A DNA stretch of 28,540 nucleotides from a virus, in IMG/VR virus record IMGVR_UViG_3300012263_000013, positions 1 through 28,540 of that record; one strand, 5' to 3'. Position 1 is the first letter of the stretch, and every line of letters begins with the position of its first letter. A program made the position numbers and the translations under genes. This document shows positions 1-28,540 of the stretch, piece by piece. Under the pieces are notes generated by a model, which was given only the letters and a program-made list of their open reading frames with translations, made no database searches and was not told the origin of the DNA.

Positions 1-31
1 GTTCGTCGTACTCGTTTACAACTTTACTCAT
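1..31 (-). CDS. Start of an unidentified gene running off the left edge
   Basis: The ATG at 31 opens a frame reading MSKVVNEYDE before the window ends. The start overlaps the stop of the upstream gene by 8 nt (ATGAGTAA), the same coupling seen at neighbouring junctions, which is why I accept it as a gene. Ten codons are too few to suggest a function. Confidence 0.55.
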   Translation of the reverse strand, partial: MSKVVNEYDE

Positions 32-254
32 TTTGTGCCAGTGCCTTGAGAATTAATATTACCATATCCTCTACAACATCCTCTTCGTTGGCTGGCACAA
101 AGTCATTGGCTGACATAGTACCGACACTCCATGCGCTCCAGCACCGTGTGCAATACATTGCGCCGTCAAGCTCTTCTGCAACGGCATCCTTGAGTTGGTC
201 TAGTGCAGACTCAGATAACAATGCAAGCAACGCTTTGTTGGAAATACTACTCAT
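24..254 (-). CDS. Small hypothetical phage protein, 76 aa
   Basis: I chose the ATG at 254 (MSSISNKALL...) because it overlaps the stop of the upstream gene by 8 nt and has an AGAAGG-like ribosome site; the frame extends further upstream but only inside the neighbour. The protein is acidic, with a CTRC pair near the middle that could be half of a metal or redox site, and no membrane segment. It sits at the end of a three-gene overlapping string (247-669, this gene, and the truncated gene at the window edge). I do not recognise it. Confidence 0.65.
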   Translation of the reverse strand: MSSISNKALLALLSESALDQLKDAVAEELDGAMYCTRCWSAWSVGTMSANDFVPANEEDVVEDMVILILKALAQNE

Positions 255-669
255 TGCCGACCTTCTTGTCGTCGTTGAAGATTTTGACACTCACACCTTC
301 GGAGTAATAACCGTTGCTGCTTCCATAGAACCTAACATCGACTGATCCTTTGATGGTGCGGAATCTGTAGTAGGTCCATGTATGGCTGTCGTTGCTATGT
401 GTAGTTGGACCCGGGTCGTAGTTTGAAACTTCTTCAACCAACAACAAAGGAGTACCGACTAGATCTTCTAAGTCTCCGACGATGTCTTCGATGTACACAC
501 TTTCGCAACAATCTTGATCATGTTCTAGTGTAACAAAGTTGTTTTCTGTAACGTACAATGTCAGAGAATCGTCGTCGGCGGTTACAGCACTCAACACACG
601 GCCCAGCAGACCTTCAAATGTTTTGACTGGCCCTACCAATCTGTTGTATGTTATATGCTTGCTTTCCAT
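247..669 (-). CDS. Hypothetical protein resembling the DUF7448 family, 140 aa
   Basis: The N-terminal half is a beta-rich acidic stretch containing DQDCCESVYIEDIVGDLEDL, followed by a TWTYYRFRTIKGSVDVRFYG segment and an NGYYSEGVSVK ending. From memory this order (a CCE motif, a GDL(E/S)DL(V/I)G box, then a T..YK..TIKGSV..R.YG.SNGYYSE segment) matches phage proteins labelled DUF7448; their function is unknown. No signal peptide. It lies just downstream of tRNA-His and overlaps the next gene. Confidence 0.7.
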   Translation of the reverse strand: MESKHITYNRLVGPVKTFEGLLGRVLSAVTADDDSLTLYVTENNFVTLEHDQDCCESVYIEDIVGDLEDLVGTPLLLVEEVSNYDPGPTTHSNDSHTWTYYRFRTIKGSVDVRFYGSSNGYYSEGVSVKIFNDDKKVGNE

Positions 670-694
670 AACTTTATCCTTTGATTTTTATATT

Positions 695-771
695 TGGTAC
701 CGGCTCTTGGGATTGAACCAAGGACCTCCAGTTCCACAAACTAGCGCTCTAACCAACTGAGCTAAACCGGC
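695..771 (-). tRNA. tRNA-His(GTG), alphaproteobacterial type without G-1
   Basis: A complete cloverleaf: acceptor GCCGGTT/AGCCGGT, D arm GCTC/GAGC, anticodon loop TTGTGGA (anticodon GTG), T arm CTTGG-TTCAATC-CCAAG, encoded CCA. Most bacterial tRNA-His have an extra G at -1 opposite C73. Here position -1 is T, the discriminator is A73 and the first pair is G1-U72. That is the state reported for Caulobacter and related alphaproteobacteria, whose divergent HisRS reads the anticodon, U72 and A73. It therefore suggests a host of that group. Its 5' end overlaps the stop of the next gene upstream by 10 nt. Confidence 0.93.
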
Positions 772-1001
772 ATATTTTCTCTTTTAATAGTGTCTAGCAC
801 ACGTTCTCTTTCATGTGCTAGACGACCAATTTCGTTTGCTAGCGTTACTAACTCGTCATTGGAGTAATCCATATTGAAGATTAGTTCGGCTACAAATTCC
901 TTGCGATTGTGTGCAGACCAGTATTTGCGCACACGACGGACAATCTCGTTACTGTTCTTAGAGTCTTGATTGTTCATCCACTGTTCAAGAAGCTTTTGCA
1001 T
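762..1001 (-). CDS. Hypothetical protein, 79 aa
   Basis: I start at the ATG at 1001 (MQKLLEQWMN...), one base after the stop of the upstream gene, rather than at the longer in-frame ATG at 1076, which would overlap that gene by 74 nt. The protein is helical and charged (RRVRKYWSAHNRKEFVAE, then a heptad-like LANEIGRLAHERERVLDTIKRE), so it could form a coiled coil. Its last codons overlap tRNA-His. No family recognised. Confidence 0.6.
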   Translation of the reverse strand: MQKLLEQWMNNQDSKNSNEIVRRVRKYWSAHNRKEFVAELIFNMDYSNDELVTLANEIGRLAHERERVLDTIKRENMPV

Positions 1002-1002
1002 G

Positions 1003-1227
1003 TTAGTCAAGTGTGCTGGTTTGGCCAGCCGCACGCGCTGCTCGCGTTTCGCCACGTTCCAGCGCATCGGGATCAAGGTTCAGTGCATCGGCAGTGCGTT
1101 GTGCTTTTTCTTGCCCTACCACAGTGGTATATTGCTTGCCGCCAACTATGACATTCCACAAGTTTGTTTGCACTCGTTCGGATTGTGTGTTTGGAGTGAT
1201 GGTAAAGTCATTGCATTTACGCTTCAT
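1003..1227 (-). CDS. Hypothetical protein, 74 aa
   Basis: Starts MKRKCNDFTITPN after an AGGA ribosome site and a consensus promoter about 50 bp upstream, making it the first gene of a short unit read through to tRNA-His. The middle part (NVIVGGKQYTTVVGQEKAQRTADALN) looks like a small alpha/beta fold; the C-terminus is alanine- and arginine-rich. No family recognised. Confidence 0.6.
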   Translation of the reverse strand: MKRKCNDFTITPNTQSERVQTNLWNVIVGGKQYTTVVGQEKAQRTADALNLDPDALERGETRAARAAGQTSTLD

Positions 1228-1277
1228 GTTAGTTCCTATCCTGTGTGTCTATGCATTGTGCATCGTGTCTATATGTA

Positions 1278-1306
1278 AATGTAGCAGAGTGTTGCTGACA
1301 TGTCAA
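1278..1306 (-). promoter_or_regulatory. sigma70-type promoter, TTGACA-17-TACATT
   Basis: TTGACA at 1306-1301 and TACATT at 1283-1278, spacer exactly 17. It lies between tRNA-Lys(CTT) and the gene at 1227, so it should drive 1227 to 24 and tRNA-His. Confidence 0.75.
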
Positions 1307-1315
1307 CGTGTATTT

Positions 1316-1390
1316 TGGTGTGCCGGATGGGATTCGAACCCATGACCTTCGGTTTAAGAGACCGCTGCTCTACCGCTGAGCTACCGGCGC
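1316..1390 (-). tRNA. tRNA-Lys(CTT)
   Basis: Acceptor GCGCCGG/CCGGCAC with one C2-A71 mismatch, D arm GCTC/GAGC, anticodon loop CTCTTAA (anticodon CTT, codon AAG), T arm ATGGG-TTCGAAT-CCCAT, encoded CCA. The same acceptor mismatch occurs in the second tRNA-Lys at 6860-6934, suggesting the two arose by duplication. Confidence 0.9.
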
Positions 1391-1394
1391 ATAT

Positions 1395-1498
1395 TGGTGG
1401 AGAGAAATGGAATCGAACCACTGACACCAGGCTCTTGCCCGTGCTCTACCTCAACAAATTCGTTCTGCAGAACTCCTTCGTCTCTGAGCTACCTCTCC
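1395..1498 (-). pseudogene. tRNA-like gene with a 39-nt D loop and a 4-nt anticodon loop
   Basis: The acceptor stem (GGAGAGG/TCTCTCC), T arm (AGTGG-TTCGATT-CCATT), A73 and CCA are all intact. The D stem GCTC/GAGC encloses 39 nt instead of 7-11, including the palindrome GTTCTGCAGAAC. The anticodon stem CGGGC/GCCTG closes only the 4-nt loop AAGA, with no T33 and no readable anticodon. It cannot be an ordinary decoding tRNA; it is either a decaying gene or a tRNA-like RNA with another use. It starts five bases after tRNA-Lys(CTT) in the array. Confidence 0.7.
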
Positions 1499-1519
1499 GT
1501 AATTTCTATCCAACGTCAT

Positions 1520-1588
1520 TACTGCAACAGGAATCGAACCCGTTTTTCTAGCTGACTGCTAGCGTCCTATCCAGTAGACGATACAGAA
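1520..1588 (-). pseudogene. Degenerate tRNA-like gene (Glu/Asp-like D arm), no CCA
   Basis: It has a D arm of the Glu/Asp kind (TC-GTCT...GGAC) and a good T arm (ACGGG-TTCGATT-CCTGT). The acceptor TTCTGTA/TGCAGTA has one mismatch, there is no encoded CCA, and the anticodon arm is short: CTAGC/GCTAG closes the 5-nt loop AGTCA. Read with a 4-bp stem, the loop CAGTCAG would show GTC (Asp), but position 33 would be A instead of T. Probably non-functional in decoding. Confidence 0.6.
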
Positions 1589-1589
1589 T

Positions 1590-1711
1590 CTGCATACAAC
1601 CTCTCAACGAAGTGGTTGTATGCAGGACCTTGGATAAGGCAGTCGTTGCTGCCTAAGCTTGCTATCCTAGTCTTTAAACCAGGAAGGAAGTTAATCTTTC
1701 TCGCAAGCTAT
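1590..1711 (-). ncRNA. Structured non-coding stretch between two degenerate tRNAs
   Basis: No ORF. The minus strand folds into a perfect 12-bp hairpin (1590-1601 with 1614-1625), a GGCAG/CTGCC hairpin nested in a GGATA/TATCC pairing, and an alternative AGCTTGC/GCAAGCT pairing. The 12-bp hairpin ends two bases from the 5' end of the tRNA-like gene at 1588, so it could be a processing signal. It might be the remains of further tRNAs or a stable phage RNA. Confidence 0.4.
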
Positions 1712-1792
1712 TGTTGGACTAGGATGGACTTGAACCAACGACCTCCCACGCGACAAAGCATAGGCGCTCTTCCAATCTGAGCTACGTAGTCC
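1712..1792 (-). pseudogene. Degenerate tRNA-like gene, anticodon unclear
   Basis: Acceptor GGACTAC/CTAGTCC has a C7-C66 mismatch, there is one extra base before the D arm (GCTC/GAGC), and the T arm GTTGG-TTCAAGT-CCATC has a mismatch. The 3' end reads ACA instead of CCA. The anticodon stem closes an 8-nt loop (CTTTGTCG), in which TTG or GTC could be read. Several small defects together suggest a decaying gene. Confidence 0.6.
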
Positions 1793-1802
1793 GTAATAAA
1801 AT

Positions 1803-2021
1803 TTACTGTTCCTTATCGCATTCGCCAACCCATGCAAGCTCTCCGGTATTAGGGCAAAACAATGCATAGCCTCGGCTAATGGATTCTTGCGTCATTGTTT
1901 CCAAAGTTTCTGTCGCTGTTTTCAAGAATTCTTGATGTACTACTGCAACAACAAAAAAGATCATCGCAACTGACAAGAGTATAAACATCACAGCTAGTAG
2001 GGCTCCGTCGTGTTTTGGCAA
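1803..2021 (-). CDS. Small membrane protein, 72 aa (TTG start)
   Basis: One N-terminal membrane segment (about residues 8-28, ALLAVMFILLSVAMIFFVVA) is followed by a polar region ending FCPNTGELAWVGECDKEQ with two cysteines. I use the TTG at 2021 because AAAGGA sits 8 nt ahead of it; the first ATG would cut into the membrane segment. Likely an inner-membrane protein of unknown role, just downstream of the macro-domain gene. Confidence 0.55.
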   Translation of the reverse strand: MPKHDGALLAVMFILLSVAMIFFVVAVVHQEFLKTATETLETMTQESISRGYALFCPNTGELAWVGECDKEQ

Positions 2022-2033
2022 TATTTTATTCCT

Positions 2034-2483
2034 TTAATAAATGTACACAACCGGTTTTACATTGGTGAATTCACTCTCAATAATGGTAGCAATAACATTC
2101 CAATTGCCGCCACCCAGGCCAGCGCCAATCTGCGGCATTGCAACATGAGAATGGCCCCTGCATTCGCAAAATTCATTGATGTTGCGCATTGCATCGGATA
2201 CTGCATCGTAGCTAACGTATCGCTTTTTTTCGCCGCCATAGAACTGCTGTGTAATTGCATTGATCAAAACTTTGTCGTTTTCTTCTACAGGAATAATACA
2301 GCCCATTGCAAGACCAATAGTAATTGCAGCATACTGGTTTAAATATGCATTGTACGCCAACGGAAAGTCGTCTCGTACAATCTTTGCCACGCCACTACCC
2401 ATAACACCTTGTGCATTGCAGCCGTGTGCAAGCACTTTGATATCAGTTTTAAACATGTCGCCGTTTCGATATTCAATCTTCAT
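2034..2483 (-). CDS. Macro-domain protein (ADP-ribose binding/hydrolysis), 149 aa
   Basis: A single macro domain fills the protein. The N-terminal GDMFKTDIKVLAHGCNAQG and GVMGSGVA match the first ADP-ribose loop (with the conserved Asn). AMPQIGAGLGGGNW (about residues 114-127) is the second phosphate-binding loop. Members bind or hydrolyse ADP-ribose, ADP-ribose-1''-phosphate or ADP-ribosylated proteins. In a phage this could clear tRNA-splicing-type metabolites, reverse ADP-ribosylation, or counter NAD-derived defence signals; the sequence does not say which. Its start lies inside the end of the upstream 57-aa gene (11-nt overlap). Confidence 0.88.
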   Translation of the reverse strand: MKIEYRNGDMFKTDIKVLAHGCNAQGVMGSGVAKIVRDDFPLAYNAYLNQYAAITIGLAMGCIIPVEENDKVLINAITQQFYGGEKKRYVSYDAVSDAMRNINEFCECRGHSHVAMPQIGAGLGGGNWNVIATIIESEFTNVKPVVYIY

Positions 2484-2646
2484 TGTTGATCTCTTTTATA
2501 ATTTTGGTGACTTTATTCCAAGATTCGATTGTTGGGAGGCCAACTGGCAATTCATCCAATCCTAATTTTGCAAGGCTCTCTGAAGATGTTTTATCCCATG
2601 CTCTGAGCTGTTCTGAAAATTCTTCTGAAATAACAATCTTAGCCAT
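2473..2646 (-). CDS. Small hypothetical protein, 57 aa
   Basis: Reads MAKIVISEEFSEQLRAWDKT... and ends ...KIIKEINNED. It is the first gene after a consensus promoter (2679-2707) and overlaps the macro-domain start by 11 nt, which supports co-translation. Acidic and helical; no family recognised. Confidence 0.6.
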   Translation of the reverse strand: MAKIVISEEFSEQLRAWDKTSSESLAKLGLDELPVGLPTIESWNKVTKIIKEINNED

Positions 2647-2678
2647 TGTAACGTCCCTGTTTGTTGTGTTGTGTAACT

Positions 2679-2707
2679 ATATTAGCAGACTAATACAGTA
2701 CTGTCAA
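2679..2707 (-). promoter_or_regulatory. sigma70-type promoter, TTGACA-17-TAATAT
   Basis: TTGACA at 2707-2702 and TAATAT at 2684-2679, spacer 17. It begins 6 bp after the stop of the 333-aa gene and drives the macro-domain unit. Confidence 0.8.
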
Positions 2708-2712
2708 GCATG

Positions 2713-3714
2713 TTAATGATGTTCAACCTCGTATTCGTCAATAATCTTGGTGATTCCGTTAACCAAGAACCGATACGCATCATGATCTTGACCTTGACTT
2801 CCTTCGTGAAGCCCTGGGATCCATGCTTTTCGGGTACTATCCATAAATCTTTCAATGCAATTTCCTACCAACGCCAGTTGCAACAATTCAAGTACCCGGT
2901 TGGTATCGCCTGCTGCATATGCATCACTTACTTTAGATCGTAGACGAAATATGTCAAGCTCGGTGCCGGCACCATAGCGACGAAATGTGTTTTTAAGTGG
3001 GTGCGAAGAATTTTGGTCTAGTACTATACCATCACTAAATCCACCATTATCCACGGTCCTAAGAATACTTTTTACCTTGGCAATTTTTTCTACATCGACT
3101 GTTTTGTCAGTAACCCATTTTTCTACAAATTCTTCATCTGTGAGATTTTCATCTGACCAACACTTATTTTCAAAATAACTTTCAATAAAGCTGGGTAATG
3201 TTTCTGCTAGCTGTGCATAGGTTACATCACGATCATAATCTTCAGTGGGATCAAGTCCTTTTCCCTTGCCGGTGTATTGATCAAATTTATAGTTAGACCA
3301 CAGATCGTCTACAAAGTCTTTGCGCATCATTACATAGTTGATTTCACAAGGCGGCATTGATCCGTATTCTTTGGCAAAAAGTCTGCGTTCGTGCGTGGCC
3401 TCAAAGAACAAGTCGATGTCAAAATTATCACGTTTGACTGCAATATCATGAACCTCATTGTCGCCAACCTCAGTTTCGACTAGTATCTCTTTGATTCCAG
3501 CAAGAATTAGAGGCAGTGCCACGCCAGAGGCATTGGTGCCACCACCGTAGTCGTCGTATTCTGCTACAAACGGAGTAAGCACAGGTTTCCATAATGCTGA
3601 ACTTTTGCAGAAACTGGAATCAGTGCCGTTTTCCATAAGCGGAAATACGTAGACTTCTTCGCCTTCGAAAATTGGTAGATTGGTTAGTCCGCATGTTTTA
3701 TTCCAGCATCCCAT
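2713..3714 (-). CDS. Conserved hypothetical protein, MGCWN/CGxTNLPI type, 333 aa
   Basis: The N-terminus MGCWNKTCGLTNLPIFEGEEVYVFPL is a pattern I know from uncharacterised phage and bacterial proteins. The two cysteines separated by CGLTNLPI may bind metal. The rest is acidic with no membrane segment and no catalytic motif I can place. The start is a clear ATG two bases upstream of the stop of the preceding small ORF. Function unknown. Confidence 0.75.
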   Translation of the reverse strand: MGCWNKTCGLTNLPIFEGEEVYVFPLMENGTDSSFCKSSALWKPVLTPFVAEYDDYGGGTNASGVALPLILAGIKEILVETEVGDNEVHDIAVKRDNFDIDLFFEATHERRLFAKEYGSMPPCEINYVMMRKDFVDDLWSNYKFDQYTGKGKGLDPTEDYDRDVTYAQLAETLPSFIESYFENKCWSDENLTDEEFVEKWVTDKTVDVEKIAKVKSILRTVDNGGFSDGIVLDQNSSHPLKNTFRRYGAGTELDIFRLRSKVSDAYAAGDTNRVLELLQLALVGNCIERFMDSTRKAWIPGLHEGSQGQDHDAYRFLVNGITKIIDEYEVEHH

Positions 3715-3715
3715 A

Positions 3716-3826
3716 TTATAACTCTTTTTCCTGTTTCAATGTTTTTGCAGTTTCTAGCATTTCGATGGTTTCTGTAATAAACTCTTTGATTATTAATAAA
3801 CAATGTGCCGCCTTGTGGATGTACAA
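3716..3826 (-). CDS. Possible 36-aa protein (TTG start)
   Basis: An open frame fills the gap between the YqeY-like gene and the 333-aa gene. A TTG preceded by AGGGAAG gives MYIHKAAHCLLIIKEF and a basic/acidic helix ending KTLKQEKEL. Its stop overlaps the start region of the next gene by spacing of one base. Support is the ribosome site and tight packing only. Confidence 0.4.
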   Translation of the reverse strand: MYIHKAAHCLLIIKEFITETIEMLETAKTLKQEKEL

Positions 3827-3841
3827 ATACTCTTCCCTGTG

Positions 3842-4213
3842 TTAGCAAAGTGTGCGAACCAATGCCATATCAGCACTGGTACCAAACTCTGATTTTACAG
3901 CTTTCATCACTTGTCCGATGTTGCCGCCGGATTGCAGAATTGGCTCAATCACAGCTCGCAGTTGTAGCTCAGTTGCCATAGCAGGAAGATACTTGGAAAG
4001 GATTGCGATCTCTTGTGGATCAGCAAACTTGTTCTCCTTTAGCTTCTGCACAGCTTTCTTGACATACTGGACTGCTTCGTCAGCGGAGGTTTCTCGGGTA
4101 TTATCATTCTTGCCAATTTTCTGAATTTCATCTAAGTGAAACACCATTACACTTGCAAGTGGATTCTTTTCCTTGCGCATTACAAGTACATCAGTTTTGA
4201 ATAGTTCGAGCAT
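3842..4213 (-). CDS. GatB/YqeY-domain protein, 123 aa
   Basis: Matches the YqeY-like helical domain: an N-terminal K/D-rich helix, an AVQYVKKAVQKLKENKFADPQEIAILSKYLP core, then a small domain GGNIGQVMKAVKSEFGTSADMALV that resembles the C-terminal tail domain of GatB. Family members bind tRNA in the amidotransferase context; YqeY itself has no assigned role. Here it lies directly downstream of a tRNA-like cluster and its promoter, which may be a hint of a tRNA-related task. About 20 residues shorter than bacterial YqeY. Confidence 0.75.
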   Translation of the reverse strand: MLELFKTDVLVMRKEKNPLASVMVFHLDEIQKIGKNDNTRETSADEAVQYVKKAVQKLKENKFADPQEIAILSKYLPAMATELQLRAVIEPILQSGGNIGQVMKAVKSEFGTSADMALVRTLC

Positions 4214-4228
4214 TGTATTTCTTTCTAA

Positions 4229-4367
4229 ATAATGTTTAATAAGCTGGCAGCATTTGCTGACTGCATTTCCTCAGTCTTGGTGTCCTTCCAGATTAGACGA
4301 CTAGTAGGATTTGAACCCAATTTCCAACGTCAAGGTGTCCTTCTATTAGACGACAGCTTACTAAAAC
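4229..4367 (-). pseudogene. Two tandem degenerate tRNA-like units
   Basis: Two diverged copies share GTCGTCTAAT, then GAAGGACACC, GAC and GGAAAT in the same order, i.e. a Glu/Asp-type D arm plus anticodon region. The upstream copy still has a T arm (TTGGG-TTCAAAT-CCTAC). The downstream copy does not, and ends in small hairpins (CAGCA/TGCTG and GACTG/CAGTC). Neither has a matching acceptor stem, a proper anticodon loop or CCA. I read this as a tandem duplication of a tRNA gene followed by decay. Confidence 0.5.
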
Positions 4368-4396
4368 AACGTACTATGTCTATACTAGTATGTCAA
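4368..4396 (-). promoter_or_regulatory. sigma70-type promoter, TTGACA-17-TACGTT
   Basis: TTGACA at 4396-4391 overlaps the stop region of the SGNH gene; TACGTT at 4373-4368, spacer 17. The -10 is weaker than in the other promoters. It would transcribe the tRNA-like units and the YqeY-like gene. Confidence 0.6.
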
Positions 4397-5103
4397 CTAA
4401 TTTTTATGCCTCGTTGTATTAAATCCTCAGCAATTTTTTCTGCGGCAGCAGCGTTGGTCTTGATCCCTGGGTGTGCTAGGTCTCTTGCGTGATCAACGTT
4501 TTTAAATGGAGTAATTCCAGCATGGTCACTGAAGAAACTCCCTTCGCAATATAACGTTTTGTTTCTCCATAATGCTCGATCGGCCATCATATAAAATTCC
4601 GACGTACCTTGCCAATTGTGCCTAGCACAATACCCAGGAGACTGAGGCAAGTAACAGCATATAAATCCAGGTTTGGAGATATTGCTATATCGATGTGGCC
4701 CAGTCCAAATTTGCACGATTGCTTTTGGGTGCGGATAGTGTTCGTGCAGAATAAGAGAATTCCAAGAACTAACGTCAATTGCACTTCCTGCAATTCCTAG
4801 ATTAACTGTAGGAATGTTTAGAAGTTTTTCCAGCTGCGAACAAACAGTATCCTCGTTGGCCAGGCCAATTCCGTACACATTTGAACATCCTAGCACAACT
4901 ATGGAATTTTTCCAATCTGTGCTGGCAAACTCGCCGTGTCGAAATCCTTCCTGATTTTGACTATATGAGATTTTTTTGTTTTGATAAACCCAGTCTTTTC
5001 CTAGTCTTTTCTTATTTTTTTTAAAAAGTTTTTCGGTGTCGGTTGGACTGAAATTTTTAGAAATTGCCTGTTCGAGGCCCCGATTTGATATTAATCTTTG
5101 CAT
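4393..5103 (-). CDS. SGNH/GDSL-type hydrolase-like protein, 236 aa
   Basis: The middle has VVLGCSNVYGIGL (about residues 67-79, block I with the candidate nucleophile Ser), followed by VNLGIAGSAIDVSSWN (block II/III, Gly and Asn). Near the C-terminus is DHARDLAHPGIKTN (DxxH-type block V). Such enzymes deacylate or deacetylate carbohydrates and lipids. The first ~60 residues are basic and unrecognised. I start at the ATG at 5103 (MQRLISNRG); a longer in-frame ATG at 5175 reads through low-complexity repeats (CACCGGAT twice). The ribosome site is weak at both. Confidence 0.7.
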   Translation of the reverse strand: MQRLISNRGLEQAISKNFSPTDTEKLFKKNKKRLGKDWVYQNKKISYSQNQEGFRHGEFASTDWKNSIVVLGCSNVYGIGLANEDTVCSQLEKLLNIPTVNLGIAGSAIDVSSWNSLILHEHYPHPKAIVQIWTGPHRYSNISKPGFICCYLPQSPGYCARHNWQGTSEFYMMADRALWRNKTLYCEGSFFSDHAGITPFKNVDHARDLAHPGIKTNAAAAEKIAEDLIQRGIKIS

Positions 5104-5227
5104 AACAGTATTTATTATATTATCTATGCAGGACACTAGTCTGCTTACCATCCGGTGCCTATCCGGTGCATCCATTCACAGTGGGAAGTTACCCGGTCTG
5201 CTTCACAGCTTATGCTAATAGACAATT

Positions 5228-5304
5228 TGGTGCACACGGAAGGATTTGAACCTCCGACACCTGGTTCTTCAAACCAGTGCTCCACCAGACTGAGCTACGT
5301 GTGC
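5228..5304 (-). tRNA. tRNA-Phe(GAA)
   Basis: Complete cloverleaf: acceptor GCACACG/CGTGTGC, anticodon stem CTGGT/ACCAG with loop TTGAAGA (anticodon GAA), T arm GGAGG-TTCAAAT-CCTTC, A73 and CCA. Confidence 0.95.
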
Positions 5305-5310
5305 GTTATT

Positions 5311-5387
5311 TGGTGCTCTTGGTAGGACTCGAACCTACAACCAACGGATTCGAAATCCGGTACTCTATCCAATTGAGCTACAAAAGC
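5311..5387 (-). tRNA. tRNA-Arg(TCG)
   Basis: Acceptor GCTTTTG/CAAGAGC, anticodon loop TTTCGAA (anticodon TCG, codon CGA), T arm GTAGG-TTCGAGT-CCTAC, A73 and CCA. One C27-T43 mismatch in the anticodon stem. Confidence 0.92.
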
Positions 5388-5393
5388 AGTATT

Positions 5394-5479
5394 TGGTGAG
5401 TCGCCTTGGAATCGAACCAAGCATGGGCTCTCACCCGGAGGATTTACAATCCCCTGCCCCACCTTAGAGCATGCGACAC
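5394..5479 (-). tRNA. tRNA-Tyr(GTA)
   Basis: A class II tRNA with the expected long variable arm. Acceptor GTGTCGC/GCGACTC (one T-T mismatch), anticodon loop TTGTAAA (anticodon GTA), T arm CTTGG-TTCGATT-CCAAG, CCA encoded. Confidence 0.92.
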
Positions 5480-5499
5480 ATTATTCTGTGTAATTATTA

Positions 5500-5730
5500 T
5501 TAAATGTAAACGTTTACGTCGCCTATCAGGGTTAAACAAGAAACTGGAAAAGTCTTATATTCAACAGTTTTGTTAGAAATCCATACGCACTCGCAAATGT
5601 TGTTAACGATGTTTTGCACAAGCATATTAGGACCTCCGCTGTTTAACATGACCGCTGCACCCGCTATAATAGGCAAACTAGGCTCTATTCGTTTGCGTAC
5701 TAGTCTAAGGTCGTTTTTGTTAAATTCCAT
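5500..5730 (-). CDS. YodC-like (DUF2158-type) small protein, 76 aa
   Basis: Contains VMLNSGGPNMLVQNI followed by CECVWISNKTVEYKTFP and a C-terminal LIGDVNVYI. This matches the pattern of the small YodC/DUF2158 proteins (V.L.SGGP.M.V ... C.WF ... F ... L). Function unknown. I use the ATG at 5730 after an AGGA ribosome site instead of the longer upstream start. It lies between tRNA-Tyr and a decayed tRNA region. Confidence 0.65.
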   Translation of the reverse strand: MEFNKNDLRLVRKRIEPSLPIIAGAAVMLNSGGPNMLVQNIVNNICECVWISNKTVEYKTFPVSCLTLIGDVNVYI

Positions 5731-5952
5731 TTTAATCCTATTACACAAATTGGGTGTGTGGTTGGCTCAACGCTACAGCGGCGCGATTTAACCAGTCAGC
5801 CATAACTGGTACCGTTATTCAGCCGGAAAATTCTTGGATGCGCCCGGATTCGCATATCTTTGGTAGTCGAGGTGGGTCATTTGCATTAGCCCCAACCATT
5901 CCACATTTTCGTGTTGACGTTGATATCATTTTCAACACAATATACCGAAACT
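5731..5952 (-). other. Non-coding stretch with a tRNA 3'-end remnant and hairpins
   Basis: No ORF. At 5861-5877 there is a tRNA 3' end (T-stem strand CCCAC, acceptor strand CTCGACT, A, CCA) that matches the one at 5953-5969 in 16 of 17 bases. Other visible structure on the minus strand: ACCAGT/ACTGGT and CGCT/AGCG hairpins near 5770-5815, and GTGTTGA/TCAACAC at about 5912-5939. This looks like debris of duplicated tRNA genes, though a small structured RNA is possible. Confidence 0.45.
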
Positions 5953-6043
5953 TGGTAGTCGCGGTGGGTATTGAACCCACTACCTCTCTTTATTGGTGCT
6001 ACAGGAAGGTAACGCTCCTTCTACCACTCAGTTATCAGCTGAG
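5953..6043 (-). pseudogene. tRNA-Ile(GAT) 3' part with expanded variable region, 5' part missing
   Basis: A perfect anticodon arm CTCAG-CTGATAA-CTGAG (anticodon GAT), a T arm GTGGG-TTCAATA-CCCAC, acceptor strand CGCGACT, A73 and CCA are all present. The variable region is about 46 nt and contains a GAAGG/CCTTC hairpin. Upstream, where the D arm and 5' acceptor strand should be, lies the end of a homing-endonuclease-like gene whose stop codon falls in the anticodon loop. The gene therefore appears split or truncated by insertion. Confidence 0.65.
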
Positions 6044-6682
6044 GCCCTCACTTTTCGGACTCTGTAACGATTTTATATATTCTTCATTTAGTTTGTCTTC
6101 TGTTAATATCAATACTATTACATTATTCTGTTCACAAACACAAGTTATTTTTTCTTCGTCTTGAATTGCTAAAAAATTGTTTTTTGGATCTAAATAAATG
6201 TCGTAATCTACAAGATAGAAATCAGGAAAGTATTTTTTATTTATATTATACTTAATGTACTTGGGTCTAATCCATTTAATCCCTAGTGTATCTAATATCT
6301 CAGCACATCTTAATTCGTACGTTGATTGCAAGCAAACTTGCTTACCAAAAGAATCGTTATAATAAAATTTTTTACTTCTGCCTGCGCCTTCGCGGTAGCC
6401 TCCAAATCCTTGCTTTTTTGCTAGTCTTGACCTTTCTTCAACTGTTAACGTCGCCGCTCTTCCTGTAACTTTTCTTTTTCCTAATTTAAAGTCTTTTTTA
6501 GATTGCATCGACTGTTTTTTAGTCACTTCGCAAGTAAGTAGTGTTTTACCTTTATTCCATGCTGTTTTACCAGTCATTCCATTTTTGTATATTCTGTTAA
6601 TATTTGAAGGACAGGTTCTTTCATGGTTTGTATGACTATTTTTATTTTTGCATTCTTTACTACAGTGTTGGCATATAAGCAT
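6035..6682 (-). CDS. Putative homing endonuclease with N-terminal zinc finger, 215 aa
   Basis: N-terminus MLICQHCSKECKNKNSHTNH followed by a further Cys gives a C2-H-C type finger. Next is a WNKGK element like the DNA-binding NUMOD3 repeat. The C-terminal part has STYELRCAEILDTLGIKWIRPKYIKYN and YFPDFYLVDYDIYLDPKNN, which resembles a Vsr/PD-(D/E)xK nuclease fold (PDF...D.K). Start at 6682 follows AGGAG at proper spacing. The gene is visibly richer in A+T than its neighbours, and it lies between two unrelated tRNA halves. Typical of a mobile free-standing endonuclease; catalytic residues not certain. Confidence 0.75.
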   Translation of the reverse strand: MLICQHCSKECKNKNSHTNHERTCPSNINRIYKNGMTGKTAWNKGKTLLTCEVTKKQSMQSKKDFKLGKRKVTGRAATLTVEERSRLAKKQGFGGYREGAGRSKKFYYNDSFGKQVCLQSTYELRCAEILDTLGIKWIRPKYIKYNINKKYFPDFYLVDYDIYLDPKNNFLAIQDEEKITCVCEQNNVIVLILTEDKLNEEYIKSLQSPKSEGLS

Positions 6683-6713
6683 AATAGTTCTCCTATGCTT
6701 ATTTAGCATTAAG

Positions 6714-6748
6714 CTCGGCTCGGTGCTCTACTATTGAGCTAATTGACC
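6714..6748 (-). pseudogene. 5' half of a tRNA gene
   Basis: GGTCAAT-TA-GCTC-AATAGTA-GAGC followed by CCGAG gives an acceptor 5' strand, D arm and the start of an anticodon stem, then stops. No matching 3' half (ATTGACC) is present nearby. The remaining acceptor of the tRNA-Ile fragment could pair only at the four outer positions. It lies just upstream of the endonuclease gene and probably marks the insertion edge. Confidence 0.55.
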
Positions 6749-6753
6749 ATATT

Positions 6754-6858
6754 CATTGTTTAAAAGATGTACTATCTGGCCAGTACGAGCAAACCTGCAG
6801 GCAACGTCTGGCGCGCCTTGTGAAATCGAATCACATCTAGTACATCACTAAAACAATG
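6754..6858 (-). ncRNA. 105-nt tRNA-sized structured element with long terminal stem
   Basis: The ends (6754-6774 and 6838-6858) are 21-nt inverted repeats matching at 17 positions, with all four mismatches together as one internal loop. Inside, the minus strand has a T-arm-like hairpin TGTGA-TTCGATT-TCACA and a second stem GCCAG/CTGGC with a GC-rich interior. It starts one base after the CCA of tRNA-Lys(TTT). No ORF. It resembles neither an intact tRNA nor a known RNA I can name. Confidence 0.5.
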
Positions 6859-6859
6859 T

Positions 6860-6934
6860 TGGTGTGCCGGGAGGGGATCGAACCCACGACCTTGGAATTA
6901 AAAGTTCCTTGCTCTACCTCTGAGCTACCGGCGC
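6860..6934 (-). tRNA. tRNA-Lys(TTT)
   Basis: Acceptor GCGCCGG/CCGGCAC with the same C2-A71 mismatch as the other tRNA-Lys, anticodon stem AGGAA/TTCCA with loop CTTTTAA (anticodon TTT), T arm GTGGG-TTCGATC-CCCTC, A73 and CCA. Confidence 0.92.
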
Positions 6935-7007
6935 ATTTGTTTATCACGATGCTTGTGTTTGTGTTTTTGTTTCATTGTATTCTCTTTCTGCTTGTGTGTA
7001 AGCTTAT

Positions 7008-7036
7008 GTTGTAACATGCATACACGATGTTGTCAA
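7008..7036 (-). promoter_or_regulatory. sigma70-type promoter, TTGACA-17-TACAAC
   Basis: TTGACA at 7036-7031, TACAAC at 7013-7008, spacer 17, placed between tRNA-Glu and tRNA-Lys(TTT). It should drive tRNA-Lys, the structured element and the endonuclease gene. Confidence 0.65.
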
Positions 7037-7051
7037 TAGTTATAGTGGAAG

Positions 7052-7127
7052 TGGAAGCGCCAACAGGAGTTGAACCCGTCTCTCCAGGGCGAAAACCTAG
7101 TATCCTAAACCGATAGACGATGGCGCC
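7052..7127 (-). tRNA. tRNA-Glu(TTC)
   Basis: Acceptor GGCGCCA/TGGCGCT with a G1-U72 pair, D arm of Glu type (TC-GTCT...GGAT), anticodon stem CTAGG/CCTGG with loop TTTTCGC (anticodon TTC), T arm ACGGG-TTCAACT-CCTGT, CCA encoded. The discriminator is T73 instead of the usual G. Confidence 0.92.
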
Positions 7128-7132
7128 TTATT

Positions 7133-7209
7133 TGGTGGTGCATCGTGGATTCGAACCACGCACCTTACCGTTATGAGCGGTATACTCTAACCCAATGAGC
7201 TAATGCACC
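7133..7209 (-). tRNA. tRNA with CAT anticodon (elongator Met or Ile2)
   Basis: Perfect cloverleaf: acceptor GGTGCAT/ATGCACC, D arm GCTC/GAGT, anticodon stem TACCG/CGGTA with loop CTCATAA, T arm CGTGG-TTCGAAT-CCACG, A73, CCA. It lacks the GGG/CCC anticodon stem of initiators. A CAT tRNA is either elongator Met or the minor tRNA-Ile whose C34 is turned into lysidine by TilS. The C5-G68 pair is as in tRNA-Ile2, and the phage encodes a TilS-like protein, so Ile2 is a real option. Confidence 0.92.
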
Positions 7210-7214
7210 AAAAT

Positions 7215-7303
7215 TGGAATTCAAGGTCGGAATCGAACCGACGTAAGACTAACTACTGTCCACGGATTTGCAATCCGTTGCATAACCATTCTGCCACTTG
7301 AAT
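7215..7303 (-). tRNA. tRNA-Cys(GCA) with a 19-nt variable arm
   Basis: Perfect acceptor ATTCAAG/CTTGAAT, discriminator T73 (the Cys identity base), anticodon stem ACGGA/TCCGT with loop TTGCAAA (anticodon GCA), T arm GTCGG-TTCGATT-CCGAC, CCA encoded. The variable region is 19 nt (GGACAGTAGTTAGTCTTAC, able to form a GAC/GTC stem), whereas ordinary tRNA-Cys has 4-5 nt. Confidence 0.9.
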
Positions 7304-7424
7304 AAATCTATTTTAGAAGATTGTCCAAGGAATCAACCCTTGCTTCACCATCTGATAACGCCTGTCTTTGTGTAATCAGCACGTAAACATTTGTGACCAT
7401 CGACAATCTTCTAAAATAGATTTA
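7303..7424 (-). repeat. 23-nt perfect inverted repeat enclosing a 76-nt tRNA-like interior
   Basis: 7303-7325 and 7402-7424 are exact reverse complements. The 76-nt interior ends, on the minus strand, in a T-arm-like hairpin CAAGG-GTTGATT-CCTTG set directly against the long stem, as T arm and acceptor would be, and contains a short GTG/CAC stem with the loop CTGATTA. No CCA follows. The downstream arm touches the 5' end of tRNA-Cys and the upstream arm covers the last codons of the GIY-YIG-like gene. Confidence 0.7.
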
Positions 7425-7971
7425 AAATAGTTTCTTTGTTTTTACAAGAAAACCATTCTTTAGTTATAGAAATAGCAGAAAGTTCTTTGATTAGTTTTGT
7501 TTCTTCTTCATTATGAAAAGGTAATAGGTTTAAAGCTAATATAACTGCATCTATTCCATTATGAGTTTTATAATTACCCAATCTATTTGTTATGTTTGTA
7601 GTTTTTCCTATCTTTATTTTGTCATGTACTTCAATGCAATAAAGATATCCTAGATTTAATGTTTCGTTTATCTTAGAAAGATTTATAAATCGATCCAATA
7701 CCTTTAGAGAATCTTTATCTAAAAAATCTATGTTTCCATTGAATCTTCTTAAAAATTCATTCAACAGTAATATTTGTATATCTTTCTTGTGCTTTTTTGC
7801 TACTGCATGATCTTGTAAAATCTTATCTATAGTTTTACCGTTACTAAAATTTTCATAACTGTTTTTTGCTAATTCTTGTAATTGAAAAATTCCTAATGTT
7901 CTCATTAACACTTTTTTGTTTGCCTTATTTCTTTTTATTTGTGTATTTACAAATTTTTTACGTATAAACAT
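7411..7971 (-). CDS. GIY-YIG-like nuclease (T5orf172 type), 186 aa
   Basis: The C-terminal third has GYLYCIEVHDKIKIGKTTNITNRLGNY (about residues 108-134). This is the G-Y-x-Y-x-I ... KIGKT...R...Y pattern of GIY-YIG/T5orf172 domains. Further on are LNLLPFHNEEETKLIKEL (Glu position) and EWFSC. The N-terminal half is a basic helical region, probably DNA-binding. The ATG at 7971 follows AAGGA. The gene is strongly A+T-rich and ends inside an inverted repeat beside tRNA-Cys, consistent with a mobile nuclease gene in the tRNA array. Confidence 0.75.
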   Translation of the reverse strand: MFIRKKFVNTQIKRNKANKKVLMRTLGIFQLQELAKNSYENFSNGKTIDKILQDHAVAKKHKKDIQILLLNEFLRRFNGNIDFLDKDSLKVLDRFINLSKINETLNLGYLYCIEVHDKIKIGKTTNITNRLGNYKTHNGIDAVILALNLLPFHNEEETKLIKELSAISITKEWFSCKNKETILNLF

Positions 7972-7984
7972 TAGTATAATCCTT

Positions 7985-8281
7985 TATAGTTAGTCTTTTG
8001 TTCTTGCGAGATATGTTTTCTGACATTTCAGAATTTCCCGCAAGTAAGCCTTCACTTACTCATGTCTTCTCTTTGATGTTGTCTCCATCAAAGTATATCC
8101 ACATGCTCAATATACAATTACCACAACTAAATGTCAGCTACTTTTTTCTCTATATGAGACATTGTTTTCACAATACCTGAATCAGGTTGGGAGTATATTT
8201 CCCAACAACGCTATAAACTAAAAGCCTCTTAGTATTGCTACTGGAGGCTGTTTAATTAGATGTTTGTATTAAGGAAACTGT
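7985..8281 (-). ncRNA. Densely folded non-coding RNA candidate
   Basis: About 300 nt without an ORF, downstream of two tandem promoters. Reading along the transcript: GCCTC/GAGGC, a 7-bp GTTGGGA/TCCCAAC hairpin, CTGATTCAG, AATGTC/GACATT enclosing CTC/GAG, an 8-bp CTTTGATG/CATCAAAG hairpin, AGTAAG/CTTACT, then CTTGCG/CGCAAG enclosing TTCTGA/TCAGAA. Such density beside tRNAs recalls large ornate phage RNAs (GOLLD, ROOL), but I cannot match a consensus by eye. Confidence 0.5.
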
Positions 8282-8383
8282 TTAATTTCCTCCACCCCAA
8301 CCTTCAGAAAATCCAAAGCGATACTCATAGCATTCTTTAATGCTTTCTATCATAATATACATATGTTTAAAAATGTGAGTCAT
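8282..8383 (-). CDS. Possible 33-aa protein
   Basis: Reads MTHIFKHMYIMIESIKECYEYRFGFSEGWGGGN in full and sits at the start of the transcript from the promoter at 8417-8445, with AGGA about 11 nt upstream. The aromatic, glycine-rich ending and clean frame look protein-like, but the spacing is long and I know no homologue. I do not quote it as certain. Confidence 0.45.
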   Translation of the reverse strand: MTHIFKHMYIMIESIKECYEYRFGFSEGWGGGN

Positions 8384-8416
8384 TCTTTTAATCGTCCTGT
8401 TTATGTTGTTGTGTTT

Positions 8417-8445
8417 AACTTAACACATACTTATTTATCTGTCAA
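8417..8445 (-). promoter_or_regulatory. sigma70-type promoter, TTGACA-17-TAAGTT
   Basis: TTGACA at 8445-8440 and TAAGTT at 8422-8417, spacer 17. Second of two tandem promoters ahead of the structured RNA and the GIY-YIG gene. Confidence 0.65.
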
Positions 8446-8507
8446 CTAGTTTTATTTATCTCTTTTGAAATAATTAAGCTAGTTGTTTAATTTGTCTACT
8501 TGTTTAT

Positions 8508-8536
8508 ATAGTACAGTAGTTAAACCACTGTGTCAA
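8508..8536 (-). promoter_or_regulatory. sigma70-type promoter, TTGACA-17-TACTAT
   Basis: TTGACA at 8536-8531 and TACTAT at 8513-8508, spacer 17, beginning just after the stop of the 132-aa gene. First of two tandem promoters for the tRNA region. Confidence 0.8.
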
Positions 8537-8544
8537 CCTCTAAT

Positions 8545-8943
8545 TTACATAAGTCCTGCAAGTATTTTGTAATTTTCATATGACTTCTTGATAGCAGGAT
8601 TGTCTTCGTGTGTTTCGGCTGTGAGAATCAAGTCGTACCAATATTCGAGTTGGCGAGATGCAAATGCACCAAACTGACGCGGCTGATGAAGCTTGCCAGA
8701 AACTTTTAACCAGACACAAGTTTCTCGAAATTTTTCTTCCTGGTCGGCGTAACCAAACCATTCGGGCATGGAAGTGTGGCCATGCTGCCCGATGCCGCAA
8801 TATGCTGCCCAAATGTTACTCCACTGGCTGTCGTCTTCTGGATCAAAATTAGTACGGGCCACAACGACCATTACATCATCTCTATTTATAGTACCGTCGA
8901 CGATATCTCTTACGCAACGACTTAAACTTGTTCCTACCTTCAT
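8545..8943 (-). CDS. Conserved phage hypothetical protein, 132 aa
   Basis: Begins MKVGTSLSRCVRDIVDGTIN, continues VVVARTNFDPEDDSQW, and ends KLHQPRQFGAFA...YWYDLIL. This order is familiar from uncharacterised proteins of T4-like marine phages. No membrane segment, no catalytic motif. It is the last gene of the long operon before the two tRNA-region promoters; its start overlaps the upstream stop by 4 nt. Confidence 0.75.
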   Translation of the reverse strand: MKVGTSLSRCVRDIVDGTINRDDVMVVVARTNFDPEDDSQWSNIWAAYCGIGQHGHTSMPEWFGYADQEEKFRETCVWLKVSGKLHQPRQFGAFASRQLEYWYDLILTAETHEDNPAIKKSYENYKILAGLM

Positions 8944-9188
8944 TTGTTACTTTCCAGCCTAATATTTAATACAAAGTTTTCAACGAGCAACTTTGTAATT
9001 GTTCCTTGTGCAATCAACATTTTTTCATCTTCTTTTAGTCCTGCAAATTGCTCAACTACGCTAGACGCCATCAATTGGTATGCAGTTTCTTTGTTAACTG
9101 CCATCTTTGTCCAGTCAATTGGATCCTTGAGTTCTACCTCTTGCGCAATACTTGCTAGTTGGTCAACTGTTAACATCTGTGATTTCAT
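8940..9188 (-). CDS. Conserved phage hypothetical protein, 82 aa
   Basis: A short acidic helical protein (LKDPIDWTKMAVNKETAYQLMASSV ... ITKLLVENFVLNIRLE) of a kind common in T4-like marine phages. It overlaps both neighbours (26 nt upstream, 4 nt downstream). Function unknown. Confidence 0.7.
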   Translation of the reverse strand: MKSQMLTVDQLASIAQEVELKDPIDWTKMAVNKETAYQLMASSVVEQFAGLKEDEKMLIAQGTITKLLVENFVLNIRLESNK

Positions 9189-9927
9189 ATTCGTATCCTA
9201 ATTTGTAAAAGACTGTATCGTAGCCTGGTTGTGACGACACTATGGCCTGTCCTGTTATGCGGAACTTGTCTTTTTTTGAAATATAGTTCCACAGTGGTTG
9301 TGTTTGCGTAAAGTTCTTAACAAACACTGAAAGTATAGCATTGTCTTGAGTTACAAAGTAAAAGCGTCTTTCTTTTTCATTTTTACTTGCCCGCTTAACA
9401 GTTCCGGCAAATGTTAGTATCTCGTCGATTATAACCGTCTCTCCGTACTGATCCTCAGGGAGGCTCTTTCGTCCCTTAAGAATTGCTTCGGTTTGCAAAA
9501 ATTCATCGTAGAATGCTGGTAGCTTAACTAACATTTTAATGTGTTCTTGATTGACAGGTGTAGCAATGTCCAACGCTTCTTCGAGATCGGTCATAAACTG
9601 GCTTATGTGCATGTCTTTGATTCGACGCATCAGAATAGTGTTGATAAAATGCGACCTAATTTTGTCAGCTAACGCCTGATCATCCATTGAAATATCAACA
9701 TCATGTTGATGAGAATCTGGCGATGTTTTACCAATTAACTCCAGTTTCTGGTGTATTTTGTATAGGTCAGGTTGCTTTGCAGTGCGCAGTATTGAACAAA
9801 TTAAAGCTATCGGATCCTCTGCAAATTCAAATAACTTTGGCTCGGGGTTTTGTGGTTGTAATTTGGCCTCCGGTGTGCAAGTCACATCAGCAACCGGATT
9901 ATAAAAATCTTTATTTAAATGTGGCAT
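9163..9927 (-). CDS. Hypothetical protein, 254 aa
   Basis: After a Pro-rich start, a helical middle (residues ~40-150) leads to a beta-rich C-terminal part: VIIDEILTFAGTVKRASKN ... RRFYFVTQDNAILSVFVKNF ... FRITGQAIVSSQ. The last part could be an OB-like fold, given the alternating strands, but I see no diagnostic motif. It starts 6 bp after the neighbouring stop and overlaps the next gene by 26 nt. Confidence 0.7.
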   Translation of the reverse strand: MPHLNKDFYNPVADVTCTPEAKLQPQNPEPKLFEFAEDPIALICSILRTAKQPDLYKIHQKLELIGKTSPDSHQHDVDISMDDQALADKIRSHFINTILMRRIKDMHISQFMTDLEEALDIATPVNQEHIKMLVKLPAFYDEFLQTEAILKGRKSLPEDQYGETVIIDEILTFAGTVKRASKNEKERRFYFVTQDNAILSVFVKNFTQTQPLWNYISKKDKFRITGQAIVSSQPGYDTVFYKLGYEYEITDVNS

Positions 9928-9933
9928 ATTATA

Positions 9934-10650
9934 TTAAGACCACAAATTTTCGTAGTAGCGGCCAAACAATCTAAAGCCGTTGGTGATGCGGGCCTGGAAT
10001 GCATCTCTGCCCACTGTGTCAATTTTAAAAGTGTCGCGGGGCCCTTTGATCATCTCACTGTTTCCGGATTCTAACTTTTCCAAATAGGTGTCATGCTCGC
10101 CACTGTAGAATTGGTTTTCCCAATTGTCGTCTTGCTTGGTTTGAAAGGCAAAGATCATTTCATCCAGCACCCAGTCCCAGCGTTTAAAGTGGTTGCTGTC
10201 GATGTCCCATTTGTCCTCTTTGGGTTCTGCATTTGTACTCCAAAGATTTTCTGGAACATCACTGTCATCAACAAGACATGCGCCTTGTTGATGTTCTTTG
10301 AGATGTTCTAGCATAGGAAGAATCACATAAGAAAGTGTGTGATCCATGCTCCAGGTGTCGCTGTGGTCAATTCGAACGTCGATCTTTCGGTGTTGCTTGC
10401 TGTGTATCCAGCTTAGAAATTTGGACAACACAGTGTTATGACGAGTATGGTCACTAAACTTTTTTCTTTCTCCAACTTGGGTTTCTGGCTCAATACTGCC
10501 GTGTGCAAGTAATTCACCAAATTTGTGGACCCAGTTGGGCTTGCAAGTCATTCCATCTTCGTCTTTGACTTCCTTGACCCAGAAGCAAATAGCATCAGCC
10601 AATTGGTATGGACCGAACCACCTTGGATAACCGCCTATCTTAACTTTCAT
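9934..10650 (-). CDS. Conserved marine-phage hypothetical protein, 238 aa
   Basis: MKVKIGGYPRWFGPYQLAD at the start, FLSWIHSKQHRKIDVRIDHSDTWSMDHTLSYVILPMLEHLK in the middle, then a long tail rich in Trp and acidic residues. This D-x-W-S-M-D-x-T-L signature is familiar from many uncharacterised marine myophage proteins. No enzyme motif assigned. The start has GGAGA and overlaps the upstream gene by 11 nt. Confidence 0.75.
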   Translation of the reverse strand: MKVKIGGYPRWFGPYQLADAICFWVKEVKDEDGMTCKPNWVHKFGELLAHGSIEPETQVGERKKFSDHTRHNTVLSKFLSWIHSKQHRKIDVRIDHSDTWSMDHTLSYVILPMLEHLKEHQQGACLVDDSDVPENLWSTNAEPKEDKWDIDSNHFKRWDWVLDEMIFAFQTKQDDNWENQFYSGEHDTYLEKLESGNSEMIKGPRDTFKIDTVGRDAFQARITNGFRLFGRYYENLWS

Positions 10651-10894
10651 TGTTGTCTCCTTTTCTACGTGTATATGGCATAGGTGCCTGTGGCCTGATG
10701 CGTTTTTGGCGGCTTGCTGATACAGCTTCGTACTCCGCAGTCATTCCAAATCTACATGATTCCATACGGCGACGCATGGGCGATTCCCGATAATTAAACC
10801 GACGGAAAAATATGGAGTAACCATCGTCTAATTTTGCACCAAAAAATGCAAAGCCTGTTTTCCAGCAATATCTATCTTTTGTTTTGCGTATCAT
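10640..10894 (-). CDS. Hypothetical protein, 84 aa
   Basis: Contains YCWKTGFAFFGAKLDDGYSIFFRRFNYRESPMRRRMES and a basic C-terminus. The ATG at 10894 overlaps the stop of the upstream 28-aa ORF (ATGA). Basic overall; could bind nucleic acid. No family recognised. Confidence 0.6.
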   Translation of the reverse strand: MIRKTKDRYCWKTGFAFFGAKLDDGYSIFFRRFNYRESPMRRRMESCRFGMTAEYEAVSASRQKRIRPQAPMPYTRRKGDNNES

Positions 10895-10977
10895 TTTATC
10901 CGTCCACTGTACCAGACAACGTTGCCTAATATTTTACGTGCTTTGTCTTCGTTTTCTTGTGTACAAAGGTTATTCAT
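10891..10977 (-). CDS. Tiny protein, 28 aa
   Basis: Starts MNNLCTQENEDKARKIL and ends VVWYSGRIK. Both ends use the ATGA stop/start overlap with the flanking genes, which is strong positional support for such a short ORF. Function unknown. Confidence 0.55.
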   Translation of the reverse strand: MNNLCTQENEDKARKILGNVVWYSGRIK

Positions 10978-11132
10978 TCTCTATCATTCCCAAAGGCCAT
11001 TGCGACCATTGCATCTTCGCTGCCAATATAGCGACTGTGTTTCATTGCTAGCTCGAGCATCTCTCCAGGGTATCCCTGAGCTAGTAGCCACAATGATAGT
11101 AGACTTGGGTTTTGTACAATGCTTATCAACAC
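10974..11132 (-). CDS. Hypothetical protein, about 52 aa (start uncertain, GTG)
   Basis: The frame reads VLISIVQNPSLLSLWLLAQG, YPGEMLELAMKHSRYIGSED and AMVAMAFGNDRE in sequence, a composition much more protein-like than the overlapping frame that starts with ATG. Its stop overlaps the next ORF by ATGA. The frame is open up to 11168 but has no ATG; GTG at 11132 is the most likely start, without a good ribosome site, so it may depend on coupling to the upstream gene. Hydrophobic N-terminal half. Confidence 0.5.
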   Translation of the reverse strand: MLISIVQNPSLLSLWLLAQGYPGEMLELAMKHSRYIGSEDAMVAMAFGNDRE

Positions 11133-11168
11133 TGTCTTGGGAAATCCATACTTCCAGCCTCCGGGGGA

Positions 11169-11537
11169 TCAATTGTTATTGTTAGTTTTTGAGAGTCTTG
11201 CATTTCTAAATTTTCCAACATCTTGCACAGCAGATTCGAGAGTTGCAGCATAATTAAGAGCAGTCTGCTCTTCCATGTAAATTACAGCTTCTACGTCAAC
11301 GTACCCTTTTGTGAGAATCTGCCAAAGTTGTTTCCACCGATTCTTTTCTGACCAGCACGATGTTGCGCGCACGTATGTGGTAACGATAACAGCCATGTCG
11401 TCGGCTTCGATCGTAAGTTCATGCGCGCAATCCTGCTGTCCACAATCACATACAACTGTATAAAACATACTGTCGCCGTAATCAAGATTTTTGATAATAC
11501 CAGTTGCTGGAGTTTGTGGTTTTAGTTGGTTGGTCAT
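11169..11537 (-). CDS. Conserved phage hypothetical protein, 122 aa
   Basis: ATG at 11537 gives MTNQLKPQTPATGIIKNLDYGDSM. VVCDCGQQDCAHELTIEADD contains a CDCGQQDC cluster that looks like a metal-binding knuckle. The C-terminal half (VEAVIYMEEQTALNYAATLESAV) is helical and ends in a polar NNNN tail. Similar unassigned proteins occur in T4-like phages. Confidence 0.65.
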   Translation of the reverse strand: MTNQLKPQTPATGIIKNLDYGDSMFYTVVCDCGQQDCAHELTIEADDMAVIVTTYVRATSCWSEKNRWKQLWQILTKGYVDVEAVIYMEEQTALNYAATLESAVQDVGKFRNARLSKTNNNN

Positions 11538-11545
11538 AGTTTTCC

Positions 11546-11752
11546 TTACCATGTGCTTACATCAGTGATATCTTCGCGGCCTAATTCTTTTGGCGCAATT
11601 TGTTTAAACAGATTACCACGGTCCTGAAAGATAGCAATCTCATTAGGACCAAGTCCGCTGCCGTTCTCTTCATATTTAATTATAACCGTGTCAGCAGTTG
11701 GGTACTTGTCTAATGCAAGATACAGTAACATAATTTGTTCTCTGGTAATCAT
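11546..11752 (-). CDS. Hypothetical protein, 68 aa
   Basis: I take the ATG at 11752 (MITREQIMLLYLALDKYPTA). A helical start is followed by DTVIIKYEENGSGLGPNEIAIFQ, two likely strands with a Gly turn. The next gene starts 9 bp further on. Function unknown. Confidence 0.6.
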   Translation of the reverse strand: MITREQIMLLYLALDKYPTADTVIIKYEENGSGLGPNEIAIFQDRGNLFKQIAPKELGREDITDVSTW

Positions 11753-11788
11753 GTGGGTAATTCTTTCTCTGCTGCCCAAGCTGGAGTA

Positions 11789-12007
11789 TTATGTCTCTCT
11801 GATTGCACTAAGTAGATTTTCAACACTACTGTAACACGGCCTTGATGCTACGTCAACTTCTAATTTGTCATGACTGTTTTCTATTGCTAAAACTCGCGGA
11901 TCTTTTGTTTGCTGGGAAAACTCAGCAAAGTATTGGTCTGTTGAAATGTACGATTTCATAGAGTTTATGAAGTCTACGAACTCTTCGTATTCAAAGTCTT
12001 TATCCAT
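11789..12007 (-). CDS. Hypothetical protein, 72 aa
   Basis: Acidic, aromatic-rich N-terminus (MDKDFEYEEFVDFINSMKSYIS) and a helical ending (YSSVENLLSAIRET). Overlaps the TilS-like gene by 8 nt. No family recognised. Confidence 0.6.
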   Translation of the reverse strand: MDKDFEYEEFVDFINSMKSYISTDQYFAEFSQQTKDPRVLAIENSHDKLEVDVASRPCYSSVENLLSAIRET

Positions 12008-12593
12008 CTTGTCTTACCTTTGTTGCAATTGTTTTATGAATGCCCGGATTAATCCGTAGCACATGAGGCATCATTGTGTGTCTAATATAGTTTCTACTAT
12101 AGCATGTATCTTTGTTGCTGTCATCCTCGATGTGTGGCACATTGTGCATTGCTGCCCATAATTCTAGATCTCTCTTGCGATTGAGTCTAAATGGACGTAA
12201 GACATTTCCTCGTGTACGTGGAATAATTTTGCCTGTGCCGTGTATGCTGCTGAACAGCCAAGTTTCTACACAATCATCTAGGTGATGACATGTGATAATT
12301 GGCATATCAGTAAACCTGTCAAAAAACTTGTATCTTCGTGTTCTCCACTCTGCTTCCTTATTAGACACAGGCACATCTAATTCTTGTACACATGGATACC
12401 AATCAATGTCTCTTGTACGGCAATACTCGGATAAAAACCGATAAGCCGTATCTCCATGCGGGGTGCCGTGATGATAGTGCAACACTGTTACTTTGTGATT
12501 TCGACGCAGAAAGTCTAGTGCTGCCATACTATCAATTCCGCCAGAGCATGCTAGATAAATATCTCGAGGAAGTTTGCCTTGCAACTTGATCAT
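12000..12593 (-). CDS. tilS: TilS-like tRNA(Ile)-lysidine synthase, N-terminal domain only, 197 aa
   Basis: An N-type ATP pyrophosphatase: ACSGGIDSMAALDFL (about residues 16-30) is the PP-loop SGGxDS. ITCHHLDDCVETWLF matches the HHxDDQxET motif of TilS. PRTRGNVLRPF and YSRNYIRHTMMPHV match the conserved PL/R...RNxIRxxxxP segment. TilS adds lysine to C34 of the CAT tRNA-Ile so that it reads AUA. The C-terminal tRNA-binding domains of bacterial enzymes are missing; short N-domain-only forms exist. The phage's own CAT tRNA at 7133-7209 is a possible substrate. Cytoplasmic; in the middle of the long hypothetical operon. Confidence 0.88.
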   Translation of the reverse strand: MIKLQGKLPRDIYLACSGGIDSMAALDFLRRNHKVTVLHYHHGTPHGDTAYRFLSEYCRTRDIDWYPCVQELDVPVSNKEAEWRTRRYKFFDRFTDMPIITCHHLDDCVETWLFSSIHGTGKIIPRTRGNVLRPFRLNRKRDLELWAAMHNVPHIEDDSNKDTCYSRNYIRHTMMPHVLRINPGIHKTIATKVRQDG

Positions 12594-12883
12594 TTCTTTG
12601 CGGCCTTGTACTTCTTATAATGATATATACTGTTGTATGGCACCGGTACTGATGTAAGTTGAATCTTTAAAAACTCGGCATTGCTAACGTCGCCGCTTTT
12701 GTATCTGTCCTTGATACAAACTCGTCTGTCAGTTTTTGTATCAAATCTCCAAATTCTATCACTTCCGTAATCTATATTTATTTTGTCAACACACTCTTTG
12801 TTCACTGGCATGTAGTAATACTGAATTGGACTAGTAATATAAGTGTTTTTGGTATACTCGTAATATTCAATGTACCTTGTCAT
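12590..12883 (-). CDS. Hypothetical protein, 97 aa
   Basis: Very tyrosine-rich start (MTRYIEYYEYTKNTYITSPI), then IDYGSDRIWRFDTKTDRRVC and a basic C-terminus KKYKAAKK. Overlaps both neighbours by 4 nt (ATGA). Unrecognised. Confidence 0.65.
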   Translation of the reverse strand: MTRYIEYYEYTKNTYITSPIQYYYMPVNKECVDKINIDYGSDRIWRFDTKTDRRVCIKDRYKSGDVSNAEFLKIQLTSVPVPYNSIYHYKKYKAAKK

Positions 12884-13350
12884 TCTGGTACTACCTTATG
12901 TCCTTTTAACTCCAGCATGGTCACATGCTTGGGCTTGAGCCATTTTGTTTCAGAAATACTCATACAAGGAATAACAATGTCATTGTTATTGAAGAAATAT
13001 GCTGCTAGTTGCCAACTCAAATATGTAGACTTACCCGATAATCGCCCAGCAGCGTGTATACCAAGTTGGCCGTAGCTGTTGTTGGGCCGCAGTGCCCGTC
13101 CAATAGATTGTACACCATAGAGACTTGTACTATAGAGACTTGAACTAGTCGGTTTGGTCACCAATGTGCCACCTTGGATTGGCACGTTTGGAAACACATA
13201 ATCAACAATCTTTGACTTTTCCGGAACAGGAAACACTAGGCATTTTGCATAGCCCAGTCTCGGCATGCGATATGCATCACACGCATCTTTTCGTTGTTTG
13301 AGTCGATGGTCAAGGCTTACTTCAAAACGTAGGGCGCGGCGCGTTTTCAT
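12880..13350 (-). CDS. Hypothetical protein, 156 aa
   Basis: Basic N-terminus (MKTRRALRFEVSLDHRLKQRKDA), then YAKCLVFPVPEKSKIVDYVFPNVP. A Ser/Thr/Tyr-rich stretch in the middle is followed by a more ordered C-terminal half (LSWQLAAYFFNNNDIVIPCM). ATG overlaps the upstream gene by 29 nt and the stop overlaps downstream by 4. No family recognised. Confidence 0.6.
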   Translation of the reverse strand: MKTRRALRFEVSLDHRLKQRKDACDAYRMPRLGYAKCLVFPVPEKSKIVDYVFPNVPIQGGTLVTKPTSSSLYSTSLYGVQSIGRALRPNNSYGQLGIHAAGRLSGKSTYLSWQLAAYFFNNNDIVIPCMSISETKWLKPKHVTMLELKGHKVVPE

Positions 13351-13675
13351 CTTCTTCTCCTTTTAACACTCTCCATGTATACGCCTTCTCAGCAGCTAGG
13401 GCCCAGGCGGCCCGTCTGCCATCTACATCTCTTACCCAATCCATCATAATTTGCTCATTTCCAAAACTGCCGTTTGGAAAGTTTTGAAATACTGAAAATG
13501 CAATATTAGCAAGTATTTCTCTGTTTTGATGATCTGCGTTGTTGGAAGCTCTAAACAAGTCGTTGCACAGCACCGCCTCTAGAAATCCTCCGGGCATGCA
13601 TCCAAACATCAAATAGTCAGAGGCGCTTTGTGTTGTCCGCGATTGCCCTACTTCGAAGTCAATATACATAGTCAT
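13322..13675 (-). CDS. Conserved phage hypothetical protein, 117 aa
   Basis: The ATG at 13675 (MTMYIDFEVGQSRTTQ) overlaps the upstream stop as ATGA and is preferred over the longer frame. MPGGFLEAVLCNDLFRASNNADHQNR is a pattern found in T4-like phage proteins (GGFL.AVL.NDL...AD..NR). Function unknown. Confidence 0.7.
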   Translation of the reverse strand: MTMYIDFEVGQSRTTQSASDYLMFGCMPGGFLEAVLCNDLFRASNNADHQNREILANIAFSVFQNFPNGSFGNEQIMMDWVRDVDGRRAAWALAAEKAYTWRVLKGEEDENAPRPTF

Positions 13676-14019
13676 ATTATCACTCTTTTTGTTGGTTGTG
13701 TTTGTTCTATTCTCCAAACACAAGTACCGTGCTTCCGTATTAGATCTGCTAATCCCTGCGGTGAATCTGTTGCAAGCTCGAGTAGTATGCCTTCGTTGAT
13801 CCCTGCTTTGGCCGTAAACGTCCAAATTTCTGGTGAGCGCTGTGGATTTGCCTGTGCTCGCATAACTAGGAGCCTTATATCAACCGGACTACGAACATGT
13901 TCATTTATGTCTCTGAGAGTTGCTAATAACACTTGGTTTTCGTATGTTGTTATATCAACAATGCACTCAAATCCAAGTGAATCAAACAACGTGACAAATT
14001 TGTGTGCTTTATCAGACAT
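13672..14019 (-). CDS. Hypothetical protein, 115 aa
   Basis: Starts MSDKAHKFVTLFDSLGFECIVDI, with beta-alpha alternation (TTYENQVLLATLRDINEH, VDIRLLVMRAQANPQRSPEI). Overlaps its downstream neighbour by ATGA and abuts the upstream gene. No family recognised. Confidence 0.65.
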   Translation of the reverse strand: MSDKAHKFVTLFDSLGFECIVDITTYENQVLLATLRDINEHVRSPVDIRLLVMRAQANPQRSPEIWTFTAKAGINEGILLELATDSPQGLADLIRKHGTCVWRIEQTQPTKRVII

Positions 14020-14279
14020 CAGGTATCACCTCCTAGGAAGTACTCGCTGTATTTCATAATAAGGAATGTTCTCTTCTTCTCGCTGTAAAAATCAAGCATG
14101 ATGCATTTCTTATTGTAACGCGATTCATGTTGATTCCAGTCCGTGTGGTCTCTCCACGTAAACCCTAGTTTTTCTTTCATCCTGCGGCGCAACAAAAACA
14201 CACTAGGCGGATGATCTTCTTTGAGCTTGGTTATGAACCTTTCAAAGTTTTGGTGGCTGACTTCAATGGGTTTTGTCAT
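14019..14279 (-). CDS. Hypothetical protein, 86 aa
   Basis: ATG at 14279 gives MTKPIEVSHQNFERFITKLK. A basic helical middle (FLLRRRMKEKLGFTWRDHTDW) precedes an ESRYNKKCIMLDFYSEKKRTFLIMKY stretch. It starts inside the end of the membrane-protein gene. No family recognised. Confidence 0.6.
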   Translation of the reverse strand: MTKPIEVSHQNFERFITKLKEDHPPSVFLLRRRMKEKLGFTWRDHTDWNQHESRYNKKCIMLDFYSEKKRTFLIMKYSEYFLGGDT

Positions 14280-14481
14280 ATTCTGCAATCGTGAGGATAT
14301 CTTCTACTTTCCCATCGACCTTAGAGGTCGCTATGTACCCATCGTTGATTAGACTTTCAATGGTTGATGCAATAACAAACTTTCTTTGTGCGTCTGAGAT
14401 CTTTTTAACACCATTTGAGAATCCAACAATGGTGAAAATCACCGCTGTTATAAACAGATAGATGTATACTTCTGTGCTCAT
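14263..14481 (-). CDS. Small membrane protein, 72 aa
   Basis: One N-terminal membrane segment (YIYLFITAVIFTIVGF, residues ~6-21) followed by a basic patch (VKKISDAQRKF) and an acidic helix. Topology would place the tail in the cytoplasm. Overlaps both neighbours. Function unknown. Confidence 0.65.
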   Translation of the reverse strand: MSTEVYIYLFITAVIFTIVGFSNGVKKISDAQRKFVIASTIESLINDGYIATSKVDGKVEDILTIAEYDKTH

Positions 14482-15191
14482 GTGTTCTTCTCCAGTTTTT
14501 GTATTTTCGCATAGTTGACGGCTGTCATTGTCAACCCGGAATCTCTCTCGGTTTCACGTTTCTTAGACTTTGCTCTTAATCTAACAACTTCGCCTATATT
14601 GTACTTTTCGTCTTTAACAAAGCTAATAAGATCGCCGCCCAACCCTACAAAGTACAAATAAAGATCGTGATGTTTAAGGTAAATGCGCTTGAGTACTTCT
14701 ACGTCCCCGTTGATCCATTTTCCTACTGCAATGTCTTGGCTGTTGTAATAGTTGTCTTTGAGATTCTGCTTGTATGCAATTGTGGCAGCTTCGTTTTCAA
14801 TAAATGACGGAATGTATGCCAGCAGCCCGAGGTTTTGCGAAGTTACATCTTCTTGGAGGTATGCAGTATACATGTCTTTTTGAAATTCTGTAAGGCTGTC
14901 CCCAAGTATCAACATAGTAAAGCGCCGGAAGAATTTGTGTGTAGCCTGTGTCTGCAACCTGTCCTGCTCTGTAACAACAGCAGGCACAAAACCATTAGGC
15001 ATTGCAGGCCGGTAGGCTTCGGTTGCAGCCGTAAGGGTTGCAGCCGCAGTAAGAGCTACAATATCTCTGTTGCTGTAACGATGTGCATCAGCCGCATAGT
15101 TACAAGAAATCTTTTCATACCCATTGTTTATGCGGTGTGCAGCAAATGAAATGTTAAGTATATCGTCAAATGCATAACTAAACTGGCCCAT
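14478..15191 (-). CDS. Hypothetical protein, 237 aa; first gene of the long operon
   Basis: MGQFSYAFDDILNISFAAHRINNGYEK start, an Ala-rich helical stretch (ALTAAATLTAATEAYRP), then KFFRRFTMLILGDSLTEFQKDMYTAYL and a C-terminal GEVVRLRAKSKKRETERDSG. The protein resembles uncharacterised proteins of large marine phages. It is the first ORF after the promoter at 15219-15247, and the genes down to 8545 follow with few gaps. No motif that gives a function. Confidence 0.7.
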   Translation of the reverse strand: MGQFSYAFDDILNISFAAHRINNGYEKISCNYAADAHRYSNRDIVALTAAATLTAATEAYRPAMPNGFVPAVVTEQDRLQTQATHKFFRRFTMLILGDSLTEFQKDMYTAYLQEDVTSQNLGLLAYIPSFIENEAATIAYKQNLKDNYYNSQDIAVGKWINGDVEVLKRIYLKHHDLYLYFVGLGGDLISFVKDEKYNIGEVVRLRAKSKKRETERDSGLTMTAVNYAKIQKLEKNT

Positions 15192-15218
15192 GTAACTCTC
15201 CGTTGTTGCTTATGCATT

Positions 15219-15247
15219 ACTATAACAATTACACGCAACAGAGTCAA
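15219..15247 (-). promoter_or_regulatory. sigma70-type promoter, TTGACT-17-TATAGT
   Basis: TTGACT at 15247-15242 and TATAGT at 15224-15219, spacer 17. It heads the run of about 17 closely packed genes to 8545. Confidence 0.8.
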
Positions 15248-15262
15248 CCTCTAATTGTTAAG

Positions 15263-15478
15263 CTACAATCTAAATGTTATCCGTCCTTTGGATAGGTCGT
15301 AAGGTGTCATGTCTAACTTGACCCTGTCACCTTGTACTAGCCTAATTCTAAATTGTCTCATTTTTCCGCCAGTGTAACACGTAACATAATGTCCGTTGTC
15401 AAGTTCAACTTTAAATGTTTGATTAGGGAGCACCTCTACAATGTTCCCTTCAATCTCGATTACTTCTTCTTTTGTCAT
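15263..15478 (-). CDS. infA: Translation initiation factor IF-1, 71 aa
   Basis: The full-length protein aligns by eye with bacterial IF-1: [39 protein letters not shown] and the C-terminal [10 protein letters not shown]-type ending ([14 protein letters not shown]). IF-1 is a single OB fold that binds the ribosomal A site on the 30S subunit and helps IF-2 and IF-3. It is 71 residues, the usual 71-72. AAAGG sits just ahead of the ATG, immediately after a structured leader with its own promoter. A phage copy could keep initiation running or bias it. Very sure of the family. Confidence 0.96.
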
Positions 15479-15484
15479 TTTCTA

Positions 15485-15619
15485 CCTTTGGTGGACGCCC
15501 GTTAGCTACACAGGGTTGGACTCCTGCTTGTAACCCCTAATGCATATTAATTAAATACATTAGGACTTAGTGTTTTAGCAGTAGACCGCGACGGGCGAAG
15601 CGCGGCACTCTACTACATA
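15485..15619 (-). promoter_or_regulatory. Structured leader RNA of infA with a pseudoknot
   Basis: The predicted transcript start lies at its 5' edge. First comes a compound hairpin: AGTAGA/TCTACT and CCGCG/CGCGG with a 3-nt bulge and the loop CTTCGCCCGT (15580-15614). A hairpin of seven paired bases follows at 15536-15564, then a 5-bp one (15513-15517/15532-15536). Finally ACGGGCG (15502-15496) is exactly complementary to CGCCCGT in the first loop, closing a 7-bp pseudoknot. The AAAGG ribosome site of infA follows 7 nt later, so folding could control initiation. I recognise no known riboswitch class. Confidence 0.65.
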
Positions 15620-15625
15620 GTCTTT

Positions 15626-15654
15626 ATTGTATTACACAACTAACAAGTTGTCAA
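15626..15654 (-). promoter_or_regulatory. sigma70-type promoter, TTGACA-17-TACAAT
   Basis: TTGACA at 15654-15649 and TACAAT at 15631-15626, spacer 17. Transcription would start around 15619, at the first base of the infA leader structure. Confidence 0.85.
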
Positions 15655-15656
15655 TC

Positions 15657-15809
15657 TTATTTTATTATGTGTTTTGACGCAAAGTTTTTGCCATTCTTTT
15701 TTCGTTTTAGTGTTCGTTCTAACAAATGTCTTTTAAGCTTTTCGGCTTTTTTAAGTTTTCCCTGCGCCAGCATTGAATACATCAACATTTTTTCTTCTAG
15801 GTATTTCAT
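15657..15809 (-). CDS. Small basic protein, 50 aa
   Basis: Starts MKYLEEKMLMYSMLAQGKLK and continues with a Lys/Arg-rich helix (KKAEKLKRHLLERTLKRKKNG). AAAGGA precedes the ATG. It lies between the alpha/beta hydrolase and the infA promoter, 22 bp after the hydrolase stop, so it probably ends the bS21-to-hydrolase operon. Probably nucleic-acid or ribosome associated by charge only. Confidence 0.6.
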   Translation of the reverse strand: MKYLEEKMLMYSMLAQGKLKKAEKLKRHLLERTLKRKKNGKNFASKHIIK

Positions 15810-15831
15810 ATCTCATTCCTTTAGCTAAATA

Positions 15832-16500
15832 CTATTGGAGCATGAGGGCTTCATATCGTGGTTGGATGATGTGGGCTACGTCATTAGAACACATAACTTC
15901 GTAGTGCGTGTTCTCAACATAGACGCATTCCATGTCATCCTTTCTTTGTTCCATACTTGCTATTGTTACAACACCGTCATTTGGCGCCTTTATGTATGGA
16001 ACAGTTCCAGTGGTGCTTATTATCTGGGTCCACGGAATATTAATTGGCATGCTATTAGCCTCTGTTATAGGACGACTCTTTGAACCAACGTCTCTAAACA
16101 GCGGATAGCTTGGAATAATATACTTGGCCCAATCGGCAATAACAGAACCATTAAATGGTGTACTAATACTTATTCCGCCCACTACGTTGCAATGTTGAGT
16201 TAGGTGCAATCCGTAAATTCCTCCTAAACTGTGGCCTATTACAAATAGAGGCTCTTTGCTACAAACAGAGGAGTGTATAAGATCTAAATTATCATAGAAG
16301 CTGTTTTCACTGGAGTAGTCAATAAGTGTTGCTGGCCAATCCGGTAGTACCAATCTTAGATAATTAAAACTTGTACTGGTTTGCCCAGCACCATGAAGCC
16401 AAACAATATTAGGGCCAACATGTGCAGACTTCTGATGCAATTCCTTTGATTCTATCTTAGGAGTCTTTTTTAAAAAATTAAATGACCAATCCATATACAT
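15832..16500 (-). CDS. Alpha/beta hydrolase (lipase/esterase-like), 222 aa
   Basis: VWLHGAGQ (about residues 33-40) is the oxyanion HG motif, LFVIGHSLGGIYGL carries the nucleophile elbow GHSLGG, APNDGVVTIAS supplies the likely acid Asp, and VENTHYEVMCS the His. A full catalytic triad in the right order, so probably an active serine hydrolase. Substrate unknown. No signal peptide, hence cytoplasmic. It directly follows the bilin reductase (2 bp between stop and start), which suggests a role in the same operon, for example on a membrane lipid, an ester or a bilin side chain, but this is only inference from position. Confidence 0.85.
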   Translation of the reverse strand: MYMDWSFNFLKKTPKIESKELHQKSAHVGPNIVWLHGAGQTSTSFNYLRLVLPDWPATLIDYSSENSFYDNLDLIHSSVCSKEPLFVIGHSLGGIYGLHLTQHCNVVGGISISTPFNGSVIADWAKYIIPSYPLFRDVGSKSRPITEANSMPINIPWTQIISTTGTVPYIKAPNDGVVTIASMEQRKDDMECVYVENTHYEVMCSNDVAHIIQPRYEALMLQ

Positions 16501-16502
16501 AT

Positions 16503-17189
16503 TTATTTGACTTCAGGAAATAGGCAATCTTGTACAAAAGCTGTAACATCATCCTCACTGAGTCCGAGACTTGTCATTGTTTTTGGAGTGTGGGGGTTTT
16601 GCTTTTGATAGTGTGCATATTTGTTTTGTGCAGATTTGATCTCGTCGTGGTCTCCGGCAAAGTTATAATCACCAATTAGGTCCAAATATGAAAAAATACT
16701 ATCTGTACTTAATTGAACTATTTGCTCAAGCTCTTCTGTCTTCTGTACGTTTCCTGCTGCAATCATATGTTCGCTGAAAATAGCTTCTGCCCACTTAGGA
16801 AGTGCTCTTTTCTTTTTCCATTCTAGTGCTGCTGCTTCATCTCCAAACGCTTCTATCATGTCGTGTGCTGGATCAATGGTTGCAGAATAGTCATGAAAGA
16901 ATCCTGTAATTTTATTCTTACCTGCAATAACGTCTAGGCCAAAGATAGGCCCATTGTTGTGCAGGTGAGGAAAAATACAACAATGCATCATCCATAACCC
17001 TTTGGTTTCTCTTGCATCGACTACATCTATGTGGGCACGGCGATATTTTTCTCCAGTCCACACTTGATTGATCCACCCTGGTTGATTGAACTTGGCCATG
17101 CCTGGTTCAAATATTTCTGTACCGGATTGCTCAAAGCTTCTAGTCAGTTCTTGTTGTATTCCTAATAGTGCAGTCCATACCTTACTCAT
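16503..17189 (-). CDS. pcyX: Ferredoxin-dependent bilin reductase, PcyX type, 228 aa
   Basis: Members reduce biliverdin IXalpha with electrons from ferredoxin. Family marks: HCCIFPHLHNNGPIFGLDVIAG (H69, D86), KNKITGFFHDYSA, PKWAEAIFSEH, and the C-terminal TSLG...FVQDCLFPEV. PcyA uses an Asp-His-Glu triad; here the Asp (D86) and His (H69) are kept but the Glu position (RAHIDVV, D55) is Asp. That substitution was reported for PcyX, a viral enzyme that makes phycoerythrobilin. The gene overlaps the heme oxygenase stop by 8 nt, so the two are translationally coupled and likely act in sequence. No ferredoxin is encoded in the window; the host's is probably used. Confidence 0.92.
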   Translation of the reverse strand: MSKVWTALLGIQQELTRSFEQSGTEIFEPGMAKFNQPGWINQVWTGEKYRRAHIDVVDARETKGLWMMHCCIFPHLHNNGPIFGLDVIAGKNKITGFFHDYSATIDPAHDMIEAFGDEAAALEWKKKRALPKWAEAIFSEHMIAAGNVQKTEELEQIVQLSTDSIFSYLDLIGDYNFAGDHDEIKSAQNKYAHYQKQNPHTPKTMTSLGLSEDDVTAFVQDCLFPEVK

Positions 17190-17712
17190 TGCTTAGTTCC
17201 ATGAATAGTTGTATAGCAAACTGAAAACACCGATTTGCTTCGTCTGCCATATCTTCAGACAACCTTGCGCGTACAGTTGTCTTTAGTTCTTCTACATTGT
17301 CGAACTTGTACATCTTACCACTGCCTGGATTTCGCTTGGAGATTATCTGGCCTCCATACATGTCGCCAAAGTGGCGCACATAGACGTGGGCAAGAATGTC
17401 AATAGGGTTTGTTAGTGCTTCGACGTAGTTAATGTATTCGGCTACAACGTTACATACTACTGGCGCGCTGAGTTTATATAACTTATTAAGCTCTTCGATG
17501 TCATCATGAATACTGCTGCTTCTACAAATCTCTTCGATGCCGGTTAGTACCCCGCGTTTTGTGGCATAATATTCCAATGCAACGTAGATGTGATATTGGT
17601 TAAACAGGTATTTGTGATATTCATCAGGGGTCATGCCCGCAAGTAATTTGCGAGCATGTGCTGTACGTTCAGCATCTTGGTGGTATTTCCACGTAAGATC
17701 TTTTAGGCTCAT
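17182..17712 (-). CDS. ho: Heme oxygenase (biliverdin-forming), 176 aa
   Basis: Opens heme to biliverdin IXalpha, CO and Fe(II). LTWKYHQDAERTAHARKLL carries the proximal heme-ligand His (H11) in the usual H..AE context. The distal helix is HFGDMYGGQIISKR, matching GDxxGGQxxxK. EYHKYLFNQYHIYVALE fits the helix between them. About 176 aa, shorter than cyanobacterial HO-1 (~240), as in other compact bacterial and phage forms. Overlaps ClpS by one base and PcyX by 8 nt. Product should feed the next enzyme. Cytoplasmic. Confidence 0.93.
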   Translation of the reverse strand: MSLKDLTWKYHQDAERTAHARKLLAGMTPDEYHKYLFNQYHIYVALEYYATKRGVLTGIEEICRSSSIHDDIEELNKLYKLSAPVVCNVVAEYINYVEALTNPIDILAHVYVRHFGDMYGGQIISKRNPGSGKMYKFDNVEELKTTVRARLSEDMADEANRCFQFAIQLFMELSNE

Positions 17713-18011
17713 TAGTTTTCCTCTATCTTAACTCTTAGAGGAAAGCCGTTGTCTCGACACATGGATGTTGACTCGGCTGCTTTTTGTTCTGCAATTTCGT
17801 GACTGAATACACCAACAACTCCGCTGCCTTCTTCATGAATTTGCATGGTAAGATTGTGAGCTGTTTCTGGCGTGTGCTTGAACAATTCTACCATTAACAT
17901 TACAACAAAATCCATCGGTGTTGAGTCGTCATTTAAGAAGACAACTTTGTATTGACTGGGTTCTTTAAACTTGGCTTTTACTTTTTCTTCAATTTTAATT
18001 TCTGTGCTCAT
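17712..18011 (-). CDS. clpS: ClpS, ClpA/ClpC adaptor for N-end-rule substrates, 99 aa
   Basis: YKVVFLNDDSTPMDFVVMLMVELF contains the LNDD..TPM substrate pocket (Asn-Asp-Asp and Met), AHNLTMQIHEEGSGVVGVFSHEIAE the conserved His and the A-E-x-K region, and FPLRVKIEEN the C-terminal strand. The unstructured N-terminal tail needed to engage ClpA is present. ClpS delivers proteins with bulky N-terminal residues to ClpAP. In an infected cell it could redirect host proteolysis. It sits between bS21 and heme oxygenase with a 1-nt overlap. Confidence 0.94.
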   Translation of the reverse strand: MSTEIKIEEKVKAKFKEPSQYKVVFLNDDSTPMDFVVMLMVELFKHTPETAHNLTMQIHEEGSGVVGVFSHEIAEQKAAESTSMCRDNGFPLRVKIEEN

Positions 18012-18020
18012 ATTACCCTC

Positions 18021-18248
18021 TTAGATATCTGATTTGAGTTGACTTTTTTTAAGTCTGCTGATGGCAGCCTTCTTTGCTTTGCGGTTTTTAGTACCGTTGC
18101 TTTCAAAACTCTCGCGCCGCCGGATCTCTTGGAATAATCCGTCATCAGCTAGCTTCTTCTTTAACTTGCGAAGTGCCTTTGGTACATCGTTTCCTCGAAC
18201 TTCAACTGACATACCTTGATGTCTGTCGGACTTTTGGTGTTTACTCAT
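18021..18248 (-). CDS. rpsU: Ribosomal protein bS21, 75 aa
   Basis: SVEVRGNDVPKALRKLKKKLADDGLFQEIRRRESFESNGTKNRKAKKAA follows the bS21 pattern (V.V..N...ALR.FK......G...E.R.R...E.P...RK.K..A). An extra 12-residue His/Asp/Arg-rich N-terminus precedes it; I keep it because AGAGGA lies at proper distance from this ATG. bS21 sits beside the 16S 3' end and affects mRNA selection. It is the ribosomal protein most often found in phages. First gene of the pigment operon, 8-nt overlap with the upstream gene. Confidence 0.94.
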   Translation of the reverse strand: MSKHQKSDRHQGMSVEVRGNDVPKALRKLKKKLADDGLFQEIRRRESFESNGTKNRKAKKAAISRLKKSQLKSDI

Positions 18249-18624
18249 TATTTCCTCTTAGGATATTTTCTAACCAAGATACATCAAAAATTCTGTTCTT
18301 GCTTATTATATTATACGGGGTTGACCCGTTGTTTGTCAAGTAAAAAGTAGATGGTTGCGCAATTATGTGTGACGTAAACGCCCGTGTTGCCGGGCAGGAG
18401 TTATCAACATCCATAATAGTTATGTTAACTGTTTTTACTAATTGTAGAAGCCATTCTAAATTTTCTTCTAGTGCTTCGTATAAAAACACATTTACTGGCA
18501 AACCGGCGGTTGTTAATATTTGTTGTACCTGTGACTTTAGTATTGCACTCGGAAATATTAATAAAAGACCAAATGTGTCGTTTGGCAATACATCCGGAGG
18601 CGTAATTATTGTAATATCATTCAT
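18241..18624 (-). CDS. Conserved phage hypothetical protein, 127 aa
   Basis: IIDVDNSCPATRAFTSHI-like segment (ITIMDVDNSCPATRAFTSHI), then AQPSTFYLTNNGSTPYNIISKNRIFDVSWLENIL. I have seen this order in uncharacterised proteins of T4-like cyanophages. No catalytic motif. Its coding region contains the promoter for the bS21-to-hydrolase operon. Overlaps both neighbours by 8 nt. Confidence 0.7.
   Translation of the reverse strand: MNDITIITPPDVLPNDTFGLLLIFPSAILKSQVQQILTTAGLPVNVFLYEALEENLEWLLQLVKTVNITIMDVDNSCPATRAFTSHIIAQPSTFYLTNNGSTPYNIISKNRIFDVSWLENILRGNNE
18310..18339 (-). promoter_or_regulatory. Consensus sigma70 promoter, TTGACA-18-TATAAT, inside the upstream gene
   Basis: Both hexamers are perfect (TTGACA 18339-18334, TATAAT 18315-18310) with an 18-bp spacer. 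Transcription would start near 18303, about 55 nt ahead of bS21. It makes bS21-ClpS-heme oxygenase-PcyX-hydrolase a unit that host polymerase can read by itself. Confidence 0.8.
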
Positions 18625-18802
18625 CAGGTGGTGTCTTACTAAAATGCCACACCTCTTCTAGAACTGGTGGCTCTAACGATCCTAACATTGCACATAGATA
18701 TTCCGCAGTTATAGGAGTGTTTGGCATTTTTGGTTTTATTGCTACTGCTACTATTTCTGTTACCGGCTGTGCTCGGTTCATTATGTCTATTAGATGAGTC
18801 AT
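18617..18802 (-). CDS. Hypothetical protein, 61 aa
   Basis: ATG at 18802 (MTHLIDIMNRAQPVTEIVAV) follows a strong GGAGG. The middle (AIKPKMPNTPITAEYLCAMLGSLEPPVLEEVWHF) has Pro-rich turns. Overlaps the next gene by 8 nt. Unrecognised. Confidence 0.6.
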   Translation of the reverse strand: MTHLIDIMNRAQPVTEIVAVAIKPKMPNTPITAEYLCAMLGSLEPPVLEEVWHFSKTPPDE

Positions 18803-18868
18803 CACCTACCTCCTGTTGATAAAGCATCACTCTGCTTTTATAGTCTACTTTTTAACTTCGTTACGTAT

Positions 18869-19018
18869 TTATCTATTTTTTCCAGTGATGCGTTCATTTC
18901 CAAACCCGTAGGTGTCGTCGAACGTTTTAATGACTTCTCGCAAGTGTTTGAAGTTCGGTGCTTCTGGATAATCCATCTCCGAAAAAGTAGTACCGTTGGG
19001 CTTATACACAATCCATCC
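18869..19018 (-). pseudogene. Second half of a reading frame interrupted by an amber codon
   Basis: Directly after the TAG at 19021-19019 the same frame continues for 49 residues (GWIVYKPNGTTFSEMDYPEA ... YGFGNERITGKNR) to a TAA. The composition is clearly protein-like. Possibilities: readthrough of TAG, a nonsense mutation, or independent start at an internal GTG or ATG (at MDYPEAPNF). TAG is used as an ordinary stop elsewhere in the window. Confidence 0.5.
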
Positions 19019-19144
19019 CTAACCGACTGCTAATACAAGTATGTAATCTTTGAGGAGTTTCTTTTCAACATACAGTTCAAGAATGTTGTATGCTGCAATT
19101 CTTGCATCATGATATGGCTGTTCTAAGTCACTGTGAATAGACAT
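19019..19144 (-). CDS. Small protein, 41 aa, ending at an in-frame amber codon
   Basis: MSIHSDLEQPYHDARIAAYN starts 2 bp after the stop of the upstream gene, and the ORF ends ...DYILVLAVG at TAG. It is followed in frame by another 49 codons (see 18869-19018). On its own it is a short helical protein of unknown function. Confidence 0.55.
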   Translation of the reverse strand: MSIHSDLEQPYHDARIAAYNILELYVEKKLLKDYILVLAVG

Positions 19145-19146
19145 TG

Positions 19147-19434
19147 TTATTGTTCTGTAGCATCGGTGCTGGTCGTATCTAACATTTGCAAAGATTTCTT
19201 GTCTGCAATGTTAGCAGACTTACTGCCTTCTGCATATGATAATCCGCCATAGGCCGAAGTGCTGTATCCTATCAATTGGGCAAACTGCCGACGGTCAGCT
19301 TTTGAGAAGTTCTGAACAGCAATGGCGTTCATGTCTGCATTGCCGGTTTCTAGTAGCCACTCTACAATTGCGTTGGCACGAAATCGCGGTGTACCGTTGG
19401 CGTCCATGATGATTTGTTGTACTGGGTGCTTCAT
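19147..19434 (-). CDS. Conserved phage/bacterial hypothetical protein, 95 aa
   Basis: MKHPVQQIIMDANGTPRFRANAIVEWLLETG, then DRRQFAQLIGYSTSAYGGLSY. This matches a small family seen in phages, plasmids and bacteria (MKHP.Q....D..G..RF..NAIV..LLD.G ... DR.QFAQLIGYSLSG.GELSY). Role unknown; soluble. ATG at 19434 is chosen because it begins the family motif. Confidence 0.75.
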   Translation of the reverse strand: MKHPVQQIIMDANGTPRFRANAIVEWLLETGNADMNAIAVQNFSKADRRQFAQLIGYSTSAYGGLSYAEGSKSANIADKKSLQMLDTTSTDATEQ

Positions 19435-19483
19435 GTTGTGTTTTTTCACTTTAATTTAAGTTGTTGTTTTCAAGAGTGTTTAC

Positions 19484-19825
19484 TCATCGTCGCATAGTTG
19501 CTGCGTCTGTTGCAGCGGTCTTGTTGTCGCGACGGATGGGCATGAGGTTTGATTTGTGTGTTGTAACAATTCCAGCAATCTCATTTCCAGTATACACTGA
19601 TTGTTCTTTTGCTGGACCGTGCGCAGGAATAGTGTCACTGGTTACACGTTTGACTTTGTAATCTGGAATCTTGTTGATACCAACACGCTGTCCCCTGGCA
19701 TTAGTAGGAAGCTTGACCTTACCAACTCCGAGTCGAGCAAGTGTTGCTTCGTGCAGTGCTTCGGCAGCAATAAGACTTTGTGTCTTCTTTTTGCCTTTGC
19801 GTTTTTTTGTAGTAAGCGAGGACAT
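19484..19825 (-). CDS. Conserved phage hypothetical protein, 113 aa
   Basis: A basic Lys-rich start (MSSLTTKKRKGKKKTQSLIA), a middle with LPTNARGQRVGINKIPDYK, and a C-terminal SVYTGNEIAGIVTTHKSNLMPI...KTAATDAATMRR. The YTG..I.GI.T.HKSN..P ending is common to phage proteins of unknown function. Start at 19825, without the upstream MSMHLIRG extension. A terminator-like hairpin lies just upstream. Confidence 0.72.
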   Translation of the reverse strand: MSSLTTKKRKGKKKTQSLIAAEALHEATLARLGVGKVKLPTNARGQRVGINKIPDYKVKRVTSDTIPAHGPAKEQSVYTGNEIAGIVTTHKSNLMPIRRDNKTAATDAATMRR

Positions 19826-19862
19826 ACCTCGTATAAGATGCATACTCATAAATTATACCTTT

Positions 19863-19894
19863 AATTAAAATCAACGACAGCATCGCTGTCGTTG
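19863..19894 (-). terminator. Rho-independent terminator-like hairpin
   Basis: A 10-bp stem CAACGACAGC/GCTGTCGTTG with a 3-nt loop (GAT), followed on the minus strand by ATTTTAATTAA. It lies 15 bp after the stop of the 83-aa gene. The T-run is moderate, so partial readthrough into the next gene is likely. Confidence 0.6.
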
Positions 19895-19909
19895 ACAATG
19901 TCATGTGTA

Positions 19910-20161
19910 TTACTTCTTGGTCGCCGACTTCCAAATAGTCTTGGCATTTACCCGCAAGTACGGCTTATTAGTCTCACTGAAATTTGGGTTTGGAATAGTA
20001 ACCATCACGTTTTTGCCTGCATCAAACGCTGCGCGTTGATTAATCGTCCGATTGCCGCTGGCAAGATAACCTTCGCGAACTAATCGCATTGTAGAATTAG
20101 CAACATTGCTGTGAATGCCTTTTGAAACGTACGAAGTGGAGTTGCTCTTTTTCTTACCCAT
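19910..20161 (-). CDS. Conserved phage basic protein, 83 aa
   Basis: MGKKKSNSTSYVSKGIHSNV, then QRAAFDAGKNVMVTIPNPNFSETNKPYLRV and a basic tail SATKK. The ASTYxSKGxxxNV start and T(I/V).NPN..ETNK.(F/Y).(R/K)V ending are familiar from T4-like phage proteins. Probably cytoplasmic and nucleic-acid binding by charge. Sole gene between its own promoter and a terminator. AGAGGA precedes the ATG. Confidence 0.72.
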   Translation of the reverse strand: MGKKKSNSTSYVSKGIHSNVANSTMRLVREGYLASGNRTINQRAAFDAGKNVMVTIPNPNFSETNKPYLRVNAKTIWKSATKK

Positions 20162-20210
20162 GGTGTGTAGTCCTCTTATGTATTTGCGTGTTTGCATGTT
20201 TGCATACTTG

Positions 20211-20239
20211 TTTATACAACGTTTTTGTACTGCTGTCAA
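20211..20239 (-). promoter_or_regulatory. sigma70-type promoter, TTGACA-17-TATAAA
   Basis: TTGACA at 20239-20234 and TATAAA at 20216-20211, spacer 17. It starts one base after the terminator of the porin-like gene. Confidence 0.85.
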
Positions 20240-20240
20240 G

Positions 20241-20270
20241 AAAAAAGAGACAGGTTTCCCTGTCTCTTTT
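20241..20270 (-). terminator. Strong rho-independent terminator of the porin-like gene
   Basis: GAGACAGG/CCTGTCTC stem extended by A-T pairs, a GAAA tetraloop on the transcript and a T6 tract. Placed 24 bp after the porin stop. Confidence 0.9.
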
Positions 20271-20293
20271 AGATGTTATAGTTGTTTTAACTA

Positions 20294-21109
20294 TTAGAAG
20301 TTAAAGCTTACACCTGCTGCAATGTCCGAATCTGTGGAGTTGATGTTGTAAGCAACTTCGCTCCACAATTCAATAGTATTGAACATCATGCTTGCGCCTG
20401 CGCCTACATAATCCACCAAGTCGGTGTCAGATGATCCACCTGCAAACCCAGCAATATCAACGGTTGCCATGGACCATCCAATCATGGCTTCGTATCCAAC
20501 CGCGTCTGTTGTGCTTGAATAAGTTGCAACTGCGCCTGTGTTCAGTTGGTTGAACGAGCCGTTAACTTCGGCGGCAATTGCAAAGTCGTTGCTTACGTTT
20601 TGATAGTCGAGTACAACAGCAACGTTTTGTGCAAGCATTACAGCTGGTGTAAAGTATGCTGCAACCTGGATGTTGGTCCAATTGTCAGTCACATTGTCAT
20701 ATCCAACATATGCTGCGCCCGATGATGCACTAGCAATCAACGAATATTCTCCACTAGTTGGATTCGCAAGCGCGTCTCCGCCGAGTTCGCGCATAAGTGA
20801 ACCGGTGAACAAGTCTTTCTGCTTACCAGCAGTGGCAGCAACAGCACCAAAATCAACACCAATATACCATTTGGCTAGTTCAACTTCTTCCGAATCTGGA
20901 AAGTCTGTAAACAACAACTCGCCGCCTACTAGCATGTCAACTGTTGGTGTAATACCGAAGCTAAAGTCAGCAGTTGCGTCCATTGCAAATACTGTGTCTG
21001 CGTTTCCGGATTTTGTAGCAAATGTGTCAAGTGTGGCGCTTGTTCCTTGAGCAGATGCCGATGTTCCGATGGCCATAGTGGCAATTGTAGTTAAGAGTAG
21101 TGTACGCAT
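20294..21109 (-). CDS. Outer-membrane beta-barrel (porin-like) protein with signal peptide, 271 aa
   Basis: The start at 21109 gives a textbook signal peptide, MRTLLLTTIATMAIGTSASAQ, with a probable cleavage after SAQ or SASA. The mature part is Ser/Ala/Thr/Asp-rich with alternating hydrophobic residues and strand pairs typical of barrels. It ends IAAGVSFNF, a terminal Phe as in the BAM-recognised beta signal. The family is close in style to alphaproteobacterial porins. A phage-made barrel could block its own receptor from re-infection, change permeability or replace a host porin; which one is unknown. Own promoter, leader hairpin and terminator: a stand-alone, probably strongly expressed gene. 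Confidence 0.85.
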   Translation of the reverse strand: MRTLLLTTIATMAIGTSASAQGTSATLDTFATKSGNADTVFAMDATADFSFGITPTVDMLVGGELLFTDFPDSEEVELAKWYIGVDFGAVAATAGKQKDLFTGSLMRELGGDALANPTSGEYSLIASASSGAAYVGYDNVTDNWTNIQVAAYFTPAVMLAQNVAVVLDYQNVSNDFAIAAEVNGSFNQLNTGAVATYSSTTDAVGYEAMIGWSMATVDIAGFAGGSSDTDLVDYVGAGASMMFNTIELWSEVAYNINSTDSDIAAGVSFNF

Positions 21110-21142
21110 ATTGAATTCCTTTTGGTTATGCATTGTAACGTA

Positions 21143-21165
21143 GGAGCAATACTGATTATTGCTCC
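21143..21165 (-). promoter_or_regulatory. Hairpin in the 5' leader of the porin-like mRNA
   Basis: A 9-bp stem GGAGCAATA/TATTGCTCC with a 5-nt loop, a few bases after the predicted start of transcription. Probably protects the mRNA 5' end. Confidence 0.6.
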
Positions 21166-21177
21166 TTAACAATACTA

Positions 21178-21206
21178 GTTATACAGCAAAAAGCGCACCC
21201 AGTCAA
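21178..21206 (-). promoter_or_regulatory. sigma70-type promoter of the porin-like gene, TTGACT-17-TATAAC
   Basis: TTGACT at 21206-21201 and TATAAC at 21183-21178, spacer 17. The -35 box lies inside the terminator hairpin of the upstream gene. Confidence 0.75.
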
Positions 21207-21219
21207 GTACTGGATACGC
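21188..21219 (-). terminator. Rho-independent terminator overlapping a promoter
   Basis: An 11-bp stem (21193-21203 with 21209-21219, including G-U pairs), a 5-nt loop and a T5 tract on the minus strand. It ends the small gene at 21261-21437; the -35 box of the next promoter is built into its loop and stem. Confidence 0.75.
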
Positions 21220-21239
21220 TTTGCTTAAATAATGTCAAT

Positions 21240-21261
21240 GTTGTTGTAAATTTACAACAAC
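21240..21261 (-). repeat. 22-nt perfect palindrome at a gene end
   Basis: GTTGTTGTAAATTTACAACAAC is self-complementary throughout and touches the last stop codon base of the 58-aa gene. It could be a protein-binding site or an extra hairpin before the terminator. Confidence 0.6.
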
Positions 21262-21437
21262 TACTTCTTTGCTGCTTTTTCGTCTTTGGTAAGTTTTTGA
21301 TTCCAGCTGTTGTTGCTAATGCCTAATTCAGAGGCCATTGGCTTGGTTTTGCCTTTGGTAACTTTGCCTCCTCCTTTTAAAAACGCATCAATCAAACTTT
21401 GTTCTGTGTTTGGCTTAGGTGGGTTATTTAAAGACAT
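21261..21437 (-). CDS. Conserved phage small basic protein, 58 aa
   Basis: Begins MSLNNPPKPNTEQSLIDAFL, followed by KGGGKVTKGKTKPMASELGIS and a Lys-rich ending (KLTKDEKAAKK). The LIDAFLKGGGKVTKGKTKPM..ELGISN pattern is common in T4-like cyanophage small proteins and could be DNA-binding. The 54-aa protein at 24770-24934 shares the LIDAFxKxGG start. Located between the tmRNA terminator and a second terminator. Confidence 0.72.
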   Translation of the reverse strand: MSLNNPPKPNTEQSLIDAFLKGGGKVTKGKTKPMASELGISNNSWNQKLTKDEKAAKK

Positions 21438-21592
21438 TGCTTATCCCTGGGTTAAAAATTATATAACAGTTTCTGAGTGGTGCGTTTTGTATCCCACTAT
21501 TTGCAATCTACTAGTACTAAAAGTTTAAGAAGTACATCATTATTTGCCCAGCGGCCCAGACTATGTCTCGAGGGCGTTTTACAGTCTGTTAT
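21438..21592 (-). other. Structured 5' leader of the 58-aa gene
   Basis: No ORF. Hairpins AGACT/AGTCT, GTACT/AGTAC and AGTGG/CCACT can be drawn on the minus strand. A perfect TATAAT (21460-21455) lies close to the start codon but has no good -35 box 17 bp upstream. Either a long leader or a leftover of RNA genes. Confidence 0.4.
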
Positions 21593-21630
21593 TAAAAGCG
21601 TACAAGGTAAGAAATACCTATCTTGTACGC
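21593..21630 (-). terminator. Rho-independent terminator of the tmRNA gene
   Basis: GCGTACAAG/CTTGTACGC (9 bp, continuing to AGGTA/TTACCT after a one-base bulge) followed by TTTTAAT on the minus strand. Confidence 0.85.
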
Positions 21631-22016
21631 GAGCAACTTTTCTATTACTAGGTAAGTTGTCAACCCTAGTAGCCCAATTTAGGCTGCAAGTGAGGAGATT
21701 CTGTTGCTACGCTCTCCCCGGGCGCCAGTGAATTAAGCCGCTAGGGCCATTTCCACAGTGTTTGCATTATCGGTTGCATTTAGTAGTTTGATCGCATTAA
21801 CCGAGCTTAAATCCGGGTATCCTAATAATTGTTTTTCCTGCACGTCGATCCTATTTATCGCCCGTAACGTTCATCATTTAGTTGTTTACAAGCACTACCT
21901 TGAAGATGTCAATCACCCGTCTAAACTTTTGGTGGACGATCTGGGTACCGCCCCCAGGTCCGTTTCATTTATTACAATCATCAATAATGCAACAACCGAT
22001 TACTCTCTGCTGCATG
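21631..22016 (-). ncRNA. ssrA: Circularly permuted (two-piece) tmRNA
   Basis: The 3' piece comes first: T-arm-like stem CTGGG/CCCAG (21957-21941), acceptor strand ATCGTCC, A, CCA ending at 21930. After a 66-nt spacer the 5' piece starts at 21863 with GGGCGAT...GGATCGACG, like the tmRNA 5' end. GGGCGAT pairs fully with ATCGTCC and gives the G3-U70 pair that AlaRS needs. ACAATTAT in the 5' piece pairs with ATGATTGT in the 3' piece (helix P2). The tag frame ends ...ALAA-TAA. Permuted ssrA genes are typical of alphaproteobacteria. tmRNA frees stalled ribosomes and tags the peptide for proteolysis. The exact ends are estimated from promoter and terminator. Confidence 0.9.
21733..21777 (-). CDS. 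tmRNA proteolysis tag frame (ATDNANTVEMALAA)
   Basis: Within the tmRNA coding piece the frame reads ATDNANTVEMALAA and TAA, resembling alphaproteobacterial tags and ending in the ALAA degron read by ClpXP/ClpAP. It is not a free-standing gene: it is translated after the ribosome switches onto tmRNA. The exact resume codon (this GCA or one before) is not certain. Confidence 0.8.
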   Translation of the reverse strand, partial: ATDNANTVEMALAA

Positions 22017-22022
22017 TATATA

Positions 22023-22051
22023 TTTATACACTATAACGTGCGAAGTGTCAA
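22023..22051 (-). promoter_or_regulatory. sigma70-type promoter of the tmRNA, TTGACA-17-TATAAA
   Basis: TTGACA at 22051-22046 and TATAAA at 22028-22023, spacer 17. Transcription would begin near 22016, just ahead of a hairpin (TGCAGCA/TGTTGCA) that opens the acceptor piece. Confidence 0.85.
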
Positions 22052-22059
22052 GTTTTATT

Positions 22060-22259
22060 TTAGACCCAGGGACGACCTGGTTGCAGTCCGCCAGCATTTT
22101 CATTGTCGACGACCTCGTTGCCTGCATATTTTGTAGGCAACAGTTCAATGTTGGATGTATCTCGAGGGTTGCCTGCTGCTGTACGGTCGTTTGCTGCAAG
22201 AGCAAGCTTTGCTTCTTGCTTTGCTTGTTTGTTAGTTGTGATATACCATTTGCGCTCAT
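22060..22259 (-). pseudogene. Conserved phage protein gene with an apparent -1 frameshift
   Basis: The start MSANGISQLTNKQ and the continuation AKQEAKLALAANDRTAAGNP ... LLPTKYAGNEVVDNENAGGL ... GRPWV are both familiar parts of one T4-like phage protein family, but lie in frames one base apart. The shift falls in the A-rich stretch near 22221-22233; one extra A would restore about 66 residues. It may be a true mutation, a recoding site or an assembly error. The uninterrupted frame from the ATG gives an unlikely Gln/Ser-rich protein that would run into the tmRNA promoter. Confidence 0.65.
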
Positions 22260-22309
22260 ACTAATATTTATACAATGTTTGTAAATTAGTATTAAGCTCT
22301 GATTTCATT

Positions 22310-22528
22310 TTAATCATTGCCGTTAATTTCGTCAACTGTACGGTGCATAAATATTTCGTAACGTTTTTTAATATCGGCATTAACAACTTCCACACAATGG
22401 ATGCGGCCTTTTATCGTTAGTAATAAAAGTTCTTGGTCTGTTAGCCATATTACAAGGCCTGACACGTTTGTCGTTCCGTGGCAGCTATGCTTTTTGTAAT
22501 GCGTGGCATAACATTTCTTTTCACTCAT
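22310..22528 (-). CDS. Small paralogous protein A, 72 aa
   Basis: MSEKKCYATHYKKHS..., then VIWLTDQELLLLTIKGRIHCVEVVNADIKKRYEIFMHRTVDE. Clearly a paralogue of the next gene upstream (22525-22734): both have SEK(K/R)CY, (V)IVWLTD.ELL, V(E)(V/I).N..IKK..E.(F/Y)MH.TV. The two overlap by ATGA. Beta-rich, no catalytic motif. Function unknown. Confidence 0.72.
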   Translation of the reverse strand: MSEKKCYATHYKKHSCHGTTNVSGLVIWLTDQELLLLTIKGRIHCVEVVNADIKKRYEIFMHRTVDEINGND

Positions 22529-22734
22529 CCGTCTACCGCCGGGCCTACAGTTTGATGCATGTAGACTTCGTTTACTTTTTTAATAGCAACGTTGGTTATT
22601 TCTACGAACAAATATTCGCCATCTAATTGGTGCATCAACAGTTCGTTGTCGGTCAGCCAAACGATTTTTCCGCCAGCCTTAAAGCCCAGCCGGAAATCTG
22701 TCCACTGGGTGTAGCAACGCTTTTCACTGTTCAT
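22525..22734 (-). CDS. Small paralogous protein B, 69 aa
   Basis: ATG at 22734 gives MNSEKRCYTQWTDFRLGFKA, lined up with the start of paralogue A. KIVWLTDNELLMHQLDGEYLFVEITNVAIKKVNEVYMHQTV follows. Overlaps C upstream by 11 nt and A downstream by 4. A product of a recent tandem duplication. Confidence 0.72.
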   Translation of the reverse strand: MNSEKRCYTQWTDFRLGFKAGGKIVWLTDNELLMHQLDGEYLFVEITNVAIKKVNEVYMHQTVGPAVDG

Positions 22735-22981
22735 GAGGTTCAAGAATGTTGTTGTATGTTTGATCTGAAAGTTTTTCTCTAAAATATTGTAGGGCGTCGG
22801 ATTCGAGTATTTTATCCGCATGCTCATTTGGGTAACGTATACTAAACAATAAATATTGCTTGCTGGATAACCAGATTACACGGCTATATGGTCCAGTAAA
22901 CAAATCAATTGTAGTTACAAAGCAGTGTATACAATTCTTAACTTTGGGAATGGTTGGTATTTGCGACTGCCATTTTTTCAT
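22724..22981 (-). CDS. Small protein C, distant paralogue, 85 aa
   Basis: NCIHCFVTTIDLFTGPYSRVIWLSSKQYLLFSIRYP shares the core VIWL...LL with A and B but has a different C-terminal half (HADKILESDALQYFREKLSD), likely helical. Preceded by AAGGTATTATT before the ATG. Function unknown. Confidence 0.62.
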   Translation of the reverse strand: MKKWQSQIPTIPKVKNCIHCFVTTIDLFTGPYSRVIWLSSKQYLLFSIRYPNEHADKILESDALQYFREKLSDQTYNNILEPHEQ

Positions 22982-22990
22982 AATAATACC

Positions 22991-23212
22991 TTATGCATAT
23001 ATTAAATAAGTAATAACGCCGTGATTTACAATATAACAACAATTGTGTGCATCAACGTTAACTTTAAACTGAGGGCCATCTTTTACTAATGAAACTGAGG
23101 ACATTCCATCGTCGCTCCAACAGCATGTACTGTCTATGCTGTTTTCGAATTCACGGTTCGGCTCGCAATTATCAATGCACCACCAATCTATAAACTTATC
23201 AATTATTTGCAT
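22991..23212 (-). CDS. Hypothetical protein, 73 aa
   Basis: MQIIDKFIDWWCIDNCEPNR at the start, then a cysteine- and acidic-rich part (STCCWSDDGMSSVSLVKDG) and VDAHNCCYIVNHGVITYLIYA. Six cysteines in 73 residues suggest metal binding or disulfides. Start chosen at 23212 over ATG 23218. Unrecognised. Confidence 0.6.
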   Translation of the reverse strand: MQIIDKFIDWWCIDNCEPNREFENSIDSTCCWSDDGMSSVSLVKDGPQFKVNVDAHNCCYIVNHGVITYLIYA

Positions 23213-23426
23213 GAACATGATAACAATCTTCTTTGTTTACTAGCTCTGGTTCAGAACCTAGACTTTCTGTGATGTCAAAGACCGGTACTCCTGAAATCCT
23301 CAGCAGTATAATATGTTTGGGTTCCATAAGCGCAACTGGCTTTGGCAATGCAATCTCGCAGCAGAGGTTTGTGTCTGCAACCCTGGCCGAGCCAATGCTG
23401 ACCATGTGTGCTTTTACTTTGATCAC
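23199..23426 (-). CDS. Hypothetical protein, 75 aa (GTG start)
   Basis: GTG at 23426, with GAGGT upstream, gives MIKVKAHMVSIGSARVADTN; then CCEIALPKPVALMEPKHIILLRISGVPVFDITE, a beta-rich small fold. Ends in HVHANN. Overlaps the next gene by 14 nt. No family recognised. Confidence 0.6.
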   Translation of the reverse strand: MIKVKAHMVSIGSARVADTNLCCEIALPKPVALMEPKHIILLRISGVPVFDITESLGSEPELVNKEDCYHVHANN

Positions 23427-23437
23427 TGCTTACCTCA

Positions 23438-23836
23438 CTATACATCTGGTTCAGGGTTATGTGCCCAGTGTAACAATCCTTGACGTTGCCTAGGACGTTT
23501 GGTAATGTTACCAAACCCGCTTTTGCGTACCTGCGCACCGTGTCTTGCACCAAAGGAACTCCACCGCCCAATTTGCCAACGGTCCAGTGCTTCGATGCGT
23601 CTACCGTGATAATATCTAATATACCATTGAAACCAGCCCAGGGGATCTTCGGGCGTGATCCATCCTTTCTCGCCCCAACGTCGAGCCGACAGTCCGACAT
23701 TGCTGGCATAAAAATTTACTGGTGCAATCTCAATGTCTTCAATTAAATCTTCAGGAGAACTATTAAAATAGCCCCCGTCAAATACTCCAATTTCCAGCAT
23801 CTGGTATGGTGTATAAAATGGTGCAAACGCTCTCAT
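23438..23836 (-). CDS. Conserved hypothetical protein (YTPxQML/WFQWYxRYYxGRR type), 132 aa
   Basis: YTPYQMLEIGVFDGGYFN, RRWGEKGWITPEDPLGWFQWYIRYYHGRR and DRWQIGRWSSFGARHGAQV form a pattern I know from uncharacterised proteins of bacteria, phages and algae. Rich in Trp and Arg. I use the ATG at 23836 since AGGA precedes it at good spacing; an ATG at 23851 lacks one. First gene after a promoter. Confidence 0.78.
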   Translation of the reverse strand: MRAFAPFYTPYQMLEIGVFDGGYFNSSPEDLIEDIEIAPVNFYASNVGLSARRWGEKGWITPEDPLGWFQWYIRYYHGRRIEALDRWQIGRWSSFGARHGAQVRKSGFGNITKRPRQRQGLLHWAHNPEPDV

Positions 23837-23863
23837 TGTACAGTCCTGCATTGTTTATAGTTC

Positions 23864-23892
23864 ACAGTAGCACACACACCAACCACTGTCAA
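23864..23892 (-). promoter_or_regulatory. sigma70-type promoter, TTGACA-17-TACTGT
   Basis: TTGACA at 23892-23887 overlaps the stop region of the upstream 63-aa gene; TACTGT at 23869-23864; spacer 17. Confidence 0.75.
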
Positions 23893-24080
23893 GCGTCCAA
23901 CACTCTACGTGCCCACTTTATGTTGTGTTGTTTTTCAGCATCACCGAGTTTGTTTACTATCATGTATTCAACTTCTGCTTCTACAAAAGCAGTTAATACC
24001 CGTTTTAGTTGTGTGTTGCGTCCATGATAAGATATGTATACCAAAGAGGCGCCAAACACAACTCCTAGTAAAAATTCCAT
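23889..24080 (-). CDS. Small membrane protein, 63 aa
   Basis: MEFLLGVVFGASLVYISYHG is an N-terminal membrane anchor (residues ~3-18), followed by a charged cytoplasmic helix (LKRVLTAFVEAEVEYMIVNKLGDAEKQ). AAAGGAAAG precedes the ATG. Comparable anchored small proteins are frequent in large phages. Role unknown. Confidence 0.65.
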   Translation of the reverse strand: MEFLLGVVFGASLVYISYHGRNTQLKRVLTAFVEAEVEYMIVNKLGDAEKQHNIKWARRVLDA

Positions 24081-24110
24081 GTTACTTTCCTTTTGTCTAT
24101 TGATTTGGTG

Positions 24111-24248
24111 TTAAAATGATTGTTGTTTTCCACAGCATGAACATCGTTGCCGCATTCGGGTAATCCTAGTGTAAGTGCCAGATGTCTTTGCCCACTTCCA
24201 TTGGTGCCTATTTAACGCACAATATAATTTTTGCAAAAAATAATCCAT
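24111..24248 (-). CDS. Small Cys/Arg-rich protein, 45 aa
   Basis: Starts MDYFLQKLYCALNRHQWKWA and continues RITRMRQRCSCCGKQQSF. HQWKW...TYTR..R.RQRCSCCGK recalls small zinc-knuckle-like phage proteins. The ATG overlaps the upstream stop (TAATG), which supports it. I do not know the function. Confidence 0.55.
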   Translation of the reverse strand: MDYFLQKLYCALNRHQWKWAKTSGTYTRITRMRQRCSCCGKQQSF

Positions 24249-24481
24249 TAGTCTGCTAAATCAAGTTCAATAAGGTTAAGCGTGCTAAGGCGCAAGCCGC
24301 TGTGTCGAATGCCACCCGCAGCTTCGCATTTTTGATCAAAGCCAGTGTAAGTTGTAACTCCGATGCCTGTTCCTAATTCGTCGGCGCAACTTTTTGTTGT
24401 AAATGCTACTATAAACAACATAAAGCATATACAAAGGCACCGGCACCAGTGATTAATTTGTTCGATTGTAAATTTACTCAC
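24248..24481 (-). CDS. Small membrane/exported protein, 77 aa (GTG start)
   Basis: MSKFTIEQINHWCRCLCICF is followed by a hydrophobic stretch to FTTKSCADELG, so the first ~30 residues form a membrane or signal segment. The remainder has YTGFDQKCEAAGGIRHSGLRL. Cysteines are frequent. The GTG start lies at the overlap with a 15-codon ORF. Function unknown. Confidence 0.6.
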   Translation of the reverse strand: MSKFTIEQINHWCRCLCICFMLFIVAFTTKSCADELGTGIGVTTYTGFDQKCEAAGGIRHSGLRLSTLNLIELDLAD

Positions 24482-24525
24482 GTTGTATCTCTCAGTCGGT
24501 TACACTTGTCTAAATCTTCATGCAT
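24478..24525 (-). CDS. Possible 15-aa leader peptide
   Basis: MHEDLDKCNRLRDTT preceded by an excellent AAAGGAG at correct spacing, with its TGA overlapping the GTG start of the next gene. It may serve to deliver ribosomes to that GTG. The very small size limits confidence. Confidence 0.4.
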   Translation of the reverse strand: MHEDLDKCNRLRDTT

Positions 24526-24536
24526 TAACTTCTCCT

Positions 24537-24731
24537 TTAATTTTTGTTATGCTGCATTCGTTCAGACTGATATGAATCAAGCAGATTAGATAAGTGGCGC
24601 AGTTGCTTTGCAGCACTTTCAACGTGATGAAACTGAACACCAATTGCATGGCCAGCATCTATCATTTGGTCCAACGTTACTGCTAAATCTTCAATATCGA
24701 CATGTGCTGCCGGTTTTCTCTTCATTACCAT
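24537..24731 (-). CDS. Hypothetical protein, 64 aa
   Basis: MVMKRKPAAHVDIEDLAVTL, then MIDAGHAIGVQFHHVESAAKQLRHLSNLLDSY: helical and His-rich. Either ATG (24731 or 24725) could be used. Unrecognised. Confidence 0.6.
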   Translation of the reverse strand: MVMKRKPAAHVDIEDLAVTLDQMIDAGHAIGVQFHHVESAAKQLRHLSNLLDSYQSERMQHNKN

Positions 24732-24769
24732 TGGGCTCTTTTAATCCTTGTTTGGTTCGGTAACGTTGC

Positions 24770-24934
24770 TTATGTTTCGTCCTCTTTCTTCTTCTTTCGG
24801 CGTCCGTAAAAGCCACCAGTGTACACAATGTCTTCTGATCGAGCACCCGGCGGCAGTGTTTCAACTTCGCCGCCTTTTTTAAAGAACGCGTCAATAAGCT
24901 CTTGTGATGTATTATTTACTGTTCGGTCTGCCAT
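24770..24934 (-). CDS. Conserved phage small protein, 54 aa
   Basis: Begins MADRTVNNTSQELIDAFFKK, followed by GGEVETLPPGARSEDIVYTG and a basic GFYGRRKKKKEDET tail. The KGG.V...PPGAR.EDIVY..GFYGRKKK pattern is common in T4-like marine phages. The start overlaps the upstream stop (TAATG). Its LIDAFFKKGG start resembles that of the 58-aa protein at 21261-21437. Confidence 0.7.
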   Translation of the reverse strand: MADRTVNNTSQELIDAFFKKGGEVETLPPGARSEDIVYTGGFYGRRKKKKEDET

Positions 24935-25269
24935 TATTTAAAGCTTTCTACTGTTTGGTCAAATATTTCGTCTAGTGTGAGTTCAAAGTGAATAGGATTT
25001 AATTTTAAAACTTCGCTCTCCTCCATATCAAGTTCTGCTGTCTCCTCGGCTCTACTAAGTCCAAATAATATTAACAAGTCTTCTTCAGTTAAGAACTCGT
25101 TTCGTTGGTGAGAAGCCCACACTGCGCTCATTAACACAAGATTAATACCCAGCTCTGCGTTTTTAATATGGTTTTCCATAATGTATCGAATAGCTTTTTT
25201 TCTAATTGAATAATAGTATTCAACACGAGTAACGATGCCGTATAAGTAGTCTACGTTATTTTTGTCCAT
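24934..25269 (-). CDS. Hypothetical protein, 111 aa
   Basis: Starts MDKNNVDYLYGIVTRVEYYY and is mainly helical (RKKAIRYIMENHIKNAELGINLVL), with an acidic C-terminal half (SRAEETAELDMEESEVLKL). No membrane segment, no motif. Unrecognised. Confidence 0.62.
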   Translation of the reverse strand: MDKNNVDYLYGIVTRVEYYYSIRKKAIRYIMENHIKNAELGINLVLMSAVWASHQRNEFLTEEDLLILFGLSRAEETAELDMEESEVLKLNPIHFELTLDEIFDQTVESFK

Positions 25270-25315
25270 TAATTCCTCGTTTCTGGGTTTAAATATTCAT
25301 CCCGCACAGTATTTA

Positions 25316-25495
25316 TTACTGATCGATTTTCTTTTCTTGGATTTCTCGTCGGCGAATAACTAACAATTCTTTCATATCGTGTAGTGCTTGTCTTGCACGA
25401 ACAGCACTAACCTTAACGCTATCTTCGTCGAATTTTTCACTTTCTCGAAGATATATAGCCCAGGTTAATTTTAACTGTTCATGCGTGTCACTCAC
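25316..25495 (-). CDS. Histone-H1-like small phage protein, 59 aa (GTG start)
   Basis: KFDEDSVKVSAVRARQALHDMKELLVIRRREIQEKK matches the F....V..SA.RAR.AL..LK.L...RR.EI.E.K pattern of small phage proteins often labelled histone H1-like or DNA-condensing. The GTG at 25495 overlaps the HAD gene's stop by 8 nt. Probably binds DNA or coats it; not demonstrated. Confidence 0.65.
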   Translation of the reverse strand: MSDTHEQLKLTWAIYLRESEKFDEDSVKVSAVRARQALHDMKELLVIRRREIQEKKIDQ

Positions 25496-26060
25496 TTAGT
25501 ATTACTCCGCACAACTCTTCCCAGTTGGACACTCTAATTACATTATTGTTGTTATACCACTGATTAGTTGGATCGTCAATGAGAATTGGCCGCAATCCGT
25601 ATTTTAACCCAGCATCACAGTTTTCGGGCTTGTCTTCGATCCACCAAAGCCCAGTACCTTCATACTTGACCAGTTCCTCGTCCTTATCGGCTCCGCAGGC
25701 TATTGAAATAAGTTGTTCAACACAATTAGTACCAAACACAGTATCGATATTTTGTTGTCGGAATTCTTTTGCCGACACCTGATCACTGAGACTGGTTATC
25801 ATGTCAAACGTGTAGCCTGCTTCCAGCAACCGTTTGACTCCAGTAACTGCATCTCTAAATGCAGGCAATCGACTAATATTGTCGCTGTTATTGAAATCCA
25901 AAACTGCTTGTTGGATTTCTTCTCGTTGCAATTCCGGATAACTAACTTGCATGTCGTAAGAAGTACTGTTACTTCGACAATGGCCCAGGTTGTGCATGTG
26001 TTTGTGGAAAGGCCATATCCAATTTAGCCACACTCCGTCACAATCTGTTAATATTTTCAT
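25488..26060 (-). CDS. HAD-superfamily phosphatase (5'-nucleotidase-like), 190 aa
   Basis: MKILTDCDGVWLNW carries motif I (DxD, nucleophile Asp at residue 6), DMITSLSD the motif II Thr/Ser, and WWIEDKPENCDAGLKYG...ILIDDP motif III/IV (Lys and the two Asp residues). Cap inserted after motif I. Phage homologues are annotated as 5'(3')-deoxyribonucleotidases. Here it could adjust nucleotide pools together with NrdAB. Own promoter 22 bp upstream. Confidence 0.8.
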   Translation of the reverse strand: MKILTDCDGVWLNWIWPFHKHMHNLGHCRSNSTSYDMQVSYPELQREEIQQAVLDFNNSDNISRLPAFRDAVTGVKRLLEAGYTFDMITSLSDQVSAKEFRQQNIDTVFGTNCVEQLISIACGADKDEELVKYEGTGLWWIEDKPENCDAGLKYGLRPILIDDPTNQWYNNNNVIRVSNWEELCGVILSE

Positions 26061-26081
26061 GATTTTTCCTCTCTATACTAA

Positions 26082-26110
26082 ACTATAGCATATAAGCAGC
26101 ACAGTGTCAA
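26082..26110 (-). promoter_or_regulatory. sigma70-type promoter, TTGACA-17-TATAGT
   Basis: TTGACA at 26110-26105 and TATAGT at 26087-26082, spacer 17, beginning at the stop of the 149-aa gene. Drives the HAD gene and those after it. Confidence 0.85.
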
Positions 26111-26560
26111 TTACTTATTATCTTGAAAAAATGCAGAGTTTCGTAACTGTTGTAAAAGTGCTTCGAGTGCAGATATTGCAGAAGCTTCTCTGGTTGCATC
26201 TGTATTATTGATGGCGTTGTCCAAATCAAGAGCAGTAGCCGCTTTTACCAAAGACCCATGTAGCAATGCAGAATTTATTATACCATACGGTTGAGAGACT
26301 CTCAAACCAGTGCCGTGATTTTCGTCTCCGTTATCAACACTGTCAGGGTCAGAAAGATACCTAAGTCGTTCAACGTCGTCTTTTATTTGTACAAGATAGC
26401 TGTTGTGTAAATCAAATGCATCAGCTAGTCGAGTAAGTTTAGCTGAATAATCAATTGCAATAGAACTGCTTTGCAGTGCTGCATCTTCGCCGATTACTAC
26501 TACTAGCTCTTCGGATGAATTATCGTTAGTAATTATTTGTGTTGTTAATACAGTTGCCAT
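26111..26560 (-). CDS. Hypothetical protein, 149 aa
   Basis: Thr/Asn-rich start (MATVLTTQIITNDNSSEELV), a long middle helix region (AKLTRLADAFDLHNSYLVQIKDDVERLRYLSD), and an Ala/Leu-rich C-terminal helix (SAISALEALLQQLRNS). Might be a coiled-coil or virion-associated protein; no family recognised. Abuts the next gene. Confidence 0.6.
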   Translation of the reverse strand: MATVLTTQIITNDNSSEELVVVIGEDAALQSSSIAIDYSAKLTRLADAFDLHNSYLVQIKDDVERLRYLSDPDSVDNGDENHGTGLRVSQPYGIINSALLHGSLVKAATALDLDNAINNTDATREASAISALEALLQQLRNSAFFQDNK

Positions 26561-26851
26561 TTATATCGCCGCCAGCGAACTAGTGCTTCCGATGTAAGTT
26601 TTGGCTGTGTCGGGGTCTGTTTTGACACAAAACACAACAGTAGCTCGATTAATTGGTATCTTTGTTTCGGGACTGACTGTGAATGCAAATGGTCCAAGGC
26701 CCATGCCGTTTTCAGTTGCCATCAATGCTTGCGGCTTGGCAACAATGTACTGTGTCTCGCTTACCTCTAATAAGCGAGCAATAATTTCGTCGCCTGTGGT
26801 CATCTTAATAGTAACAATATCGCCCGAAGATACTGGGATTTCAATAATCAT
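26561..26851 (-). CDS. Sm-like small phage protein, 96 aa
   Basis: VTIKMTTGDEIIARLLEVSETQYIVAKPQAL is a strand-turn-strand pattern (TG.E..(A/G).L....) like the Sm1 motif of LSm folds, followed by FAFTVSPETKIPINRATVVFCVKTD. T4-like phages carry similar unassigned proteins. A true RNA-binding Sm role cannot be inferred from this alone. Confidence 0.55.
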   Translation of the reverse strand: MIIEIPVSSGDIVTIKMTTGDEIIARLLEVSETQYIVAKPQALMATENGMGLGPFAFTVSPETKIPINRATVVFCVKTDPDTAKTYIGSTSSLAAI

Positions 26852-26877
26852 TTATATTTCCTTTATAATTTATGTTG

Positions 26878-27135
26878 TTAAAGTTCGCAATCGCCTGTCC
26901 ACATATTGTGGTCGTCAAAATACCTACATAGGTTGTCGTGGCCGCCTACGTACTTTCCGTAAAGCCATATTTGTGGCACTGTTTTTGCAGTAGGAGCAGC
27001 TTCTAATAGCTGCTCCTTATTCCATACATTGCTAGAAAGATTTCTCTCTTCGAACTCGATGCCTTTGCTTGTCAGCATAGATTTTGCTTTAACGCAAAAA
27101 TCACAACTGTCTTTGGTCCATATAACAGTGTTCAC
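26878..27135 (-). CDS. Glutaredoxin, 85 aa
   Basis: NTVIWTKDSCDFCVKAKSML has the CDFC active site after the first strand, TAKTVPQIWL the cis-Pro loop, and YVGGHDNLCRYF the GG-D glutathione-contact motif. It passes electrons to the phage ribonucleotide reductase, whose NrdB gene it overlaps by 4 nt. The length is typical. Confidence 0.93.
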   Translation of the reverse strand: MNTVIWTKDSCDFCVKAKSMLTSKGIEFEERNLSSNVWNKEQLLEAAPTAKTVPQIWLYGKYVGGHDNLCRYFDDHNMWTGDCEL

Positions 27136-28262
27136 AAGCTCAGGCCTTTGAAAGTGTCACCGTCAACATCGCGCTTGGTGCCGCCGTTGACATAACTGGT
27201 AATTTGTGTTTCTTGTGGAGCCACTTGTACGTCTGCCCCACTGATCCACTTTTGTGTCCACGGTAATGGATTATCTCTCGGGGTTTTGTATGGACACGGC
27301 AAATATACGTTTTGCATACGCTTGGCACAAATCCACTCAATATAGTTGTCCAGCAGCTCTCTATTGATACCCAGCATTGATCCATCCTTGAACAGATAAT
27401 CGGCCCATGCTTTTTCTTGATCAACTGCATCAACAAACATTTGCACACATTCGTCTTCTGTTTCTTCTGCAATTTTTGCAAAGTCTGGATCGTCTTTCTT
27501 AAGGATTTTCAGCAACATCTGGGTCGAGGCAAGGTGCAAGTTTTCATCACGTGCAATAAGCTTGATGATTTGGGCATTGCCGTCCATCTTCTTGATTTCA
27601 GCAAATGCCCAGCTGCATGCAAAGCTAACGTAAAATCTTACGCCTTCGAGGATGTTCACACTCATTAGTGTTAGCCACAACAGCTTCTTAAGTTCGTACA
27701 AGTCCACAACAACTTTTTTGCCGTTGACTGTATGCGTGCCCACGCCTAGAAGATTGTAATACGAAGACATTTCAATCAAATTATCATAATACTTGGAGAT
27801 GTCTTCTGCGCATTCGACAATCTCTTTGATGTCCAGCAACTCGTCAAAGATCTTACTAGGATTTGTGTAGATATTGCGTATGATGTGCGTGTAGCTGCGG
27901 CTGTGAATTGTTTCAGAGAACGTCCATGTGGTGATCCAGTTTTCAATCTCCGGCAAGCTTACAATTGGGCTAAATGCTTCCATAGGTGCGCGCCCTTGCA
28001 CACTGTCCAAAAGAATTTGGCGCTTGAGATTGCTAGTAAAGATGTGCTGTTCGTGGTCAGTTAAATCTTTGAAGTCTTTTGAATCTTGTGTGACATCAAT
28101 TTCTTCTGGTCTCCAAAAGAATCCAAGCTGTTTTTCAGTTAACTGCTCAAATTGTTTGTATTTTAGTGTGTCGTATCGTTGTATAGTTGGGCCACCACTT
28201 GGGTCTAAAAATGCTGTTACTTTAGTGTGGTCGACTTTGTTGTTTATGTCAAAAACGCTCAT
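27132..28262 (-). CDS. nrdB: Ribonucleotide reductase class Ia small subunit NrdB, 376 aa
   Basis: Makes the tyrosyl radical that NrdA uses to turn ribonucleotides into deoxyribonucleotides. The iron ligands and Tyr are in LKRQILLDSVQGRAP (Asp), WTFSETIHSRSYTHIIRN (Glu, His, radical Tyr), SVNILEGVRFYVSF (Glu) and IKLIARDENLHLAST (Glu, His). The C-terminal tail that docks to NrdA is present. I use ATG 28262 (MSVFDINNK) with AGAGGA ahead of it; this gives 376 aa, the size of the E. coli enzyme. A longer in-frame ATG at 28406 runs into nrdA. Own promoter with a palindrome in the spacer. Confidence 0.96.
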   Translation of the reverse strand: MSVFDINNKVDHTKVTAFLDPSGGPTIQRYDTLKYKQFEQLTEKQLGFFWRPEEIDVTQDSKDFKDLTDHEQHIFTSNLKRQILLDSVQGRAPMEAFSPIVSLPEIENWITTWTFSETIHSRSYTHIIRNIYTNPSKIFDELLDIKEIVECAEDISKYYDNLIEMSSYYNLLGVGTHTVNGKKVVVDLYELKKLLWLTLMSVNILEGVRFYVSFACSWAFAEIKKMDGNAQIIKLIARDENLHLASTQMLLKILKKDDPDFAKIAEETEDECVQMFVDAVDQEKAWADYLFKDGSMLGINRELLDNYIEWICAKRMQNVYLPCPYKTPRDNPLPWTQKWISGADVQVAPQETQITSYVNGGTKRDVDGDTFKGLSL

Positions 28263-28286
28263 TGAATATCCTCTGTTGTATCTACG

Positions 28287-28315
28287 AGTGTAACACGCCC
28301 CGTTGGGCGTGTCAA
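28287..28315 (-). promoter_or_regulatory. nrdB promoter, TTGACA-17-TACACT, with a palindrome between the boxes
   Basis: TTGACA at 28315-28310 and TACACT at 28292-28287, spacer 17. ACACGCCC-CGTT-GGGCGTGT (28293-28312), an 8-bp inverted repeat, fills the spacer exactly. As DNA this is a likely operator; as RNA read from nrdA it could be a hairpin, but no T-run follows, so it is not a good terminator. Confidence 0.7.
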
Positions 28316-28332
28316 TGGTTATATAGTGTGGA

Positions 28333-28540
28333 TCAAAGCTTGCAGGATTCGCAATCTGAGTCGTCATCTGCATCAACTTGCTCGAGTTCTGGTAATTCTT
28401 CTTCACCTAGCATCTTGTTGACATCAAGTTCTCCTTGGCCATCGTTTGTTTGGAAATAATAAAGCTGCTTGCCGCCATATTTGTAGAACATCACCATGTG
28501 TTGCAGCATTACACTCATTGGAATCTTTTCATCTTCGTAA
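28333..28540 (-). CDS. nrdA: C-terminal end of ribonucleotide reductase large subunit NrdA (partial)
   Basis: The frame enters from the right edge as YEDEKIPMSVMLQHMVMFYK, then YGGKQLYYFQT, matching the end of class I NrdA (...K..LYY.NT). It closes with ...DSDCESCKL, where the CESC pair is the C-terminal shuttle cysteine pair that is re-reduced by glutaredoxin or thioredoxin. The upstream part lies outside the window. The nrdA-nrdB-glutaredoxin order is usual in T4-like phages. Confidence 0.92.
   Translation of the reverse strand, partial: YEDEKIPMSVMLQHMVMFYKYGGKQLYYFQTNDGQGELDVNKMLGEEELPELEQVDADDDSDCESCKL

What the first reader, a model, noticed from the sequence alone, without database searches (positions are those of the whole stretch)
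695..771. tRNA-His without G-1: a host fingerprint
Seen: position -1 is T, A73, G1-U72. Established: this unusual tRNA-His is known from the alphaproteobacterial group that includes Caulobacter, with a divergent HisRS that reads the anticodon, A73 and U72. A phage tRNA must fit its host's synthetase, so it narrows the host to that subgroup and argues against cyanobacteria or gammaproteobacteria.
Basis: partly seen in the sequence, partly recalled or inferred. Interest (0 to 1): 0.72.

Follow-up and report, generated by a model that had tools for sequence, protein, structure and literature searches.

The report
Phage histidine tRNA of alphaproteobacterial type
A giant phage carries a histidine tRNA built to the unusual rules used by many alphaproteobacteria, which is a good but not exclusive clue to its host; following it up showed that the same rules hold across another bacterial phylum, and that some giant phages of such hosts carry a second, foreign histidine tRNA together with their own tiny enzyme to charge it.

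Summary
Window 771..695 (minus strand) is an intact tRNA-His(GUG) with T at -1, G1:U72, A73 and an encoded CCA. The window is 99.95% identical to part of a jumbo phage contig (251 kb, 28 tRNAs, alphaproteobacterial-type tmRNA). No HisRS was found in that contig, so the tRNA should rely on a host enzyme.

Lack of G-1 alone is not diagnostic. U72+A73 is: it forms a discrete class opposite C72+C73 in Alphaproteobacteria, and phages of Agrobacterium, Caulobacter and Sinorhizobium carry it. An alphaproteobacterial host is most likely. But 46 of 48 Hydrogenedentota tRNA-His and two Acidobacteria share the class. Nor must a phage tRNA fit its host's synthetase: Sinorhizobium phage Phosso carries a host-type tRNA-His and also a G-1/C73 tRNA-His beside its own 'mini' HisRS of the standard type.

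In 20 distinct relatives that mini-HisRS gene needs a +1 frameshift at (C/G)UU-CAY, i.e. at a histidine codon, in an RF2-like setting: a candidate natural 'hungry codon' switch. That side finding lies outside the window and is the most novel result here. The window tRNA itself is a new member of a known kind.

The parts
695..771 (-). tRNA-His(GUG), derived class: G1 at 771, U20a at 751, anticodon GUG 737-735, U72 at 699, A73 at 698, CCA 697-695
   Evidence: Rfam 64.3 bits
772..772 (-). position -1 = T (no templated G-1)
1316..7303 (-). rest of the tRNA array: Lys(CTT) 1316-1390, Rfam tRNA 1398-1498, Asp(GTC) 1519-1588, 4-base-anticodon call 1715-1792, Phe 5228-5304, Arg(TCG) 5311-5387, Tyr 5394-5479, Lys(TTT) 6860-6934, Glu 7052-7127, Met(CAT) 7133-7209, Cys 7215-7303
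   Evidence: the 251-kb relative has 28 tRNAs in all
21689..22048 (-). permuted (two-piece) tmRNA of alphaproteobacterial type; an independent host clue
   Evidence: Rfam RF01849 alpha_tmRNA 111 bits, E 8e-30; ARAGORN tag ATDNANTVEMALAA
16503..17712 (-). ferredoxin-dependent bilin reductase (16503-17189) and heme oxygenase (17182-17712); closest isolate relative of the reductase is in Pelagibacter phage Mosig, 45% identity
   Evidence: Pfam; tblastn; Mosig has the same gene pair

Best explanation
The window holds a functional-looking phage tRNA-His of the derived class (no templated G-1, G1:U72, A73, GUG). It belongs to a jumbo phage that supplies about 28 tRNAs and a tmRNA. During infection it should be charged by the host's divergent, G-1-independent HisRS, which reads the anticodon, A73 and U72, and so keep histidine decoding going. 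The phage brings no HisRS of its own as far as its 251-kb relative shows, so its host should have that enzyme. That makes an alphaproteobacterium of the Rhodobacterales/Rhizobiales/Caulobacterales/SAR11 assemblage most likely; Hydrogenedentota and a few Acidobacteria are possible. Shown: sequence, class, absence of HisRS in the relative, class-host agreement in a few isolates. Inferred: expression, charging, host.
For: Intact tRNA with all named identity elements. Window 99.95% identical over 28,540 b to a 251,140-b and a 101,322-b contig, with 28 tRNAs and a tmRNA. No TIGR00442 HisRS match in either contig, while the search rings in all 14 control genomes. Discrete U72/A73 versus C72/C73 classes in Alphaproteobacteria. 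Sampled HisRS of alphaproteobacterial U72/A73 genomes carry the RNEKPGPGR motif, in line with Gly replacing the ancestral Gln (PMC3937112). Isolates: Atu_ph07, CcrColossus and Phosso copy 2 are U72/A73 (CcrPW has a 98.7% identical gene); Parshik and phage G are G-1/C72/C73. The tmRNA is alphaproteobacterial in type and the bilin reductase is nearest a pelagiphage.
Against: No bacterial genome held carries the same 5' half, so the host lineage is not pinned. NrdB is nearest to jumbo phages of gammaproteobacteria (62%), so the phage lineage itself points elsewhere. The class also occurs in Hydrogenedentota and two Acidobacteria. The 251-kb relative is not known to be complete, so a HisRS could lie outside it. 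No CRISPR-spacer or prophage host evidence was obtained.
Confidence: 0.8

Rival explanations
1. The host is not an alphaproteobacterium but a member of Hydrogenedentota (or of the small acidobacterial group) with the same tRNA-His class; the tmRNA and other alphaproteobacterial features were borrowed.
For: 46 of 48 Hydrogenedentota genomes with a readable match have G1:U72/A73 tRNA-His, 2 have C72/A73, none C73; their acceptor GCCGGGG shares GCCGG with the window's GCCGGTT; the one HisRS checked (L294) has a non-standard motif WRADKPGQWR.
Against: Overall identity is lower: at most 61/74 among those compared, against 65/74 for alphaproteobacteria. The tmRNA is of the alphaproteobacterial permuted type. 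The bilin reductase is nearest a pelagiphage.
Confidence: 0.1
2. The tRNA was acquired from a former alphaproteobacterial host and the present host has a standard HisRS, as argued for phage Melnitz of OM43; the gene is then a passenger or a dual-host tool.
For: Melnitz has SAR11-like tRNAs and tmRNA in a gammaproteobacterial host (PMC9004378). NrdB is nearest to phages of gammaproteobacteria. Some phages carry both tRNA-His classes.
Against: There is no second, G-1/C73 tRNA-His among the 28 tRNAs of the 251-kb relative. The tRNA is undamaged. No isolate of a standard-HisRS host with this class was found.
Confidence: 0.1
3. The gene is an ordinary tRNA-His that drifted at three positions, without meaning for identity or host.
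For: Phage tRNAs do drift; phage CBB has an odd G-1/C72/A73 tRNA-His.
Against: U72 and A73 are coupled in every large sample. In Caulobacter phage CcrColossus U72 and A73 are kept even where the 1:72 pair is lost (U1).
Confidence: 0.03

Closest known systems
tRNA-His of Caulobacter crescentus and the RRCH alphaproteobacteria (PMC9976931, PMC3937112)
   Same: No templated G-1, A73, U72, GUG anticodon; charged in Caulobacter by a divergent HisRS
   Different: 5' half with acceptor GCCGGTT not found in any held bacterial tRNA-His; phage-borne
tRNA-His of Agrobacterium phage Atu_ph07, Caulobacter phages CcrColossus/CcrPW, Sinorhizobium phage Phosso (copy 2)
   Same: U72/A73, no G-1, in large phages
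   Different: Different D arms and acceptor stems; Phosso also has a G-1/C73 copy beside its own HisRS gene
tRNA-His of Hydrogenedentota
   Same: G1:U72, A73, no G-1 in the nine genes read upstream
   Different: Different phylum; HisRS motif WRADKPGQWR rather than RNEKPGPGR
Melnitz, phage of OM43 (PMC9004378)
   Same: Phage with alphaproteobacterial-type tRNAs and two-piece tmRNA
   Different: Its host is a gammaproteobacterium, a warning against reading host from tRNA alone
RF2 (prfB) autoregulatory +1 frameshift (PMC5009743), compared with the side finding in related phages
   Same: Internal Shine-Dalgarno-like hexamer, slip codon CUU, +1 shift into the enzyme frame
   Different: The slow A-site codon is a histidine codon (CAU/CAC), not UGA; the product is a HisRS, not a release factor

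Membership tests
Derived (RRCH-type) bacterial tRNA-His | No templated G at -1 | tested here: met
   T at window 772
Derived (RRCH-type) bacterial tRNA-His | A73 | tested here: met
   window 698
Derived (RRCH-type) bacterial tRNA-His | U72 opposite G1 | tested here: met
   window 699/771
Derived (RRCH-type) bacterial tRNA-His | U20a (needed in transplantation work; from memory of the Caulobacter HisRS study, not read here) | tested here: met
   window 751
Derived (RRCH-type) bacterial tRNA-His | Charged by a divergent, G-1-independent HisRS | not testable with these tools
   host unknown; needs an aminoacylation assay
Standard bacterial tRNA-His | Templated G-1 opposite C73 | tested here: not met
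   T-1, A73
Alphaproteobacterial host (as a claim) | Identity class restricted to that group | tested here: not met
   Hydrogenedentota 46/48 and two Acidobacteria also U72/A73
Alphaproteobacterial host (as a claim) | Other RNA genes agree | tested here: met
   alpha_tmRNA 111 bits
Alphaproteobacterial host (as a claim) | tRNA-Tyr C7/R8 trait reported for RRCH (PMC3937112) | tested here: inconclusive
   phage tRNA-Tyr has C7 and A8, but the ten alphaproteobacterial tRNA-Tyr sampled have U8
RF2-type frameshift (side finding, mini-HisRS genes) | Slip codon CUU with SD-like sequence 3 nt upstream | tested here: inconclusive
   CUU in 13 and GUU in 7 of 20; GGRGG/GGGG core in 11 of 20
RF2-type frameshift (side finding, mini-HisRS genes) | Stop codon in the A site | tested here: not met
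   CAU or CAC in 20 of 20; the next codon is UGA in 13 of 20

The most novel reading that the evidence does not exclude
Phages of hosts with the divergent HisRS meet the histidine problem in two ways. Some, like the window's phage, copy the host's U72/A73 tRNA-His. Others, such as Sinorhizobium phage Phosso and some twenty huge-phage contigs, add a natural orthogonal pair: a G-1/C73 tRNA-His and a catalytic-core-only HisRS of the standard type. That HisRS is made only after a +1 frameshift at (C/G)UU-CAY, so a shortage of charged His-tRNA at a 'hungry' histidine codon switches the enzyme on: an RF2-like autoregulatory switch re-aimed at histidine.
Probability: 0.5. Interest if true: 0.87.

Novelty: new member of a known kind. 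Interest (0 to 1): 0.5.

Why it matters
tRNA-His class is a cheap, mechanistically grounded clue for assigning hosts to uncultured phages, but only if its limits are known. This work shows that U72+A73 is the diagnostic (not loss of G-1), that the class extends to a second phylum, and that a phage can carry both classes. The literature treats the derived tRNA-His/HisRS pair as having likely arisen once in bacteria (PMC3937112), so its presence across Hydrogenedentota reopens its origin. The side finding touches a stated open point: the main review of frameshifting says no example is known of a trans-frame protein made through hungry-codon frameshifting for use in starvation (PMC5009743). It also offers naturally evolved HisRS/tRNA-His pairs that should be orthogonal in alphaproteobacteria, where an E. 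coli pair has been engineered (PMC3875453).

Tried and rejected
- Searching for the same 5' half in 84,980 genomes: none.
- BLAST of the tRNA against isolated phages: only cross-hits to Phe, Asn and Ile tRNAs and to phage G His; generic derived queries gave mostly other tRNAs.
- tRNA-Tyr as a second identity test: one pattern with a wrong gap, one that found no Hydrogenedentota gene; sampled alphaproteobacterial Tyr did not show the trait, so it was not used.
- A faulty tRNA-His pattern, repeated correctly.
- 16S comparison to place the Acidobacteria MAG: only partial genes, not informative.
- Misbinning of the non-alphaproteobacterial hits: rejected for Hydrogenedentota (phylum-wide) and for L208 (1.87-Mb contig); likely for L234, whose genome has an alphaproteobacterial-type HisRS.
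- The N-terminal frame break of the phage HisRS as a sequencing error: rejected, it recurs in 20 distinct sequences including the complete genome of an isolate.

Full report
WHAT IS THERE. The gene at 695-771 (minus strand) is a tRNA-His with anticodon GUG. Read on its own strand it has T at -1, G1 opposite U72, A73 and an encoded CCA, and a U at 20a. The -1 base is inferred from DNA; the mature 5' end was not seen.

WHAT CARRIES IT. The window is a virus record of 28,540 bases. It is 99.95% identical along its whole length to parts of a 251,140-base and a 101,322-base viral contig. The larger one has 28 tRNA genes and a tmRNA, so this is a jumbo phage. Besides tRNAs the window encodes NrdB, glutaredoxin, ClpS, a PP-loop protein, heme oxygenase and a bilin reductase. 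NrdB is nearest to jumbo phages of gammaproteobacteria (62%); the bilin reductase is nearest to Pelagibacter phage Mosig (45%). The tmRNA is of the alphaproteobacterial permuted type (111 bits).

IS THE CLASS REAL. In a pattern scan of viral contigs, 116 tRNA-His genes could be read well. Twenty-two have G1:U72 with A73, whatever the -1 base; nearly all others have C73. Fourteen of these others also lack G at -1 while keeping C72/C73, so absence of G-1 is not by itself the signature. Among 240 alphaproteobacterial genomes the listed matches fall into U72/A73 (about 28 genomes, by my count of a cut list) and C72/C73, with a single U72/G73. This matches the published split between the RRCH clade plus most SAR11 and the other alphaproteobacteria (PMC3937112), and the Caulobacter identity set of anticodon, A73 and U72 (PMC9976931). 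HisRS proteins of sampled alphaproteobacterial U72/A73 genomes carry RNEKPGPGR in motif 2.

HOW SPECIFIC IS IT FOR THE HOST. The best cellular matches to the window gene are Hyphomonadaceae, Hyphomicrobiaceae and Phenylobacterium, 67 of 77 positions. Three exceptions needed checking. One (L234) comes from a genome whose HisRS is of the alphaproteobacterial type and is probably misplaced. The other two look real: an acidobacterium (1.87-Mb contig, L208) and a Hydrogenedentes genome (L189), whose HisRS proteins are about 40% identical to alphaproteobacterial ones with motifs WRADKPAPGR and WRADKPGQWR. A survey of the phylum of the latter found 48 genomes with a readable tRNA-His: 46 are U72/A73, two are C72/A73, none has C73, and nine genes read upstream have T or C, never G, at -1. 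In the acidobacterial class only two of the sampled genomes show it. I found no paper reporting this, in a library that lacks most subscription journals.

WHAT ISOLATED PHAGES SHOW. Agrobacterium phage Atu_ph07 has G1:U72/A73 with T-1; Caulobacter phage CcrColossus keeps U72/A73 although its 1:72 pair is U.U, and CcrPW has a 98.7% identical gene. Erwinia phage Parshik and Bacillus phage G have G-1, C72, C73; Pectobacterium phage CBB has G-1, C72, A73. In this small set U72/A73 follows the host. The window phage's 251-kb relative has no HisRS match, so its tRNA should depend on the host enzyme. Together with the tmRNA this makes an alphaproteobacterial host the best reading.

WHERE THE ARGUMENT LED. 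A wider scan for U72/A73 in viral contigs found two contigs with both classes of tRNA-His and, just downstream, a 188-residue HisRS-like frame. It matches HisRS families (TIGR00442, E 5e-39, though below the full-length cut-off) and has motif 2 CYRYERPQAGRYREF, the Gln type of enzymes that read G-1:C73. The nearest isolate protein is in Sinorhizobium phage Phosso, 76% identical, although its host belongs to the divergent-HisRS clade (Rhizobiales, PMC3937112). Phosso has a G-1/C72/C73 tRNA-His 275 bases before this gene as annotated and a T-1/U72/A73 tRNA-His in its main tRNA array. In several relatives the G-1/C73 tRNA-His lies within 100 bases of the gene. The family keeps the histidine-site motifs RGL.YY and LGAQKQ.AGGG.Y, but is only some 180-210 residues long and so lacks the insertion and anticodon-binding domains. 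An in-frame member is predicted with pLDDT 90 and its closest structures are HisRS proteins. It has no PHROG match. The reading is a phage-borne pair, orthogonal to the host's; charging was not tested.

THE FRAME BREAK. In 20 distinct sequences, Phosso included, the conserved N-terminus (MLRGTR...) lies in a different frame from the rest. In Phosso it starts at ATG 4044 behind AAGGAGG, whereas the annotated start at 4096 is in the other frame. The junction is always (C/G)TT CA(T/C): CTT 13, GTT 7; CAT 15, CAC 5. The codon after the His codon is TGA in 13. The frequency of such hexamers in these loci is 0.0013 per position. A purine-rich, anti-SD-pairing hexamer lies three bases upstream in most, for example AGGGGG TCT CTT CAT TGA in L540; RF2 of E. 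coli has AGGGGG TAT CTT TGA (from my own knowledge; the layout is described in PMC5009743). In one contig (L557) the first site is in frame and the same TGT CTT CAT stands elsewhere in the gene, where skipping the C restores the family sequence VCLIPE. A slip before the His codon, i.e. a hungry His codon in the A site, is favoured because the His codon is invariant, the stop after it is not, and the family residue at the L557 site is I, L, V or R. Some genomes hold in-frame versions (L550, L554, L555, L567, L586, L587). Shown: the conserved frame break and site. Inferred: +1 shifting in vivo, sensing of His-tRNA, charging specificity.

VERDICT. The finding is a correct reading of a new phage member of a known tRNA class. 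Its use as a host fingerprint is good evidence, not proof. The follow-up yields two points worth separate work: the phylum-wide U72/A73 tRNA-His of Hydrogenedentota, and the frameshift-gated mini-HisRS with its own tRNA in giant phages.

Noticed in passing
L560 (Sinorhizobium phage Phosso PV764938) 3746-3820 and 4044-4686; L537-L557: Giant phages encode a catalytic-core-only HisRS of the standard Gln type near a G-1/C73 tRNA-His, although Phosso's host clade uses the divergent HisRS; Phosso also has a U72/A73 tRNA-His at record 429192-429265. Looks like a natural orthogonal pair.
   Followed up: yes
L537-L549, L551-L553, L556, L557, L560, L581, L583 (20 distinct sequences); Phosso record 4122-4127: The mini-HisRS gene has a conserved +1 frame break at (C/G)TT CAY, i.e. 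at a histidine codon, with an RF2-like Shine-Dalgarno hexamer upstream in most: a candidate hungry-codon switch. GenBank annotates the Phosso gene from an out-of-frame ATG.
   Followed up: yes
phylum of G004 (L189, L340-L347); L208, L332: Hydrogenedentota as a phylum (46 of 48 readable genes) and two Acidobacteria have tRNA-His with G1:U72, A73 and no G-1, with HisRS motifs WRADKPGQWR / WRADKPAPGR in the two genomes checked.
   Followed up: partly
L003, L013, L022, L024, L032, L034, L038, L045, L053, L097-L099, L107, L112: Fourteen viral tRNA-His genes have T at -1 but keep G1:C72 and C73, so they lack a templated G-1 within the standard class; host and processing unknown.
   Followed up: no
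window 1715-1792 minus: ARAGORN reads a tRNA with an enlarged anticodon loop and a four-base anticodon (ttgt).
   Followed up: no
window 7215-7303 minus: tRNA-Cys(GCA) of 89 nt with a long variable region; a second, ordinary tRNA-Cys exists in the 251-kb relative.
   Followed up: no
window 1398-1498 minus: Rfam tRNA match (35.8 bits) of about 101 nt, not called by ARAGORN; it may hold an insertion in the D loop.
   Followed up: no
window 12000-12593 and 7133-7209 minus: PP-loop protein (TilS-like) in a phage that also has a tRNA with CAT anticodon; possibly a phage-borne Ile2 (lysidine) pair.
   Followed up: no
window 20294-21172 minus: 292-aa protein with signal-like start and porin-like composition, no Pfam or PHROG match; may be a phage-encoded outer-membrane protein.
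   Followed up: no
window 16503-17712 minus: Heme oxygenase plus bilin reductase cassette; 308 viral stretches encode relatives of the reductase.
   Followed up: partly
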